From NCBI GenBank assembly GCA_004519485.1, contig CP038109.1, positions 62,001-126,000 of the forward strand: 64,000 nt of DNA. The letters run 5' to 3'. Below are positions 1-64,000 of this stretch, in pieces. Source of the stretch: Nannochloropsis oceanica (taxonomy: Eukaryota > Sar > Eustigmatophyceae > Eustigmatales > Monodopsidaceae). The notes under the pieces were generated by a model. The model saw only the letters and a list, made by a program, of their open reading frames with translations. It searched no databases and had not been told where the DNA came from. The translations under genes were made by a program, and so were the position numbers. The stretch's first letter is position 1; each line of letters opens with the position of its first letter.

Positions 1-1774
<1,774 letters not shown>

Positions 1775-3433
1775 GCCCTTCGTGGCTGTATCTTGCCTGT
1801 CTTCGGGTGCCTGTTGGGTGCATGGTTGGGGGGTAGTGGCATGTAAGTCTCCTTTGGACGGGGATTTTGATGAAGCTATTTCCCATTAAAGAAGCGCCTG
1901 GCTGCGAAAGAAGCCGCAGTGGCCATGCCCTTGCCGGCATGCTGAGCTTGGCTTCTATCTCCCTCCATACCAAGGTCCCAAGAAGATAGACACGCATCTA
2001 TATGCGAGGCTGAGGCGTCTGTTTGTTGCAGTCGTCGCTTGTTGCTTATTGATAGCTCTCGTGGGCCCGGGACGGGAGAAAAAGAAAGACGGAAGATGAT
2101 AAGCGAGGCCATTGCAATACACACCATCGCAACATTGAGCGAAAGTAGTCTCATACAGGCACAAGAAGTGCCTGGAAAAATAGGAATGGGCATCATACAT
2201 GAGACAAGAGACAAGACCCGCTCCAGGTGGTCGCTTACTTGCTCGCTTATCCGCCCCATGTGAGCGACTCTTCCGAGCATTCCGCACTGCAGATTCTGCG
2301 TCATCAATTTCGCGCCTATTCCTTCCTCTGTTAGGGTTATCTGCAAACTCAATTCCATGAATTGTGTCCACTGAGGTGGGAGATGATAAGAAGGAGAGTG
2401 AAGGAGAGCGATGGAGGGGGTCTGGTCTGGCTGGCGCGACACACACAAAGAATGTCTCTAGTGCACACTCCTATTCGCTTTAAGCCGAGCCGGACAGTTT
2501 CTGCGGCTGGAGCTTCGGATAAATCATGATACATTAGTAGATGAAAGGATGGAGGAGGGAGGCCCGAAGTGAGGCCAGAATTAGAACTTGCCATGCATTC
2601 CTGGTGAGATAGGGTTGGGAGAGGCTTTCGCATGCCGGTGACTGAGCCTGGTAATCATCGTCATTTGCAGCGTTGCTTTCTTTTTCCCACGTAATTACCG
2701 AGGTCACCATATTTTCTGTCTACATGCTTTGCGGTAGGCATCTTACAATTTATGCTTCGCGTGTAGATCTCGCCCATGCCAAGGTGTAAACACTCTTTGA
2801 GCATGCAACGGGAGAGGGGGCTAATACCTACATAGAGGGCCAATGCGCACGAGCAACGCCGGCATTTTTCCCTTGATTTATTTCGGTGGTCTTGGTGCAT
2901 GGATGCAAGCGCCATGCCTCACTGCCGTTGTTGCTGGCTGCATGCAAGCAGATTACCCTCTGGGCATAAACTTAACCCCAACGACATCTCCAAAGGGCGC
3001 CCAGCCGCCAAAACGCAGAGCTACGCATTACAATGTTCAGTTTTTGCAGGACTGTATGTGGTTCATTGTGTGGACCCACGGAGATGCGTCACCAAAAAAA
3101 GGAAAAGATCCTGGCATGCAGCACGCAAAAGCTACACTTAAAGCGAACAGAGGAAAAGAAAAGCAAATATATGAAGTTTATAAGTACTCGAGACCCCCCC
3201 ACCCAAAAAGTTAATACTGAAGGCATCGGTTTTTTCCCATCAAATCTTCATTTTATAGTGCTTTGATATACTCGCATGGATTCTGCACTACATTCCATCA
3301 CCAACAGCAAAATCTTGTATATGATTCTAAAAGAAAGTCACCATCAGCAGCAATATACTAGGACCATAATGCGCCTAGATATCCGGTCGATTTCCGCACG
3401 CAATGAGGACACCATGGGCCTCATCTCTTTGGA
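1775..3433. other. Gene-poor interval, no supported gene
   Basis: This 1.66-kb stretch lies upstream of the zinc-cluster gene and should hold its promoter. Open frames exist on both strands (for example 1876-2448 minus), but two overlapping frames of the same strand are open at once, none resembles a known family, and no convincing splice pattern links them. It has no (GGGA)n arrays and is visibly less GC-rich from about 2450 on. I see nothing else I can name. Confidence 0.4.
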
Positions 3434-3561
3434 CCTCCTATCTTGCCACCTTCCCTATCCTCCTCAAGTCCCCCTCCATTCAACAGAAACGCCTGACCCT
3501 CCTATCTCGCCACCCTCTCCTTTCTCCTCCACTCCCCGTCCACTCAACAGAAACGCCTGAG
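3434..3561. repeat. Two-copy tandem repeat, unit about 64 bp
   Basis: Two adjacent copies begin CCTCCTATCT(T/C)GCCACC and end CAACAGAAACGCCTGA. The second differs from the first mainly in the pyrimidine-rich middle. No gene is associated. Confidence 0.75.
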
Positions 3562-3764
3562 GTATATATCTATTACACCACCCCACCATGACCTCCATTC
3601 ACGAACGTGTCTTCCTCCTTCTTTTGCTTCTACCAACCGTCGGGCTGCAGCTGCCTATTAGCTTCCCAGGCGCAGTCATCAGCGGCTGAAAGCAGACATG
3701 TCTCGCTTGATAGCTTGCCATGGGGGAGCGTTTCTTTTGGGGAGCTAGCGGCGTTGGCAGCAGC

Positions 3765-4291
3765 CCGGGGGCATATGCGCGGTTCGGCATCAAACCCCTG
3801 AAAAAGCTTTTTTGCTTTTGAGGGTTTTGTCGATGTGTGCTCGATACTTTTGGAGGGGTTTGAGAAGCAGAGCAAACCCTGTAAAAAGCAAAAGGCACAT
3901 GATGCACACACATATGCACCTGTACCAAGCCCTACCGAGCCCCACGGGCACATTCTAGTGAAAAAAAGGCTTCGACATCGTCCTTTATGTATATCTGTGG
4001 TCACTTATGTATGGCCACAGATTTTTGGGGCCACGCAAAGTAGCCCATTGTTCCCCCCTACCACTCGTAGGCCCATAATGCAAGGCATGCAGAGGTACAA
4101 CGATAGTAAACTTGGGGTGAAAAAGGATGATTTCGCTATTTGAGGGTTTATTTTGCTTTTTGAGGGGTTTAAGATGGGACCCTTCAAAAAGAGCTGCCAA
4201 ATTATGAGGGGTTTGCAGACCCCTCAAAAGGGAAGTGGTCGAAAAGGGAGAGAAAAATCGCTTTCTGAGGGGTTGCGAACACAGCCTCTAA
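3765..4291. mobile_element. Candidate short non-autonomous DNA element with GAGGGGTTT repeats
   Basis: Several copies of GAGGGGTTT or its complement AAACCCCTC are concentrated near 3790-3870 and 4140-4275, including a small hairpin GAGGGGTTTGCAGACCCCTC at about 4206. The right edge, read on the minus strand, is AGAGGCTGTGTTCGCAACCC followed outward by AAT. It resembles the AGGGGGTGTGTTCAACTC terminus of the Harbinger element at 5448, also flanked by AAT. The left edge near 3765 matches it only loosely and no clear target duplication is visible. No coding sequence is recognisable. It could be a MITE or just a decayed repeat. Confidence 0.3.
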
Positions 4292-4439
4292 TGAAGATGA
4301 AGAAGAAGAAGAATGTATTTAGTACGCCTGACCACATATCCTGCTCTCGTGCATTTGCAATTCTCGAAAAAGTTCGGAAATTAATACGCAAGGTGGGCAG
4401 ATCACACGCTGGACAACTATTCTGCGAAAAAGGCCTGCA

Positions 4440-4685
4440 CAACTAAAAAGTTGAATTAGCTGTCATTAGTTGTCATAGTTGTGCCTTTAGTTGTAGTTGT
4501 GCATGATCTCCAGGAGGGACAACTAACTCAACTATTACTTGTGCATGATCGTGATCGAGCGCAACTAGGACAACTATGAGTTTTTCCACATTCTCACAAC
4601 TATGACAACTATTACTTGTGCACAATCGCAGGACGGAACAACTTACAACTAAACTAAGTGGTTGTGGTAGTTGTCCAACGTGTGG
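4440..4685. repeat. Dense ACAACT/AGTTGT hexamer cluster
   Basis: About a dozen copies of ACAACT or its complement AGTTGT lie in 245 bp. AGTTGT dominates the left part and ACAACT the right, so the block is a rough imperfect palindrome. Longer shared words such as ACAACTATGACAACTATTAC also occur. No gene overlaps it. It may be a decayed foldback end or a binding-site cluster. Confidence 0.6.
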
Positions 4686-4828
4686 GGCAGATAACAAAAC
4701 TTCCTTCGTATCCTTCGACCATCATCACTTGGGAATCAAACTTCCTGGCAACCCATATTTCACTCCTGAATCATCAAAGCGCAAGGCGCGTTAATCGATA
4801 CAAAGACACAAAAAATAACATAAACCGT

Positions 4829-5244
4829 ACGGACTATACAGAAAGTTATGTAAGATTTTTGCTCTTTTTACTTTTTTGGGGTTTTAATCACCATTATGAG
4901 CCTTGTCACCGGCATAGTGACATCTCCTTCTATCATTTTTTGAGCACCAAAATAAGCCCACCCCGCATGACGGGGAAGCTGCCGGCATCAGTCCCACTCG
5001 TTGGCGCGGGATGACCGACAGCCAAAGGAGCGGCTTGTTTAGAGCGGGATGGCGTCATCGTCCCACTAAACGCCAGTGGCCTAATGCCGGCAGCTTCCCC
5101 GTCATGCGGGGTGGGCTTATTTTGGTGCTCAAAATATGGTAGAAGGAGATTTCACTATGCCGGTGACAAGGCTCATAATGGTGATTAAAACCCCAAAAAA
5201 GTAAAAAGAGCAAAAATCTTACATAACTTTCTGTATAGTCCGTT
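4829..5244. repeat. Foldback inverted repeat, 161-bp arms
   Basis: The left arm (4829-4989) and right arm (5083-5244) are reverse complements with only a few mismatches, both starting ACGGACTATACAGAAAG at their outer ends. The 93-bp spacer carries partly self-complementary GCGGGATG words. No transposase is encoded and no target duplication is obvious, so this may be a foldback/MITE-like DNA element or a hairpin RNA source. Confidence 0.85.
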
Positions 5245-5248
5245 CCTT

Positions 5249-5447
5249 TCAACCTCTTTCATGGCGCCGATACAGAGGAGGACTGGTCGTATAGTATCCA
5301 AAAGAACTCTCCTTCGAAAGTATTTAACATTCTAAAACTATCAAACTGGTGTCTGGATTTACCACCTCCGCCTAGTAGTGCATCTAGATACCGATGGTTT
5401 ACGTCTTCTCTCACTCTCAGCGCAGTCCTCCTTCTGAGCGCCACAAT
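5249..5447 (+). pseudogene. Short open frame with a hydrophobic segment, cut by the Harbinger insertion
   Basis: One plus-strand frame is open from about 5270 to the transposon boundary without an ATG, and includes a run like SSLTLSAVLLLSATIGG that could span a membrane. It sits between the foldback element and the transposon insertion point. If one copy of the AAT duplication and the transposon are removed, the frame meets a stop a few codons downstream. It may be a gene remnant or chance. Confidence 0.2.
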
Positions 5448-5793
5448 AGGGGGTGTGTTCAACTCCGCGCCCGTAAATAGCAGCCACTCTTAAATAATTA
5501 TTTAAGAGCTCTATTTAATTGTCGGCCCAGGTGTGTGTTCCACCGGCCGGATAAGCTCTAAAGAGAGAAGCACCCTTAAATAGCGAAAGCAAGTCTTGAA
5601 TAGTGATAGCAAGTCTATACATAGCCACAACAACTTTTGACAAGCACTAGCGCGACCCTGAAGTCAATTGTTAATGGTTTCATGTGCTTCTTGTCATTTA
5701 TATTTACCGGCAGATTTTTTTGGTAGCTGGGACGTGGCCTCCACAGGCCCATAGGCCCATAGAGGCTAATAATATTGAACTCTGGTACACCAT

Positions 5794-6604
5794 TTGAATG
5801 CTCACATACGAGGCTTTTATTCGCCGTACGATGCCATTCACGACTTCTTCTTCCCTCTCTCCTCACACAATCACAAACGCATACACAGCGTTGTCTTGAA
5901 GAAGTGTCTGCGAAGGCAGAGTGGGGCTGGTTTGCGCAACATGGACCAACACATGATGTATGTGGAATATGACAACAACCTCGTACTCTGCTTACTCTTC
6001 ATGCACATGTACGACATTGGCGGCAACCAGTTTCCCCGTACGTCTTGGAATCTCGATCCAAACCGCCCTCGTACATTGCCGCAGCTCTTCGAAGACTTTA
6101 CCGATGATTTATTCCTGAAAATGCACCGGTTTACCAAGGAACAGGTGTGGTACATGTTCCCCAGGCTCCGCATCGAAACAGTTATCGAGTTGGAAGGGTA
6201 AGCACTCATGGCCAATATTGACTATCTTCCACGTACTACTCTTCCCAATGGCTCACGCTGTGGTTCTTGACCCATAACTTTCTCTCCCGCTCTCCTACCA
6301 TTTACCTCATCACCCGCCTAACAACATGGACAGAATGCCAAAAATATGTGGAGGAATGGTCTTTGTGATGCTTCTTGGCCGCAATGCTCATCCTCACTCT
6401 GTAAGAGGGACGATGGAAAAATTGTACGGCTATGACCGAACACAAATTACGAAATGGACCAACTACATGCTAGAGTACGTGTTCGACCAATGGGCCTTCT
6501 TTTTGGACTTAAACGAGGAACGTTTGTCAAACAAGATGAAGTACGAGTACTGTGCATTGTTAGGCACGAAAGCAAACCCAGAGGATACGTCTGCCTGCAA
6601 ATCT
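5794..6604 (+). pseudogene. Truncated PIF/Harbinger transposase, N-terminal part
   Basis: Two exons are evident: about 5794-6197 and 6334-6604. They are joined across GAAGG/GTAAGC and GGACAG/AATGCC in phase. The product shows the layout of the N-terminal half of Harbinger transposases: an FLKMHRFTKEQVWYMFPRL segment, then VFVMLLGRNAHP, then a helix-turn-helix-like GYDRTQITKWTNYMLEYVF stretch. The first visible ATG is uncertain. The sequence breaks off just where family members read FIDGT at the start of the catalytic fold, and is followed by the inverted copy of the same exon. Confidence 0.75.
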
Positions 6605-6863
6605 GGGACTTACACGTTGACGCCATCAATGCAAAGATAAGATTTGCAGGCAGACGTATCCTCTGGGTTTGCTTTCGTGCCTAGCAATGCACGGTACTCG
6701 TTCATCTTGTTTGACAAACGTTCCTCGTTTAAGTCCAAAAGGAAGGCCCATTGGTCGAACACGTACTCTAGCATGTAGTTGGTCCATTTCGTAATTTGTG
6801 TTCGGTCATAGCCGTACAATTTTTCCATCGTCCCTCTTACAGAGTGAGGATGAGCATTGCGGC
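6378..6863. repeat. Palindromic duplication of transposase sequence (hairpin, 35-nt loop)
   Basis: Bases 6378-6604 recur in reverse complement at 6640-6863, separated by only 35 bp. The arms differ by one 3-bp indel (KYEY versus NEY in translation) and a few substitutions. On the minus strand the right arm reads a little further into the transposase (YLCIDGVN), so the inverted copy came from a longer transposase sequence. A transcript in either direction would fold into a duplex of about 225 bp. Confidence 0.9.
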
Positions 6864-7672
6864 TCGTTATATAGTAGTAGTAATATATATATTAGTAGAT
6901 CATTTTTTCCCGTTCCAGATCCAATGGAGGTGAGGACGTTTTTGTAAATCTTGTAAAAAAAAATTCTGTGCGTGTGTGGGTAAATTGGAAGAGGTTACCC
7001 ATTGCGTGATCTAGGGCGTGGGTTGATGGTAGGGTGGGCAGGCGGTTAAGGTGACTGACCTGTCGTCTTCCATCCGAACCATGAAAGTTTTGATGAAATT
7101 CCATTGGTCAGCCTGGGCCTTCGTTCTGACCTTGTGTGTGCTGGTGGTTGTGGGAACCCCCCCCCCTGGCCTGCGTGAGAAATGTATCTGCGGCAGACTT
7201 GGCTCCCTTCCGACTTAACGACGAGACCTTCCTCTTCTTTGCTTCTTTCCGCAATGCGTCCTCCATTGAGGCAGTGTTGGCTGGTATGACCCTGCACCCA
7301 TTCTCTACACTCAAACAGTCGTCCCCCGGGTCAGCCAAGGACTTTGGTCATTTTATTTTTATGGGTATGTCCACACCCACCCACATCACCACAAATCGGT
7401 TCATATGTGTTACTCTCTTGTGATCTGTGGCGTACCAGGCATTTGAAGGAAGGTGAAGCGACAAAAATGGTCGTTTTTCCTATTAAGGGCAATGTTGCTA
7501 TTTGATAGCTGGGAAGGAAGAGACCTTTAATACTAACGGTAGTATTTATGGCGCTGCCCTGCTCTTAAATAGGCAGCCCTTAAATGGAAGCGCCGAATTC
7601 GCTATTTAAGGGCTAAAGATCCTTAAATAGCCTATTTAAGGGGTTTGGGGAGAGTTGAACACACCCCCTAAT

Positions 7673-7972
7673 CACTCCTTGATAAAGAATGTAGCATTAA
7701 CATAAGGAGACCCGCAGAAGGTGTATAGTTTGTGAAGGATTTGATCGGGAAACAATGTTACATGCGAAAATCATGTTGTCAAGTCATTACAGGCGCTGAC
7801 CCCCCCCCCACCCCGACCTCCCCAACGGACCTCCCCCTTCTCCCCAAACTTGCAGCTCGACGTTTTTGTTCTTCAGAGGAGCAACCGACCCGGCAAAGCA
7901 AACAACAAACAAACTTTATTACTGAACGCACGCTGAGAATAGTCCCACCGAATCATACTCACAGGCCGAGTG
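7673..7972. promoter_or_regulatory. Short upstream region of the RAB3GAP2 gene
   Basis: About 300 bp between the transposon and the proposed start codon, with a cytosine run at 7801-7809. No TATA box or other named motif is evident. The transposon therefore lies directly at the promoter of the downstream gene. Confidence 0.3.
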
Positions 7973-10900
7973 ATGGCCCTCCGGCCCGTGCTTCGAGTTC
8001 GGAACCGGGGGGAGAAAGGCAAAGGAGCGGGCGGCGGCAATGGGGCATGGAAGGAAAATGACAAGGTGCGTGTGCGTTGAAGGAGAAGTTGGAGGGGAGA
8101 CAGACCAGGATAAGTAAAGGGAGAGTCGTGTGAGTAGCAAAAGGAGAAGGACTAGGAGGAGGAGGACTGGACGTAGGACAATGCCGACGATAATGGCGAT
8201 TGATCACGCCGGGAGGCCACTCACTGCCCCTCTCACTCTCCCTCTCACCCTCCCATCATCGATTCTAGTTTCCGGTCGCCATCAGCCCGGACGGCTCCCT
8301 ACTCTGTGTCGCGACCGAAAAGCGGTCCCTCACTCTGTATCAGCTCGCCCTCGTCCCTCCCTCTTCCTCAACCCCGACCGCTGATATTCCTGCCTCGACG
8401 AACGGCAACGAAAGGAGAAGAAAAGGTACCAACGGACTGCAAGCCGCCGTTGACACTTCAGCAACAGCAGCAGCAGCACCACCACCACCACCACCAGCAA
8501 CAGTATTAGCAGGGACAGCAGCATGTGGGGAAGGAATTCGTGCGTTGGATTTCGCTAATGAGGAGGTCGAAGGGGTAGAGCCACCAGTAGAGGTGGTGAT
8601 AACGACGTTACGGGTAGGGGGCGAAAAAAGGGAGGGAAGGTTGGAAAAATGAAGGGTAAAGAGAAGAATCCTATGTCTGCATTTAATTCACACACAAAAA
8701 ACGGATGCACCTGGCTGATCCTTCTCCCTCCCTCCTTCCCTCCTTCCCACCCTCCCACCCTCCCTCCCCATATAGTTTCCATCATCCTCCCTCCTAGCCA
8801 TCGGCTTCTCCACTGGCCTCCTTCGTCTCCTCCGTGTCCCTTCTTTCGAAGAGCTTCAGTCCGTGCGCTTCTTCTCCTCCCCTCTTAAACAAATCCGCCT
8901 TTTCCCTCCTTCCCTCCCTCTCTCCAGCTACGACATTGACCTCTGGCTGCTCTTCTCCCATGAGCCCCTCCCTCCCTCAACGCCTCCCCCTTCCTCCTTT
9001 CCAATGGCTTCTGCCACATCTGCTATTGCTGTCGTGGTCCCCCTCTGCTGCTTGGCACCGGCAGGACAGGAGGTGGAGCCTTTGTCCTACACCAAGTACG
9101 TCTTCGGCGAAAGCGAAGACGTTGAGGATTTAATTCTCCATTCCCACCGATCAATGCTCCTCGATCTGGGGGGAGGGAAAGAAGGAGGAGAGGAGGGGAG
9201 GTTGGTGACGATGGGAAGGAAGCAGAGTCGGGCGGAGGGTGGGAGGGAGAGGGGGCAGCAGCAGCAGCAGCAGCAGCTGTACTACATGTTGACTTGCGGG
9301 AGGGGGCCAGCGCTAGGTTTCTACTCGTTGGGTGGTGGAGGTACGTTTCATTCCTCCCCCCTTCACTTCCTCCCTCTCTTCCTCCTTCCCTCCAATCTTT
9401 CCTCTTTTCCTCGCTCTCATTCACCGAGAGCGAGCGCCACAAGCTGACCCTTCCTCCCTCCCTCCCTCCCTCCCTCCCTGCGTCACCCAGGTGGTAATTA
9501 CCGCGGGCTAGCCGAGCTCGTCACGGCCGTTAGAAATCGAATCACGCGAGCCGTTGTGGGCACGGTAGGCTCCCTCCTGCCCTACGCATGGGGCTACTCC
9601 TACTTCTCCTCTTCCTCCCCCGCGACTAGCCTCCCGCCCTCGGACTCCCCGGTGTACGGATCCCGCAGCAGCAGCGGCGGCGGCGGTGGCAAAAACAAAA
9701 AGCCGTCGCAGGGAGGGAAGGAGGGAGGGAAAGAGAGGGGAGGGAAAGATTGGGATCCTTTTTCGCCGGCGGCGTTGTTACAGCAGCAGCAGCAGCAGCA
9801 GGGTGGGAAGGAGGGAGGGAGGGAGGGAGGGAGGGAGGGAGGGAGGGAGGAAGGGGGGCCAACACCCATCACGTTGAATCGGGACATAGATTTGAGGTGA
9901 GACAAGAGGAGAGACAGAGGGAGGGAGGGGAGGAGGACGAGGGACTCTCACCATCAGCATCCAAACCTCAACCACCATTACGACAGGGACAGACGGAGGC
10001 GATGTCTCTCTGCCTCCCTTGGCCCCAACGGCCGACTGGTGGCTGTAACGGATGCCTTGGGACGGGTGCTTGTCATCGATGTGCACACGCGGCAGGTTGG
10101 GAGGAAAGGAAGGAAAGAGGGAGGGAGGGCGGGAAGGAAAGAAGGAAGATTCAACAGGGAAAAGAATCCTCTTTTTTCCATTTCTAATTTGTTTCCACCC
10201 TATCCCCACTTTCCCTCCTCTCGCCCCCCCCCCCCCCCCTCCCTTCCGGCAGGTCCTTCGTCTCTTCAAAGGCCATCGCGGCGCACAAGTGGCCTGGCTA
10301 GAATCCTTGGAAGGGTGGCCCGGGCAAGAAAAAGGCGCCCCCATGCCCCGCTTCTTCCCCCGAGTCCTCCCCCCCGCCCTCGTCCTGGGCCTGTACTTGG
10401 TGATATATTCCCCGGCACGCGGGATGCTTGAGGTGTGGCGCATGCGACACGGGCCGTGCGTCAAGGTCTTCTCCGTCCCACCGGGGTTGCAGGTGATTAA
10501 GCCCGCCCTCCCTCCCTTCCTCCCTTTTCCCCTCCTTCCTTCTCCCTCTTCCTTTTCTCCCTTCCTGTCAGCACCTCAGACCACCATCTCACCCCTCCCT
10601 CCTTCCCTCCCTTCCTCCCCCCCTCCCGCCTTCCGACAGCTCGTCACCTCTTACGGCACCCGCTCCCATTCCACCTCCCCCCATCCCACCTCCTCTTCCT
10701 CCCCCTCGCCCTCCCTCCCCCCCTACCCCCTCACACGTCCCCTGCTCGTGCGTCACCGTCCGTCTGACGGGATGGTCACGGTCCGAGTGGTGGAATTGGG
10801 AGAGAAAGAAGTCCGCCCCCTCGTGGCCGTGCGTGCCCGTGGGAGTAAAGAGAGAGAAGACGCCCTTCTCCTACGGCAGATACGCCTACTTTTAGTCCGG

Positions 10901-11819
10901 GGGAGGGTGGGTACGGGGTGTGGCGGGGATGGGCGAGGGAGGGAGGGAGGGAGGAAGAGGGGGAGCGCGGTGGATCTGTTGAGCTTGATGCAGAGGATGC
11001 GCGATCCACGAGGTCTGTTCAAGGTGGTAGGGCTGATGGGCGGGGGAGGGAGGGAGGGAGGGAAGAGGGGGGGAGGAGGGGAGCGTCTTCCTCTGCATGT
11101 GCACAGGCAGGCAACTCTCCTCGCCTTGGACGCTTGTCAGGCCGCGCTGCAGCTGCAGCAGAAGGTGGAAAAGGAGACACGGAGGGATGGAAGGAAGGAG
11201 GGAGGGAGGGAGGGAGGGAGGGAGGGGAAGGCAACATTGGCTTGGATGGTGGAGACCTTGAAAAGGAGAGATCGTCTGTTGAGAGTCTATCAACTGGTGG
11301 TAGACATGACGCCCGAAGCCGTGATGGAGGGAGGGAAGGAGGGAAAAGGAGGGAGGGAGGGGGAGCAGGCATTTGCGTCGCTGACCTCTTCCACCTCCTT
11401 GCCCTCTCCCTTGCCCTCCTTTGCGAGGGAAGAGACTGCGTGGGCTTGGCTTTGCCCGGAGGGGGAGGGGGAGGAAAGGCTTCAGGACGTGCTGGTGGAC
11501 GAATACACGCACCCTCTCTCGGTTCCTGCTTTCCTGCGGGCTTGTCAGGAGGGAGGGACGGAGGACGAGGAGGAGGACGACGGGGCGGAAGAGAAGAGCG
11601 AAGGAGAATTCGGCGAGGTAAGGAAGAAGGGAAAGAAGAGGGATACTCTCCGACCTTTCCCTCCTCTGCTCGGCAGCAGCCACACGACTCGTTTGGAACA
11701 ACCACCCCGTCCGCACCAGGAGGAAGCAGCAGCAGCAACCGCAGCAACAGCAGCGACAGCAACAGCAGCAGCCGCAGCAACAGCAACAGCAACAGTTACA
11801 GCAACAGCACCAGCCGCTT

Positions 11820-11853
<34 letters not shown>

Positions 11854-14800
11854 GGCCAACGCACGAGCCGTCGCCCTGCGATTTGTTTTTCGCCCTTTAC
11901 TTCAAGACGTATTTGCTCTCCCTGCCATGGAGGAGGTTATCGCGTGCCTGGGCTGGTCGCCTCTGCAGTCCTTAGTGGCCTTCGGGGAATGGTATCTTTC
12001 CCTCCCCCCCACCCTCGCCGCCCGGCTGGCTGAGAAGGGAGCGGGGGAGGGAGGGGGGAAAGGAGGGGCAGGAGGGGCGTCGTTGTCGTCGCCTGTCGCG
12101 AGGTGGTTGGGGCAGAAGATTGAAGAAGGCCAAAAGGAGGGAGAGAGGGAGGGAGGGTTGAAAAAGGGCGCCTTGTCCCTCCATCGTCTTCGTGCAGAAG
12201 CCAAGGACGAGGAAGAGGACGAGGAGGAGGAGGAGGGAGGACGGACCCAAGCACGGACGGAGCGGTTGCTTGACCCTCTGCACGCAAGGTGTTTTCACAC
12301 CCATCGGCTGGAGCAAGCTTTCTCCCTGGCTGTCCTCCTTCGGCGCCTCCTCCTCCACCTCGCTCTCCTCCTCGAAGCTCGCTCCCTTGGCCGTTACCCT
12401 TCCCTGGATGCCGGACACCGTTGGCTGCGTCTGCAGGTGAGGCCACCTATACTCACGCCTCCTCCTCCGCCTCCTCCTCCTCCTTCGTCGTGATCAATTT
12501 TGTCTTGACCCTCTCCCATCACTCTTGCTTCCCTTCCTCCTTCCCTCTCTCTTACCCCTCCGTTCCTTGTCATGTGTGCGTGCATCGTCCCGGGGCTGCC
12601 GTCTTTGTTCCCTTTTCCTTGCATTTCCTCCCTCTCGTTCACCCTGATTACTCTCCAGGCCTACCATACACATCCTCCGCCACTCCCTCCCTCCTTCCTT
12701 CCTTCCCTCCCTCCTCCCCTCCCTTCCCCCTCCACAGCGACAGCTTCGTGTCTGCCTCCTCCTCGCCCACCGTCTTTCCCTCTCAGGTCCCGTGCACCGC
12801 GAGCCTCCATCAGCGTTAGATAGCGGCGATTCTTCTCTGTTCGGTCTGTTGGCATGGGAGGAATTGGAGCGAACAAGCTCCGCTGACGTATGCATTCAGA
12901 TGGAGCAGCAGTGTGCAGTCAAGCAGCAGCAGCAGCGACGACGTCGACAACAACAACAACAACAAGGAGTAGGAGGAGGAGATCGTCGTCTCCTCGGCGT
13001 GGAAGGAGGGAGGGAGGGAAGAGGGGAGGAATTTGAAGCGTGGGGTCCACAGGCGGATGAAAGGTGGTTGGAAATCATCGGAGTGCTCGTCAAGAGTAAG
13101 GTCGCCCTCCCCCCCTCCCGCCCTCCCCCCGTCCCCCCTCCCCTGCTCCTGCATTTCCCCTGGCACAACCAACCCCTGCCGTTGGCATGTCACCGCGCCT
13201 CCCTCCTCCTCTCCCTCTGGGCCGCTACGAACGAAGCCGACAAAACGCCGCATAAACTTCTGGCGGCGAGGGATCATCTCCACTCTGTCGCAGTCGCACA
13301 GCCTCGCCTTGCGGCAGCCGTTGCATTTGATTTGTGGACCCGTCTGCTCGCGCCTTGGCTGGCCCCCTACGTTTCGGAGGGAGGAGGGGAGGGAGGGGGA
13401 GAGGGGGGGAGGGCTCCTCCCCCTCTTCTTCTCTCCTCCCGGATGGCAGCCGAGTCTGTATTAGGGGGGATCCGATCTTTCCTTTTCTACATCCAGAAGG
13501 GTCTTGACCAAATTACCACCACCAACCGTGCCTCCTCCTCCTCCTCCTCCTCCTCCTCCTCCACCACCACCACGCTCTCTCGCCCCCCCCCATCCACCTC
13601 CCCTACCCTCCCTCTCTCCTCCTCCTCTTCTGCCCTCCTTCCCTACATCTCCGCTTTCCCCGACGGCCCGGACATTTGGCCTCCAATTCAAGATCGATAC
13701 TGTCTCGAGATCCTCTCCTCCTTCGAGCAGAACCCTCCCCTCCCTCCCGCCCTCCGTCGGCACCTCGCCCTCCTTCACGTCCTCACCCTCCATGCCGTTA
13801 CGGGCACCTGGGACGTTGCTCCTTCCGCCCTCTTCCCCCCCAACACCCCATTTTGCACTCGCGGGTCCCTGCATACACCCATCCCTCCCTCCTTTCCTCC
13901 CCTCCTCCCCCCCCTCGGGGTTTCCGGAAGGCAGCTGGACCAGGATAAAATGCTTGAGGAGGTGGAGGAGGAGAAGGAGAAGAAGAGGAGGGAGAAAGCG
14001 AGGAAAGCCTTGCTCTTGCGGGGCGTGCGAATGCTCGGGCGAGAGGCGAGTCAGGTAGGCAGGGAGGGTGCATCTCCTTTTCCCTTCCTTCCTCTCTTCC
14101 TCCCTCCCTCTCTCCCTCCCTCCCTACCCCCCTCCCTCCCTCCTATCCTCCCTCTCCCCCTCTCTTAACTTTCCTCCCTCCTTCCCTCCCTCCCTCCCTT
14201 CCACCTCTGTTAATGTCGCACGTGTTTTAAAATTTTCCCGCTCCCTCCGTTCCTCCCTCCTTCTCCTCTCTCCTTTCAGGCGATCTATGCTGCTGGACAA
14301 GCGCTCGACGTCCCCTCTGACTGGACCAGGACGGAACACGTGTTGCATTTGCTTAGGCAAGGCGATGATGTCCTGGCGGAAGACATGATGGTTCAGGTAG
14401 GGCGAAGGAGGGAGGGAGGGAAGGAGGAAAAGAGGGGATGGGCACGGGATGGGAATCGGAGACACGGGAAAGAAGGACGTACGTGTGTCATGGTGACGGG
14501 CTCGACCGCAGAACACAACGTATTCATCCACATGCCCTCCTTCCCTCCCTCCCTCCCTCCCTCCCTCCCTCCCTCCCTCCCAGGTCGAAGCATCCGACCT
14601 TCTGGCCACCCCAGTCCTGCAGCTCCTCCGTCGGCGCCTCGCCCGGACCCTCAACGGCCTAAGGTCTTCGGGAACCAAATCAGCCCAGGTACTCACTCCC
14701 TCCCTCCCTCCTCTCTGTATCCTTCCCTCCACTGTCTGATAATTTAACGCGCATTTCTGTTCTCAATCCCATGCTCCCTCCCTCCCTCTCTCCCTTCCTC

Positions 14801-15445
14801 TCTCCCTCCCTCCTCGACAAATAGATATTGGCAGCACTGGACGCAGATACGAGCGAATGGGTCTTGGCAGCAGCAGGGGAAGAAGGGGAAGACGGGGAGG
14901 AAGGGAGAGAGGGAGCGAGCGAGGAAGCGGCGGCAGGCATAGGAGGTAATGGACCAGGGAGAGAGGGAGGGAGGGAGGGAGGGAGGGAGGGAGGGAGGGA
15001 GGGAGGGAGGATTGCTAGGAAGTAAAAGGGTGATCCAGGGACGTCGCTAGCCCCCAGAGGCCTTGTCGTGCCACGTGCCTTCCGTGCCTTCCTCCTCCCT
15101 GTCTCGCTTCCCTCCTTTCCTGCTTCCCCTCTCTCTCCTTCTCTTCTCTCCCTTTCTGTACAAGAAAGACGGAGGGAGGGAGGGAGGGAGGGGTAGAAAG
15201 GTTGGATGGGCTCTTGGCATTGTGGAAGCATGAGGAAGGTGTGTTGGTGCGTGGCCGCCCCGTCGTCTCCCCCCTCTGTGAGAGAGGGAGGAGAAGTAGC
15301 TACAGTGACATCAAGGACACCCCAAAATGAAATCAGTACCTCTTTGACAGGGGCCGTGGGCTTTTGCCTCTCATGCCATGCGCCCCTCCCATGAGACGCT
15401 ACATTTATATCGTCATTTAGGAAGTCCGCCTATCCACCCATCCAC

Positions 15446-15479
<34 letters not shown>

Positions 15480-15821
15480 TTCCTTCGCACCCCCTTCTCT
15501 CGGGACTCTGTATGGTTGAATTCTCCGCTTCCTCTCTCTGTCATCTCCTGTGCTCCATGCGAATGCTCATGACGTATTCTCCCTCCCTTCTCCCTTCCCT
15601 CCCTCCCTCCCTCCCTCCCTCCCTCCTTCGCAGCCACCACTGGCCCTCCCCGCCCTGCTTCTCTTGCCGGGACGCACAACCTTCTCCTACAGCTCCAACG
15701 GCTTCTTTCTCCTACCACGGCGCCACAGCAGTACAAACAAATCAAAGCACTTGCCAACCTATGCGCGGCGCTGCTTCAAGCAGGCAGAGAGGGAGGGAGG
15801 GAGGGAGAGAACATCAAATAG
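7973..15821 (+). CDS. RAB3GAP2: Rab3 GTPase-activating protein non-catalytic subunit (RAB3GAP2 homologue)
   Basis: Twelve exons close in one frame (1815 codons): 7973-8065, 8269-8613, 8776-9340, 9491-9896, 9942-10095, 10253-10492, 10640-12436, 12738-14054, 14280-14396, 14584-14688, 14825-14945, 15634-15821. The start ATG opens a 31-codon exon ending AAG/GTGCGT. Family landmarks appear in order: SPDGSLLCVATEKRS (beta-propeller), AIGFSTGLLRLL, PLSYTKY, LVAVTDALGRVLVIDV, FKGHRGAQVAWLESLE, LVIYSPARGMLEVW, and at the C-terminus LHLLRQGDDVLAEDMMVQ and SEWVLAA. In animals this subunit pairs with catalytic RAB3GAP1 to act on Rab3/Rab18 in secretion, ER and lipid-droplet traffic; no catalytic partner is visible here. 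It is longer than human RAB3GAP2 (about 1390 aa) because of Glu-, Ala- and GREG-rich inserts. The intron at 9897-9941 is only 45 bp and purine-rich, so that junction is the least certain. Confidence 0.9.
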
Positions 15822-16204
15822 TGTGTACAGAATGGATAGCCCACAAAAAGAGGTTGCTGTTAGAAAGATAGAGCAATCAAAATAGTACAAGTGCATGCAT
15901 TTCTTCTGGCCAAACTTGACAGGTGTTGCACTTTTATTTTTACATGTAATTGGGATTGGGAGATGATTAAAAAAAGCAAATTAACCGCATTGCACAAGCT
16001 CTTGACACACACTTTTCGTTCTCCACCCAACGCTGAGACATATTTTGTTCCGTTTCGCGGCGCAGCCACACACTTATGCACAGTGCCCGCCTGTAAAACG
16101 ACATTCCGATCGCACACGCACAAGTGGGTGTCGGGGGAGGGGGAGGATGGGGGCTCGGCTTCACCTGTCCTTTTTTTAATATATCTTCTTCCCTTTCTAC
16201 AAAT
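15822..16204. other. Convergent 3' intergenic region
   Basis: 383 bp between the ends of the RAB3GAP2 gene and the subtilase gene. No array, RNA gene or terminator-like element is apparent; it presumably holds both 3' UTRs. Confidence 0.4.
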
Positions 16205-16457
16205 TTAAATATACCTTCCAGCACTACCTTCACTCGGCGGTGCAGAGGGCAGTGGCAAAGACGAAGGAGAAACACGTACACCACTTCTGCCAGTAGGGAA
16301 AAGAGCAGTAGCTCCTTCTCCCTCCCTTTCTCCTCCTCCTCCTCCTCCTTCTCCTCCTCCTCCTTCTCCTCCTCCTCCTTCTTCTTCTTCTTCTTCTTCT
16401 CGTTTTCCTCTCCGAGAAAGGTATGATAAGGGAGGACTTACGTAATGCACATACCCA

Positions 16458-16509
<52 letters not shown>

Positions 16510-19500
16510 TCGAAGGACCAGGAGACGATGAAGGTGAGTGTAGAGCCATAACAGCAGCCGAAGCGGGCCTTTCTTGTCGGATAGGTACTGTTCGCCGAGA
16601 TAATGCTGCCCGTGCATGGCACCCTTTCTCTTCTTTGTTACCATTGTTTATACAGCAATGCTTGCGCATGCAAAATCCGCAGCAACAACAGAACAAGAGC
16701 ATCAAGATCCCGACAGCCCAAATGATGATGGTCAACCGATCCATACGCGGCGCACCGCCCCCCCCATCCACCTGCTGCGCCTTCAGACACTGCCCTGCAC
16801 AGGCACTCAGACCCCAACATGTGTCATCCGAAGCGACATTGACGCAGAAACTTCGAATTTGGGCCGCTCCATACGTAAATGGCTCACTCACATTTCCCAC
16901 AAACCCATCCGAGACCACCTGGACTCGAAAAGACTCACAAGCTGAGGTGTTAAAGACCGCTACGAGGAACGCTGCGGTTTCGGCTGAATAATCTGTCACC
17001 TCAGCAGTCAAGCCAATGGAAGGATCACTCACACACGTCCAAACGAATGTTTGAGGATGGTTGGCGGAGCGCGGCAGGTTGCTGCCTATCAATAAAGCCT
17101 GAGCCCCGTCAGTTGCGATGGAGGTCACGCGTGGCACAGCCATGGGGAAAAGCGTACTATCCTTACGGAATTGACCAGTAATCACCAAGGCGTATGGTTG
17201 GGGTCCTGCAACTACAGCCGCGCCCACAACCTTGATGTTGATGGTTTGCCCAATCACTGGGGTAGGGATGATAATCTGCTCTACATTGTTTAAGGCGTTG
17301 GGCCCGGAAGTCGACGTCCATCCATTGGCAAAGTATTGAGTTGTGCCTTGTGTGGCCGTAAGGTCCAAATCATTTATTAGGGTCTTGCTAGAGATGGTCA
17401 CGGCAGCAGGGAAGTCATACCAAGCCAGAGTCACCTTGATAGTTGTCCTTGACGTCGGAACAATGCGATACCACGCCGTTTCCCGCTGATTGAGCTTGGG
17501 ACAGCCACTACACCCCTCCTCGTTTTCGTCCTCTTGCCATGCCCCATCTACGAACAAAACGTTCGGGTTGTCACTGCCCTGGAAATAGGTCGCGAACTTA
17601 GCCGCTACCATCCCATAACCTTGGTCATAGTTAGGATACTTGATGTAACGAGTGTTGTGCTTCGTTGCTTCCGGCCCCGTCATTTGCAGGGCGGAGTTGA
17701 TGAGCACAGCCTTGAGTAGGGCACCCATTGGAGTAAAGGCGTGCTCGGGATTCGCCCAGCCTAACGGGTAAAACCCTAGCGTAAAATACTGCCGAAGCAG
17801 CGCAGTTGTTCCTGCCACAAGCGGTGTCGACATGCTGGTGCCCGCCATGCCCTGAATGTAGCACTGGTTGGCCCCGCCATCGGCTTGGGAGTAGGCACTC
17901 GCGACATAATACCCCGGGGCGCAGACGTCGACCCCATAGCGCATGTCGAAGGTAGGGCCACGCGAAGAGAAGTATGCCACGTCCGGAGTGTTCACATCAT
18001 TAAGAGTCGCGCCAACAGCAATAGAATTCTTGCTCAGCGCAGGTGAGCCTATGGTCCCGGAGACTGGCCCTTCATTTCCTGCCGCGTACAAAATCACAAA
18101 GTCTTGGTGATGCCACAGGTAGGCATCTGTTTGGTGCATCTCTGCACTGTTGTCCGAAACGCTAGAGCCCCAGGAGTTGCAGTGGATGCGGCCACCCAGA
18201 TTGTACGTTCTTGGAAACAGTCCGTTGGCCAGGTCGGAAGGGACATAGAGGGTGTCGTCATGAGCTAGACCTATGTCGAAGAAGGCCAGTTTCGCTGAGA
18301 TGGAAAAAAAGTGAGGGATTTGGTAATGAAGAAGACAATTTTCCTATTAGCCTCGTCACAAAACAACAGTAACGGAAGGCTTAAAACAGGAGGTCACAAC
18401 AACTTACCAGCCCACGCCGCGCCTTTGAAGGCATAGCCCTTGCTGGACACAGCCATCTCCGCTGGGTATCCTGCAACTGAGCCACATATATGCGTACCAT
18501 GTCCACCGTCCACCCCTTCCGTCCCGTCAGCATACGCAAAATACTCCCTTATTTTCCGATGTTCGTCGCTCTGGAAAACAGGCACCGGCCATTCCAATTC
18601 CGGAACGCTCTCAAGCTGAAAATCCAGGGGATGCATCGAATCATGGAAAAAACAGCTGCTCAAATCCAAACCCGTGTCCACCACGCCAACTACCTCGCCC
18701 TCTCCCGTCAACCCATGGTCCCATAACCATGTACTCCCCTTTTGGCCCCCAGGCCCCATGCCTGTACTGTTCGCTCCAGACTGCAACAAAAAAGCGGACT
18801 CTTTGTTGAAAAGCTCGAAGCGTACGCCCAGATCAATCACCAACGCAGAGGCGAGTGCGTGAGAAATGTTCACTGCCGCTTCAGCAGTTGCCGTAATAGG
18901 GATGCTTGATATTACATAGTTTCCGTCCCCAGTCGCTTTTACGGTGCAACCTTCACAGCCAGAGTTAGTACTGCTGCTGCTGCCGCTGCTGCCTCCTTCA
19001 TAGTTATCGTTGTGAGAGACGACCACGCCCACATCTTCAGGAGCGGCGTTTTGCGGTGGGGGAGGGACACGCATGTGGTCGGGTAAAGACAATCCTAGTG
19101 CTTTGTGGATTGCACGGAGGCCATGGTCATGTTCGGCGGCCCGGCGGATTGTATCCATGTGGCTGCTTATCAAGGTCCGAATGGAGAGCGTGGCCGTCGA
19201 ATTTCCTATTTCCTCTGCAGACAATGGAGATGAGGAGACCGATGATGCAACGGCAAGTAATGAGGCAGGGTCCGTTACCCTAGGAGAGATCTTAAGCTCG
19301 GCGGGCAGGGGCTGCGCGGTCAGGACGTAGCGAGACGCACTCACCAGATTTTGGACACGCGAAAAAGTTGTGTAGGCAAAGAGGTAGGGGTAACCCGCCT
19401 CGGACACAATCAGTTGATCGAGTCGGATATCTCCTAATCGTTGGCTCATACCCTTGAAGGCCTTGAGCGAATAGCTGCTGCCCTTGCTTAGAGAGACGAT

Positions 19501-19899
19501 CCACACCTCGGACTTGTCACTAGATAGGGCAGAGGCATTGAGGGCTGTACACACCATGCAGGTATACTGCTCCTCCAGCGTGTACGTCTCATTGCGTGCA
19601 GCCCAGTCAGGACGCACCGTCCAGGTTCCTCCCACCACCGTCTTGCACGTCTCGTGGGTGACCGGGACGAAGCCACCATTTTCAGGCCGGAGGCAGTATC
19701 GAATCACGGGGAAGGATGACGAGAACTCTTCAAAGGGGATGAGCGTCTCTCGGGGACAGGTGGCAAGAATCTCGGCGTCACAAAATTTGGATTTATTTAC
19801 GTCTTGGGTTTGGGCAAACGTAGGGACGGGCAGGAGGACAAGGACGTGGATGAGGGCGAGGAGAAGGAGGCATGGGCGACCGCGGCGTAGCATCATCAT
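16205..19899 (-). CDS. Membrane-anchored subtilisin-like serine protease (peptidase S8)
   Basis: Two exons, 19899-18408 and 18294-16205, spliced GCTG/GTAAGT to CTCAG/CG in phase, give 1193 residues. I chose the ATG triplet at 19899, which leads straight into a signal peptide (LLLLALIHVLVLLPVPTFA). The catalytic triad is complete: Asp408 in VVDTGLD, His467 in GGHGTH and Ser651 in GTSMSTP, with Asn571 in AAGNEG for the oxyanion hole. A beta-rich domain follows (LVTLAW-like KVTLAWYDFP, LINDLDLT, NNVEQIIIP, PYALVITG), as in KP-43-type subtilases, then a cysteine-bearing region and a transmembrane helix at about 1017-1039 followed by MRKHCC. The tail has 17 glutamines and Glu/Gly-rich repeats. Predicted topology is lumenal/extracellular protease with a cytosolic tail. 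The roughly 390 residues before the catalytic Asp are not a standard I9 propeptide that I recognise. Confidence 0.92.
16458..16509 (-). repeat. CAG tract coding polyglutamine in subtilase tail
   Basis: Seventeen uninterrupted CTG units on the plus strand, CAG on the coding strand, directly after the SSSPGPSR segment of the cytosolic tail. A CTC/CTT tract at 16330-16400 codes the adjoining Glu/Gly-rich stretch. Confidence 0.9.
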
Positions 19900-20288
19900 T
19901 ACAGCCTGTAATGAGGTGCCCTTGCCACGGATGCGAGAGGGAGCGGGCGGCACCTTTTAGCTGTAGCTGTGGGCCCTTCTCAGCATGCTCTGTCTTTGAG
20001 TGTTTGGGAGTGAATTCTTACGTGATAATATGGGTCTAATTTTTGAGATGGGCCGCCGTTGATTATAAGTTAGCGAGTCCTCCAGGCGAGGGAAAAGCAA
20101 CACAAACAATCCGTAGGAGGACCACAACCCTCGCACTCCCTAGTGCCCTTTCGGGAAATCGAAGAGGTTTGGACGCTTCCCGGAGGCAGGGAGGCTGAAT
20201 ATGTGCCCTCCCATGTCACATCCCATTCATCGCCATGCCTCCCCCCAGTTACGTACACAACAGAGACGCACTCTCGTCTTCTTGAGAT
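19900..20288. promoter_or_regulatory. Shared divergent promoter region, subtilase / TPM-RING
   Basis: Only 389 bp separate the minus-strand subtilase start from the plus-strand TPM-RING start, so the two genes must share or abut their promoters. Both products are secretory-pathway membrane proteins. No specific element can be named. Confidence 0.5.
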
Positions 20289-21590
20289 ATGGCCCAGCGC
20301 CTCTCTCCACACCCGAGAACCCGGCGGCCTTGCACACCCCTCATCAACTTCGCACTCCGTCTCCTCCTTCTTCTGGCTTTGAGTCCCTCGTTCCCCCTCC
20401 TCACCCATGCGCAACCCGACACGCCGGGGTACCGCGAGGGATGGAGTTTAACCCAATTTCCCAACCCGACGGGCAACAGCAAGAACAGCAAGACTAGCAC
20501 CACCTACAGCTGCGGGGCTTTCCACGTGGAGGCGAAAGAAAGCACGTCTTTCCTCTGTGACCCAGACGCGCTATTGTCGAAAAAAGGTGCGATCGCCGTG
20601 CATGAAATGCTGGATACCATCCGAGGCGAGTTGAAGGTTTCATGTCCCGGAGAGGGGGGGGGCGGGGAGGAAGGACAAGCGCCGGCGCAACAGCAACAAA
20701 AGGGCTTGCAAGTCGGAGTTGCCCTGGTGCATAAATTGAAGAGGACGAAGCATGACGTGGTGGAGGAAGCAGAGGGCTTCGCGCGGGCGTTGCATGGTAT
20801 GTGGGGGGTGGGGGATCTGGCGTGCCAGAACGGGGTGCTACTATTCCTATCCCGCGTGGACAGAACCATGTATATATCTCGAGGTAAGGGCGTCGAGAAT
20901 TTATTGACAGACGACAGGATCGACCAGGTGATGAGTGATGTGAAGGGCCTTCTGAGAGGGGGTGATTGGGACGGGGGGGTGTTAATGGCAGTGGGGAAAG
21001 TGGCCGAGTGGGTCGATATGGGCCCACCGGGCTTCTGGGAGAGATGGGGAGGGACGGTGGTGATGCTCTTGGTGGTGATTGCATTCCTATCGTTCGCGAT
21101 GTGGCAGGAAAGACAGAAGTATTTGGATCGGAGAGGGTATGAAGACGCAAAGAGGAAATTGGAGAGGATTGAGAGGGAGCAGTCACGGTTGCAGTCCCTC
21201 GAGCTGGCCGAGTCGTTTGAAGGGTTGGAGAGCTGCCCCATCTGCTTGGAAGATTTCGGGGAGGAGGAGGGGAAGGAGGAGGAGGAGGAAGAGAGGGAAG
21301 AGGAGAGGCAGGGGTTGGTGAGGAGGAGTGGGAGTGGGGAAGAGAAGGGGGAGAGGGAGAGCGAGGGCGAGGAGGTAATATTGGGGGAGGGAAGGAGGAG
21401 GAGGAGGGAGAAGAAGGGGAGTGATGGGAAGCGGGTCAGTATATTGGGATGTGGGCATGCGTATTGTCGGAGCTGTTTACTGATGGCATTGGAGAGGGAG
21501 AGGGTGCCACGTTGTCCCATTTGTAGGAGGACGCTCGATGAAGGGATGAGTGGAGGAGGAGGAGGAGGAGGAGGAGGAGGGGCAGGAGGA

Positions 21591-21625
<35 letters not shown>

Positions 21626-22130
21626 GGGAGGAGATGGAGGAGTGGATAGGGGGGAAGGAGAGGGAAGAGGGACTGGAGGAGGAGGAGGAGGAGGGGGTGG
21701 TGGTGAAGGGACAAGAGCAGGGACGAGTGGAGGGCCATGTCGGGTAGATGACAGCAGCAGTAACAGAAGCCGCAGTAGTGGTGTAGGCATTGGGTCTACG
21801 ATCTCCTTGGGACGAGGAAGGGGAGGAGGAGGAGGGGCTAGAGCAAGAAGATTGTTTGCAGAGGCAGAGATTTTGTATCGGCTTAGCCAGTTGCAGCGAC
21901 AACACCCTAACATTGTGCGGCCGGAGATGGTTACACGATGGACTCAACCAGGGGGGTATACAGGCAGATTTACCGCTGATGCGAGCTTTGTCGATGCAAA
22001 TCCGCGTGTGCAATTTGCGCGACAGCAGGCTCACTATGGGTCGTCGGTGCGGATGGGCGGGATAGGGGCAGGGGAGAGGAGGGGGTTTGGAGGAGGGATG
22101 AGCAGTGGGGGTAGGGGAAGTCGGTGGTAG
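20289..22130 (+). CDS. TPM-domain transmembrane RING-finger protein, probable E3 ubiquitin ligase
   Basis: Single-exon gene of 613 residues. A signal peptide (LLLLLALSPSFPLLTHAQ, about residues 24-41) is followed by a TPM (TLP18.3/Psb32/MOLO-1) fold at about 85-255, with VGVALVHKL, NGVLLFLSRVDRTMYIS and ILTDDRIDQVM-like segments. One transmembrane helix follows (GGTVVMLLVVIAFLSFAMW), then a coiled RKLERIEREQSRLQSLE stretch and a C3HC4 RING (CPIC...CGHAYCRSC...CPIC). The TPM domain would face the lumen and the RING the cytosol. The loop between the second and third zinc ligands is about 75 residues of Glu/Arg-rich sequence, far longer than in ordinary RINGs. A run of glycines after the RING comes from a GGA/poly-G tract near 21553-21625. 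TPM-RING fusions occur in algae and plants; the substrate is unknown. Confidence 0.85.
21553..21712 (+). repeat. GGA repeat and poly-G run coding polyglycine
   Basis: GGA units flank a run of more than 20 consecutive guanines at about 21595-21624, inside the TPM-RING coding sequence. Homopolymers of this length are prone to length error, so the downstream frame should be treated with mild caution, although the C-terminal part still reads as plausible protein. Confidence 0.85.
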
Positions 22131-22485
22131 AGGGGAATTGAAGGGAGGAAAGAAGAAAAGAAAGAGTGAGAATGAATGGGTGATAGATGGACAACAAAAG
22201 AAATAGAGTGACAAGTAAGACAATGGATGACTGAACATAGAAAGAAGACACATTATTTTACTTCATTGTACGTGCCGGCGTGGGCCGTCAGCGATCGACC
22301 CTGATTCATTCATATGGACACCCATGCAAAGCAGACGTCTCACCCACTCACACGCTACACCCTCACAACGACACATAAAAAGGCCTATCCAAAAGCTGGC
22401 GCGCTGTGCGGTGCATTCGCATCGTTCCCTCCCTCCCTGCCTGCACCTCTTCTTTCTCCTCGCCTTCTTACTGCACGACTCGACC
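22131..22485. other. Intergenic region before the Nudix gene
   Basis: 355 bp between two plus-strand genes. An upstream in-frame ATG at 22324 would add 54 residues to the Nudix protein, but ATG 22486 has the better context (ACCATGG) and starts a plausible organelle-type leader. Nothing else is recognised. Confidence 0.4.
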
Positions 22486-23212
22486 ATGGTCTTGACTCTT
22501 TGCCTTCGCCCCCGGCTCTTGTCACACGCCGGCAGGAGTGGCAGCTGCAGTAGTAGTAGCAGCAGCACCACTGTGCGCCTCCTTTCTTCGCCATCTTCAA
22601 CAACCTCTTCCTCATCCCTCTCCTCCTCCTCTTCCTCTTCACCGTCATCGTCCTCCTCCGCTTCCACTTCTTCCTCTTCACCTCCCCCCCACCCACCCCA
22701 CAATCATTCCTATTCCCTTATCACGTTCGATGATGTCCTCCTTCACAAAATCACGCAGCGAATCGCCTCATTCTCCGGGAAGCCCATCCCCCTCCTTCCT
22801 CCCTCCCGTCCACTTTCCTCCTCCTCAGCCGCCGCCTCCTCCTCCTCCTCCTCCTCCTCCTCGTCGTTGTCGTCGTCGTCGTTGTCGTCGTCGTCGAGTC
22901 ACGGTGACAATCTGACCAGCAGCACCACTCCAACGCGCCACGCCGCTGTCTTAATCCCCCTGTGCAATGCGCATGGGCAAGCCTCCGTTCTCTTCCAAAT
23001 ACGCACTTCTACCGTCAGAACACACAAAGGACAGGTCTCCTTGTAAGTTTTATTATGCTTTCCATATCGTTTTCAGTGATCAACAATTTTCCTACCGTTT
23101 ACTCGCTCTCCTTCTCCTTCTTGGGGTTCTACTTTCTCTTTTATCTTTCCCTGGTTCAATGAAAATCGTCTCCAACACACTCCCTCTCGTCATCCCTCCT
23201 TCCCTCCCTCCC

Positions 23213-23254
<42 letters not shown>

Positions 23255-23330
23255 AACCCAGCCCTGGCGGCCATCTCAACCCCAACGAGACCCCTGTGCA
23301 AGCCGCACTACGAGAATTTCACGAGGAAAT

Positions 23331-23364
<34 letters not shown>

Positions 23365-23956
23365 GATGGAGGAGGCTTTGGGCCTATCACCATTCTGACA
23401 GCTTGTCAGCCCTTGCCGGCAGTCACAGGTGGGAAGGTCATCCCTCCTTCCTTCCCTCCTTCCCTCCCTTCTTCCCTCCCTCCTTCCCTTCCTCCCCCTT
23501 TTTCTCCCTCCCCTTTGGCCATCGCTGTGCGTGCTCACCAGTTTTTCTCCCCCTTGACAGCCACTGGGCATTTAATCCTCCTTTCCTTTCCCCATCCTTC
23601 CCTCCCGCCCTCCTTCCCTCCCTCCCTCAGGCACCGTCGTACACCCATTCCTCGCCTTCATCCACCGGGATGTGGGCGACCTCTCCTGCTTCAAGCCCTG
23701 CTGCGGAGAGGTGGCAAGCCTCTTCTGCCTCTCCCTCCCTCAGCTCCTCGATCCGACTCTTGCCGGCCGCGAAGACCTGCCCGACACAAGGGAGGGAGGG
23801 AGGAGCAGAAGATTGGACATGCCGTTTTTTAACGGGGGGCCGGCAAAGGTTTGGGGGCTAACGGCTTTTATAATGGATGGCGTGCTGGCGAGGGTGTTGC
23901 GGCCGTGCTTGGAAGGAGGGAGGGAGGGAGGGAGGGAGGGAGGGAGGGAGGAGTGA
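22486..23956 (+). CDS. Nudix hydrolase, CoA-pyrophosphatase type (NUDT7/8/PCD1-like)
   Basis: Three exons, 22486-23042, 23262-23428 and 23631-23956, spliced CCTT/GTAAGT, CCCAG/C, ACAG/GTGGGA and CTCAG/GC, give 349 residues in one frame. The first junction completes GQVSFPGGHLNPNE and creates an intact Nudix box G-x5-E-x7-REFHEE, which binds the metals for diphosphate hydrolysis. The preceding QIRTSTVRTHKGQ segment and the later VWGLTAFIMDGVL segment match the CoA-diphosphatase subfamily, which cleaves CoA or acyl-CoA to phosphopantetheine and 3',5'-ADP in mitochondria or peroxisomes. A serine-rich N-terminus may be a targeting leader. Two long Ser tracts interrupt the domain: one before RHAAVLIPL, and one directly after the Nudix box, where the Gly that usually follows HEE is replaced by serines. 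The C-terminal GREGG residues come from a (GGGA)n array. Confidence 0.88.
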
Positions 23957-24261
23957 CGATTGTATTTCGGCCCTATGGCTTTTCTTCAGGAGGAGAAACT
24001 TATTCGAGGGGGAGGAGGAGGAGGAGGAGGAGGAAGGAAAAAAAAAAGAAAATCGAGTGGCGGGTGGTCGTAGTGACGATTGAAGAACGAGGGCAGCAAG
24101 AGTCGCTCTCGTCTATGCTGGCTATTCTTTTTCCTTACACCCTTCATGCACTATCTCTCTTCCCATTTCTTGGAGTCTTCCGACACTCATTTTTCATTTC
24201 CTCTCTCCTCTTGTGCTCTTCCACTCATTTCTACAACTCCCCCCCTCCCCCCCTCCCTCCC
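23957..24261. other. Convergent 3' region, Nudix / RAP-type gene
   Basis: About 305 bp between the two stop codons, containing a (GGA)n stretch near 24010-24035. If the minus-strand gene instead ends at 24194 the gap is smaller. No RNA gene is seen. Confidence 0.35.
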
Positions 24262-27200
24262 TCACGCTCGCGCCACCCTCCCCTGACCTACACCCTCCCT
24301 TCTCTCCCGCTCCTTCACCCCCTCCCTTCCCACGAACGCCTCCCACGACTCGGGGGTGACCACCACCACCTTTCCCCTCCTCCATTCCCTCTTCAGCACC
24401 CTCCACCGGAAGGCTGCTGCCCCCAACGGCCTTACCCGCATCAAAGACGACTTCCGCCCCTCCCTCCTTCCCGCCCTCCCCCTCCCTTTCCCCTTCCTCT
24501 TCCTCGTCGTATTCAACGCCACCTTGAAAGTACTGCCCAGGCGATACAACCATAACCGCAATCGCCTCCCCCTCCCCCTCCCTCCCTCCCTCCCTCCCCG
24601 GCTTCAAAATCACCAAATCCGGCTCTCCAAGCCACCCCACCCTCCCCCTCCCTCCCTCCCCTCCTCCCTCCCCTTCACCCTCGCACCTCCACCCCCTCTC
24701 CTCCAATCCTATCCTCATGTTCTTCATCAAGGCCCATGCCTCAGGCGTCGTCATCATCGCCATCCCTTCTTCCATCCCTCCCTGCCCCCCTCCCTCCCCC
24801 AAGCACTGCTCCCGATACCTCCGGACCAGCATTAAGAACCGCTCGACCAACTGCTGTCTCGAGGAGGATGAGGAAGGAAGGAAGGGAGGGAGGGAGGAAG
24901 AGGACAGCGATGCGTAGTATAATCCTGCCTGGCTCAAGCGAGAGTAGACCGTCAGGGCATCCACGTCACACTCCAGCCTCGGCACCACTTCCTCCTCCTC
25001 CTCCTCCTCCTCCTCCTCCTCCTCCTCCTCCTCCTCCTCCTCCTCCTCCTCCTCCTCCTCCCCCTCCACCATCTCCTCTTCATCTACTCCGTCTCCTTTC
25101 ACTTTTAGGCATCCTCCCCTTCCCTCCTCCTCATTTTCCGCCAATACTCCCCTTGCTGCTGCTGCTGCTGCAGGTGCCGAGAAAGGTCCTGGCCCATGTC
25201 CCTGCAACCTTAGACAGGCCTCAGACAGCACTCGTCGAAAGACCCGCTCATCTCTCCCTCCCTCCCTCCCTCCTTCCCTCCTTCCCTCCCCCATTGCTGC
25301 AAGTCCCCACAAAATTGCTGCCAATTGGCTCAACGTCAGGGTTTGAATCTTTCTGAGATCCTTCCCTCCCACCCCTACCCCTCCCTCTCTCCCTCCTTCC
25401 CTCCGCATCAGCCCTCGGTAGAGCGCGCGATGGAAGGCGCCGACCGTTGATGAAGGGGAGGAGGAGGAAGGGAGGGCGGAAGGGCGGAAGCCGAAGACAG
25501 CTAGAGCCATAGGAGCCCAGGCCAGGCGCTTGCCGGCGGCCAGGGAAGGAAGAAGGACGTGATGGAGGGCGAGGAGGAAGTCTTGGCCGGGATAAAACGA
25601 GAACCGGAGGAGCACTCGGGTCAACGTGGCGAGGCCCTTGGGTGTCGGTGCCCCGAACGGGGAGGAAGGGAGGGAGGACGAGGTGGAGGAAAGGAGGGAG
25701 GACAACATGCGTCCACGGAGGCTTTCAATAAATAGGGGGAGGAGGTCTGTACCCGGGTGGTAGCCGAGGCGGGCCATTGACTCCAGGATGAGAATAAGCC
25801 CGGAAGTTTCAAATTTTTGAATTTGGGCCGTTACTTGTTCCGAGAGACGACGGAGGAGGGAGGGGTCGAGGCGGTGGTTAGAGGGCAGGACGAGAGAGGG
25901 GAGTGCGGAGAGGAGGAGGACGAGGGAGGAGGGGGTGGAGGAGGGGATGCGGGCCCAAAGAGCTTCTTCGTACGTGAGCCAGAAAGAGGGAGCAAGGACA
26001 AAGCTGCTTCCGCTGTTGCCTGTCTTTTCCTTGAGCCGAACAAGCGCATTGAGTCCCACCGCTAAATCGTGTGCGTTAACGCTGCTGCTGCGGCTTACAG
26101 CAGCGGCGGCAGTCGCCTCCAGCGAAGCAGCAAAAGCTTGGACAAGACGAGGTGCCGGACCACAGAAGGAAGAGGAAGAGGAAGAGGGGGGGGGAGCACC
26201 TAGGACAGACAGCGCATTCATGACATCCACCACCAACGCCACCTCCCCTCCTCTTAACCCCTCCCCCCCTCCCTCCCCCCTTCCCTCCAACTGCTGCAAG
26301 AGCGTTGCCTCCACCGCCTCCAACAGCCGCGGGCTTACCATCCCACCCCTCCGTTCCTCCTTTCTTTCCTCGCTTCCCCCCTTCCCCCCACCCCTCACCA
26401 GGGTCGAGACCAATCGCCCCAGAGACCGCAGATTAAGCATTCTCTTCAACATTAATACCACAGCCCTCTTCCCCACCTCCTCCCAAAACAATGTGGGCGC
26501 CATCAGTCCCTCCCTCCCTCCCTCCTTCCCTCCATCCAGCTCATCCTGTGCCCGATCCAGCGCCCAAATCATGCTCGTCAACGCTTCCGCCTCTTCCAAC
26601 GCTTCCGCCTCTTCCTCCCCCTCCTCCTCTACACTGTCCTGCTTCCTTTCCTCCATCCATGCCTCTATTACCCCCTCCGCCAACACCCGCAGAAAGGCTC
26701 GGTACTGTTGCATCCCCCCCCCTTCCTCTGCCCCGCCCTCCCCCTCTCCCGTCTCCTCCATCACCAGTGCCAGCCTCACTACGGCCCCCAACGCCCGAAC
26801 TCCTGCCTTCCAATTTCCCGCCCGCCCGCCCTCCCTCCCTCCTTCCCTCCCTCCCCCCAAGGTCACCTCAAGGAGGCGCGTCTGCACTTTGTCAATCAAC
26901 GACAAGTAACGGTAGGGGGTGAGATCGGGAGGGAGGGCGGGGAGGAGGGCCTCCGCTTCCGTTTGCGGAAGAGAAGAGAGAACAGGCTCAAGGCGCCAGA
27001 GAGCGCCGAGAAGACGCACCAGTCCTCCCTCCGAGGAAGGAAGGGGGGAGGGGGAGGAAGGCTGCTGTTCCTCCAGCACCACAGTAGGGACCATAGGTAG
27101 AAGGACGGCCAGAAGGGCCGCATCCATCCTACTGTCCAACGCAGACGGGGAGGACGAGGAGGAAGAGGGAGGGAAGGAGGATAAGGTGTGCAGGTCCGCC

Positions 27201-29605
27201 CATGCACTCAACATGTCGATGACGTCACGGGCGTTGAGTTGGGGGAGATGTGCGAACAATACCTCCCTCACCCCCTCCACGAGCGTCAAGCCGGGATAGA
27301 AGCCCAACTTCCCACACCCGCTCATCAGATTGCACACCGCCCGCGGCCCCAACACTCCCCCATCCCTCCCTCCCTCACTTCCTCCCTCCCTCTCCTCGGC
27401 GAGGCACGCCTCCAACCGTTCCACGGCCGTTACCAGAAACGACTCGGGGGGAGGACATCGGGCTTTTCCCAGAGAGTGGATTAGGGACGCAATTTCTCCC
27501 GCCTGAAACTCCCCAAGCCTTCCCTCCGCCTCAGCTACCACTGCTTCCAATACTTCTCCTACTACCTCACCCACCTCGTCCTCCTCCCCGCCCTCCCTCC
27601 CTCCCTCCCCCCCTTCCCGGAACAAGACCCAAGCATGCGCTAACGTCGTCAGCTCATGCGCTGAAAACACACTCAGGGACAAGGTTGAGGAGGAGGAGGA
27701 GGAGGAGGAGGAGGAAGAAGAAGAAGAAGAAGAAGAAGAAGAAGAAGGGATGCAGGAGAAGATCTTCTGGGTATATTGCTGTAGCTCGGAAAGAGGAGGG
27801 CAGTGCCCCATTCGCGCCAAACCGTTCAAGAACATCACCACCTCCCCCGCACGTAGGCCCTGCTGTCCCTCCCTCCCTCCCTCCCTCCCTCCCTCCCCCT
27901 CGCTAAGGTTTAGGAAAGCCCGCGCCCATGTCGGGCAGAAGTAAGGCTCGAGGGAGGGAGGGAGGGAGGGAGGGAAGGGGAGGAGGTGGGAGAGCCCATA
28001 TACTGTCATGGCTAGCTCCAAGGGCTTGAAGTACTGCGCTTGCGTGGCTGCTGCTTCTTGGAAACGTCTAAGGAAGGGCAAGGAGCACTGTCCTCTGTCC
28101 CGCCCTCCCTCCCTTTCGCTGCTGTCCGGCCCGCCCTCCCTCCCTCCCTCGCCGTCCTTCCCTCCCTCGTGTTCGTGGTGGAGCTTGGCAAAGCCGTGGA
28201 TGAGGTTGGCGAGATCTTGGGGCTGGCAGTGGAACAAGAGGGCGTCTGCGCGGGCCTCCAGGTCGCGGAGGAAGAAGGGAGGAAGGGAGTGGGGAAGGAG
28301 CCGGGCGAGGGCGTTGACGAGGGTGGAGAGCTCTTGGGGGGGGAAGAGGTAGAGAATGTCGTGGGAGCGGTGGAGGAGGGTTGGAAGGAAGGCGGACAGG
28401 AGGGAGGGGGAGAGGGGGAGGCCGTTGTCTTGGAGTTTTGCGAGGGCATTGAGGGAGAGGGCGACATGACGAGGACTCAGGGCTTCGGCTTGTCGTGTCA
28501 GACACGCCGTAACGAATCCTACAATACCCGGAAGCATCGCCACATTCCTCTCCCACTCCCTCCCTCCCTCCCTTCCTCCCCCTGCCCCTTGCCTGAACAC
28601 TTTCCCCAGCCCGTTTAAAATCAGAGTACAGGCCTTCGGAGTCCACATCCTCTCCCTCATCAACCGCAACACCCTCACTTCCTCCTCCCCCTCATCCTCC
28701 TCCCCCCCTTCAATTCCCCCCTCTATCCCTTCCCCCAACGTCCGCAGCCTCGTCAATAGCAGGCCCAACCGCGGGTCCTTCACCAGCTGGGCAGTCTCCT
28801 TCCCTCCTTCCCGGCCTAGTCTGTTAAGCACCGCTGCGGCGTTTTCGGCATCAAAATATGACTGAGGGGCGTGTGTGGCGATGAGGGAGAGGAGGAGGGG
28901 AAGGGTCGTCTCAGGAGAGGAGACGATATTGCGGATTTGGGTTTGCGGGGAGAGGGGGGAGGAAGAGGAGAATGAGGATGAGGGGGAGGAAGGGGAGGAG
29001 GAAGGGAAGGAGAAGGAGGCGGCATAGGGGGGCATTGTGCTTGACTGCTCTTGCTTGTGCCATGAAGGAGATGACTTCAATGAGGGGGGTAACGGTTGCC
29101 GTTGTTGTAGTTGCTGATGCTCCTCTATTTCATCTTCTCTCCTTCTTTTTAGCAGCATCTGCACTGCTTCTCTGCTGCTGCTGCAGCAGTCCGCAGGGAT
29201 TCTTCTCATATCAATAACATGGGCAGAAAGTCGCGCTTGCGGTAGCCAGAAGGCCCGTGCTAGGTGGAAGAGCGCCCAGCAGGATGAGACTTTGGGAGGG
29301 GGCGAGGAAGAGCGGAGGGAGGGGAGGGAGGAGAGGGAGGGATGAAGGAAGGGAGGGAAGGGGGGAGGGACGAACGGAAGGTGGGTAAGTTGGGGAGTTT
29401 GTGACTTTAGATGGATCAGCACAAGCCCACGGTCTTGGTAGGGAATATCAATGATCTCACCACATATTACGCTTTGCTCCCCTAATTTTGCTTCCCCGGC
29501 TTTGCTCCCCCGCTTTACCTCCCTCTCTCCCTCTCTCTCCCTCTCTCTCTCTCGATGCTTACCTAGCAGCAAGACACAGGGCGAGCATCTCGCTCTTCTC
29601 CTCAT
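24262..29605 (-). CDS. Very large helical-repeat protein with RAP-like C-terminus, probable organellar RNA-binding factor
   Basis: One frame is open from ATG 29605 to 24194 (1803 codons). The middle consists of degenerate helical repeats with recurrent ALNALAKL-type cores (SLNALAKLQD, LVNALARLLP, LIHGFAKLHH, VYGLSHLLPF, FLNGLARMGH). These resemble the OPR/heptatricopeptide proteins of algal and apicomplexan organelles that bind organelle RNA. Near the end, GEPDLVILKP and AIAVMVVSPGQYF look like the first half of a RAP domain. Its second half (PLGAAAFRWRVLKREW, GKVVVVTPESWEAF) lies in the neighbouring frame, ending at 24262, so a one-base discrepancy in the purine-rich stretch near 24450-24520, or an undetected splice, is likely. 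A probable first intron (29562-29290, CTAG/GTAAGC to AAAG/TC) keeps frame whether or not it is removed. Many (GGGA)n, polyserine and polyglutamate inserts enlarge the protein. Family assignment is by repeat pattern only. Confidence 0.65.
24988..25062 (-). repeat. (CCT)n/(GGA)n tract coding polyglutamate
   Basis: About 25 uninterrupted CCT units on the plus strand, read GAG on the coding strand as polyglutamate in the RAP-type protein. Another CTC/TTC-rich coding tract near 27688-27748 (plus-strand GGA/GAA) codes polyserine. Confidence 0.85.
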
Positions 29606-31061
29606 GGTGGCTACAGCGAATGGATTTCACGCAGACAAAGGCATGTTATCCTTGTTGCACTGTCGTTGTGCTTATCGTGACTATGCTTGGTCAGGGGAAT
29701 GGTCGTTGGGTGTCGTCGTCCTGGAGTCGTGTTATGAGCTCGTCCTCAGCCGGAGGTTGGACAGATGTTGCTTAAGTGCACAAGACCTGTGATCCCTGCT
29801 CGTGAGGGTATGATGCTCTGATACTCTACACGCTTCAATGTCAGCCTGCTTCGGCACGTACTGTGAAAAGCCCTCCCCGAGAGTGCACTCAAAGGAATAA
29901 ATAAGGCAAGTATGCCTAGCTTGATATTATTGCTTGCCTCGCGTTCGTGTCCAATCAATGCTCCTGGTGCACCCCAGCATTAGAGAAGCACGTCCTTCTG
30001 CTGGTAAGCTTCCTGTCGTTGTGGCAGTGCTTAGTCGTGGAGGTATGCATGAGTGTGTGAGGCTGTGCATGGGATGGGCGAAGCTGCACTCCGATAAGAG
30101 TAAACTTTTTGTTCTGCCTCCAAGAGCGAGAGACGTTGAAGTGCAAGGGGGAGGATCCTGCATTCACTTGTTCGGCTTTGCTTGGCACCCTTCTAAGCGC
30201 ACAAAGCAAAGCTTTGGGGCATCAATCGGAGTATCGCCACGCCCTTTTCGATAAAAGAGAGAGAGTGAATGCAATGGCTTGACTTGGTTTCTTTGGAGTG
30301 ACCCTCCGGGAGGGATTCTCCACCACCCTTCGGCCCATACCACCCACTATCGAAAGTATGTAAAGAACAATAAAGAAAGGCACATCAATGCAATTAGAGC
30401 GCATTATGACACCTCCTCCTTTGAAGCGACGAGATATAAAACACGATAGCAGGTAAAGTTCACTCAACAACCATATTAAGGCAGCTCTTCAGTCTTTCTT
30501 CACTCTTCTTCCATATCCTTCGGTAGTTCTTCACGCTTCTCCAAATGTCGATAACCATTATATAATTATATATTATATGATATTATATATGTATAACATA
30601 TTATGACGTTATCCATCGCAATAACAACCACGGAACCCTTGATCTCATCTTATTCTGCTTCACTTTCTACGCAAACTTAGTAAGGGGAAGACAGAAAAAG
30701 CAAAAGAAAGCACACACAACACATACACCACTAGTTGTTTTTCTTTCTCCTTTCTATCGCCCTAATCAAACTTTTTCTTTATCCTTCCTGTCTCTTTTCT
30801 CCCATCTTCCAATATTCCACAAAGTCTCCCTCTCTCTCTCTCTCTGTCGCTCTTCAATTTTTTTCACATATGCTCTAATCTATCTTTTTCCTGCTTTTCC
30901 TATCTCTACTCTTGATTTCCTTACCGCGTCCTTGCCTCTACTTCACATCCTGACTACCGTCCAGAGGTACTCCTCCTTCACTCCCTCCTTCCCTCCCTCC
31001 CTCCTCCTCCTTCCTTCCTCCCTTCATTCCCGGAAGGTTGCTGCTACTCCTACGGCTGCTA
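29606..31061. other. Gene-free interval with AT-rich patch
   Basis: About 1.45 kb upstream of the RAP-type gene and downstream of cyanase. It is comparatively AT-rich, with an almost pure A/T block at about 30555-30607. Pyrimidine-rich sequence covers 30720-31030. No conserved coding sequence, tRNA or repeat family is recognised. It should contain the RAP-type gene's promoter and the cyanase 3' UTR. Confidence 0.4.
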
Positions 31062-33538
31062 CTATCGCGTTGTTTTTTTAACCCCCCCCTCCTCGACCAC
31101 CGGTGCCTGCACATTGTTCTCAACCCTTTGCTCCACATGGGGCAAAAATTTCCCATTCAGGGTCACCAAAACTCGGTCCTCGCCTTGCGAGCCCTTGACT
31201 TTCTCGACGGTGGCGTACATGTCAATCGCGGACATGATCCCTGAGGGCAGGGCGAAGAGGAGGGAGGGGAGGGAGGGGAAGGAAAGGGGATGAAACACAA
31301 TCATGTTTCATTTTTTGTAATAGAAAGTAAAAGAGAGAGTGTGGGGGGGGTGGGAGGTCAAGGGCGAGTAAGAGAAGGAAGGATTGGAGGGAGGGAGGGA
31401 GGGAGGGAGAGAGGGAGGGGGGGATGGGAGGAGGGAGGGAGGGAGGGAGGGAAAGCATCCCCATGCCCGAAAGGACGTACCATCCCCGAATTTTTCGTTC
31501 ACGATGGCCTTGATCCCTGTTTGTATAAATCGAGAGAATGAGATGAAGGAAGACGGTGAAAGTGAGCGTTCTGTCAGAGGAAGGTCCTGTTCCACTTATC
31601 TTCTCTTTTCCTCCTTCCCTCCCTCGTGCATGTACGCAATAATGTCATTTCTCCCTTCCTCCTTCCCTCCCTCGTGCATGCATGTAGTCGGAAGCGGCTC
31701 AGTTCAAGTGTAGTTATTAATTGGTCCCGCACGTCGGTGATAGGCTTTTTGCCCCCGCCTTGGGTAATTGAAAAGTCATTCGAGTCTAATCATGGCCTGC
31801 ATTGTTTACTCCGGTGTCTACATATAAGTTTATCTGTTTATTTATTCATTTGTCGATTTATTCATGTTATATGGTTGCTTGTATGTGTATATATATATTT
31901 ATCGATTTATTGGTTTGTTCATGTTATATAGCTGCTTATGTATATATATATATATATAAGCAACCATATATACCATGTTATATGGTTGCTTATGTATATA
32001 TATATATACATATGTATCGTACGGCACACAGGGTGTATCGTACGGCACACAGGGAAGGCGGAGCATGGAATCGCATGGTAGTCCCACCACCTCCCGCTCC
32101 CGACGCATGCGCATGCGTGTGAGCTGTGCCTTTTTGACCGAAAAAGGGCGCGCGGAAAGGAGATATATGACAGTCATGATATTTACATATATCTTACATC
32201 AGAACAGAAAAGGACGGTAAAAAAGGAGGGAGGAGGCAGAACAAGAGGAGGGAGGGAGGAATAAGAAGGGAAGATACGGGAGATATGGATACGTAATGAG
32301 GATGGAGAAATAGATATAGGCCTGATCCGCGCTCAAAGGGGCATGCCCACCAATTACTTAAGTACTCTTCTTGGTGCACGCAAAAGTGTGTCATCAAGGA
32401 GGGAGGGAGGGAAGGAGAAAAGAAAGGGTGAAGAGAGAGGAAAGGAAAGCAGGAGAGGAGAGGAAGATAGGGAGGAAATGCACAGTGTCAACGACCGGGA
32501 AGACCGGTCATTGTGTAAAACACTTTTGGAGTATGCTTTCCTCCCGACCTCTTTCTATCCCTCGCTCCCTCTTCCCCTCTTCCCCTCCCTTCCTCTTCCC
32601 CTCCCTCGCATCCATCTCTGATTTGGCTTTTTCGTTTCCTTGCACGAATCTCCTTCCCTTTTTTTACATGTCGATTGTTAAGGGTACATGAATTTATTTA
32701 TAAACAGGTAGATTAAGATAAAATAATATATAAATATGAAATATGAAATTAAATAAATAAATGTTCTTACCCATGCCATAGTGCAGCACAGCTTCCTCCA
32801 GCCTGTATATCAAAGGCTCAGTCCGCAACACGGCACGATCATACGACCTGAAAGGCACCTAAAGAATTCCATGTACGTATATTTATAATATCGATCAAAG
32901 GAGTAAGCCTTCTCTTATTCCTCTCTTTCTATATTTCCTTCTCACCCTCCGTCCTCCCCTCCCTTCGCAGTGGTTCGTTACCTCCTGCATCACTTCCAAG
33001 TCGTCCGTTGTGAGAGTTGGCACGGCTGCCTTCATTTTCTTTGCGGTCTCGGGCTTAAGGTGTGCCTGACGGTAGAAGAGCTTCGGGGATGACGGAGGGA
33101 GAGAGAAAGAAAGGGAGGAAGGGAGGAAGGGAGGACGGGAGGAAGAGAGAAGAGAGGGAGTGAGGTAGGAAAGGGTGAGTGCTGTTGCTCGCCAATGTTC
33201 TGAGACCGCTCATAAAATTTGGAGATTGTGTCTAAGCGTGGTCACATTTGGCCGTTAACGACAAAATGAGCAAGCGTTTCAACGCCGCTCTCCTCCCCTT
33301 TCCTACCTACCTGGGCGACATAGGCATTTGTCAAACCCGTCTCGACCGCAATTTCGTCGAATGTTAAGCCTGCCTTTTTCTTGGCTGCTAACAGGTTAGA
33401 TACATGGAAGGCTTTGTCTTCCTCTGCAAAGGCTGTGGCGAGACGACGGGTTGCGTTGCTGGTGGTGGGAAGGAGGGACGGACGGAGAGAGGACGAGGAC
33501 ACATGACGAGACACGGCAAGGCGGAAGGATGACAACAT
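31062..33538 (-). CDS. CYN: Cyanate hydratase (cyanase) with probable mitochondrial presequence
   Basis: Five exons, 33538-33311, 33080-32982, 32858-32771, 31516-31481 and 31240-31062, have consistent phases and give 209 residues. After a Ser/Arg-rich leader of about 37 residues that looks like a transit peptide come [20 protein letters not shown] (N-terminal helical domain), [56 protein letters not shown] and LNGKFLPH. The active-site residues known from E. coli cyanase are present: Arg and Glu in YRLEE and Ser in GIMSAI. The enzyme decomposes cyanate with bicarbonate to ammonia and CO2, detoxifying cyanate and releasing nitrogen; it normally forms a decamer. About 25 residues follow the usual C-terminal GKFLP motif, so the last exon may be mis-ended. 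The third intron is 1254 bp and full of AT-rich repeats. Confidence 0.92.
31800..32062. repeat. AT-rich tandem and inverted repeats inside the long cyanase intron
   Basis: TTCATGTTATATGG/AGCTGCTTA-like units recur three times and once inverted around a (TA)n run at about 31937-31958, so this region can form a hairpin. A 19-bp unit TATCGTACGGCACACAGGG is then repeated head-to-tail near 32025-32062. It lies within intron 3 (31517-32770) and has no coding content. Confidence 0.7.
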
Positions 33539-34627
33539 TTATGTTACTTGAGACACTTTATTGAATACGATTGATAAGAGGTTATGTTTCTGTGTTGTTA
33601 CGGGAGGATGGGCGGGCAGAGAGGTTAAATGCCTTGTAGAACGAGAGTATCTTAAGCATTGCTGGGGGGGGGGGAAAATTCCTTTGAAAGGCTGGCATGC
33701 CGCAGACATTGTAGAAAAGCGCAAAGAACACAAACAGTTATCCGTTGATGAGATTTTGCGTTTGATTTTGGCGTAATTGTATGTCGAAGGAGAGAGATAC
33801 ACAGAACAGACGAGCATTGAAAAGTAGGCAGGACGTTGACGAGCTCCGTCCACGGCCGAGCAATCCATCCACCAAGACAAGTCAACGCAAGCGGGGGGCA
33901 TGAGAAAGGCGACTGCAAGGTAATGATGCTGCTAATGCCATTGCTAGTGTCATCGCACACTGTCCATGCAAGTGGTAAGAAAGGAAGGGGAAGAGCCACT
34001 TGTTCGTCCCATCGCCGTAATCCCATGAATTACTCGCTCTTCCCGTACGCCCCCATACGTCCCACTTATACTACAAGGAACGAAGCAAAAAAAAAAGTCT
34101 TCGCTTTTCTTGAGGACGTTCTTCTTTGTGATTATATATTCTGTCTCCAAGAGACAAAATGGACGAATGGTCTACTTTCCCCTTCTCTGTATCCCTTCCT
34201 CCCACCATTCTCTTCTCGATTGAAAGCACATAGTAGACGAATTACTCGATTCACAATACTACTACTGCACACACGCCACACACACCTACCGCACACAAAT
34301 CTCCTCCCACCCACATAACTTCATTCAGGTCCCGCTGATGATGACGGACGTTTATAATACGCCTATCTCTCTTTGGCACTTCAAAAGCGTCATACCTTTC
34401 CTCCACACCCATATCCATAGATGGGATCAGAACAGGCATTTTGTCTCTACTCTCTCTGTCCTTTTGTTCTCAATCCTCCATCCCCTCCCCCCCTCTCTCT
34501 TTTTTCTTCTTATCCTGTTGCTGAGGTTAATATGTGTGAAAATGAAAGAACAAATAAATGAGTACGTCTACAGTACATATATATAGCCCTACACTGCTAC
34601 TCTATACTTATTCATCTGCTTCCCTCC
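33539..34627. other. Intergenic region between cyanase 5' end and DYRK 3' end
   Basis: About 1.1 kb, AT-richer than the coding blocks, with a short guanine run at 33665-33674. It holds the cyanase promoter. Open frames on both strands show no family resemblance. No RNA gene is visible. Confidence 0.4.
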
Positions 34628-36982
34628 CTACGTCTGCGTCCCCGCATCCAACGCCGAAGAAGCCAATAAAGGCATCGGCGGGCCATGGTGTGCTACACTC
34701 GCTGTTGTCGCCGTCACTCTAGGTGACCTGGGCTGCTGCGCCCGTCCCTCCTTCCCTCCCTCCGTCTTGTTTGTCGACCCCAATCCCTCCCCCATGCCCT
34801 GTCCTCCATCCCCGGCCTGGAGGAACGGGTGCCGCAGGGCCTCGGTGGGCGTAATCCTCATGGCGGGATCTAGATGCAACATCTTCAAAATGAGGTCGAG
34901 GAAGGCTTGGTAATGAGGGACAGTGTGTCCGGGGTCGTTCGCTCGTCTTCCTGACGGTCCACCTGTTGTGACACCGAGGATATCGGCCAGTTTGGCGTAG
35001 GGCGAGGCAGAGGACGGGAGGTTGGAAGGGGTGGAGGAGGAGGAGGAGGAGGAGGAGGAGGAGGAGGAGGAGGAGGTGCCGGGGGCCGGAACCTTGAACC
35101 GCCACGTGGAGGACGGGAAAGAGGACGGGTTGGAAGCGAGCTCGAAGAAGTTGTCGCGGGAAGCGGCCGGGGCAGCGTGGAGCATGCTGGAAGGAGGGAG
35201 GCCTAAAATGTCAACCAGCCGCTTCATTTGGTCGTACTGATCCACACCACCAAACAGGGGCTCACCCGTGTGCATCTCCACCAGGACACACCCCAAGCTC
35301 CACATATCAATGGCCACAGAATAGGGCAATCCGAGCATCACTTCCGGGGAGCGATAAAAACGCGATTGGATGTAAGAATACATGCGTTTGTGACTCCTGC
35401 ATGAAGATCCAAAGTCGATGACTTTGATGCCGGACCGCTTGGGGTGGCGGAGCAGAATGTTCTCGGGCTTGAGATCGCAGTGAATAATGTCCACGTCGGG
35501 CCGAGCCAGGAACTGAAGGGCCTTGAGGATTTGCTTTGTGAATTTCCGGAGGAGCGTCAGGGAGACACCTGCGAATTTGGTGTATTTAAGCAGGTCGTAA
35601 AGATTGTAGGAAAGCATCTCAAAGACCAAGCATTGGTGGCCCCGGTGGATAAAGTGATGCTGCAGACGGACTAAGTTGAACTCGTCGTTCTTATCCTTGA
35701 CTCGCAGCGTCTGCAGTAGCTCTACCTCCGTCTTGGCCTGCAGCATGAAGGGTTTTCTGCTCTTGATGATTTTAACCGCTACTTCTCGTCCCGTGGCACG
35801 GTCAACTCCTCGCACCACCTGCCCAAAGCTACCCTTGCCGATCCTGTTCTTCAGCAAGTACCGGTCTTGGAGAAGCTCGTCCCTCTCAAAGAGATAATCG
35901 TAGTGCTCGTCATCCCAGCCGTTGTTGTAAACTCCTTTGCCAACCGTTGGTGCTGGGGCCGCGGCGGGGGCGATTGGGGGTTGGCGGTGTGAAGATGAGT
36001 AGGACATGGAGGGGGCAGCGTGTAAGGGAGCGGTCGAAAGGAGGGAGGCATCGGCTGTCTTTTGGGGATGGGCAAGATGCTGCAGAGCTCCTGCAGCGGT
36101 ACTAGCAGCGCTCCCTTCACCGCTGCTGCTGCTCTTGACGTGCTGCTCCTGCTTGGAGGAAGACGTAGATGTGGACATGGCCGCGGAGACCGCTGCCTCG
36201 TCTTGTTGCTGGAGTTGCCGTTGAGCTTTTCTCTCGTAGTATTGGGTGTTGATGGCCTTATAGGTATCAATCAATTGAACCGAGAGACGGTTCAAAGGAC
36301 GTGTGTGCGGCGGGCGGCGTCTCCTACGTGCCCCACAGCCACCGGTGCTACCATTGCTGCTGCTGCTGCTGGTGGTGGTGGTATATGTGGCTGTGTCTGC
36401 CTCTGCTGTTCCTGCTGCTAGCGTGCCTTGCAAATGCTCCACGGCGGCGGCTCCAGCCCCCGTTGGTGCACGCTGCTGCTCCTGCTGCTGCTGCTTCTTG
36501 ACCGAGGTTGACACTGAGGTCGAGGACGAAGGAGGGGGGTTGGCAGGCCAAGGCGCACTCATACTACCAGCCACACTGCTGCTGTATGCGGCAGGTGATC
36601 CATCAGTGTATTTGGTGATGATAATTTCACCGCTCAGACTGCTTGACAGTTCCCCCGCTCCGTCTGGAGGCCCCACAGGCAAGCCTCCCACCCCTGCTGG
36701 CGTCTTGTGATCGTCCTGCTGGCCAGGATACGGCTGCTGCAGTTGATGCTGGGGGTGATGGGGATGCTGCTGCTGATGTGCGTGGTGATGGCCATGTGGT
36801 GGGTTTGTGTACAGCGCCGGTTGTGGTTGACCTGCGATGGTGTTGCCCATGGGCCCTGCTCCTGCTGCTACCCCTCTTGCCTCGTCCCCTTCGTTAGAGC
36901 GCTGCTGTCGCTGCTGAACTTGGGGCTGCTGCTGCCCGCCCCGCACGATACTGGCAGCTAATCCTGCCCATCCTGAAGGCAT
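34628..36982 (-). CDS. DYRK-family dual-specificity protein kinase (DYRK1/Minibrain-like)
   Basis: Single-exon gene of 784 residues. The first half is low-complexity (Q/H-, Ser- and Ala-rich). The kinase domain spans roughly 365-720 and begins with the DYRK-homology-like YDYLFERDELLQDRY. Visible motifs are the glycine loop IGKGSFGQVV (about 378), VAVKIIK, LVFEMLSYNLYDLL, HCDLKPENILL (about 500), IKVIDFGSSC and the DYRK activation-loop signature MYSYIQSRFYRSPE (about 532), with the YxY tyrosines retained for autophosphorylation. AIDMWSLGCVLVEMHTGEPLF follows. The insert after the catalytic loop region contains a polyserine run coded by CTC units near 35035-35075. DYRKs phosphorylate Ser/Thr substrates after tyrosine autoactivation during translation and act in growth and stress control. 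The close match around the FEMLSYNLYDLL segment favours DYRK1 over YAK1 or DYRK2. Confidence 0.93.
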   Translation of the reverse strand: MPSGWAGLAASIVRGGQQQPQVQQRQQRSNEGDEARGVAAGAGPMGNTIAGQPQPALYTNPPHGHHHAHQQQHPHHPQHQLQQPYPGQQDDHKTPAGVGGLPVGPPDGAGELSSSLSGEIIITKYTDGSPAAYSSSVAGSMSAPWPANPPPSSSTSVSTSVKKQQQQEQQRAPTGAGAAAVEHLQGTLAAGTAEADTATYTTTTSSSSSNGSTGGCGARRRRRPPHTRPLNRLSVQLIDTYKAINTQYYERKAQRQLQQQDEAAVSAAMSTSTSSSKQEQHVKSSSSGEGSAASTAAGALQHLAHPQKTADASLLSTAPLHAAPSMSYSSSHRQPPIAPAAAPAPTVGKGVYNNGWDDEHYDYLFERDELLQDRYLLKNRIGKGSFGQVVRGVDRATGREVAVKIIKSRKPFMLQAKTEVELLQTLRVKDKNDEFNLVRLQHHFIHRGHQCLVFEMLSYNLYDLLKYTKFAGVSLTLLRKFTKQILKALQFLARPDVDIIHCDLKPENILLRHPKRSGIKVIDFGSSCRSHKRMYSYIQSRFYRSPEVMLGLPYSVAIDMWSLGCVLVEMHTGEPLFGGVDQYDQMKRLVDILGLPPSSMLHAAPAASRDNFFELASNPSSFPSSTWRFKVPAPGTSSSSSSSSSSSSSSTPSNLPSSASPYAKLADILGVTTGGPSGRRANDPGHTVPHYQAFLDLILKMLHLDPAMRITPTEALRHPFLQAGDGGQGMGEGLGSTNKTEGGKEGRAQQPRSPRVTATTASVAHHGPPMPLLASSALDAGTQT

Positions 36983-37877
36983 GTTGTCGCTCTGGTGGTG
37001 ACTTTTGTTTTAGGTATGGGTGTTTGTTCCGCCCGCTATCCGTTGCGCGACTGAGTTTGTGTGCGTAACGCAGCTGTTCTGGCTGACCTTGTCTCCCGGG
37101 TTTGGTAAACGCACCCAGGTATCAAGACTGTAGAGAGGAAAAGGAGTTTGAGATGGCGTGAGTTTTGATGAAGTTCTCATGAGTGGGTCCAGGGAAGGGT
37201 GGTAAATCATGCGCTGGGTGCCGTCGTTCTATCGAGCTTCTAAGTTGCGATGGCAAGCAAAGAGGAGGGTCACATTGTCCGTGCCCATGACCACAAACTT
37301 GTGGCAACCACACAACAAGCACACAGAGAGGTTTGCCACGCGTCCATGTCTGGGGCCTCTGGTCAAAAGGAGAAATGTTTTCGGAATAAAAGCTTGCCTG
37401 ATGCCTCTCACTGTTTGAACACAAGGCATGGGCGTGCTTTCCCTTGTGTGGCCCATCAGTGGAAAAACGCTTCGCCAGCGGGGGGAAAGCGAGGAGCGAG
37501 CGAGGAGTGCGAGTACATCACCCTCCACCCCTAGGGCTGTTCCTCATTTCGTGGGCTGTGGTGCATGTTTGACGCCTCGTCCCACACCGTCCCAAAGGGG
37601 AAAACGTGGACGGGCGACGCACGAGGCATTTTGTGCAACTGCCGTGTTGAGCTTTTCCCTTGTCTTCTCGACATAGTCCATCCCCGGTGCATGGCATGTC
37701 TCGATCCTCGATCCGTAGGATAGATATTGTTTTTGAGGGTGTTCGTCAATTATATTCCCTTATTTATATTCCCTGTCAGACAGACCGACAACATGGACCC
37801 ACCGCTGCACCAGTTGTACCAGTGACAGTGCCAGCACCCGTAAAAGTACCAGTACCAGCGTAGCGTCATATCTTGCC
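36983..37877. promoter_or_regulatory. Divergent promoter region, DYRK / large DPW-motif gene
   Basis: 895 bp between two divergently oriented start codons (1027 bp if the plus gene starts at 38010). Small open frames in it show no family features. Promoters of both genes must lie here; no core element can be named. Confidence 0.4.
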
Positions 37878-40800
37878 ATGTATAAATTTCGACCTCCTTG
37901 CAATGCGGTGGCCCGTGTCATCATGCGGTCACCCACCAAACCATTATCGAGATTCGACGAGCTAATCAATTCCGCGTCTCCCCCACCGCACACACAAACC
38001 ACAGGCACCATGTTTGGCTTTTTGGTGGCATTTCTCTTCTGCCTCATGGCTCTGAAGCTGTGGGAATTGCAATTATCACAACAACAACAACCTCGAAAGT
38101 CAAAGTCGCACCACGCCAAAAAGAAAAAGGCCCAGCCCAAATCCCCCGGTATAGCTGCCGCTGGGGGTGGCAGTGCCCCCATCTCTCCTGTCACAGTGCC
38201 TGCCCAGGAAGATCAGAAGGTGGAAACGCCTGTGGCCACAGCGTCTGCGAATGCTGATGCTGCTCCTACTCCTATAATCGAGCTTGCTGAGCCTGCCCAG
38301 GAGAAGGAAGAGGCACCCACACCTTTCCCCCAAGCCTCAGCAACAGAGGATTTCGCCTTGCCCCCACCGACGACCAATTTTGCTGCGGCACCTTTTCCTC
38401 CGTCTCCTTCTTCTTCTGCTACAGCTAATACTGTTCTCTCATCCAGCACCAGCACCACGAAGGACGAGCCCAATCCTTCCAGTGTCGATCGTGGTTTGCC
38501 GCAGGCGAGCACCACATCCAATTCCTCCACTTCTGTTGTCAAGGATGCAACTTCACCGATAGACGGCATTAATGGGAAGGAGCAAGGAAAGGACGAGAAA
38601 AAATCTCAAGAGGAAGAGCAGAGGACGAGAATAGTCCCCAAGCCCTTGATGAGTTTCACCCCATCCGTCGCCGCGTCAACCATGGCAATGATGAGGCTGC
38701 TCGAGAATGAGATAAAAGAACAGGGGATGACGATAGAAAGGGAGACTCTTTCAGTAGAAGGAAAGAGTCAGCGGCGGAAGGAGAAGGGCGGAGCTTCTAC
38801 TTCAAGCCCTGACCCATGGGCTGAGCTGACCAATGCTGCCACTGCCATTGCTATTGCCACGGCGGTCGTTTCCCCTGTGTTCGCTAAGGCCCAGGAGAAG
38901 GAGGAAGAGGCGGAGGATGCAGAAGAGGGAGAGGATGAAGAAGAGGAGGGAGAGGAGGAGGACAAAAGTGAAGACTCGGTGGACCCTTGGCAAGACTTCG
39001 CGGGGAATTCTGCTATCGCGGCCAAGTCTGCTGCTATTGCTGCCCCTGTGCTCCCGTCCGCAGTTGATGAAGCAAAGGTACAGGAGGCAGGGAGAGAGAA
39101 GAAGGAAGTGGCGTTGGAAGAAATGAAGAAGGCAGTGGGGGAGAAGAAGGAGGTGACTTTGGAAGAGGAGCAACGCGAGCAACAGGATGCTGCGGTGCCC
39201 GTCGTAGTGGTTTCACCCACAGAGTCCATAGCGCCTGAATCCTGGGAGACGTTTGACGCCTGGGCAGCTTTTGATGCCAAGATTGCTGCCGCGTTCACCT
39301 CACCCGCGATGACTGATCCTGCCGCAGAGAATGTGGAACTTGCCCAGGTTAGAGAATTTGATCAGCCTCCGTTGCGAGATGTTACAGAGATTAAGGACAA
39401 CACCCCTATATCATATTGGAGTGACTCTGCCGTTGCTTCGACCAATGCTGACGCTGCCACCCGAGCTGCCGTCGCTGCTGCTTTTCAAGAGGATGGAGAG
39501 TTGGAAAAGCAGGATGGAGAGTTGGAAAAGCAGGAGGCGGCGCAGAGGATGGAGGGGGAAGGGAAGACGCTGTTGGAGCCCTGGAAGGCCTTTGCTTCGT
39601 CTACAGCCAGAAAAATTCCCATTTTGTCAGTGGTAGCGGCAGAGGAGCACACGGAAGAGAAAGTGGAAAAGCAGCAGCAACAACCACAAAGCCCACAGAA
39701 ACCGCCAAAACCACATAAATCACAACCACCACCACAACAAGAAGAAGGAGTTGAAGAGGGAGGAGAGGATCAGGCAGCTGTTGAGCACCAGCAACATTTT
39801 GAGGAGGAAAGGTACGAGGAGGAGGAGGAGGAGAAAAGAGAAAGTCGACCGGGTCCCTGGATGGCACTCGGTGATGCCAGAACTCGCGGCAATACCACAG
39901 AAGTCGCTATCGAAAATGCAGGAGCGAAGGTGGAGGAAAAGCATAAACACCAGGAGAAAGCGGAGGCTAAAAAGACAAGTGCTCCAGCTGATCCTTGGGT
40001 GGCGCTCTTTGCTGCTACGGCGGCCACTATCGACGGCGGGGCACTGGTGGAGAAGGGGAAAGAGGAGATGGAGAAGGTGGGGGAAAAGCATCAGCACAAA
40101 GAGAAAATGGAGGAGAAGCAAAAACACCAGGAGAAAGCGGAGACTAAAAAGGCAAGTGCTCCAGCTGAACCTCGGGAAATCCGCTTTGCTGCTACGGCGG
40201 CCACTATCGACGGCGGGGCACTGGTGGAGAAGGGGAACGAGGAGATGGAGAAGGTGGGGGAAAAGCATCAGCACAAAGAGAAAATGGAGGAGGAGCATAA
40301 ACACCAGGAGAAAGCGGAGACTAAAAAGACAAGTGCTCCAGCTGATCCTTGGGTGGCGCTCTTTGCTGCTACGGCGGCCACTATTGACGGCGGGGCACTG
40401 GTGGAGAAGGGGAACGAGGAGACGGAGAAGGTGGAGAGAAAACATCAGCACAAAGAGAAAATGGAGGAGGAGCATAAACACCAGGAGAAAGCGGAGACTA
40501 AAAAGGCAAGTGCTCCAGCTGATCCTTGGGTGGCGCTCTTTGCTGCTACGGCGGCCACTATTGGCAGTGAGGCGCTTGTCGAAAAGGGAGGAAAGAACGA
40601 GGGGGGTAAGGATGAGATGAACAAAGCCGTGCCGAGTGTCTCCCAGCACGCTGGTATGGGCACTGTGTCAGAGACGATAAAGGTAGAGGAGGAGCAAAAG
40701 GTGGCCGCGGAGGTGCAACACAAGGAGGAGAGTAAGCTGGATAGGAAGCCCACTGGCCAGACTAGTTTGTGGACTGAGTTAATCGTTGCTCCTGCTGCTG

Positions 40801-43376
40801 CAAATGCGGTCACTCGAACCAGTGTTGTGTCAGCTTTGGAAGCGCAGAAAGATGCAAAAAAACAGTGGCAGATAGATAAGTCGAGGCATCAGCACCAGGA
40901 GACAAAGCTTCAGCATCAAAAGCAGCAGCAGCAGCTGTGTAACGAGGAAGAAATAATCGGGAAGAAGGCGACGGAAGTTGATTCTTGGACAGCTTTTGGT
41001 GCCTCTACCCCGAGGGGACATTCTACCATTGTCAGAGAGGCATCGGAAGCAGAGGAGGATGAGGAGGATGAGGAGGACGAGGAGGATGAGGAGGATCGTG
41101 ATGATGATGATAATAGAGAGGAGGAGGAGGAGGAAGGGGAGGAGGAGGAGGAGGAGGAGGAGGAGGAGGAGAACGTTAAGCGGCCGCAGCAGCAGGAGAA
41201 GATTAAATTTACGAGAAAGGAGGAATTAGAGAAGGGGAACGCGCAGCATAGAGAGGACAACAAGGGGGACAGGAGAGACCTCAGTCGTACAGCGCATTGG
41301 AGTGCCTTTGCCGTGGCATCTGCTGCTGCTGATGCCAAAGCCAGAGCTGCTGTCGCTGAAGCTCTCGAAAGAGAAGCGCAAGAGAAGCAGCAGCAGCAGC
41401 AGCAGCAGCAGCATGAAAAGGAGGGAGAAGAGGAGGAGGAGAAGAAGATGTCGCAGGAGATGGAAATGAATAAGCCTGAGAAGAAAAAGAAGACGACTTT
41501 GACTGGGTTATGGGCCGAGTTCGCCGCAGTTGCTGCAGCTACCCGTGCAGGCAAGGGTGCGGCTCCTGCAGTCGTTGAGAAGTTGAATGAAGCGAGACCG
41601 AATGCGGAGGCTATGGCAAAGGACAGCAGCCGCAGCAGCTGCAGCAGCAGCGACAGCAAGGTGCACTCCCCCGAAGCAGCAGCAGCATCAGCAGTATCAG
41701 CAGCAGCAGCAGCGGCAGCAGCAGCAGCAGCAGCAGCAGCAAGAGGAGGAGGAGGAGGAGAAAGAGAAAGAGAAAGATCAGGAGGAGGAAGGGTCTCTTC
41801 GGCTTTTTCGGATAAGAAAATGAAGGGAATTAAGAAGTTGCCCTCGCCTACGACCTCCCTCCCCACCTTGTCCTCTATCCCCTCTTCGGAGCCTGCCTCC
41901 TTTTTGAACTACGTCGGAGGAGGTGTCGAAGAGTTCAAGCCCTCATCCCCTTCCTCGCTCCCTTCTTTTTCCCCCATCTCCACTTCTGCTGGAGCAGGAG
42001 TAGTTGCGGAAGGCAAAGGGAGGCTGTCGCCGGTCCCGACGCTGACGCCCGTTCCTCTCCGCACCAAGCGAGGCGGTTCTCTTTCCGCCACAAACATCGA
42101 CACCAGCACTAGCACAACCAGCAGCATCGCTAGCAACATGACTATGTACGGCAATGACACCACAAGATCGACAACGACCGCAACAGTCACGTCCCCAGCA
42201 GCAGCAGCAGCAGCAGCTGCCGCCGCAGCGAAGGCAACAGTCAATGGAGGCCCGGCTTCCTCTGCTGGCACCAAGTCCGTCGTTGTCGTCGTCCCCACTC
42301 GCCCCTCATCCCCCACCACCACCGCCAGCAATACCAGCACCGTCCCCTTCTCTCCACCGGCCAAATCCCTCTCTCGTCCGGCGCCCGTTAAGACTACTCG
42401 CTTTTCCTCCTCCACTTCCCCGTCCCGCCCCACTGTCCTCATCGACGCCTACGTCTTTCTACGTAAGCGTGAGCTTGACTGGCTTCGTTCCCTTCCACCC
42501 GCCTATCAAGCCGCGCTTGATTACGGCCGTACCGGCACGTCATTCTGCGCCCACCAGCATCTTTACTGCGCTCGCCTCCTCCTCTCCCTCATCGGCCTCC
42601 GCCCGTGCGTCGTGATTCCTCCTCATGACATCTGGAGGGAAGGAGGGGCGAAGGCAGGGAAGGAAACCCTGCAGTCGAGCTACACACAGGAGCTGGCCTT
42701 CTTTGTCCTCAGGCCGTGGATGGAACAGTTTGGTCTGAAGAAGGTGGGATTTATGTTGACACCTTTGCCGAAACTGGGGGGGAAGATGGGAGGAGCAGAA
42801 GGGTGGTGCTTCTGGAACGAGACACACCCCAAAGCCGGAATTGTCCGACGTGTGGTGTTGATGGAGAAGGGAGGGGTTCGGGGCACATTAGAGCAGGCGC
42901 TGGGCTTACCTTTTCTCCCTGCCTCCACCGAGGGGCGGGTTGAGGTGTCGTACAATGCCTTGAACGCCCGTCCCTACCATCACCCGGAACACCGCTACTC
43001 CTCCCTACAGACGTCCCGCGTGCCCCTCCTCTCATTCTTCTCCCACCCGTCCACCGCCATTGCCACCGGTACGCACTACCGAACGTTTGCGGATGTGTGC
43101 GCGTCGCAATTACACGTGCCGCTGGCTCTGGACATCGGGACTTGTCGACAGTTCCCACTCGAGCCTCTCACCTCCCTCCTCCTCGCGGCCTTTCCAGCCG
43201 CAAAACGTGACCCCATGCTATTGTATCGCTTTTGTCAGGAGGGAGAGGTGGTGGCTTGGGGGTGGCTGAAGGAGAAGATGCCGATGATCGTGGCAGAGGC
43301 GGGGAGGAGGATGAAGGAGGGAGGGAGGGAAGGAGGTAGGGAGTTGGAGACGAGTAGAAGAAGAATAGTGCTATAA
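37878..43376 (+). CDS. Unrecognised large membrane-tethered protein with DPW/WxxF motifs
   Basis: Single open frame of 1832 residues from ATG 37878; a second ATG at 38010 (context CACCATG) would start directly at a signal-anchor helix, MFGFLVAFLFCLMALKLW, giving 1788 residues. A Lys-rich patch follows (KSKSHHAKKKKAQPK), so the bulk is probably cytosolic. Most of the protein is Glu/Lys/Ala-rich, disordered and coiled-coil-like. It is punctuated by 13 W-x-x-[F/L] motifs, mostly followed by an Ala-rich run (DPWAEL, DPWQDF, SWETF, AWAAF, PWKAF, PWMAL, DPWVAL three times, LWTEL, SWTAF, HWSAF, LWAEF). Four 59-residue tandem repeats lie in the middle. Only the last 320 or so residues, from RPTVLIDAYVFLRKREL, look globular, with segments such as LLLSLIGLRPCVVIPPHD and VSYNALNARPYHHPEHRYSS; I do not recognise this domain. 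DPW and WxxF are known AP-2 appendage-binding motifs in epsins and other endocytic adaptors, but a trafficking role is only an inference. Confidence 0.7.
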   Translation: MYKFRPPCNAVARVIMRSPTKPLSRFDELINSASPPPHTQTTGTMFGFLVAFLFCLMALKLWELQLSQQQQPRKSKSHHAKKKKAQPKSPGIAAAGGGSAPISPVTVPAQEDQKVETPVATASANADAAPTPIIELAEPAQEKEEAPTPFPQASATEDFALPPPTTNFAAAPFPPSPSSSATANTVLSSSTSTTKDEPNPSSVDRGLPQASTTSNSSTSVVKDATSPIDGINGKEQGKDEKKSQEEEQRTRIVPKPLMSFTPSVAASTMAMMRLLENEIKEQGMTIERETLSVEGKSQRRKEKGGASTSSPDPWAELTNAATAIAIATAVVSPVFAKAQEKEEEAEDAEEGEDEEEEGEEEDKSEDSVDPWQDFAGNSAIAAKSAAIAAPVLPSAVDEAKVQEAGREKKEVALEEMKKAVGEKKEVTLEEEQREQQDAAVPVVVVSPTESIAPESWETFDAWAAFDAKIAAAFTSPAMTDPAAENVELAQVREFDQPPLRDVTEIKDNTPISYWSDSAVASTNADAATRAAVAAAFQEDGELEKQDGELEKQEAAQRMEGEGKTLLEPWKAFASSTARKIPILSVVAAEEHTEEKVEKQQQQPQSPQKPPKPHKSQPPPQQEEGVEEGGEDQAAVEHQQHFEEERYEEEEEEKRESRPGPWMALGDARTRGNTTEVAIENAGAKVEEKHKHQEKAEAKKTSAPADPWVALFAATAATIDGGALVEKGKEEMEKVGEKHQHKEKMEEKQKHQEKAETKKASAPAEPREIRFAATAATIDGGALVEKGNEEMEKVGEKHQHKEKMEEEHKHQEKAETKKTSAPADPWVALFAATAATIDGGALVEKGNEETEKVERKHQHKEKMEEEHKHQEKAETKKASAPADPWVALFAATAATIGSEALVEKGGKNEGGKDEMNKAVPSVSQHAGMGTVSETIKVEEEQKVAAEVQHKEESKLDRKPTGQTSLWTELIVAPAAANAVTRTSVVSALEAQKDAKKQWQIDKSRHQHQETKLQHQKQQQQLCNEEEIIGKKATEVDSWTAFGASTPRGHSTIVREASEAEEDEEDEEDEEDEEDRDDDDNREEEEEEGEEEEEEEEEEENVKRPQQQEKIKFTRKEELEKGNAQHREDNKGDRRDLSRTAHWSAFAVASAAADAKARAAVAEALEREAQEKQQQQQQQQHEKEGEEEEEKKMSQEMEMNKPEKKKKTTLTGLWAEFAAVAAATRAGKGAAPAVVEKLNEARPNAEAMAKDSSRSSCSSSDSKVHSPEAAAASAVSAAAAAAAAAAAAAARGGGGGERERERSGGGRVSSAFSDKKMKGIKKLPSPTTSLPTLSSIPSSEPASFLNYVGGGVEEFKPSSPSSLPSFSPISTSAGAGVVAEGKGRLSPVPTLTPVPLRTKRGGSLSATNIDTSTSTTSSIASNMTMYGNDTTRSTTTATVTSPAAAAAAAAAAAKATVNGGPASSAGTKSVVVVVPTRPSSPTTTASNTSTVPFSPPAKSLSRPAPVKTTRFSSSTSPSRPTVLIDAYVFLRKRELDWLRSLPPAYQAALDYGRTGTSFCAHQHLYCARLLLSLIGLRPCVVIPPHDIWREGGAKAGKETLQSSYTQELAFFVLRPWMEQFGLKKVGFMLTPLPKLGGKMGGAEGWCFWNETHPKAGIVRRVVLMEKGGVRGTLEQALGLPFLPASTEGRVEVSYNALNARPYHHPEHRYSSLQTSRVPLLSFFSHPSTAIATGTHYRTFADVCASQLHVPLALDIGTCRQFPLEPLTSLLLAAFPAAKRDPMLLYRFCQEGEVVAWGWLKEKMPMIVAEAGRRMKEGGREGGRELETSRRRIVL
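39935..40600 (+). repeat. In-frame 177-bp tandem repeat, four copies
   Basis: The word GCTGCTACGG recurs at 40011, 40188, 40365 and 40542, exactly 177 bp (59 codons) apart. Each unit encodes a Lys/Glu/His-rich coiled stretch and ends in DPWVALFAATAATIDGG. The second copy has EPREIRF in place of DPWVALF. The near-identity of the copies shows recent expansion by unequal exchange. Confidence 0.92.
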
Positions 43377-44661
43377 AGGCCTGCTTCTACGCGGGAACGT
43401 TGCGTTATTCAACTGTGGGACGAGAACACAGGGGCATGTCAAGAGGATAGATGAGAATTGAAGCAGGGGAAGGGTGGAGAGAGAAGCAGGCAAGGAGGGA
43501 GGAGAGGATGGCATTGATTGTACAAAGAAAGCCAAGAATCGCACCATTTAGAAAGGATTATGATTTTTTTATTGCATTAATATCGGGACTCCCATTTTTA
43601 GAAGAGGTAAATCACTCCGTCCTCCTGAGAAATAGGAGGGAAACAAAGTAGAGAAAGTTCGAGAGACCAAACTCACCCAGAGCTGGAGGGTGGGCGAGGG
43701 ATAGAGAAAAAAAAGAGAAGGTTGCATTTAGTGGCCGTGACAAAGAGTGAAAATGGAGGCATAGGAGATAATGCACAAAAAAGACGATGATTTGCGTCGT
43801 CAAAGGAAGAGAGAACGAAAGACAGGAGGAAACACACAAAGAAAGAAAGAAAGAAAGAAAGAAATAGGAAAAGAGAAAGAGAAAAAACAGAGGCCCTTCT
43901 GGCTGCCAGTGCTTTTAGTTTGAAGATGTTACACATACGTCGAGGACCGATGGAAGTGGAGACCGGCAGAAAGAGGAGTCGGGGGGAGGGACGAAGGATA
44001 GAAAGAAGCGGAGTAAAAGGGGGAGGACAGGATGTCCTTGAAGCGCGCTTTTACTCGGGGATAATGTGCTGCTGTCCTGGACCTTGATTGTATCATTGGT
44101 AGCTTTGCTTTGTTTTGAATGGTCTCGTTTCTTCTCGCTTGGTGCACCCGTTCTTTGTCTCTCTGAGGCACACAGACAGACGGACAGACACACAGACACA
44201 GACATGCGCATTTTCCCTCACATTCTCTTCCTCCCTCTTCTTTCTTTCCTGCAGTCCCTGATACGCAAGCACACACATGCATAGGATAGGTAACCGCCTG
44301 CATTGACCCAAAGGAGGAAAAGCCTTCAAAGGGAAATCGGAGCCATCCCATGCTCTCCTCGGCTACTTCATTCCACGGCACACATTCGATACTCTCCCTT
44401 TCTACGCAGCTCCTTCTCTTCCTCTCCACCTTCTTCTCTTCATTCACCTGGGCGTCTGATCGACAACCATTTTTACGGTTTCCTTCTGAGTGTCCAAGTC
44501 ATGCCTTATAGACCCCACTCCGAGAACGAGTTTCGTGCGAAAACGAGGGCGGGAGGGAAGGAGGGAGAGGGAAAGTCGGGGCGTGCTTCCACATCATATG
44601 TACACATTGAAGTCCCTGAAATGGTCGAGGCGGAGGAGAAGGAGAAGGAGGAGGAGAAGGA
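43377..44661. other. Convergent intergenic region
   Basis: About 1.28 kb between the stops of the DPW-motif gene and the PP4R3 gene. It includes an (AAAG)n-like run near 43842-43862 and ACAGACAG repeats near 44168-44200. A minus-strand open frame at 43929-44447 has no family resemblance and overlaps other open frames. No RNA gene is recognised. Confidence 0.4.
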
Positions 44662-47600
44662 TTAGCTGGAGGAAGAGGAGGAAGAAGAAGACATCTCTTC
44701 AGTCTTGGGTTTCTTGACCATCACTGGCACTCCCTCCCTCCCCCCCTCCCCTCCTTCCTCCCTTTTCTTCTCATGCCCGCCCTCCGCTCCCTCTTGATGC
44801 ACACTCTTTCTCTCCTCACCCTCCCTCCCCGCCTCCCCCTCCTCCTCCTTCCCAGAACCCCCAAAAATATCTCCTATCACAGGCACAGCCCCTTTTCTCC
44901 TCTTAGCCTCTTCTTCCTTCCTCCCTCCTTCGCCCCCTCCCTCCTCTTCCTGCTCCTCCTCCTCCTCCTCCTCCTTCCCCAGAGAAGTCGACACAACGTT
45001 AAAAACAATCTTTCTCTCTCCCGTACGTCCCAGTGCCCCTCCTCCTCCCCTTCCTCCCCCTCCCCCTCCTCCTCCACCACCACCATTCCACTTTTTCGCC
45101 TGCTGCTGTTGCTGTTGCTGCTGCTGCTGCTTCAGCGCGGCTGCTCCTCCTTTGCCTTTGACCCAGAACGGATCAATGTCGTCATCGTCGTCGTCATAGG
45201 CGACCAGACGTAAAGGAGGGAGGGAAGGAGAGGGGGAGTCCGCGGCAGCTATGACAGGCGTGGCTGCAGAGGTGGGGGAGGCGGGAGAAGAGGAGGAAGA
45301 AGAAGGGGAGGATACGTCACTCACTACCTCCATACCAGTCGCCGCGCTCCCTCGCTTTCGACGGGCAGGCCGGCGCTGACCGTCCCTTTCCCCCTCCTTT
45401 CCTCCCTCCTCCTCCGCCTCCTCGTCCTCACCATCCTCTTCCCCTTCTTCCTCGTCCTCCTCATTGAAATAACTATCATCCTCCTCGTCCCCTCCCCTCC
45501 CCCTCCTTCCTCTCTTCAACCCTCCCCCCTCCATCCCCCCTCCTCCCTCCCTCCCTCCCCCTCCCCCAAGGGCAGCAGCTAGATTTTCTTCTTCAAAGGA
45601 TCGATTTCTCTCACACCTCTCCAGCAGCCCACGGAAGGTAGGAAGGGAGGGAGCGAGGGCCCGAAGCGCGTCTCCCTGCTTCTCGGCCAGGTAGTCTATC
45701 AACACACGGAGATTTTCGCACCTGTTTGCGGGGAGGGAGGGGGGGGAAGGAGGGGGGTTATTTTGCATGGAGCCACTGACTCGGACGTAGAGAGGAGGGA
45801 GGGAGGGAGGGAGGGAGGGGCGTACCGTATGTAGTCAAAGAGCTCGATGATGGCCGAGTGCAGGAGGTTCGTGTGGGTGGGACCGTTGGATTGGAAGAGG
45901 GAGAAAACGGGAGCGAACAGATTGTTCTTGGCCTGGGGAGAGGGAGGGGGAGAGGGAGGGAAACATGGGAAGGGTGGTCATCCAGGAAACAAAAGCCCTC
46001 CAGAAAAAAGCTGTCCGTCCATTCCTCCCTCCTTCCCTCCTTCCCTCCCTCCCTCCCTCACTCCCTCCCTCCCTCCCTCCCTCCCTCCCTACCAGGTGTC
46101 GTGTTGTCGACCACCCTCTTCCTCTCCCTCCCTCCCTCCCTCCCTCCCTCCCTCCCTCCCTCCCTCCCTCCCTCCCTACCAGGTGTCGGTTGTAAAAGTC
46201 ATCCTTCGTGTTCACAATCGCTCGCAGAAAACGCACGGCTGCCAGACACAGAAATTTCTGAGGGGCTGAGGTGAGGCGGAGGACCTGAAGGAGGGAGGGA
46301 GAGAGGGAGGGAGGGAGAGAAGTAAATGAGCCCCTCCGAAACGCCCTGTCAGACAGAAGGGAGGGAGGGAAGGAGGGCAGGCAGGAGGGCGGGAAAGAGG
46401 GCGGGTGTGTACCTTGTGCGCGAGGTTGTTGAGGATGATGAAGTACCGCATGCGGTAGGCGTGCGTGCGAACGCATTGCGTCAATATCTCCACCACGTGC
46501 TGACGCGTGGCAGCAAAGGCATCGGCGGTGTCTGGAGGGTGGAGGTAAGGGAGGGAGGGAGGGTGGGAGAAAAGGAAGGAGGGAGTCAGGATCTTCTCCA
46601 CGTGCTGCCAGATGGTTGTCAAGGCATCGATGATTCCTCCCTCCCTCCCTCCCCCCCTCCCTCCCTCCTTACCGAGATCAGCCTTCTTCTCGAGCCAGAG
46701 GTTGAGGGGATCCACGAGCCATATGATGTAATAGTCGTAAAACGTGCCCAGGAAACGATCCTTCTCGGCCCCGTCCATCGTCTCCACGTCCAGCAGCAGC
46801 AGCAGGCACTCGGTCAGGTGGATGAGCACGCCTGAAGAGAGAGGGAAGGAGGGAGGGAGGGAGGGAGGGAGGGAGGGAGGGAGGGAGGGAGGGAGGGAGG
46901 GAGGGAGCTGGATCAAAATCAAAGTCGCTCCACAGTCACGGTGCCGATGACATTAACAGTCATGAACAGAGCCTGCCATCCCTCCCTCCCTCCCTCCCTC
47001 CCTCCCACGTATCTTACCAGTGTCCGTGTCGGTTGTGAGTCGACGGATGAGCCAGAAGAGAAGCGAGTAAGAAGGAGGGGGGGCACCTGGAGTCGAGGAG
47101 GAGGCGGAGGACGAGGGGGAGGAAGGGAGGGGAGGGGCGAGAGGGAGGCTGCTGGTGGAAGAACCGTAGCGCTGTGGAGTGAGGAAGAAAGGAAGGAGAG
47201 AGAGAGGAAAGAAGGGAGGGAGGGAGTGAGTGAAGGAGGGGGGAAAGCGAGAGAGAGGGAGGAAGACAGAAAAAGCAAGGGAGGGAGGGAGAAAGGGAGG
47301 GAGGGAGGGGGAGAGCGAGAACCTGCAGCGAAGACAACGACGCCTGCGTGCTACTTCCGGATAGGGTGTGGTTGCTCCCTCCTTCGACTCCATCCGTGGA
47401 AGACACACTGGCACTGCTGCTGCTGCATCCCACACTCCCTGCCCTCTCTCTTCCTCCCTCCCTCCCTCCTCCTCCTCCTCCTGCCCCCTCCTTGTGATCT
47501 CGATGGTGATGACGATGGTGGTGGTGGTGGTGGTGGTGGTGGTGTCGCTGCTTCCCCTGCTGCTGCAGCTGCTGCTGCTGCTGGCGCTGCTGGTACTGCT

Positions 47601-50600
47601 GCCCTACTCCTTGTGCTATAGCGCTCTGATGGGGCTTAGGTGGGTGGAGGTATCTCTTCCGTCTCTCCCTCCCTCCCTCCCTCCCTCCACCTCCCACCGT
47701 GGCTGCAGCAGTATTAGAGCTGGTGCTGGTGGTGGTGGTGGTGGTGGCATACAGCCAAGCCCGGAGGGGGGAGGGGTCAGCGCTGAGGACCGTGAGCAGC
47801 ACCTCCACACTGAGGGAGGGCGGGAGGGAGGGCGGGAGGGAGGGCGGGAGGGAAGGAAGGAGGGAAGGAAGGAGGGGAGGAGGTCAGTGCCAAAGATTAG
47901 GACGCGAGAAGGTACGCGCAGGGACATGTAGATCCCACCCTCCTTCCTGCCCTCCCTCCCTCTCTCCCTCCCTCCCTCCCTCCCGCCCTCCCTCCCTACC
48001 AGGCCATGCGTTCTCTCTTGGAGGACAGTGGGTCGGCCAGCAGAGGAACAAAGGAGTCGAAGAAAGGGCAGTCCTCTGCCAGGTACCTGGGGAGGGAGGG
48101 AGGGAGGGAGGGAGGGAGGGAGGGAGGGAGGGAGGGGTGAGAATTAGGACAAAGGCCAGACAAGCTCAGCACCTCCCTCCCTCCCTCCCTCCCTCCCTCC
48201 CTCCCTCCCATGATTTCCTCCGCCGATCCGTGTTCTGAGGCCATACGCCGTTGACTGTAGCCTAACTCAACCTCCCTCCCTCCCTCCCTCCCTCCCTCCC
48301 TCCCTCCCTCCCTCCCTTACTTGTAAAAAGCTGCTTGGCTGCTGGGTTGAGTGCTCTTGCTCAGGCCCACCACCAGCTCCTTGAGGAACAGCCACGCCTC
48401 CTCCCGTTTCGCCCGTGCCCGCTCGGCCCCTACCACGACCCGACGCCGTTTTCTGGTGCTTGTTGTCTCACTTTTTCCCCTTCCAGTGGAGGAGGAGGGG
48501 GAGAGAGGCGGGGAGGAGGGAGTGTGGGATAGGCTCCTGCCGTTGGTCGGCGGCGGTGATGGGTGTGATGGTGTTGCTCCTCCTTCCCCCCCCTCTGTTG
48601 CTGCTGCGGTTGTTGCTGCTGCTGCTGCACCTTCGACTTCTTCATCTGCCCCTTCTGAACCTCCGGGTCTTATTTCCCTCCCTTTCGAGGAGAAAGGGAA
48701 GGCAGGGAGGGAGGACGCATCGGCCGTGGGCCTCTCCCCTCCCTCCCCCTCTTCCTCCTCCCCTTCCTCTTCCTCCTCGTACTCTCCCCGCTCGATGATC
48801 TCCAAGAGCTCGTATCTGGGAGAGGGAGGATGGAGAGGGAAGGAGGCAAGGAAGGAAGGAAGGCAATCAGTCTACCGGCAAAATAACATAGAATAAACAT
48901 GGCATACAGCCCTCCCTCCTTCCCTCCCTCGCTCTCTCTTTCCTTCCTTACACTCGTTGGAGGTAGTCTGACTCCCGGTAGAGGCGATCTAGGATAAAGG
49001 TGCTGGGTGGGAGGGAGGGAGGGAGGGAGGGAGGGAGGGAGGGCGAGAGGGAGGTAGAAGGGCGATTATTGATAAATACGCTACATTTTGCCATTCAAAA
49101 GAAAAACTCCTCCCTCCCTCCTTCGCTCCCTCCTTCGCTCCCTCCCTGTCATCCGTCCCCACCTGTTAAAGAAAATGAGCGACGACAGCGAGGTCAGATT
49201 GCTCTCCTCCATGGTCGGCCGGAGGATGTGATCTCGAAGGAAGGTGAGGTGGAACGTCTGCTGGACCTTTTCCGCCACCTGTGGGTCGTTCAAGGGGAGG
49301 ACCTGGGAAGGAGGGAGGGGGAGTGGGAGGGAGGGAGGGAGGGAAGGAAGGAGGGAATGGTGGGCGTTATCTCCCTCCGTGTATAGCCTCTCTAATCGAT
49401 CTAATCTCTCTCTCTCCGACTCCTCCTCTTTCATTTCACTCCACTTCCTCTTGTTGCCCTGTTATGTCTTTCGAATATCTCTACCCTCTCTCTGCACTCT
49501 CTCTCTACTCTCTCTCTCATCTAACCTCTGATCGAACCTCTCTCTCTCTGTGGAGGCAAGAGAATAGAAGGATGTCACTTGGACGGACACCATGAGCTCG
49601 ACATGGAGACCGACTCCGCCCTCCCTCCCTCCCTCCCTCCCTCCCTCCCTCCCTCCCTCCCTCACCTGTCGGAATTGTACCTCCTCGGTAAGGAACCTTT
49701 TGTAGTCCGCTTTCTGCCGGAGCTCGGGGTCGTCTGGAGGGAGGGACGGGAGGGGGGGAGGGGGATAGCAGCGAGTGAGCTTGGCATCCATGGAGGGAGG
49801 GAGGGAGGGGTGGGAGGGACGTACATTCCAAGACGGCGGCGAGTTTGAGAAAGTTTTCCCGGGCCACAAGGGCCTCGCTGAGGTGGAGGTCGTTGAGAAG
49901 GACTGAGGGAGGGAGGAAGGGAGGGAGAGAAGGAGGGAGGGAAGGAGGGAGGGCGGATGGTCATGAGTGTCAAGATGCAGGAAGGGAGGGAGAGGGAAAG
50001 GGAAAGAGGAAGGGAGGGAGCGAGCCAATAAATCTGTGAACAGATCCCTACAAAGAGGTAAGGAGAAAGGGAGGGAGGGAGGGACGGAGGAAGGGAGGGA
50101 GGGAGGGACGGAGGGCTAACCTATGTTCTTGAGGAGGCGGGCGAGGAGGTGGAGGGACTCGGTGTCGTCGGCGAGGAGGCGGTCATCGAACATTTGAAAG
50201 AGGCGCTGCAGGTACTCGCCGTCCTGAGGGAGGGAGGCAGGGAGACAGGCAGGGAGGGGACGAGGGGTAAATTACGGCATTTAATGGCACAAGAAGGAAC
50301 CTGCCCCTCCCTCTCTCCCTTTCTCCCTCCCTCCCTTGTGCCAACCCTCCCTCCTGACCTTCTCGAGCAGCGCGCGGACGTAACGGTCCCGTTGCATGGG
50401 AGTAACGGCCAAGATCATCTCCAACGCCTCACCTAGGTGCGGAAGGAGGGGAGGAGGGAGGGTGCGCCCTTCGTCTTGCAGGCCCACGTCAAAGACACCG
50501 CTGGAGCCGGCGAGATTCTCTGAGAGGGAGGGAGGGAAGAATGAGAATAGATCTCTCCTTTTTTCCCGGGGGATATGGAAAGGGGAGGGGAGAAGAAGCA

Positions 50601-52189
50601 AAGGTAGGAAAGAGGTGGGGACAAAGGAAGGGAGGGAGGGGGGGAAATGGAGGGAGGGAGGGAGGAAGGGAGGGAGGGAGGGAGGGAGGGAGGGGGGAGG
50701 GAGGGAGGGAGGAAGGGAGGGAGGGAGGGAAGGAAGTGCCACACACCCAGTGGTCGGAGAGACGGCGTCTCTCGACCCTCCCCGAGGTGCCCTCCCTCCC
50801 TCCCTCCCCCCCCTCCCTCCCTCCCTCCCTCCCTCCCACCCTCAGCATGCACGCACCAAAAGCCCTGTAGTCGGAATGGTAGCGTCCCTGCACGCTCACC
50901 AGCCTCTCCCTGGTTGGTTTAGGTCGTATGTTAGATTAAACTTTGTTGGCTTATACTATACATCATATTAGAATTACATTTTGATACAATTACATTATAA
51001 TATACAATTTACACGGGAAAGAGTCCTGTGGATGTGTGACCCAAAGCATTTATTTTTTAAGTGGAGTCGATCTCCCTCCCTCTCTCCTACCCTTCCAACC
51101 TCCCTCCCTTCCTCCCTTCCTCCCTCCCTTCCTCCCTCCCTCCCTCCCTTCCTCCCTCTCTACCATATTCGCCGACAGCCTTGTTCGTCCTGAAAGGATA
51201 GGGCCATATCATAGGCCTCCCTTCCGTGCGTGCTTGGCTCCGTCCACGTGATGATGTTGTCCCCCTGCCAGGGAGGAGGGTAGCAGGGAGAGAGGGAGGC
51301 GGGGTGGCAAGGCCGGTAGGTGTATGCATATGATGCTAATACAGGTGTGTCTCGTTTCATTTTGCTATCCATTCCCTTTCTGAACCTCACCCACCGTCCC
51401 TCCATCCCTCCCTCCCTCCCTCCCTCCCTCCCCCCTCTACCTGTCGCTGGTAGATGTCATCCGCCACCACCTTGACGTTCAGGAGAACTTGGCCGTCTTC
51501 CTCATCCGCAGCGTGGAAAGCCGGTCCTCCCAAACGCTGAGAGAAGGGAGGGAGGGAGGAGGGAGGGAGGGAGGGAGGGACGGTGGGTGAAGGGGAGGAA
51601 TGGGGTGTGAGTATACGTATGCAGCATTCCCGATTTTGAACCCATCCGAACGTCCCTTCCTCCCTCCCTCCCTCCCTCCCTCCGCACCCACCTCGTCATT
51701 TTTGATGGTCAGAAACCCTGTGCCCTTGTCGTCCCACTGACCCTCACTATCCAGCTGATACAGCTTGAACCGCCACCCCTCCTTTGCTTCCCCCCCTCCT
51801 TCCCCCCCTCCCTCCCCCCCTCCCTCCACCTCTCCTCCTTTCCTGGGTGACGAAGAGGGGGGGGGGCTTGGACTCGAGTCACTGCCACAACTATCATCGT
51901 CCATCTCATCTTCCTCCTCCTCCTCTCTTCCTCCCTCTTCCTCCTTCCCTTCCCCCTCTCCCTGCCTCCCGCCCTCCCGCCCGCCTCCCCCCGAGGAAAA
52001 ATCCGTGGATGAAGACAGGGAGGAAGAGGACGACGACGTCGAGGAGGAGGAGGGGGAGGAGTTTGATGAGGGAGGAGGAGAGGAAGACATGGAATCAATG
52101 CTGCTACCACCGCCGGCGGCGCTGCTGCTTTCTCTTTCACTGTCCTCCTCTCCATCGCTGCGGATAGTCGAGGCACGGGTCTCCTGCAT
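44662..52189 (-). CDS. PPP4R3: Protein phosphatase 4 regulatory subunit 3 (SMEK/Psy2/Falafel homologue)
   Basis: Nineteen exons close in one frame (1373 residues): 52189-51692, 51536-51441, 51264-51164, 50909-50857, 50519-50359, 50223-50121, 49902-49825, 49733-49666, 49302-49163, 49002-48952, 48815-48321, 48086-48000, 47809-47323, 47171-47018, 46831-46673, 46531-46413, 46284-46180, 45932-45826, 45721-44662. An EVH1-like domain (FKLYQLDSEGQWDDKGTGF, AYDMALSFQDEQGCRRIW) is followed by the SMK-1/armadillo region (FLTEEVQFRQ, LTSLSSLIFFN, FYDYYIIWLVDPL, RFLRAIVNTKDDFYNRHL, LFAPVFSLF, NLLHSAIIELFDYIR). The acidic tail has YDDDDDDIDPFW and a putative nuclear signal VKKPKTEE. The EVH1 domain selects FxxP-type substrates for the PP4 catalytic complex in DNA repair, development and stress signalling. 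Poly-Glu, -Gln and -His inserts at exons 11 and 13 are extra compared with animal SMEK. Confidence 0.95.
46020..46178. repeat. (CCCT)n array with a duplicated 5' splice site in a PP4R3 intron
   Basis: Two long CCCT blocks (GGGA on the coding strand) start the intron 46179-45933. On the minus strand the exon end CGACACCTG/GTAGGGAGGG at 46180 is repeated after about 87 bp as CGACACCTG/GTAGGGAGGG at 46093. Both have identical donor sequence, so the segment looks like a tandem duplication of the exon edge plus array, offering an alternative donor. Confidence 0.8.
46848..46908. repeat. (GGGA)n array, about 15 units, in a PP4R3 intron
   Basis: One of the longest uninterrupted arrays: on the plus strand GGGA, hence TCCC next to the 3' splice site on the coding strand. 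It forms the pyrimidine tract side of intron 47017-46832. Confidence 0.9.
48087..48320 (-). repeat. Intron with complementary (GGGA)n and (TCCC)n ends, representative example
   Basis: On the coding strand this PP4R3 intron starts GTAAGGGAGGGAGGG and ends CTCCCTCCCCAG, with a further CCCT/GGGA pair between. Similar donor-GGGA/acceptor-TCCC introns in this gene are 51691-51537, 51440-51265, 47999-47810 and 46672-46532. On the plus strand, RAB3GAP2 has them at 8614-8775, 14397-14583 and 14946-15633. Confidence 0.85.
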
Positions 52190-53270
52190 CCTACCCGCTA
52201 CTTCTCCTGCTCCTGCTGCTGCTGGCGTTGCTGTTGTTAAGCAAGGCTGCTGCTAGCTCAGAAACGCATTATTACGTCTATGTGTGTAGGAAGCATGCAT
52301 GACGAGGGGTTACGATACATGCATGGTCGCTCTCATGTCTGTCCCTACCAATCTCCCTCCTTTCCTCCTTTCCTACACAAATCGGATGGGGGTTTGGTGA
52401 GGTTGCACGCGGCTGCTTTTGCTTTATGATTAGCCGGTACCAACATCATCAGCACCTGTCAAATCAGCCACCTCCTTCTTCCCTACCTCCCTCCCTCCCA
52501 CCTCCCTCCACCTCACACACACCTCCTGATCACAGATGCAGGGCGACGATGGACAGGTGTTCGCACACTCCAAGGCTTTCACTCCTCGTGTATGTGTCTG
52601 CCCGTCGATGCCTGCCGCGCCCCTGACTCTTACCCCTGACAAGCAACCAACGCTACGGTAGCTTGAAAGAGGTAAGGGGGTGTTGGGAAGAGCGATGGGG
52701 TCCGCAGGCTCCGAGTTTACGTTCACGATGTCCCTGGACTCCATGGATGTGTGTGTGGAGTGAGGGTGTGCGGTGTTGTCAAGGTGGGTGGGCTTGCATT
52801 GACTTTGCGCCAAAAATGAGCCACGATGATGCACGACTTCTTCTGTATTGATACCACACACACACCCCGTACAATGCACGTCAGCCGCCTTGGACACATG
52901 CAAATTATAGTATGAGAAGAATATGTTGAGTGCTGGATGCATGGTGATGCCTGTAGTAGTGCATTGCAGATGGGAAAAGGCAGCCAGGCAAGCCACTGAG
53001 GTAAAAGCATGCCTTCTTGCTCTGTTGGTGATGATTCATGCCGTGCTGTAGCCTTTCTCTTCCCGGCACCCTTGTCACCTACGCCACGGCTTGAAATGCA
53101 CACAGCATGCGGCCCTAAAGCAAGAAAGGCATGAAGATGGATAAATTCCTTTTTGGGTGGCGTAGCATTGTATCTTTCGTAAGCTAACTCACTCTCCTTT
53201 CTACCTCCTCACCTACCCCCCCCACCGCCCGCCTTTGGCAGCAGGCCAGCTGTGGGCATTCACAAAGTCC
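52190..53270. promoter_or_regulatory. Divergent promoter region, PP4R3 / alpha-beta hydrolase
   Basis: 1.08 kb between divergently oriented starts, with little array sequence apart from CCT-rich stretches near 52480-52510. Minus-strand open frames at 52430-53103 overlap in two frames and resemble no family. Both promoters should lie here. Confidence 0.4.
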
Positions 53271-54350
53271 ATGTCCTCATCGGCCATGTCCCGCGTTCCA
53301 TCTGTCCTCGGATCTCGCCCCTCTTCCTCCCGGCGCCACCTCCTCCGACCAATCCGCCCTTTCAGCACGACCCGTGTCCCACAAAAACAGCCTCCCCCCG
53401 GAACCTACGCCTGGAGGGATCTCCCCTACCATAACCCCCTCTCCCCCCACCCCCCCCACCCCAAACACCACCTCGACATCTTTATTTCCTCTTCCGGGCC
53501 TTTTCCTCGTCCCACGCAGCCCGTCCTTGTATTCGTGCACGGCGGGCTGTGGATACGTGGCGACCGACAACATCCTTCTAAGCCTGGACTCTACGAAAAC
53601 GTGGGTGTAGCATGCGCTCGCGCTGGGATTGTAGGTGTGATTATCTCTTATCGACTGGCGCCTGATGTGCTAGTTTTTGATCAGATTCAGGATGTGAAAA
53701 AGGCCGTAAAATGGGTGATGAGGGAGGTGGGAAGATACGGGGGGGATTCAAGGAAGGTCTTTATCGGGGGAGTATCGGCGGGTGCGCATTTATGCGCGGC
53801 GCTGTTAGCTTCTGAAGAGGAGGAGGAGGAACGGGAAGGAGAAAAAAAAGGGCAGGTGAGAGGACTGGTGGCATTATCGGGTGTTTATAATTTGGAGAGA
53901 TTGACAAGGCTTGGTAGAGCAGAGGGAGGGATAGATGGGCTGTCGCCGTTGTTGATGGTGCCCGTGTTCGGCGAAGATGAGAGCAAATGGCCTTTGGCCT
54001 CACCAGTGCATTTGTTGAGGAGGGCGAGGGGGAGGAAAGGGGGGGGCAAGGGGGAAAGGGAGGTGGGTTTGCCACTGGAAACAGTGCCTATGTTGTTGAT
54101 TAATGCGGAGATGGATTTCCACTTGGAGGAAGACGCGATGGAGCTGGTGGAGGAGCTGGAGGGAGGGAAGGAGGGAAGGAGGGAAGGGAAGTTAATGGTT
54201 GAGAGAAAGAGGGTGGTTGTACCGGGAACGGATCATATTTCGTTGGTGCAGGAATTGGGGATGAAAGAGGGAGGGGGGGAGGGAGGGAGGGAGGGGAGGA
54301 CGGTGCTGGAGGGGCACGTGTTTGACTTTATTCACCGGCACTCACAGTGA
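53271..54350 (+). CDS. Alpha/beta-hydrolase, esterase/lipase family (isoprenylcysteine methylesterase- or arylformamidase-like)
   Basis: Single exon; the first ATG of the frame is at 53271, giving 359 residues. The N-terminus (SSSRRHLLRPIRPFSTTRVP) looks like a mitochondrial presequence. The fold shows VLVFVHGGLWIRGD (oxyanion HGG at about 90), IISYRLAPD, KWVMREVGRYGGD, the nucleophile elbow GGVSAGAH (Ser at about 169), LINAEMDFH (Asp) and PGTDHISLV (His), so the triad is complete. The GRYGGD...SAGAH arrangement is that of isoprenylcysteine methylesterase and kynurenine formamidase relatives; the substrate cannot be decided. Inserts of Glu/Arg and GREGG sequence near 53814-53845, 54155-54190 and 54265-54300 lie between fold elements and would be surface loops. 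It ends 121 bp before the next gene's first ATG. Confidence 0.85.
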   Translation: MSSSAMSRVPSVLGSRPSSSRRHLLRPIRPFSTTRVPQKQPPPGTYAWRDLPYHNPLSPHPPHPKHHLDIFISSSGPFPRPTQPVLVFVHGGLWIRGDRQHPSKPGLYENVGVACARAGIVGVIISYRLAPDVLVFDQIQDVKKAVKWVMREVGRYGGDSRKVFIGGVSAGAHLCAALLASEEEEEEREGEKKGQVRGLVALSGVYNLERLTRLGRAEGGIDGLSPLLMVPVFGEDESKWPLASPVHLLRRARGRKGGGKGEREVGLPLETVPMLLINAEMDFHLEEDAMELVEELEGGKEGRREGKLMVERKRVVVPGTDHISLVQELGMKEGGGEGGREGRTVLEGHVFDFIHRHSQ

Positions 54351-54471
54351 CTGATAGGGAGGAAGCACTTAGAGGATGTGATTGGAGACTGCATGAAGGA
54401 GGAGAAGGGAAAGCAGAGTGTGTGTACCGGTGGTGGTGCTGTAGCTCCGGGCACCGGGACACAGCACAGAA

Positions 54472-54687
54472 ATGTGCTTGCCGCGCCAATTAACGGCAGG
54501 AAATGGTGGCGCCTATGTGTGCAGATGGACTGATAAAAATTACCCATCACACACCCCAAAAGCACAGAAAACAAATAAAGAAGCTGCTGCTTCTCCACGT
54601 TCCCCCTTATCGGCAAAAACACCTCATCAACGACAACTCCAACAGAACCGCCACCAGCATCAGCACCACCACGCGTGCACTCCCCCG

Positions 54688-54744
<57 letters not shown>

Positions 54745-55995
54745 TTATCGTCCCTCTATGCCACTTCTCGAGTAATGATAAGAAAGCTGGCGACCCTCTC
54801 CCCTCTCGTCCCTTGCATTTCCTCCTCTCCCTCCTCCTCATCTAATGCCGCTCCGAGCACTGCCTCCTCCCTCCCCCTCCTCCTCTTCCTCCTCCTCGGC
54901 CTTGGTGGGGGCATCACCACAGCCGTTTCTCCCTCCCTCGCTCTCTCTCCCAAACCGCCAATACCCAGCGAGGACGACTACAAGGACTCCTCCTCTCTCC
55001 CTCCCTCGCCCTCCCACCTTCGGCAACTGCAGCATGACCGGGCCTGCGCTCTCCTCCTCCAGCATCTTTTCCGTTTCTCCCTCCCTCCCTCCCTCTCTTC
55101 CTCCTCTTCCTCGTCTTCCTCCCGTCGCTTCCACCGTGGTGCACGTGGGAACAACGCACCGATCATCCGCCAGTACCTGCAAAGAACTCTCCCTCTCTCC
55201 CTCCCTTCCTCCCACCAAAAAACAGGAGGGGAAGGGGAGGGAGACAGGTCCGGAGTGCACACGAACGAGTGTCGAGATTCCCTAGGGCGTTCGGCTTTGG
55301 CTGTGGCTGCCATGCAGGGAGACGTGGCCAGCGTCGAGGTCTTGATGGATGGAGGGTACTGGGTCGGGGGGGAAGATGTCCACCGACTCACCCCCCTTTC
55401 CTACGCGGCATGGAAGGGGCATGTGAAGGTGGTGAGGGCGCTACTGCAGGGAGGGGCGGAGGGGGGACACATGGATGATTTTGGGGTGAGTCCTTTGCAC
55501 AAAGCAGTATCATTTGGGCACCCGGAAGTGGTGGTGGCACTGTTGGAGGGAGGGACGGACGGAGGGTCGGTGGATGTGAATTTGAAGACGGGTTCAGTGT
55601 TGGCACCACCGCACTATGAAGCCAAGACGTTGCATCAGACGCCCCTCCACCTTGCCCTCCGTCCCTCCCTCACCCTTTCTCCGGAGTTGCGGCTGCAGAT
55701 TGTGGAGACGCTGTTAGGTTTTGGTGCGAGTGTGTGTATAGAGGATGTGAATGATGATACAGCAGTTCATGCAGCTGCTCGCCTGGGTGACGCCCGGGTG
55801 TTGTGGTCGGTTCTTGTGCATGCCATCGCCGAAGAGAAGAGGAGGGAAAGAGAGGGAGGGAGGGAGGGAGGGAGGGAGGGCGAAAAGGTATGGAAGAGGA
55901 GGAATAAGAAAGAAGAGACGCCGTTGCAGTGTTTGCCGTGGGCGAGTTGGTGCTTGGTGCCTTTGTTTGTCATGGCGGGGGCATGGGGGGGATAA
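54472..55995 (+). CDS. Ankyrin-repeat protein
   Basis: The open frame begins at ATG 54472 (507 residues). An in-frame ATG at 54775 (406 residues) may be the true start, because it lies just after a polyglutamine-coding CAG tract and directly before a Ser-rich leader and a hydrophobic segment (LPLLLFLLLGLGGGITTA) that could be a signal or anchor. The C-terminal half has about five ankyrin repeats: GRSALAVAAMQGDVASVEVL, LTPLSYAAWKGHVKVVRALL, VSPLHKAVSFGHPEVVVALL, QTPLHLAL...QIVETLLGFG and DTAVHAAARLGDARVLW. Ankyrin repeats bind partner proteins; no catalytic domain is seen. A GREGG insert from a (GGGA)n array precedes the last segment. The end (VPLFVMAGAWGG) is hydrophobic. Confidence 0.8.
54690..54742 (+). 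repeat. CAG trinucleotide tract
   Basis: Seventeen uninterrupted CAG units. They code polyglutamine if the ankyrin protein starts at 54472, or lie in its 5' UTR if it starts at 54775. Confidence 0.9.
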
Positions 55996-56420
55996 CTTTG
56001 TGGGCTTTAACAGACAGGGAGGGAAAAGGAGAGAAGGTGAGAGAGGTTAGCGAAAGAAATGAAGAAAACAGTGTATCCTGTGCTACCCGGAACTGTACAT
56101 CCTGCGACCTCCGGAAGGGCGGAAGCACGAACTATCACACCAATGTGGAGGAGGGCCCGTTCTTCTCGCTCTATGGGACGGACCGAAATGTGCCTCTGGA
56201 CCTGATCCTGCGGGTGGACCAATCGCAGTACGCCAACCTGAAGGACTACACCTCCCGCCTTGCAGTCCACTGGCGGAAAGCGTGGACAGCAGCATGAGAG
56301 CAGAACCACCAGATACGGGAAGAGTGCTATCAACGTCAGAAGGCAGCCGCACCTTTTGGAATCACGACGGTCAAGGCCAATGCGCGAGTATACCATTACT
56401 CGGCTATAAACGCTACGCAT
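55996..56420 (+). mobile_element. Fossil Ty3/gypsy-like integrase fragment
   Basis: The plus strand from about 56050 to 56380 resembles the end of the integrase core and the following region of Ty3/gypsy LTR retrotransposons, including a phrase like the family's LYGRDP...PLDL segment. It is a short broken piece with no LTR in view, directly downstream of the ankyrin gene. It appears old. Confidence 0.6.
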
Positions 56421-57075
56421 ACTAAGGCATCAGTCGAACTTCGTGAGACCGAAAGTTGCAGCTGCCTTGTGTCAACGATATTTGTCCTCCGGAGTCCGTT
56501 GATTCTGTGCCCTCGATGTCGCCCATGCCTTTAACAACTGAACTGCAAGGCGAGAGATATAATCCGTGAGGTTGGTGTACAACGGTTGATCCGCTAGCAG
56601 GATCAGGTCCAGAGAAATTCGTAGAGCAAGGAAAACGGGCACTCATCCTTGCAGGTATAGAAGTTAACGTCGACGGCGATGCGAGCCACGTCAATGTACT
56701 CGTCCCATTGTCCTCGTAGCCTGTTTCCATGGCCATTTCTAGCACCTGCTGAAAAGAGGGGATGCTGTGGTCCACTTGCCCGGTAACCTCGTGCCGGTAC
56801 GGCTCCGTCATGCCCTTCTTCGCGCCAAATCCCTTGGCGAGATCCTTGACAGATCTGGCCACCAGAATCGACCCGTTGTCTGAAACATCCTACTGCGGCA
56901 CCCCGTAACTAGTGATGAGGGCTGTCTGCGCCTTAACTTCAACGTCTGCAGTCTCCACAGCACAAGGCCAAGCCTTCACAAAGAGAGTCATGTGATCCAC
57001 AGAGTGTCGAAATGAGGTACAAGCAAATAAATTGAGCTGAAATTTAGTATTAGAAAACAACAGGTATGCCACATT
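56421..57075 (-). mobile_element. Fossil Ty3/gypsy-like integrase fragment, opposite orientation
   Basis: The minus strand carries a recognisable integrase-core segment, including the SDNGS-type stretch and the YRHEVTGQVD-like segment. It is broken, with several disruptions, and truncated on both sides. It lies head-on against the plus-strand fragment at 55996-56420, so two partial copies or a rearranged one are present. No LTRs or target duplication are seen. Confidence 0.6.
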
Positions 57076-57364
57076 GCTCTTTCAAGGCGTTCGAGCCCCA
57101 AAAGGAATGGCGTATCTCTACAGAAGCAATCAAAGAAGGGTCAGCTCGTGTCCTAAGCCGCCACTGCGCTAAGGAAGAATTGAATTAGACGGGCAAATTC
57201 ATATTTGAAGACGAGAGGGTGGAAAAGGAATAGGAAAACTTTTCCGTTGCTATATTATCGATATTTCATATTTATTTTACCAACATTTGTTGGTTACTTA
57301 TCTAGTAAAGTATCTTCCCTCTCAACAGAACACTTGTCCTCGCATTTGTCACTAGAGTTTTTAA

Positions 57365-60300
57365 TCAATGGTCTCCCGCAGCCCAGATTGCCAACCCCAC
57401 AAAGAAACAAAACACTACACATGCTTCCAAGATGACACTTCTATAGCTGACCAAATCCATTTGCAAGTTATCTTGTGCATCAACGAGTGTGTCCTCGTCT
57501 TCCTCGTCATCCTCGTCGGTCTCAGCTTCAAAATCCTCATCCCAGTTACTCACACCAGGGTTACAGGTTGTGCTGCTCCCTTCCGGTACACAAGTTCTAT
57601 CGAGGTCGGGACACGCGGCGTCAGTCGTTGTTGTTCCTGTTCTCGCATATCTACGGACTCTGCCGCTCGGCGCAGTTTTTGCCTCGGTACAAGCTTCAAT
57701 GAGCTGGACTGCCTTACTAAGGCGCGTCACCTCGCGGGCAATTTCTCCCAGGCGTTTTGTGCGCTCCGCTTTGCTCTCGTTTGCCCGCTTTTCACGCAAA
57801 ACATCGTTGCTCACTGCCACTGTATCATCCTCCTGCACATCACGCAAGCTCTGTTCATGCTCTAGCCGAAGCCAAGACCACACGGAACGGCGAAACAACT
57901 CTAACAGTGGGGTGAAGAAGCGCATCCGAGACTGAAACTTGTATAGCAGTCCAACGGTGGCTTGGGGGAGGAGCGAGACCGTCCACACAATTCGCAGCAT
58001 TAAATCCAAGACGATAGCGATATAATACACCCAGATGTGGCGTCGAAAGAGAAGATTACTACGCAGACCTCTCCTATTCTTGAAGAGACCCCAGTCTATA
58101 ATTACGTCCCACAGCCAGGTGCTCAAAATGGTGGCGATCTGAGATAAACGCCAAAAAAAATCGTACACTGAAAAGCTGATCCCTTCTTCATTGCTGTTGT
58201 TGAGCACGCCGCGGGAATACTTGGGGTTGAATATGGCGAAGAGAACGACCTGTAGTGGGGATGACAAAGAGGCGGAGTGAGCTCGTCGAATGCACAAGGG
58301 GCTGTCAAGGATTCTCACGCGACGGATGGCGATAGAAAAATTATGCGAGGTCAGCGCAATCTCACCGATAAACAGACTCCACATTTGCAGGCGTTCAGCA
58401 AAGGCGGGAAACGGCGGGCCGTCAAGTAGTACAACTTCAAGGATTGTAGAAGGCGAAGCCACAGCGGGAAAGCAATGACGAGAGGCACGATGTACTTTTG
58501 TGTCGCACTCAACGGACCACACATTTCATCATAGAGTGGCGCTGAGGCGACAGCCCCGCCATCGTCGGCATGGGCGGCGATAAAGCCTCCCCGAAAGATG
58601 TAACAGCCCGCAAGCACAGACCAGTAGGAGACTTTGTTGAATGATGTCATAGTCTCGGCAAAAAATACCTCCTTGAATCCCACGGCGCCCAATGGAGCTA
58701 TGACAACCTGTGCAAGGATGCGCCATATTTCCTGGCGTTGCACCCACGGAACGACAAGCCGGTAAAGGGAGTAGGCGACGAGTGTGATAGGAAGCATATT
58801 CAGTGGCAGCACCTGCAAGGGTCCAGCCACGCCGAGTAGTAGCTTGTAGTAAAGCAACAAGTTGCAAAGGTAGAGGGTAGTGGCCAGGGAAACGGAACTA
58901 AACACGTTCTGTACCGAAGTCAGAGGCGAGACAAAGGCGAAGATGGCGGTGTGGTCGATGCCTGCCCGCTCCCAGACGATCAGATTGAGCGCCCAGGTCC
59001 AAAGCAGCATCAAGCCCCCGCCAACGGCTGCGTAAACGTGCACAATTGGGTGCTGGAAGAGGTCAACGCCCTGCGAATTGTCAAACAACGAATCCCACAA
59101 AAGCCAAATCAACAACACCACGCAAGCCCCAAAGCGTAGACCGACATGAAACACGTGCCATTCGCCCTTGACAGTGACATAGAGCTCCTTGTGCGCAAAC
59201 GGGATAAAACCAAAGCAAAACGCATCCGCATATTGCCGCTCAAGCTCCTGGGTCAACGCCAGCAACCGAGCGCCGTCCGCGAATTCCCGCTTACGCAAAT
59301 GCTGCCACATACCTCTGGCCACGCGACTCGATCGACCAACCGATTTTCGATAAGCCTTGACAAGGCGGATACACAAATCGAAATTTGTCCGCGAGAAAGA
59401 ACGCAGGTCCTTGATCTCTTTATGCAGACTCCTATAGACTGATTTTATGTCTCCCCACACCTTGTCTGCCTGAAAGTGGGCAAGTGATCGTTTATGCTTG
59501 GAAATGCTGGCCAACGCCCGCTCGGCAGCTTTGAGCTGCTGCAAGGCATCATTGTACTCTCGACACAATCGATCGGTCTCAGCGGCAAAAAAGTCATCGC
59601 ACCGCTGTGTGCTATATTGAAAGGCTTCAAACAGACAGTGTTGTCGAGAAATATTCTGTCCAAACGGAGAAAGGGCATTCAAACTCGTGTCCAAGCAATC
59701 GACGCGATCCATGCGGTCTAGAGAGTCGGTCCTGCCCAAATCGGCCATGGAGATGACTGGACCTGTTTCTCCTCTACTCAGGGAGATATGGAGCGAATGA
59801 GATGATAGTGGGGGCAAGCCAGATGGCTGTGGCGGCAGCTTCCTCTTGATGGAAGGGGGAAGAGATGAGGCTGCTGCAACTGGCGGTGGTGATTCGGAGG
59901 GAGTGCTTGGTTGTGAGGAGGAGAAGTGGATACAAGAGGAGGCGGACGAAGAGCAGGCGGACTGAAGGATTGAGGTGCTTGGCTGGGAAGTCAGGAAGGC
60001 TGACAAAGGGGCCGATGGGCCGGAGGATCGTCGCGACGAGGAAGATGATGGAGGAGGTATACCTGCCGCATCGCTAATGGAGACAGAAAATATGGATGGC
60101 GATGACGGGGAGAAGAGCGAAGAGGCGACATCAATGGGAATAGTGGAGCTATTTCTTCGTCGATGCCCCGCTACACCCTCCGTAGTACACGGGCGAGGTC
60201 GCGGTTGAACAGGCAGAGGGGTCAACCGTGCAGGCAAGAGACGTCGTAGCAGGGAATACCGGAGTTTGTCGCGGGGGACTGTGGATGATTGGAGCTCGGA

Positions 60301-60672
60301 ATTATACAATTCCTGGAGCTCGGCAAAAGGAATGTAGTAGGGAAGCCAGGCCTCAATGACATGTGCCTGGGTAGGATAATGAGGAAGTAATTGATGAGTG
60401 AGAAACAGTGACTTATAACTGTTGCCGCGGCGTGCATGCCTGAGCTCTCTTGTCTTTCGTTACGGAGCGGAGTTCCACCAAAACCATGTCCCCGTCAACA
60501 CCCACATGAAATATTCCATTTCGTCCTCCCTCTAACTTGCATTCTGCCGTCCCTCGAGGCAGGCCGTTGCATACGCCCGACACTTCCAGACATTGAGAGC
60601 TCGCCCGCCTGCCCATTCTTACACACAACATACCTGAACGCCCTTGTCAAATGTATGCACAATGACCACCAT
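57365..60672 (-). CDS. SPX-EXS domain protein, XPR1/PHO1/SYG1-like phosphate exporter
   Basis: Exons 60672-60634, 60366-58366 and 58249-57365 (CAG/GTATGT to CCCAG/GCA, TCG/GTGAGA to TACAG/GTC) stay in frame and give 974 residues. The 13-codon first exon is tentative. An N-terminal SPX domain is split by a Ser/Pro-rich linker: EAWLPYYIPFAELQELYNS, then SRQHCLFEAFQYSTQRCDDFFAAE and IKDLRSFSRTNFDLCIRLVKAYRK. Several membrane helices follow (ACVVLLIWLLWDSLF, VYAAVGGGLMLLWTWALNL), then the EXS domain (LPITLVAYSLYRLV, SYWSVLAGCYIFRGG, FWRLSQIATILSTWLWDVIIDWGLF, RHIWVYYIAIVLDLMLRIVW). The tail is acidic and ends in a further hydrophobic helix. SPX-EXS proteins export phosphate under inositol-pyrophosphate control. 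The canonical MKFGK start and the YKxLKK lysines are not evident. (GGGA)n arrays are absent. Confidence 0.88.
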
Positions 60673-61533
60673 GATTACTCCAGGTAGACAAAAGGTGGCA
60701 TGTGCCTGAGTGCGTCAGATTGTTGAAATAAAATATGAGAGGTTGCTCGGGGCATCGTGTGCAGCGTGGTTGCGTTGTTCAACGGTGTGCGCGACTTATG
60801 CTGACTGTGACTAACAAGAATTTCCCTGACTCGAAGGACTGTACGAGCATCCCGTGACGATGACAGTTGCCGTGGTGATTTCAACTGGTGAATATAGCCA
60901 GACGGCTGCTAGCCTCCCTGTCTGTGTGGGCATATATTTACTTTGCGGGAAGGGTTAGGCGCTAGATATGAGTGTGTCCCTATGCTGTGGACAAACTGAA
61001 AAGGAGTGGCAATGAAAAACGTTACAAGGGGTGCTTGCATACCAGACGAGATCTTGCTTGCCGATGGTAAGGAGAGAACGCGGAAAGCGTTGGTACCGTT
61101 TCGCAACGGTTGAGAGTGAGCCGTTTCACGGCAGCAGGTGGTCGTCTTCTTTGAAAAGTGGACTCATCCGCCCAGGAACGCTGTTGCGAAGTCTAGTGCT
61201 CTCTATTTATTTGCTGTACTGGATTTTGCTCATGGACATTGGTTAGTCCAATTCCTGGACGTCATTTATTGCAATGATGTATGTCTGCTAGTTACTTTTG
61301 CTTACATAATGATCTCACCTAACCACTCGAGGGGAGGTTGATCTTCCCATGTTTCTTTATTCATCTTACGTATTCAACCAACCGTTGTGTAACATCCCCT
61401 TGTGAAAAATTTAGTCTAATGATTTACAGTATATATATTCTGACATTCTAGTACTTACTGTCGATGCATGACCTGGTTTTCCGGCTACCCTCCCTTCATC
61501 TGTAACATCTCCTCTGCACAACTTCCGATCCCT
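60673..61533. other. Intergenic region, no feature recognised
   Basis: 861 bp between the SPX-EXS gene start and the stop of the leucine-rich-repeat gene. AT-richer than the genes, without arrays. It should contain the SPX-EXS promoter. No RNA gene or repeat is recognised. Confidence 0.4.
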
Positions 61534-62973
61534 TTACAACACTAGCACCGCCTCCCTCCCATCCTCCCTTCGTTCTCCCCTTCGTCCGCCTATCCCGCCA
61601 ACGTCCCCAACTGTTGCCGCCGTTGCCGCCAGCAAATGATCAATCGTCCCTGCCCTCTGCAAACAAGCCGACTTGAAGTACAACTTCTGTATGCGTCGAC
61701 ATGCCCCTCGTCCAAACGCCTCAGCTAGAGCCCTTGTCCCATGCTCGCCAATAAAGGTAAAGTTCAAATTCAGAACGAGCAACTCTGCACATGCCCCGGA
61801 AGTTAAGGCACGCGCTAGCAATTTCGCGCCCTGTGTCCCAAACATATTGGATTCTAAGCTCAAGACTGCCAGTCGCGGGCAGGCTCCGATGGCAAAGGCA
61901 CTGAGGAGCTCTCGAAGGCCTTCCCCACGGACATCATTATTTCGAAGGTGGAGTTGCCGAAGATAATAACACGCCCCTCCTCGGAAGGCGTGAGCAAGGT
62001 GTGCTGTGCCTGTAGGCCCCAACACGTTGCCATCTAAGGAAAGGATTTCGAGAAAGACGCAGGCATGCGAGTGGTTCGGTGGCTGATATTGATATATGAG
62101 GCCATTGTAAGAGGGGATATCGCCACATATGGGTGAAATGCGCCCGCTAAGAATGGAGCTTCCTGCACCAGGAGGACCAGGATCAGCTAGAGGAGGAGGA
62201 GGAGGAGCAGCAGCACCAGCACTATGACCTACCCCTGCCAGCAGCAGGGCCAATTCTCGCGCCCCCGTGGCTCCAATACCATTGGCAGCCAATGATAAGA
62301 CCTTGAGCCGCTGACATGATGCTGATGCGTATGTATGCGCGTGGACATCCCCTCCTTTGTCTGTTGTCCCGTCACCACTGCCTCCTCGGAGGCATCGAGC
62401 CAAAGCCTGAACGCCTTGATTCCCCAGAGCGTTTCCATCCAAGAGTAGCTCTTCTAGTGCAGGAAGATAAATAAAAGAGGGCAGTAATTGTCGTAGACCT
62501 TCTGCACCTAGCCCGGCATTGGTCAAGGCGAGCACACGCAGTCGAGGGAAGCAGGGCTGGAGGCACAGGGCGCGACCGAGATAAATAGACTTTTTAGATG
62601 CCAGGGACCAGCATGAAAGTGTCTCAAGATGCGGACATCGAGCTAACAAGTGACTCAGCTGCATGGTGACGCTCTGGGACGCGGCATGCGTTCCCTCATT
62701 GCCACCGTGGTCTTGATCCGCGTCGTCAAGGCGGAGGACAAGGTGCTGGACCATGGAGAACCCGACGCCCAAGTGATCCCTGGACGTCTGGGCCAAACGC
62801 ATAATATCAGGGGTCATCAAATTGTCGCAAATTAGCTGCCAGCCTAAGGGGAATGGGAGCGTGGCTAGATGCGTCGGCTGACGGAGGCGAGAGAGAGGCT
62901 CATTGGCGGCAGTATTTGCCCTGGCTTCAGTCGAAGGGATCCACATATGTACACGACGTGGCCAGGGTAACAT
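61534..62973 (-). CDS. F-box-like, leucine-rich-repeat protein (RNase-inhibitor-type LRRs)
   Basis: Single exon, 479 residues, ATG at 62973. Near the N-terminus, ATLPFPLGWQLICDNLMTPD continuing into IMRLAQTSRDHLG fits the F-box pattern, though weakly. About eight LRRs of the NLRC3/ribonuclease-inhibitor class follow, with the typical LxxLxLxxNxxGxxGxxxLA rhythm: LRVLALTNAGLGAEGLRQLL, LEELLLDGNALGNQGVQALA, LKVLSLAANGIGATGARELA, LEILSLDGNVLGPTGTAHLA, LRQLHLRNNDVRGEGLRELL, LAVLSLESNMFGTQGAKLLA and LLVLNLNFTFIGEHGTRALA. Two linkers interrupt the series, between LRR 2 and 3 and between 3 and 4. Such proteins are protein-binding scaffolds; if the F-box is real it would be a substrate receptor of an SCF ubiquitin ligase. 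There is no NACHT domain. Confidence 0.82.
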   Translation of the reverse strand: MLPWPRRVHMWIPSTEARANTAANEPLSRLRQPTHLATLPFPLGWQLICDNLMTPDIMRLAQTSRDHLGVGFSMVQHLVLRLDDADQDHGGNEGTHAASQSVTMQLSHLLARCPHLETLSCWSLASKKSIYLGRALCLQPCFPRLRVLALTNAGLGAEGLRQLLPSFIYLPALEELLLDGNALGNQGVQALARCLRGGSGDGTTDKGGDVHAHTYASASCQRLKVLSLAANGIGATGARELALLLAGVGHSAGAAAPPPPPLADPGPPGAGSSILSGRISPICGDIPSYNGLIYQYQPPNHSHACVFLEILSLDGNVLGPTGTAHLAHAFRGGACYYLRQLHLRNNDVRGEGLRELLSAFAIGACPRLAVLSLESNMFGTQGAKLLARALTSGACAELLVLNLNFTFIGEHGTRALAEAFGRGACRRIQKLYFKSACLQRAGTIDHLLAATAATVGDVGGIGGRRGERREDGREAVLVL

Positions 62974-63664
62974 TGAAGGCGTTTAGACAAGGAGAGGGCT
63001 AGTGGGGTGACCAGAGATACCTACGTTCTAGCCGTGGTGCTTGGGAAAAAAATGAAAGTCAATCGAACAATCGAGGCACGTCAACGGCACTTTAGCTTTG
63101 CTGTTTGGGTCACCCATCCTCCGTCCACCGAGGAGTCGAGTTTTGCCACCGCCACTGCAAGCCATACATGACGAGATAGTGATACATACGCCTGGACATC
63201 TCTTGGTTGTGGGCCTTCCAAGTCCAGTTGTGGCATAAATGCGGAGCGAGGCATGAAAGATGAAAGCAAGAGGCAGGAGAAAAGCTTCAATGCCGTTGGG
63301 CCCATCGGGTCCAAATACGCCGCCACTCCCACGAGCAAAATCCACGTCTCTCCAGGCTAGGGAGCTGCCCAAAAGTCAGGAAAAAGACATTCTCTCCAGT
63401 ATCGCATTGAATCCTTATTTTTGGCATTGTACTTCGTTTGTAAGCCCTACATCTTTTGCGCGGCGTGTCCCAGACCGATGCACAGCAGCACTCAAGACAG
63501 CAAAACAATCGAAGAATCACGCACAAAGAGGAGCAATTAGGGACTTTCCAATAGACTTTCAACCGCGCAGCACTTGCAATTGCAAACCAAAATTTGAGTG
63601 TTTTAATAACCTATTTACAAGCCATCTTCCCTCCGTCTTAACTCTGACGTTCGCGAATACGTGT
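62974..63664. other. Intergenic region, no gene supported
   Basis: About 690 bp between the LRR gene start and the decayed integrase fragment. It has open frames on both strands without family features. It should include the LRR gene's promoter. Confidence 0.35.
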
Positions 63665-63930
63665 TGAGCTGCATTATATGCTGCAAGTGCCAAGGAACAC
63701 TCAAATCCAAAGGCACCCTCCAACCACTATTTGCCGAGTACCCATTCCATATTGTTGCAGTAGACCTCCTTTCGCTTACTCCAACAAACTCCGGCAACAA
63801 ATATGTTATTGTCACGGTCGATTTGTTCACACGATATACTGAGCTTCGCGCTCTTCCTTCCAAGGACGCGCCAGTAGCGAAGTGTCCCGAAAATTTATCA
63901 GCATGGCTTCCCTCTCCCTCCACCCCTTTC
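63665..63930 (+). mobile_element. Fossil Ty3/gypsy-like integrase fragment
   Basis: The plus strand reads as the junction between the integrase zinc-binding tail (C-x-x-C next to a KSKGTLQPL-like segment) and the first part of the catalytic core (VAVDLLS, KYVIVTVDLFTRYTE). The piece is short and truncated and similarity fades before the window edge, so the element may continue beyond it. Broken; apparently less eroded than the pieces at 56 kb. Confidence 0.65.
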
Positions 63931-64000
63931 CAACCACATCATTCTAATCGCTGCAAGGCGAGCAAGGAATACTCAAATGTCGTCCACGTCGCCGCACATG

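Follow-up and report, generated by a model that had tools for sequence, protein, structure and literature searches.

The window analyzed here is a 64,000-bp stretch of the Nannochloropsis oceanica genome (C12:62001-126000 of a 29.26-Mb, 32-contig assembly). It contains a PIF/Harbinger-like element with an internal palindrome and the following features.

5447..7670, + strand: type A non-autonomous PIF/Harbinger-like element, 2,224 bp, with perfect 19-bp terminal inverted repeats, AAT on both sides and homologues on C2 and C22
5447..5465, + strand: left terminal inverted repeat, 19 bp, perfect
5447..5940, + strand: transposase 5' region (presumed promoter and leader), kept upstream of the hairpin; assigned by identity to the C30 and C6 copies
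5941..6197, + strand: transposase exon 1, from the ATG to the predicted donor; open frame matching the L008/L009 gene, splice sites predicted
6334..6604, + strand: exon 2 up to the palindrome centre, including the forward arm; acceptor predicted
6378..6604, + strand: forward arm, sense exon 2 (self-alignment, copy comparison)
6605..6639, - strand: loop, reverse complement of the exon 2 end, with the CIDGVNV codons and a predicted splice donor (copy comparison)
6640..6863, - strand: inverted arm, antisense exon 2 (self-alignment, copy comparison)
6864..7342, no strand assigned: remnant of the internal region present in the long copy L009 (93% identity over 6893-7336; convergent ORFs in L009)
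7343..7670, no strand assigned: right-end region, 95-98% identical to other long copies
7652..7670, - strand: right terminal inverted repeat, 19 bp, perfect

Perfect 19-bp terminal repeats were also present in several other copies of the family. Read as AGGGGG...CCCCCT, the element in the window is flanked by AAT on each side, and exact 3-bp duplications, either AAT or ATT, were found at six of the eight loci where both ends were read, those of L007 and L013 being imperfect. The consensus target duplication of PIF/Harbinger elements is TWA, and AAT or ATT stands in its place at the six loci with exact duplications. The first-pass annotation had described a Harbinger element with intact termini; this holds for the termini, whereas the interior has suffered an internal deletion. 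Over element positions 1-931, identity to the C30 and C6 copies is 98%. The DNA that follows the inverted arm matches the internal region of L009, and a foreign origin was therefore rejected for it.

The palindrome consists of a 227-nt forward arm and a 224-nt inverted arm around a 35-nt loop. Arm alignment (221 identities over 224 positions, three mismatches and one 3-nt gap) and RNA folding confirmed the near-perfect hairpin that had been noticed initially. Its predicted folding energy was -447 kcal/mol compared to a mean of -131 kcal/mol for shuffled sequences (z -52; none of 100 shuffles was as good), and the matching 486-nt stretches of the non-palindromic copies L008 and L009 folded with -126 and -129 kcal/mol. 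The arms represent transposase exon 2, and the match of a relative's predicted product to DDE_Tnp_4 supports the initial identification as transposase. The loop has the length given before but does not consist of unrelated DNA: it corresponds, as reverse complement, to what lies 3' of the arm in non-palindromic copies and holds the inverted end of exon 2, with a predicted GTAAGT donor and a CIDGVNV stretch which we take, from the motif, to carry the first catalytic Asp.

Among the 25 longest of the 1125 inverted pairs in the whole window there was one other long, near-perfect and close pair, at 4829-5243. This fold-back element of about 415 bp has arms of 166 bp that are 97% complementary and an 83-nt centre. 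It is common genome-wide, with at least 118 matching pieces from 40 scored of 216 candidates, and matches also lie close to L009 and L010.

Family copies and origins of the palindromes

Nine long close copies were compared, namely the one in the window and L006 to L013, and five of these carry a palindrome. Type A is present in the window, in L006 (C2) and in L007 (C22), type B in L012 (C14) and L013 (C24); L008 (C30), L009 (C6), L010 (C1) and L011 (C4) have none. Two of the four long non-palindromic copies, L008 and L009, retain a 395-codon frame that is open across three exons with predicted splicing, and these are possible targets. In L010 and L011 the frame is truncated. The predicted 395-aa product of L008 matched DDE_Tnp_4 (PF13359, E 1.4e-13) and DDE_Tnp_1 (PF01609, E 4.1e-7), both above the respective Pfam cut-offs; these were the only domains called in the full transposase, whose N-terminal part gave no DNA-binding domain in Pfam. 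L009 is about 1.7 kb longer than L008 at one place, where the extra stretch has convergent ORFs; L008 may be a deletion derivative of L009, or L009 may carry an insertion. The second gene of PIF/Harbinger elements is a Myb/SANT-like ORF1. Two fragments of the second, convergent ORFs (L009/L008) were scanned and gave no Pfam match. Two arrangements of family ends were also seen. At L006 2754-6150 there is a head-to-tail pair of a type A copy and a shorter one with an internal deletion; they have one ATT in common, as if the second had inserted at the target duplication of the first. At L011 2912-2954 two family left ends face each other with 5 bp between them.

In L008 coordinates, in which exon 2 spans 888-1181, type A reads 1-1155 forward, 1190-932 inverted, then the internal stretch of L009 and then 3038-3366, with both arms within exon 2. 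The inner and outer junctions are common to all three copies, and no match between their flanks was found within 1,500 bp on each side. Because the junctions are the same and the flanks do not match, the sequences indicate that the type A palindrome arose once and then moved, the three loci being those found. The three sets of flanks, together with the diverged arms, also led us to reject an assembly artefact, which the first-pass annotation had named as a refutation. A chimaeric read from assembly or library preparation can produce such a structure, palindromic chimaeras being a known class of artefact. The same junctions occur, however, on three contigs with different flanks, and the arms differ by 3, 2 and 5 of 224 positions in the three copies, private changes included; we consider the probability of this explanation practically negligible.

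Type B runs forward to 1117, continues inverted from 1078 to 952 and resumes at 2207 (L008 coordinates), giving a stem of about 127 bp and a loop of 39 nt, with 2 nt of microhomology at the switch as read from the sequences. At 14 of the 15 sites that separate the lineages, L013, the only type B copy used in this site test, has the state of the non-palindromic group. A common origin of the two types was rejected on these states and on the different junctions, and on this evidence types A and B are independent. Since the loops measure 35 and 39 nt and there is little microhomology, fold-back template switching is suggested as their source.

With respect to relative age, pairs of type A copies show 10, 16 and 18 differences over positions 1-931, and type A copies show 21-29 to the non-palindromic ones, whereas L008 and L009 differ at one position. 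The single difference between L008 and L009, compared to 10-18 within type A, implies that the family moved after type A had arisen. Over whole elements, the type B pair differs by 21 substitutions and type A pairs by 41-45, and the smaller number argues for a younger type B. Opposite arms of different type A copies show 4-7 differences, more on average than the arms within a copy. Three private changes occur on both arms (one in L006, one in the window copy, one in both of these) and about ten on one arm only; in a rough simulation with 17 changes, at least three shared by both arms occurred at 5e-6. This points to inter-arm conversion in type A. The both-arm changes were accordingly not accepted as a sign of selection for stem pairing, for which they are no evidence once conversion explains them.

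Inverted transposase segments were found in 8 of the 29 family loci that were compared with themselves, a set that includes short stubs and comes from genome searches in which only the best candidates were scored. Besides three loci of type A and two of type B there were three others. Type C (C20:314034-314401) is a diverged copy with a fold-back of about 370 bp, arms 78% alike, composed of two left ends and the exon 2 segment 950-1023 in the layout of Mu killer. In type D (C6), part of exon 1 and its leader is repeated in inverted orientation (69% alike), and type E, a diverged relative on C10, has an inverted exon 2 segment of 81 bp, 97.5% alike, at a distance of about 470 bp. Types D and E could result from nesting or separate insertions. 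L072 contains a self-inverted stretch (71%) outside the family match.

Four of the five types, A, B, C and E, thus involve exon 2; type D, in exon 1, runs contrary to the pattern. With random placement within the transposase gene, at least four of five fall inside exon 2 with p 0.001 and overlap it with p 0.04; over a 5,070-bp element the values are 5e-6 and 0.0003. The clustering is above chance, but it was assessed post hoc and the search had started from an exon 2 arm, so that it is only suggestive. The inverted-repeat background was assessed in 178,784 bases that were chosen rather than random (pairs of at least 60 bp, at least 80% alike, within 1 kb). Besides the palindromes of types A and B, it contained the fold-back repeat (window and L010), the facing left ends of L011, an inverted repeat at L012 and a pair at 56 kb of the window. 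The last consists of 76-bp repeats at 56194-56269 and 56539-56614, 80% alike and about 270 nt apart. The L012 repeat (5180-5519 and 5836-6175; C14, close to the contig start) measures 340 bp with 98% identity, adjoins the type B copy, has no transposon match and has one more match on C17 (85%). Since it is unrelated to the transposon, inverted repeats are evidently made elsewhere in the genome, too.

Transcription, RNAi genes and matching targets

It had been proposed that the RAB3GAP2 gene, with its start about 300 bp from the insertion, could supply transcription. The RAB3GAP2 domain match falls in the ORF at 10052-12490 on the + strand and includes just the last part of the profile; it does not place a start about 300 bp from the insertion. 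Being on the + strand and downstream, the gene is read away from the element and does not qualify as a source of sense transcription; read-through was therefore rejected on orientation. Antisense transcription from the RAB3GAP2 promoter region may occur. The gene would not be needed, because the transposase's own 5' region, with the presumed promoter, is kept upstream of the hairpin. All five type A and B copies retain this 5' region in sense orientation, L012 with 241 bp missing internally.

The silencing idea had been made conditional on Dicer and Argonaute. Domain matches indicate that the genome encodes Piwi (C14, split over five pieces), double RNase III (both domains in a single ORF on C7, where the scan covered 768 of the 1,883 residues of the open frame) and RdRP (C16) proteins. 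Beside the open RdRP gene, at C16:595627-596797, lies a second RdRP-like stretch with four TAG codons in one piece, perhaps a decayed duplicate or a gene with unrecognised introns. A light-harvesting protein encoded on C2 matches PDB 8zo9 chain 2, named VCPI-2, at 223 of 223 residues, and violaxanthin-chlorophyll proteins of this kind are indicative of Nannochloropsis. The accessible parts of two reports describe core RNAi genes and lowered target expression by hairpin constructs in N. salina (PMC12133928), and a hairpin vector and RNAi lines in N. gaditana (PMC11477109). We infer that a transcript of type A or B elements should be diced.

The arms in the window share 85 of 207 and 92 of 204 21-mers perfectly with L008, and across type A 78-106 of the 204-207 21-mers per arm (38-52%) match L008 or L009 perfectly. 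Over 127 positions, neither of the two type B inverted arms differs from L008 or L009, and 107 of 107 21-mers match the open copies perfectly.

Interpretation and comparison with known systems

Taken together, we favor with moderate confidence the reading that the palindromic elements are template-switch derivatives which are still mobile and probably feed RNAi when transcribed. A fold-back template switch would have happened in a PIF/Harbinger-like copy, most likely during repair synthesis: synthesis would have proceeded to near the end of exon 2, jumped to the other strand, run back for about 260 nt and resumed further downstream, with loss of the catalytic exon. Having both ends, the derivative could have been moved in trans by relatives to the three loci found. 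Transcription from the transposase 5' region would then yield a hairpin RNA of roughly 224 bp, which Dicer would cut into small RNAs matching exon 2 of the open copies, so that the family would be damped in trans. That the hairpin recurs as a by-product and silences as a side effect is more probable than selection for silencing. Complete family-wide silencing by the hairpin in the window is unlikely, because the family was active after the type A palindrome arose; the spread of hairpin elements itself needed active transposase and counts against strong silencing, as does the drift of the type A arms, in which perfect matches to L008 or L009 are down to 38-52% of 21-mers.

The palindromes might also be inert by-products of template switching during gap repair, kept because their ends can be mobilized and too little transcribed, or not diced at all. 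A mutational process would be expected to produce such structures repeatedly and independently, and both the activity of the family after the origin of type A and the inverted repeat in unrelated sequence beside a type B copy fit this explanation. It accounts less well for the 5' gene region kept in the five type A and B copies, even with the 241-bp loss in L012, for the clustering in exon 2 beyond random placement, as judged after the fact, and for a genome with RNAi genes in a genus in which, according to the available portions of two reports, hairpin constructs are effective (PMC12133928, PMC11477109). We regard it as a real possibility, though one we would adopt only tentatively. The most far-reaching interpretation is a self-propagating RNAi brake that evolves again and again, in which exon 2 hairpins recur and spread under the parental 5' region. 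The apparently younger age of type B and the perfect match of its inverted arms to open copies would agree with this, yet we consider it unlikely. A quite improbable explanation is that the truncated gene encodes the N-terminal part of the transposase, which lacks the catalytic residues and blocks the full protein, in the way the KP element represses P elements. In the window copy, both type B copies and L006 the frame is indeed open through exon 1 and through exon 2 as far as the hairpin; however, L007 has a TGA within the forward arm, so long a stem in a coding RNA should impede translation, and the N-terminal part has no DNA-binding domain called by Pfam.

Silencing of a transposon family by an inverted copy of itself is best known from maize, where it is due to a single locus, Mu killer. 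Excerpts of one report describe it as an internally deleted MuDR derivative with an inverted duplication of the transposase gene and tie effective silencing to short antisense transcripts, not to the read-through hairpin (PMC3440606). The likeness to Mu killer, drawn at the outset, holds for the deleted inverted-duplication architecture of a DNA transposon and for family members as possible targets, to the extent that these excerpts cover them (PMC3440606), but not for the ends: Mu killer has two same-side ends, whereas types A and B combine a left with a right end and moved to several loci, the two-left-end layout being confined to the diverged C20 copy. The arms are also shorter, 224 or 127 bp compared to about 1.3 kb, and two independent origins of these putative silencers among close copies stand against a single locus. 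With PIF/Harbinger elements and their MITEs the family shares DDE_Tnp_4, terminal inverted repeats, 3-bp duplications, deleted non-autonomous copies and convergent ORFs that may represent the second gene; it differs in AAT/ATT instead of TWA, in the two scanned fragments of these ORFs, which gave no Pfam match, and in the palindrome of an internal coding exon. Some fold-back MITEs make small RNAs, and like these the present elements have a long near-perfect stem on a mobile unit. MITE stems are built from element ends, however, whereas the type A and B stem is an internal coding exon, and therefore any small RNAs from it would match transposase mRNA.

No report recognised as describing this element was found in the literature on Nannochloropsis RNAi, on small RNAs and Harbinger elements, on transposase hairpins or on gap repair. 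What is new here is the recurrence and mobility of transposase hairpins. The silencer reading appears plausible and, by the sequence evidence, better founded than the first-pass annotation could know. At least two independent mobile hairpin derivatives, open targets and predicted RNAi genes occur together in one 29-Mb genome of a unicellular alga, and the onset of silencing of a transposon family becomes testable in a small alga. If the palindromes were indeed a recurring brake, each burst of the family would breed the hairpin that damps it.
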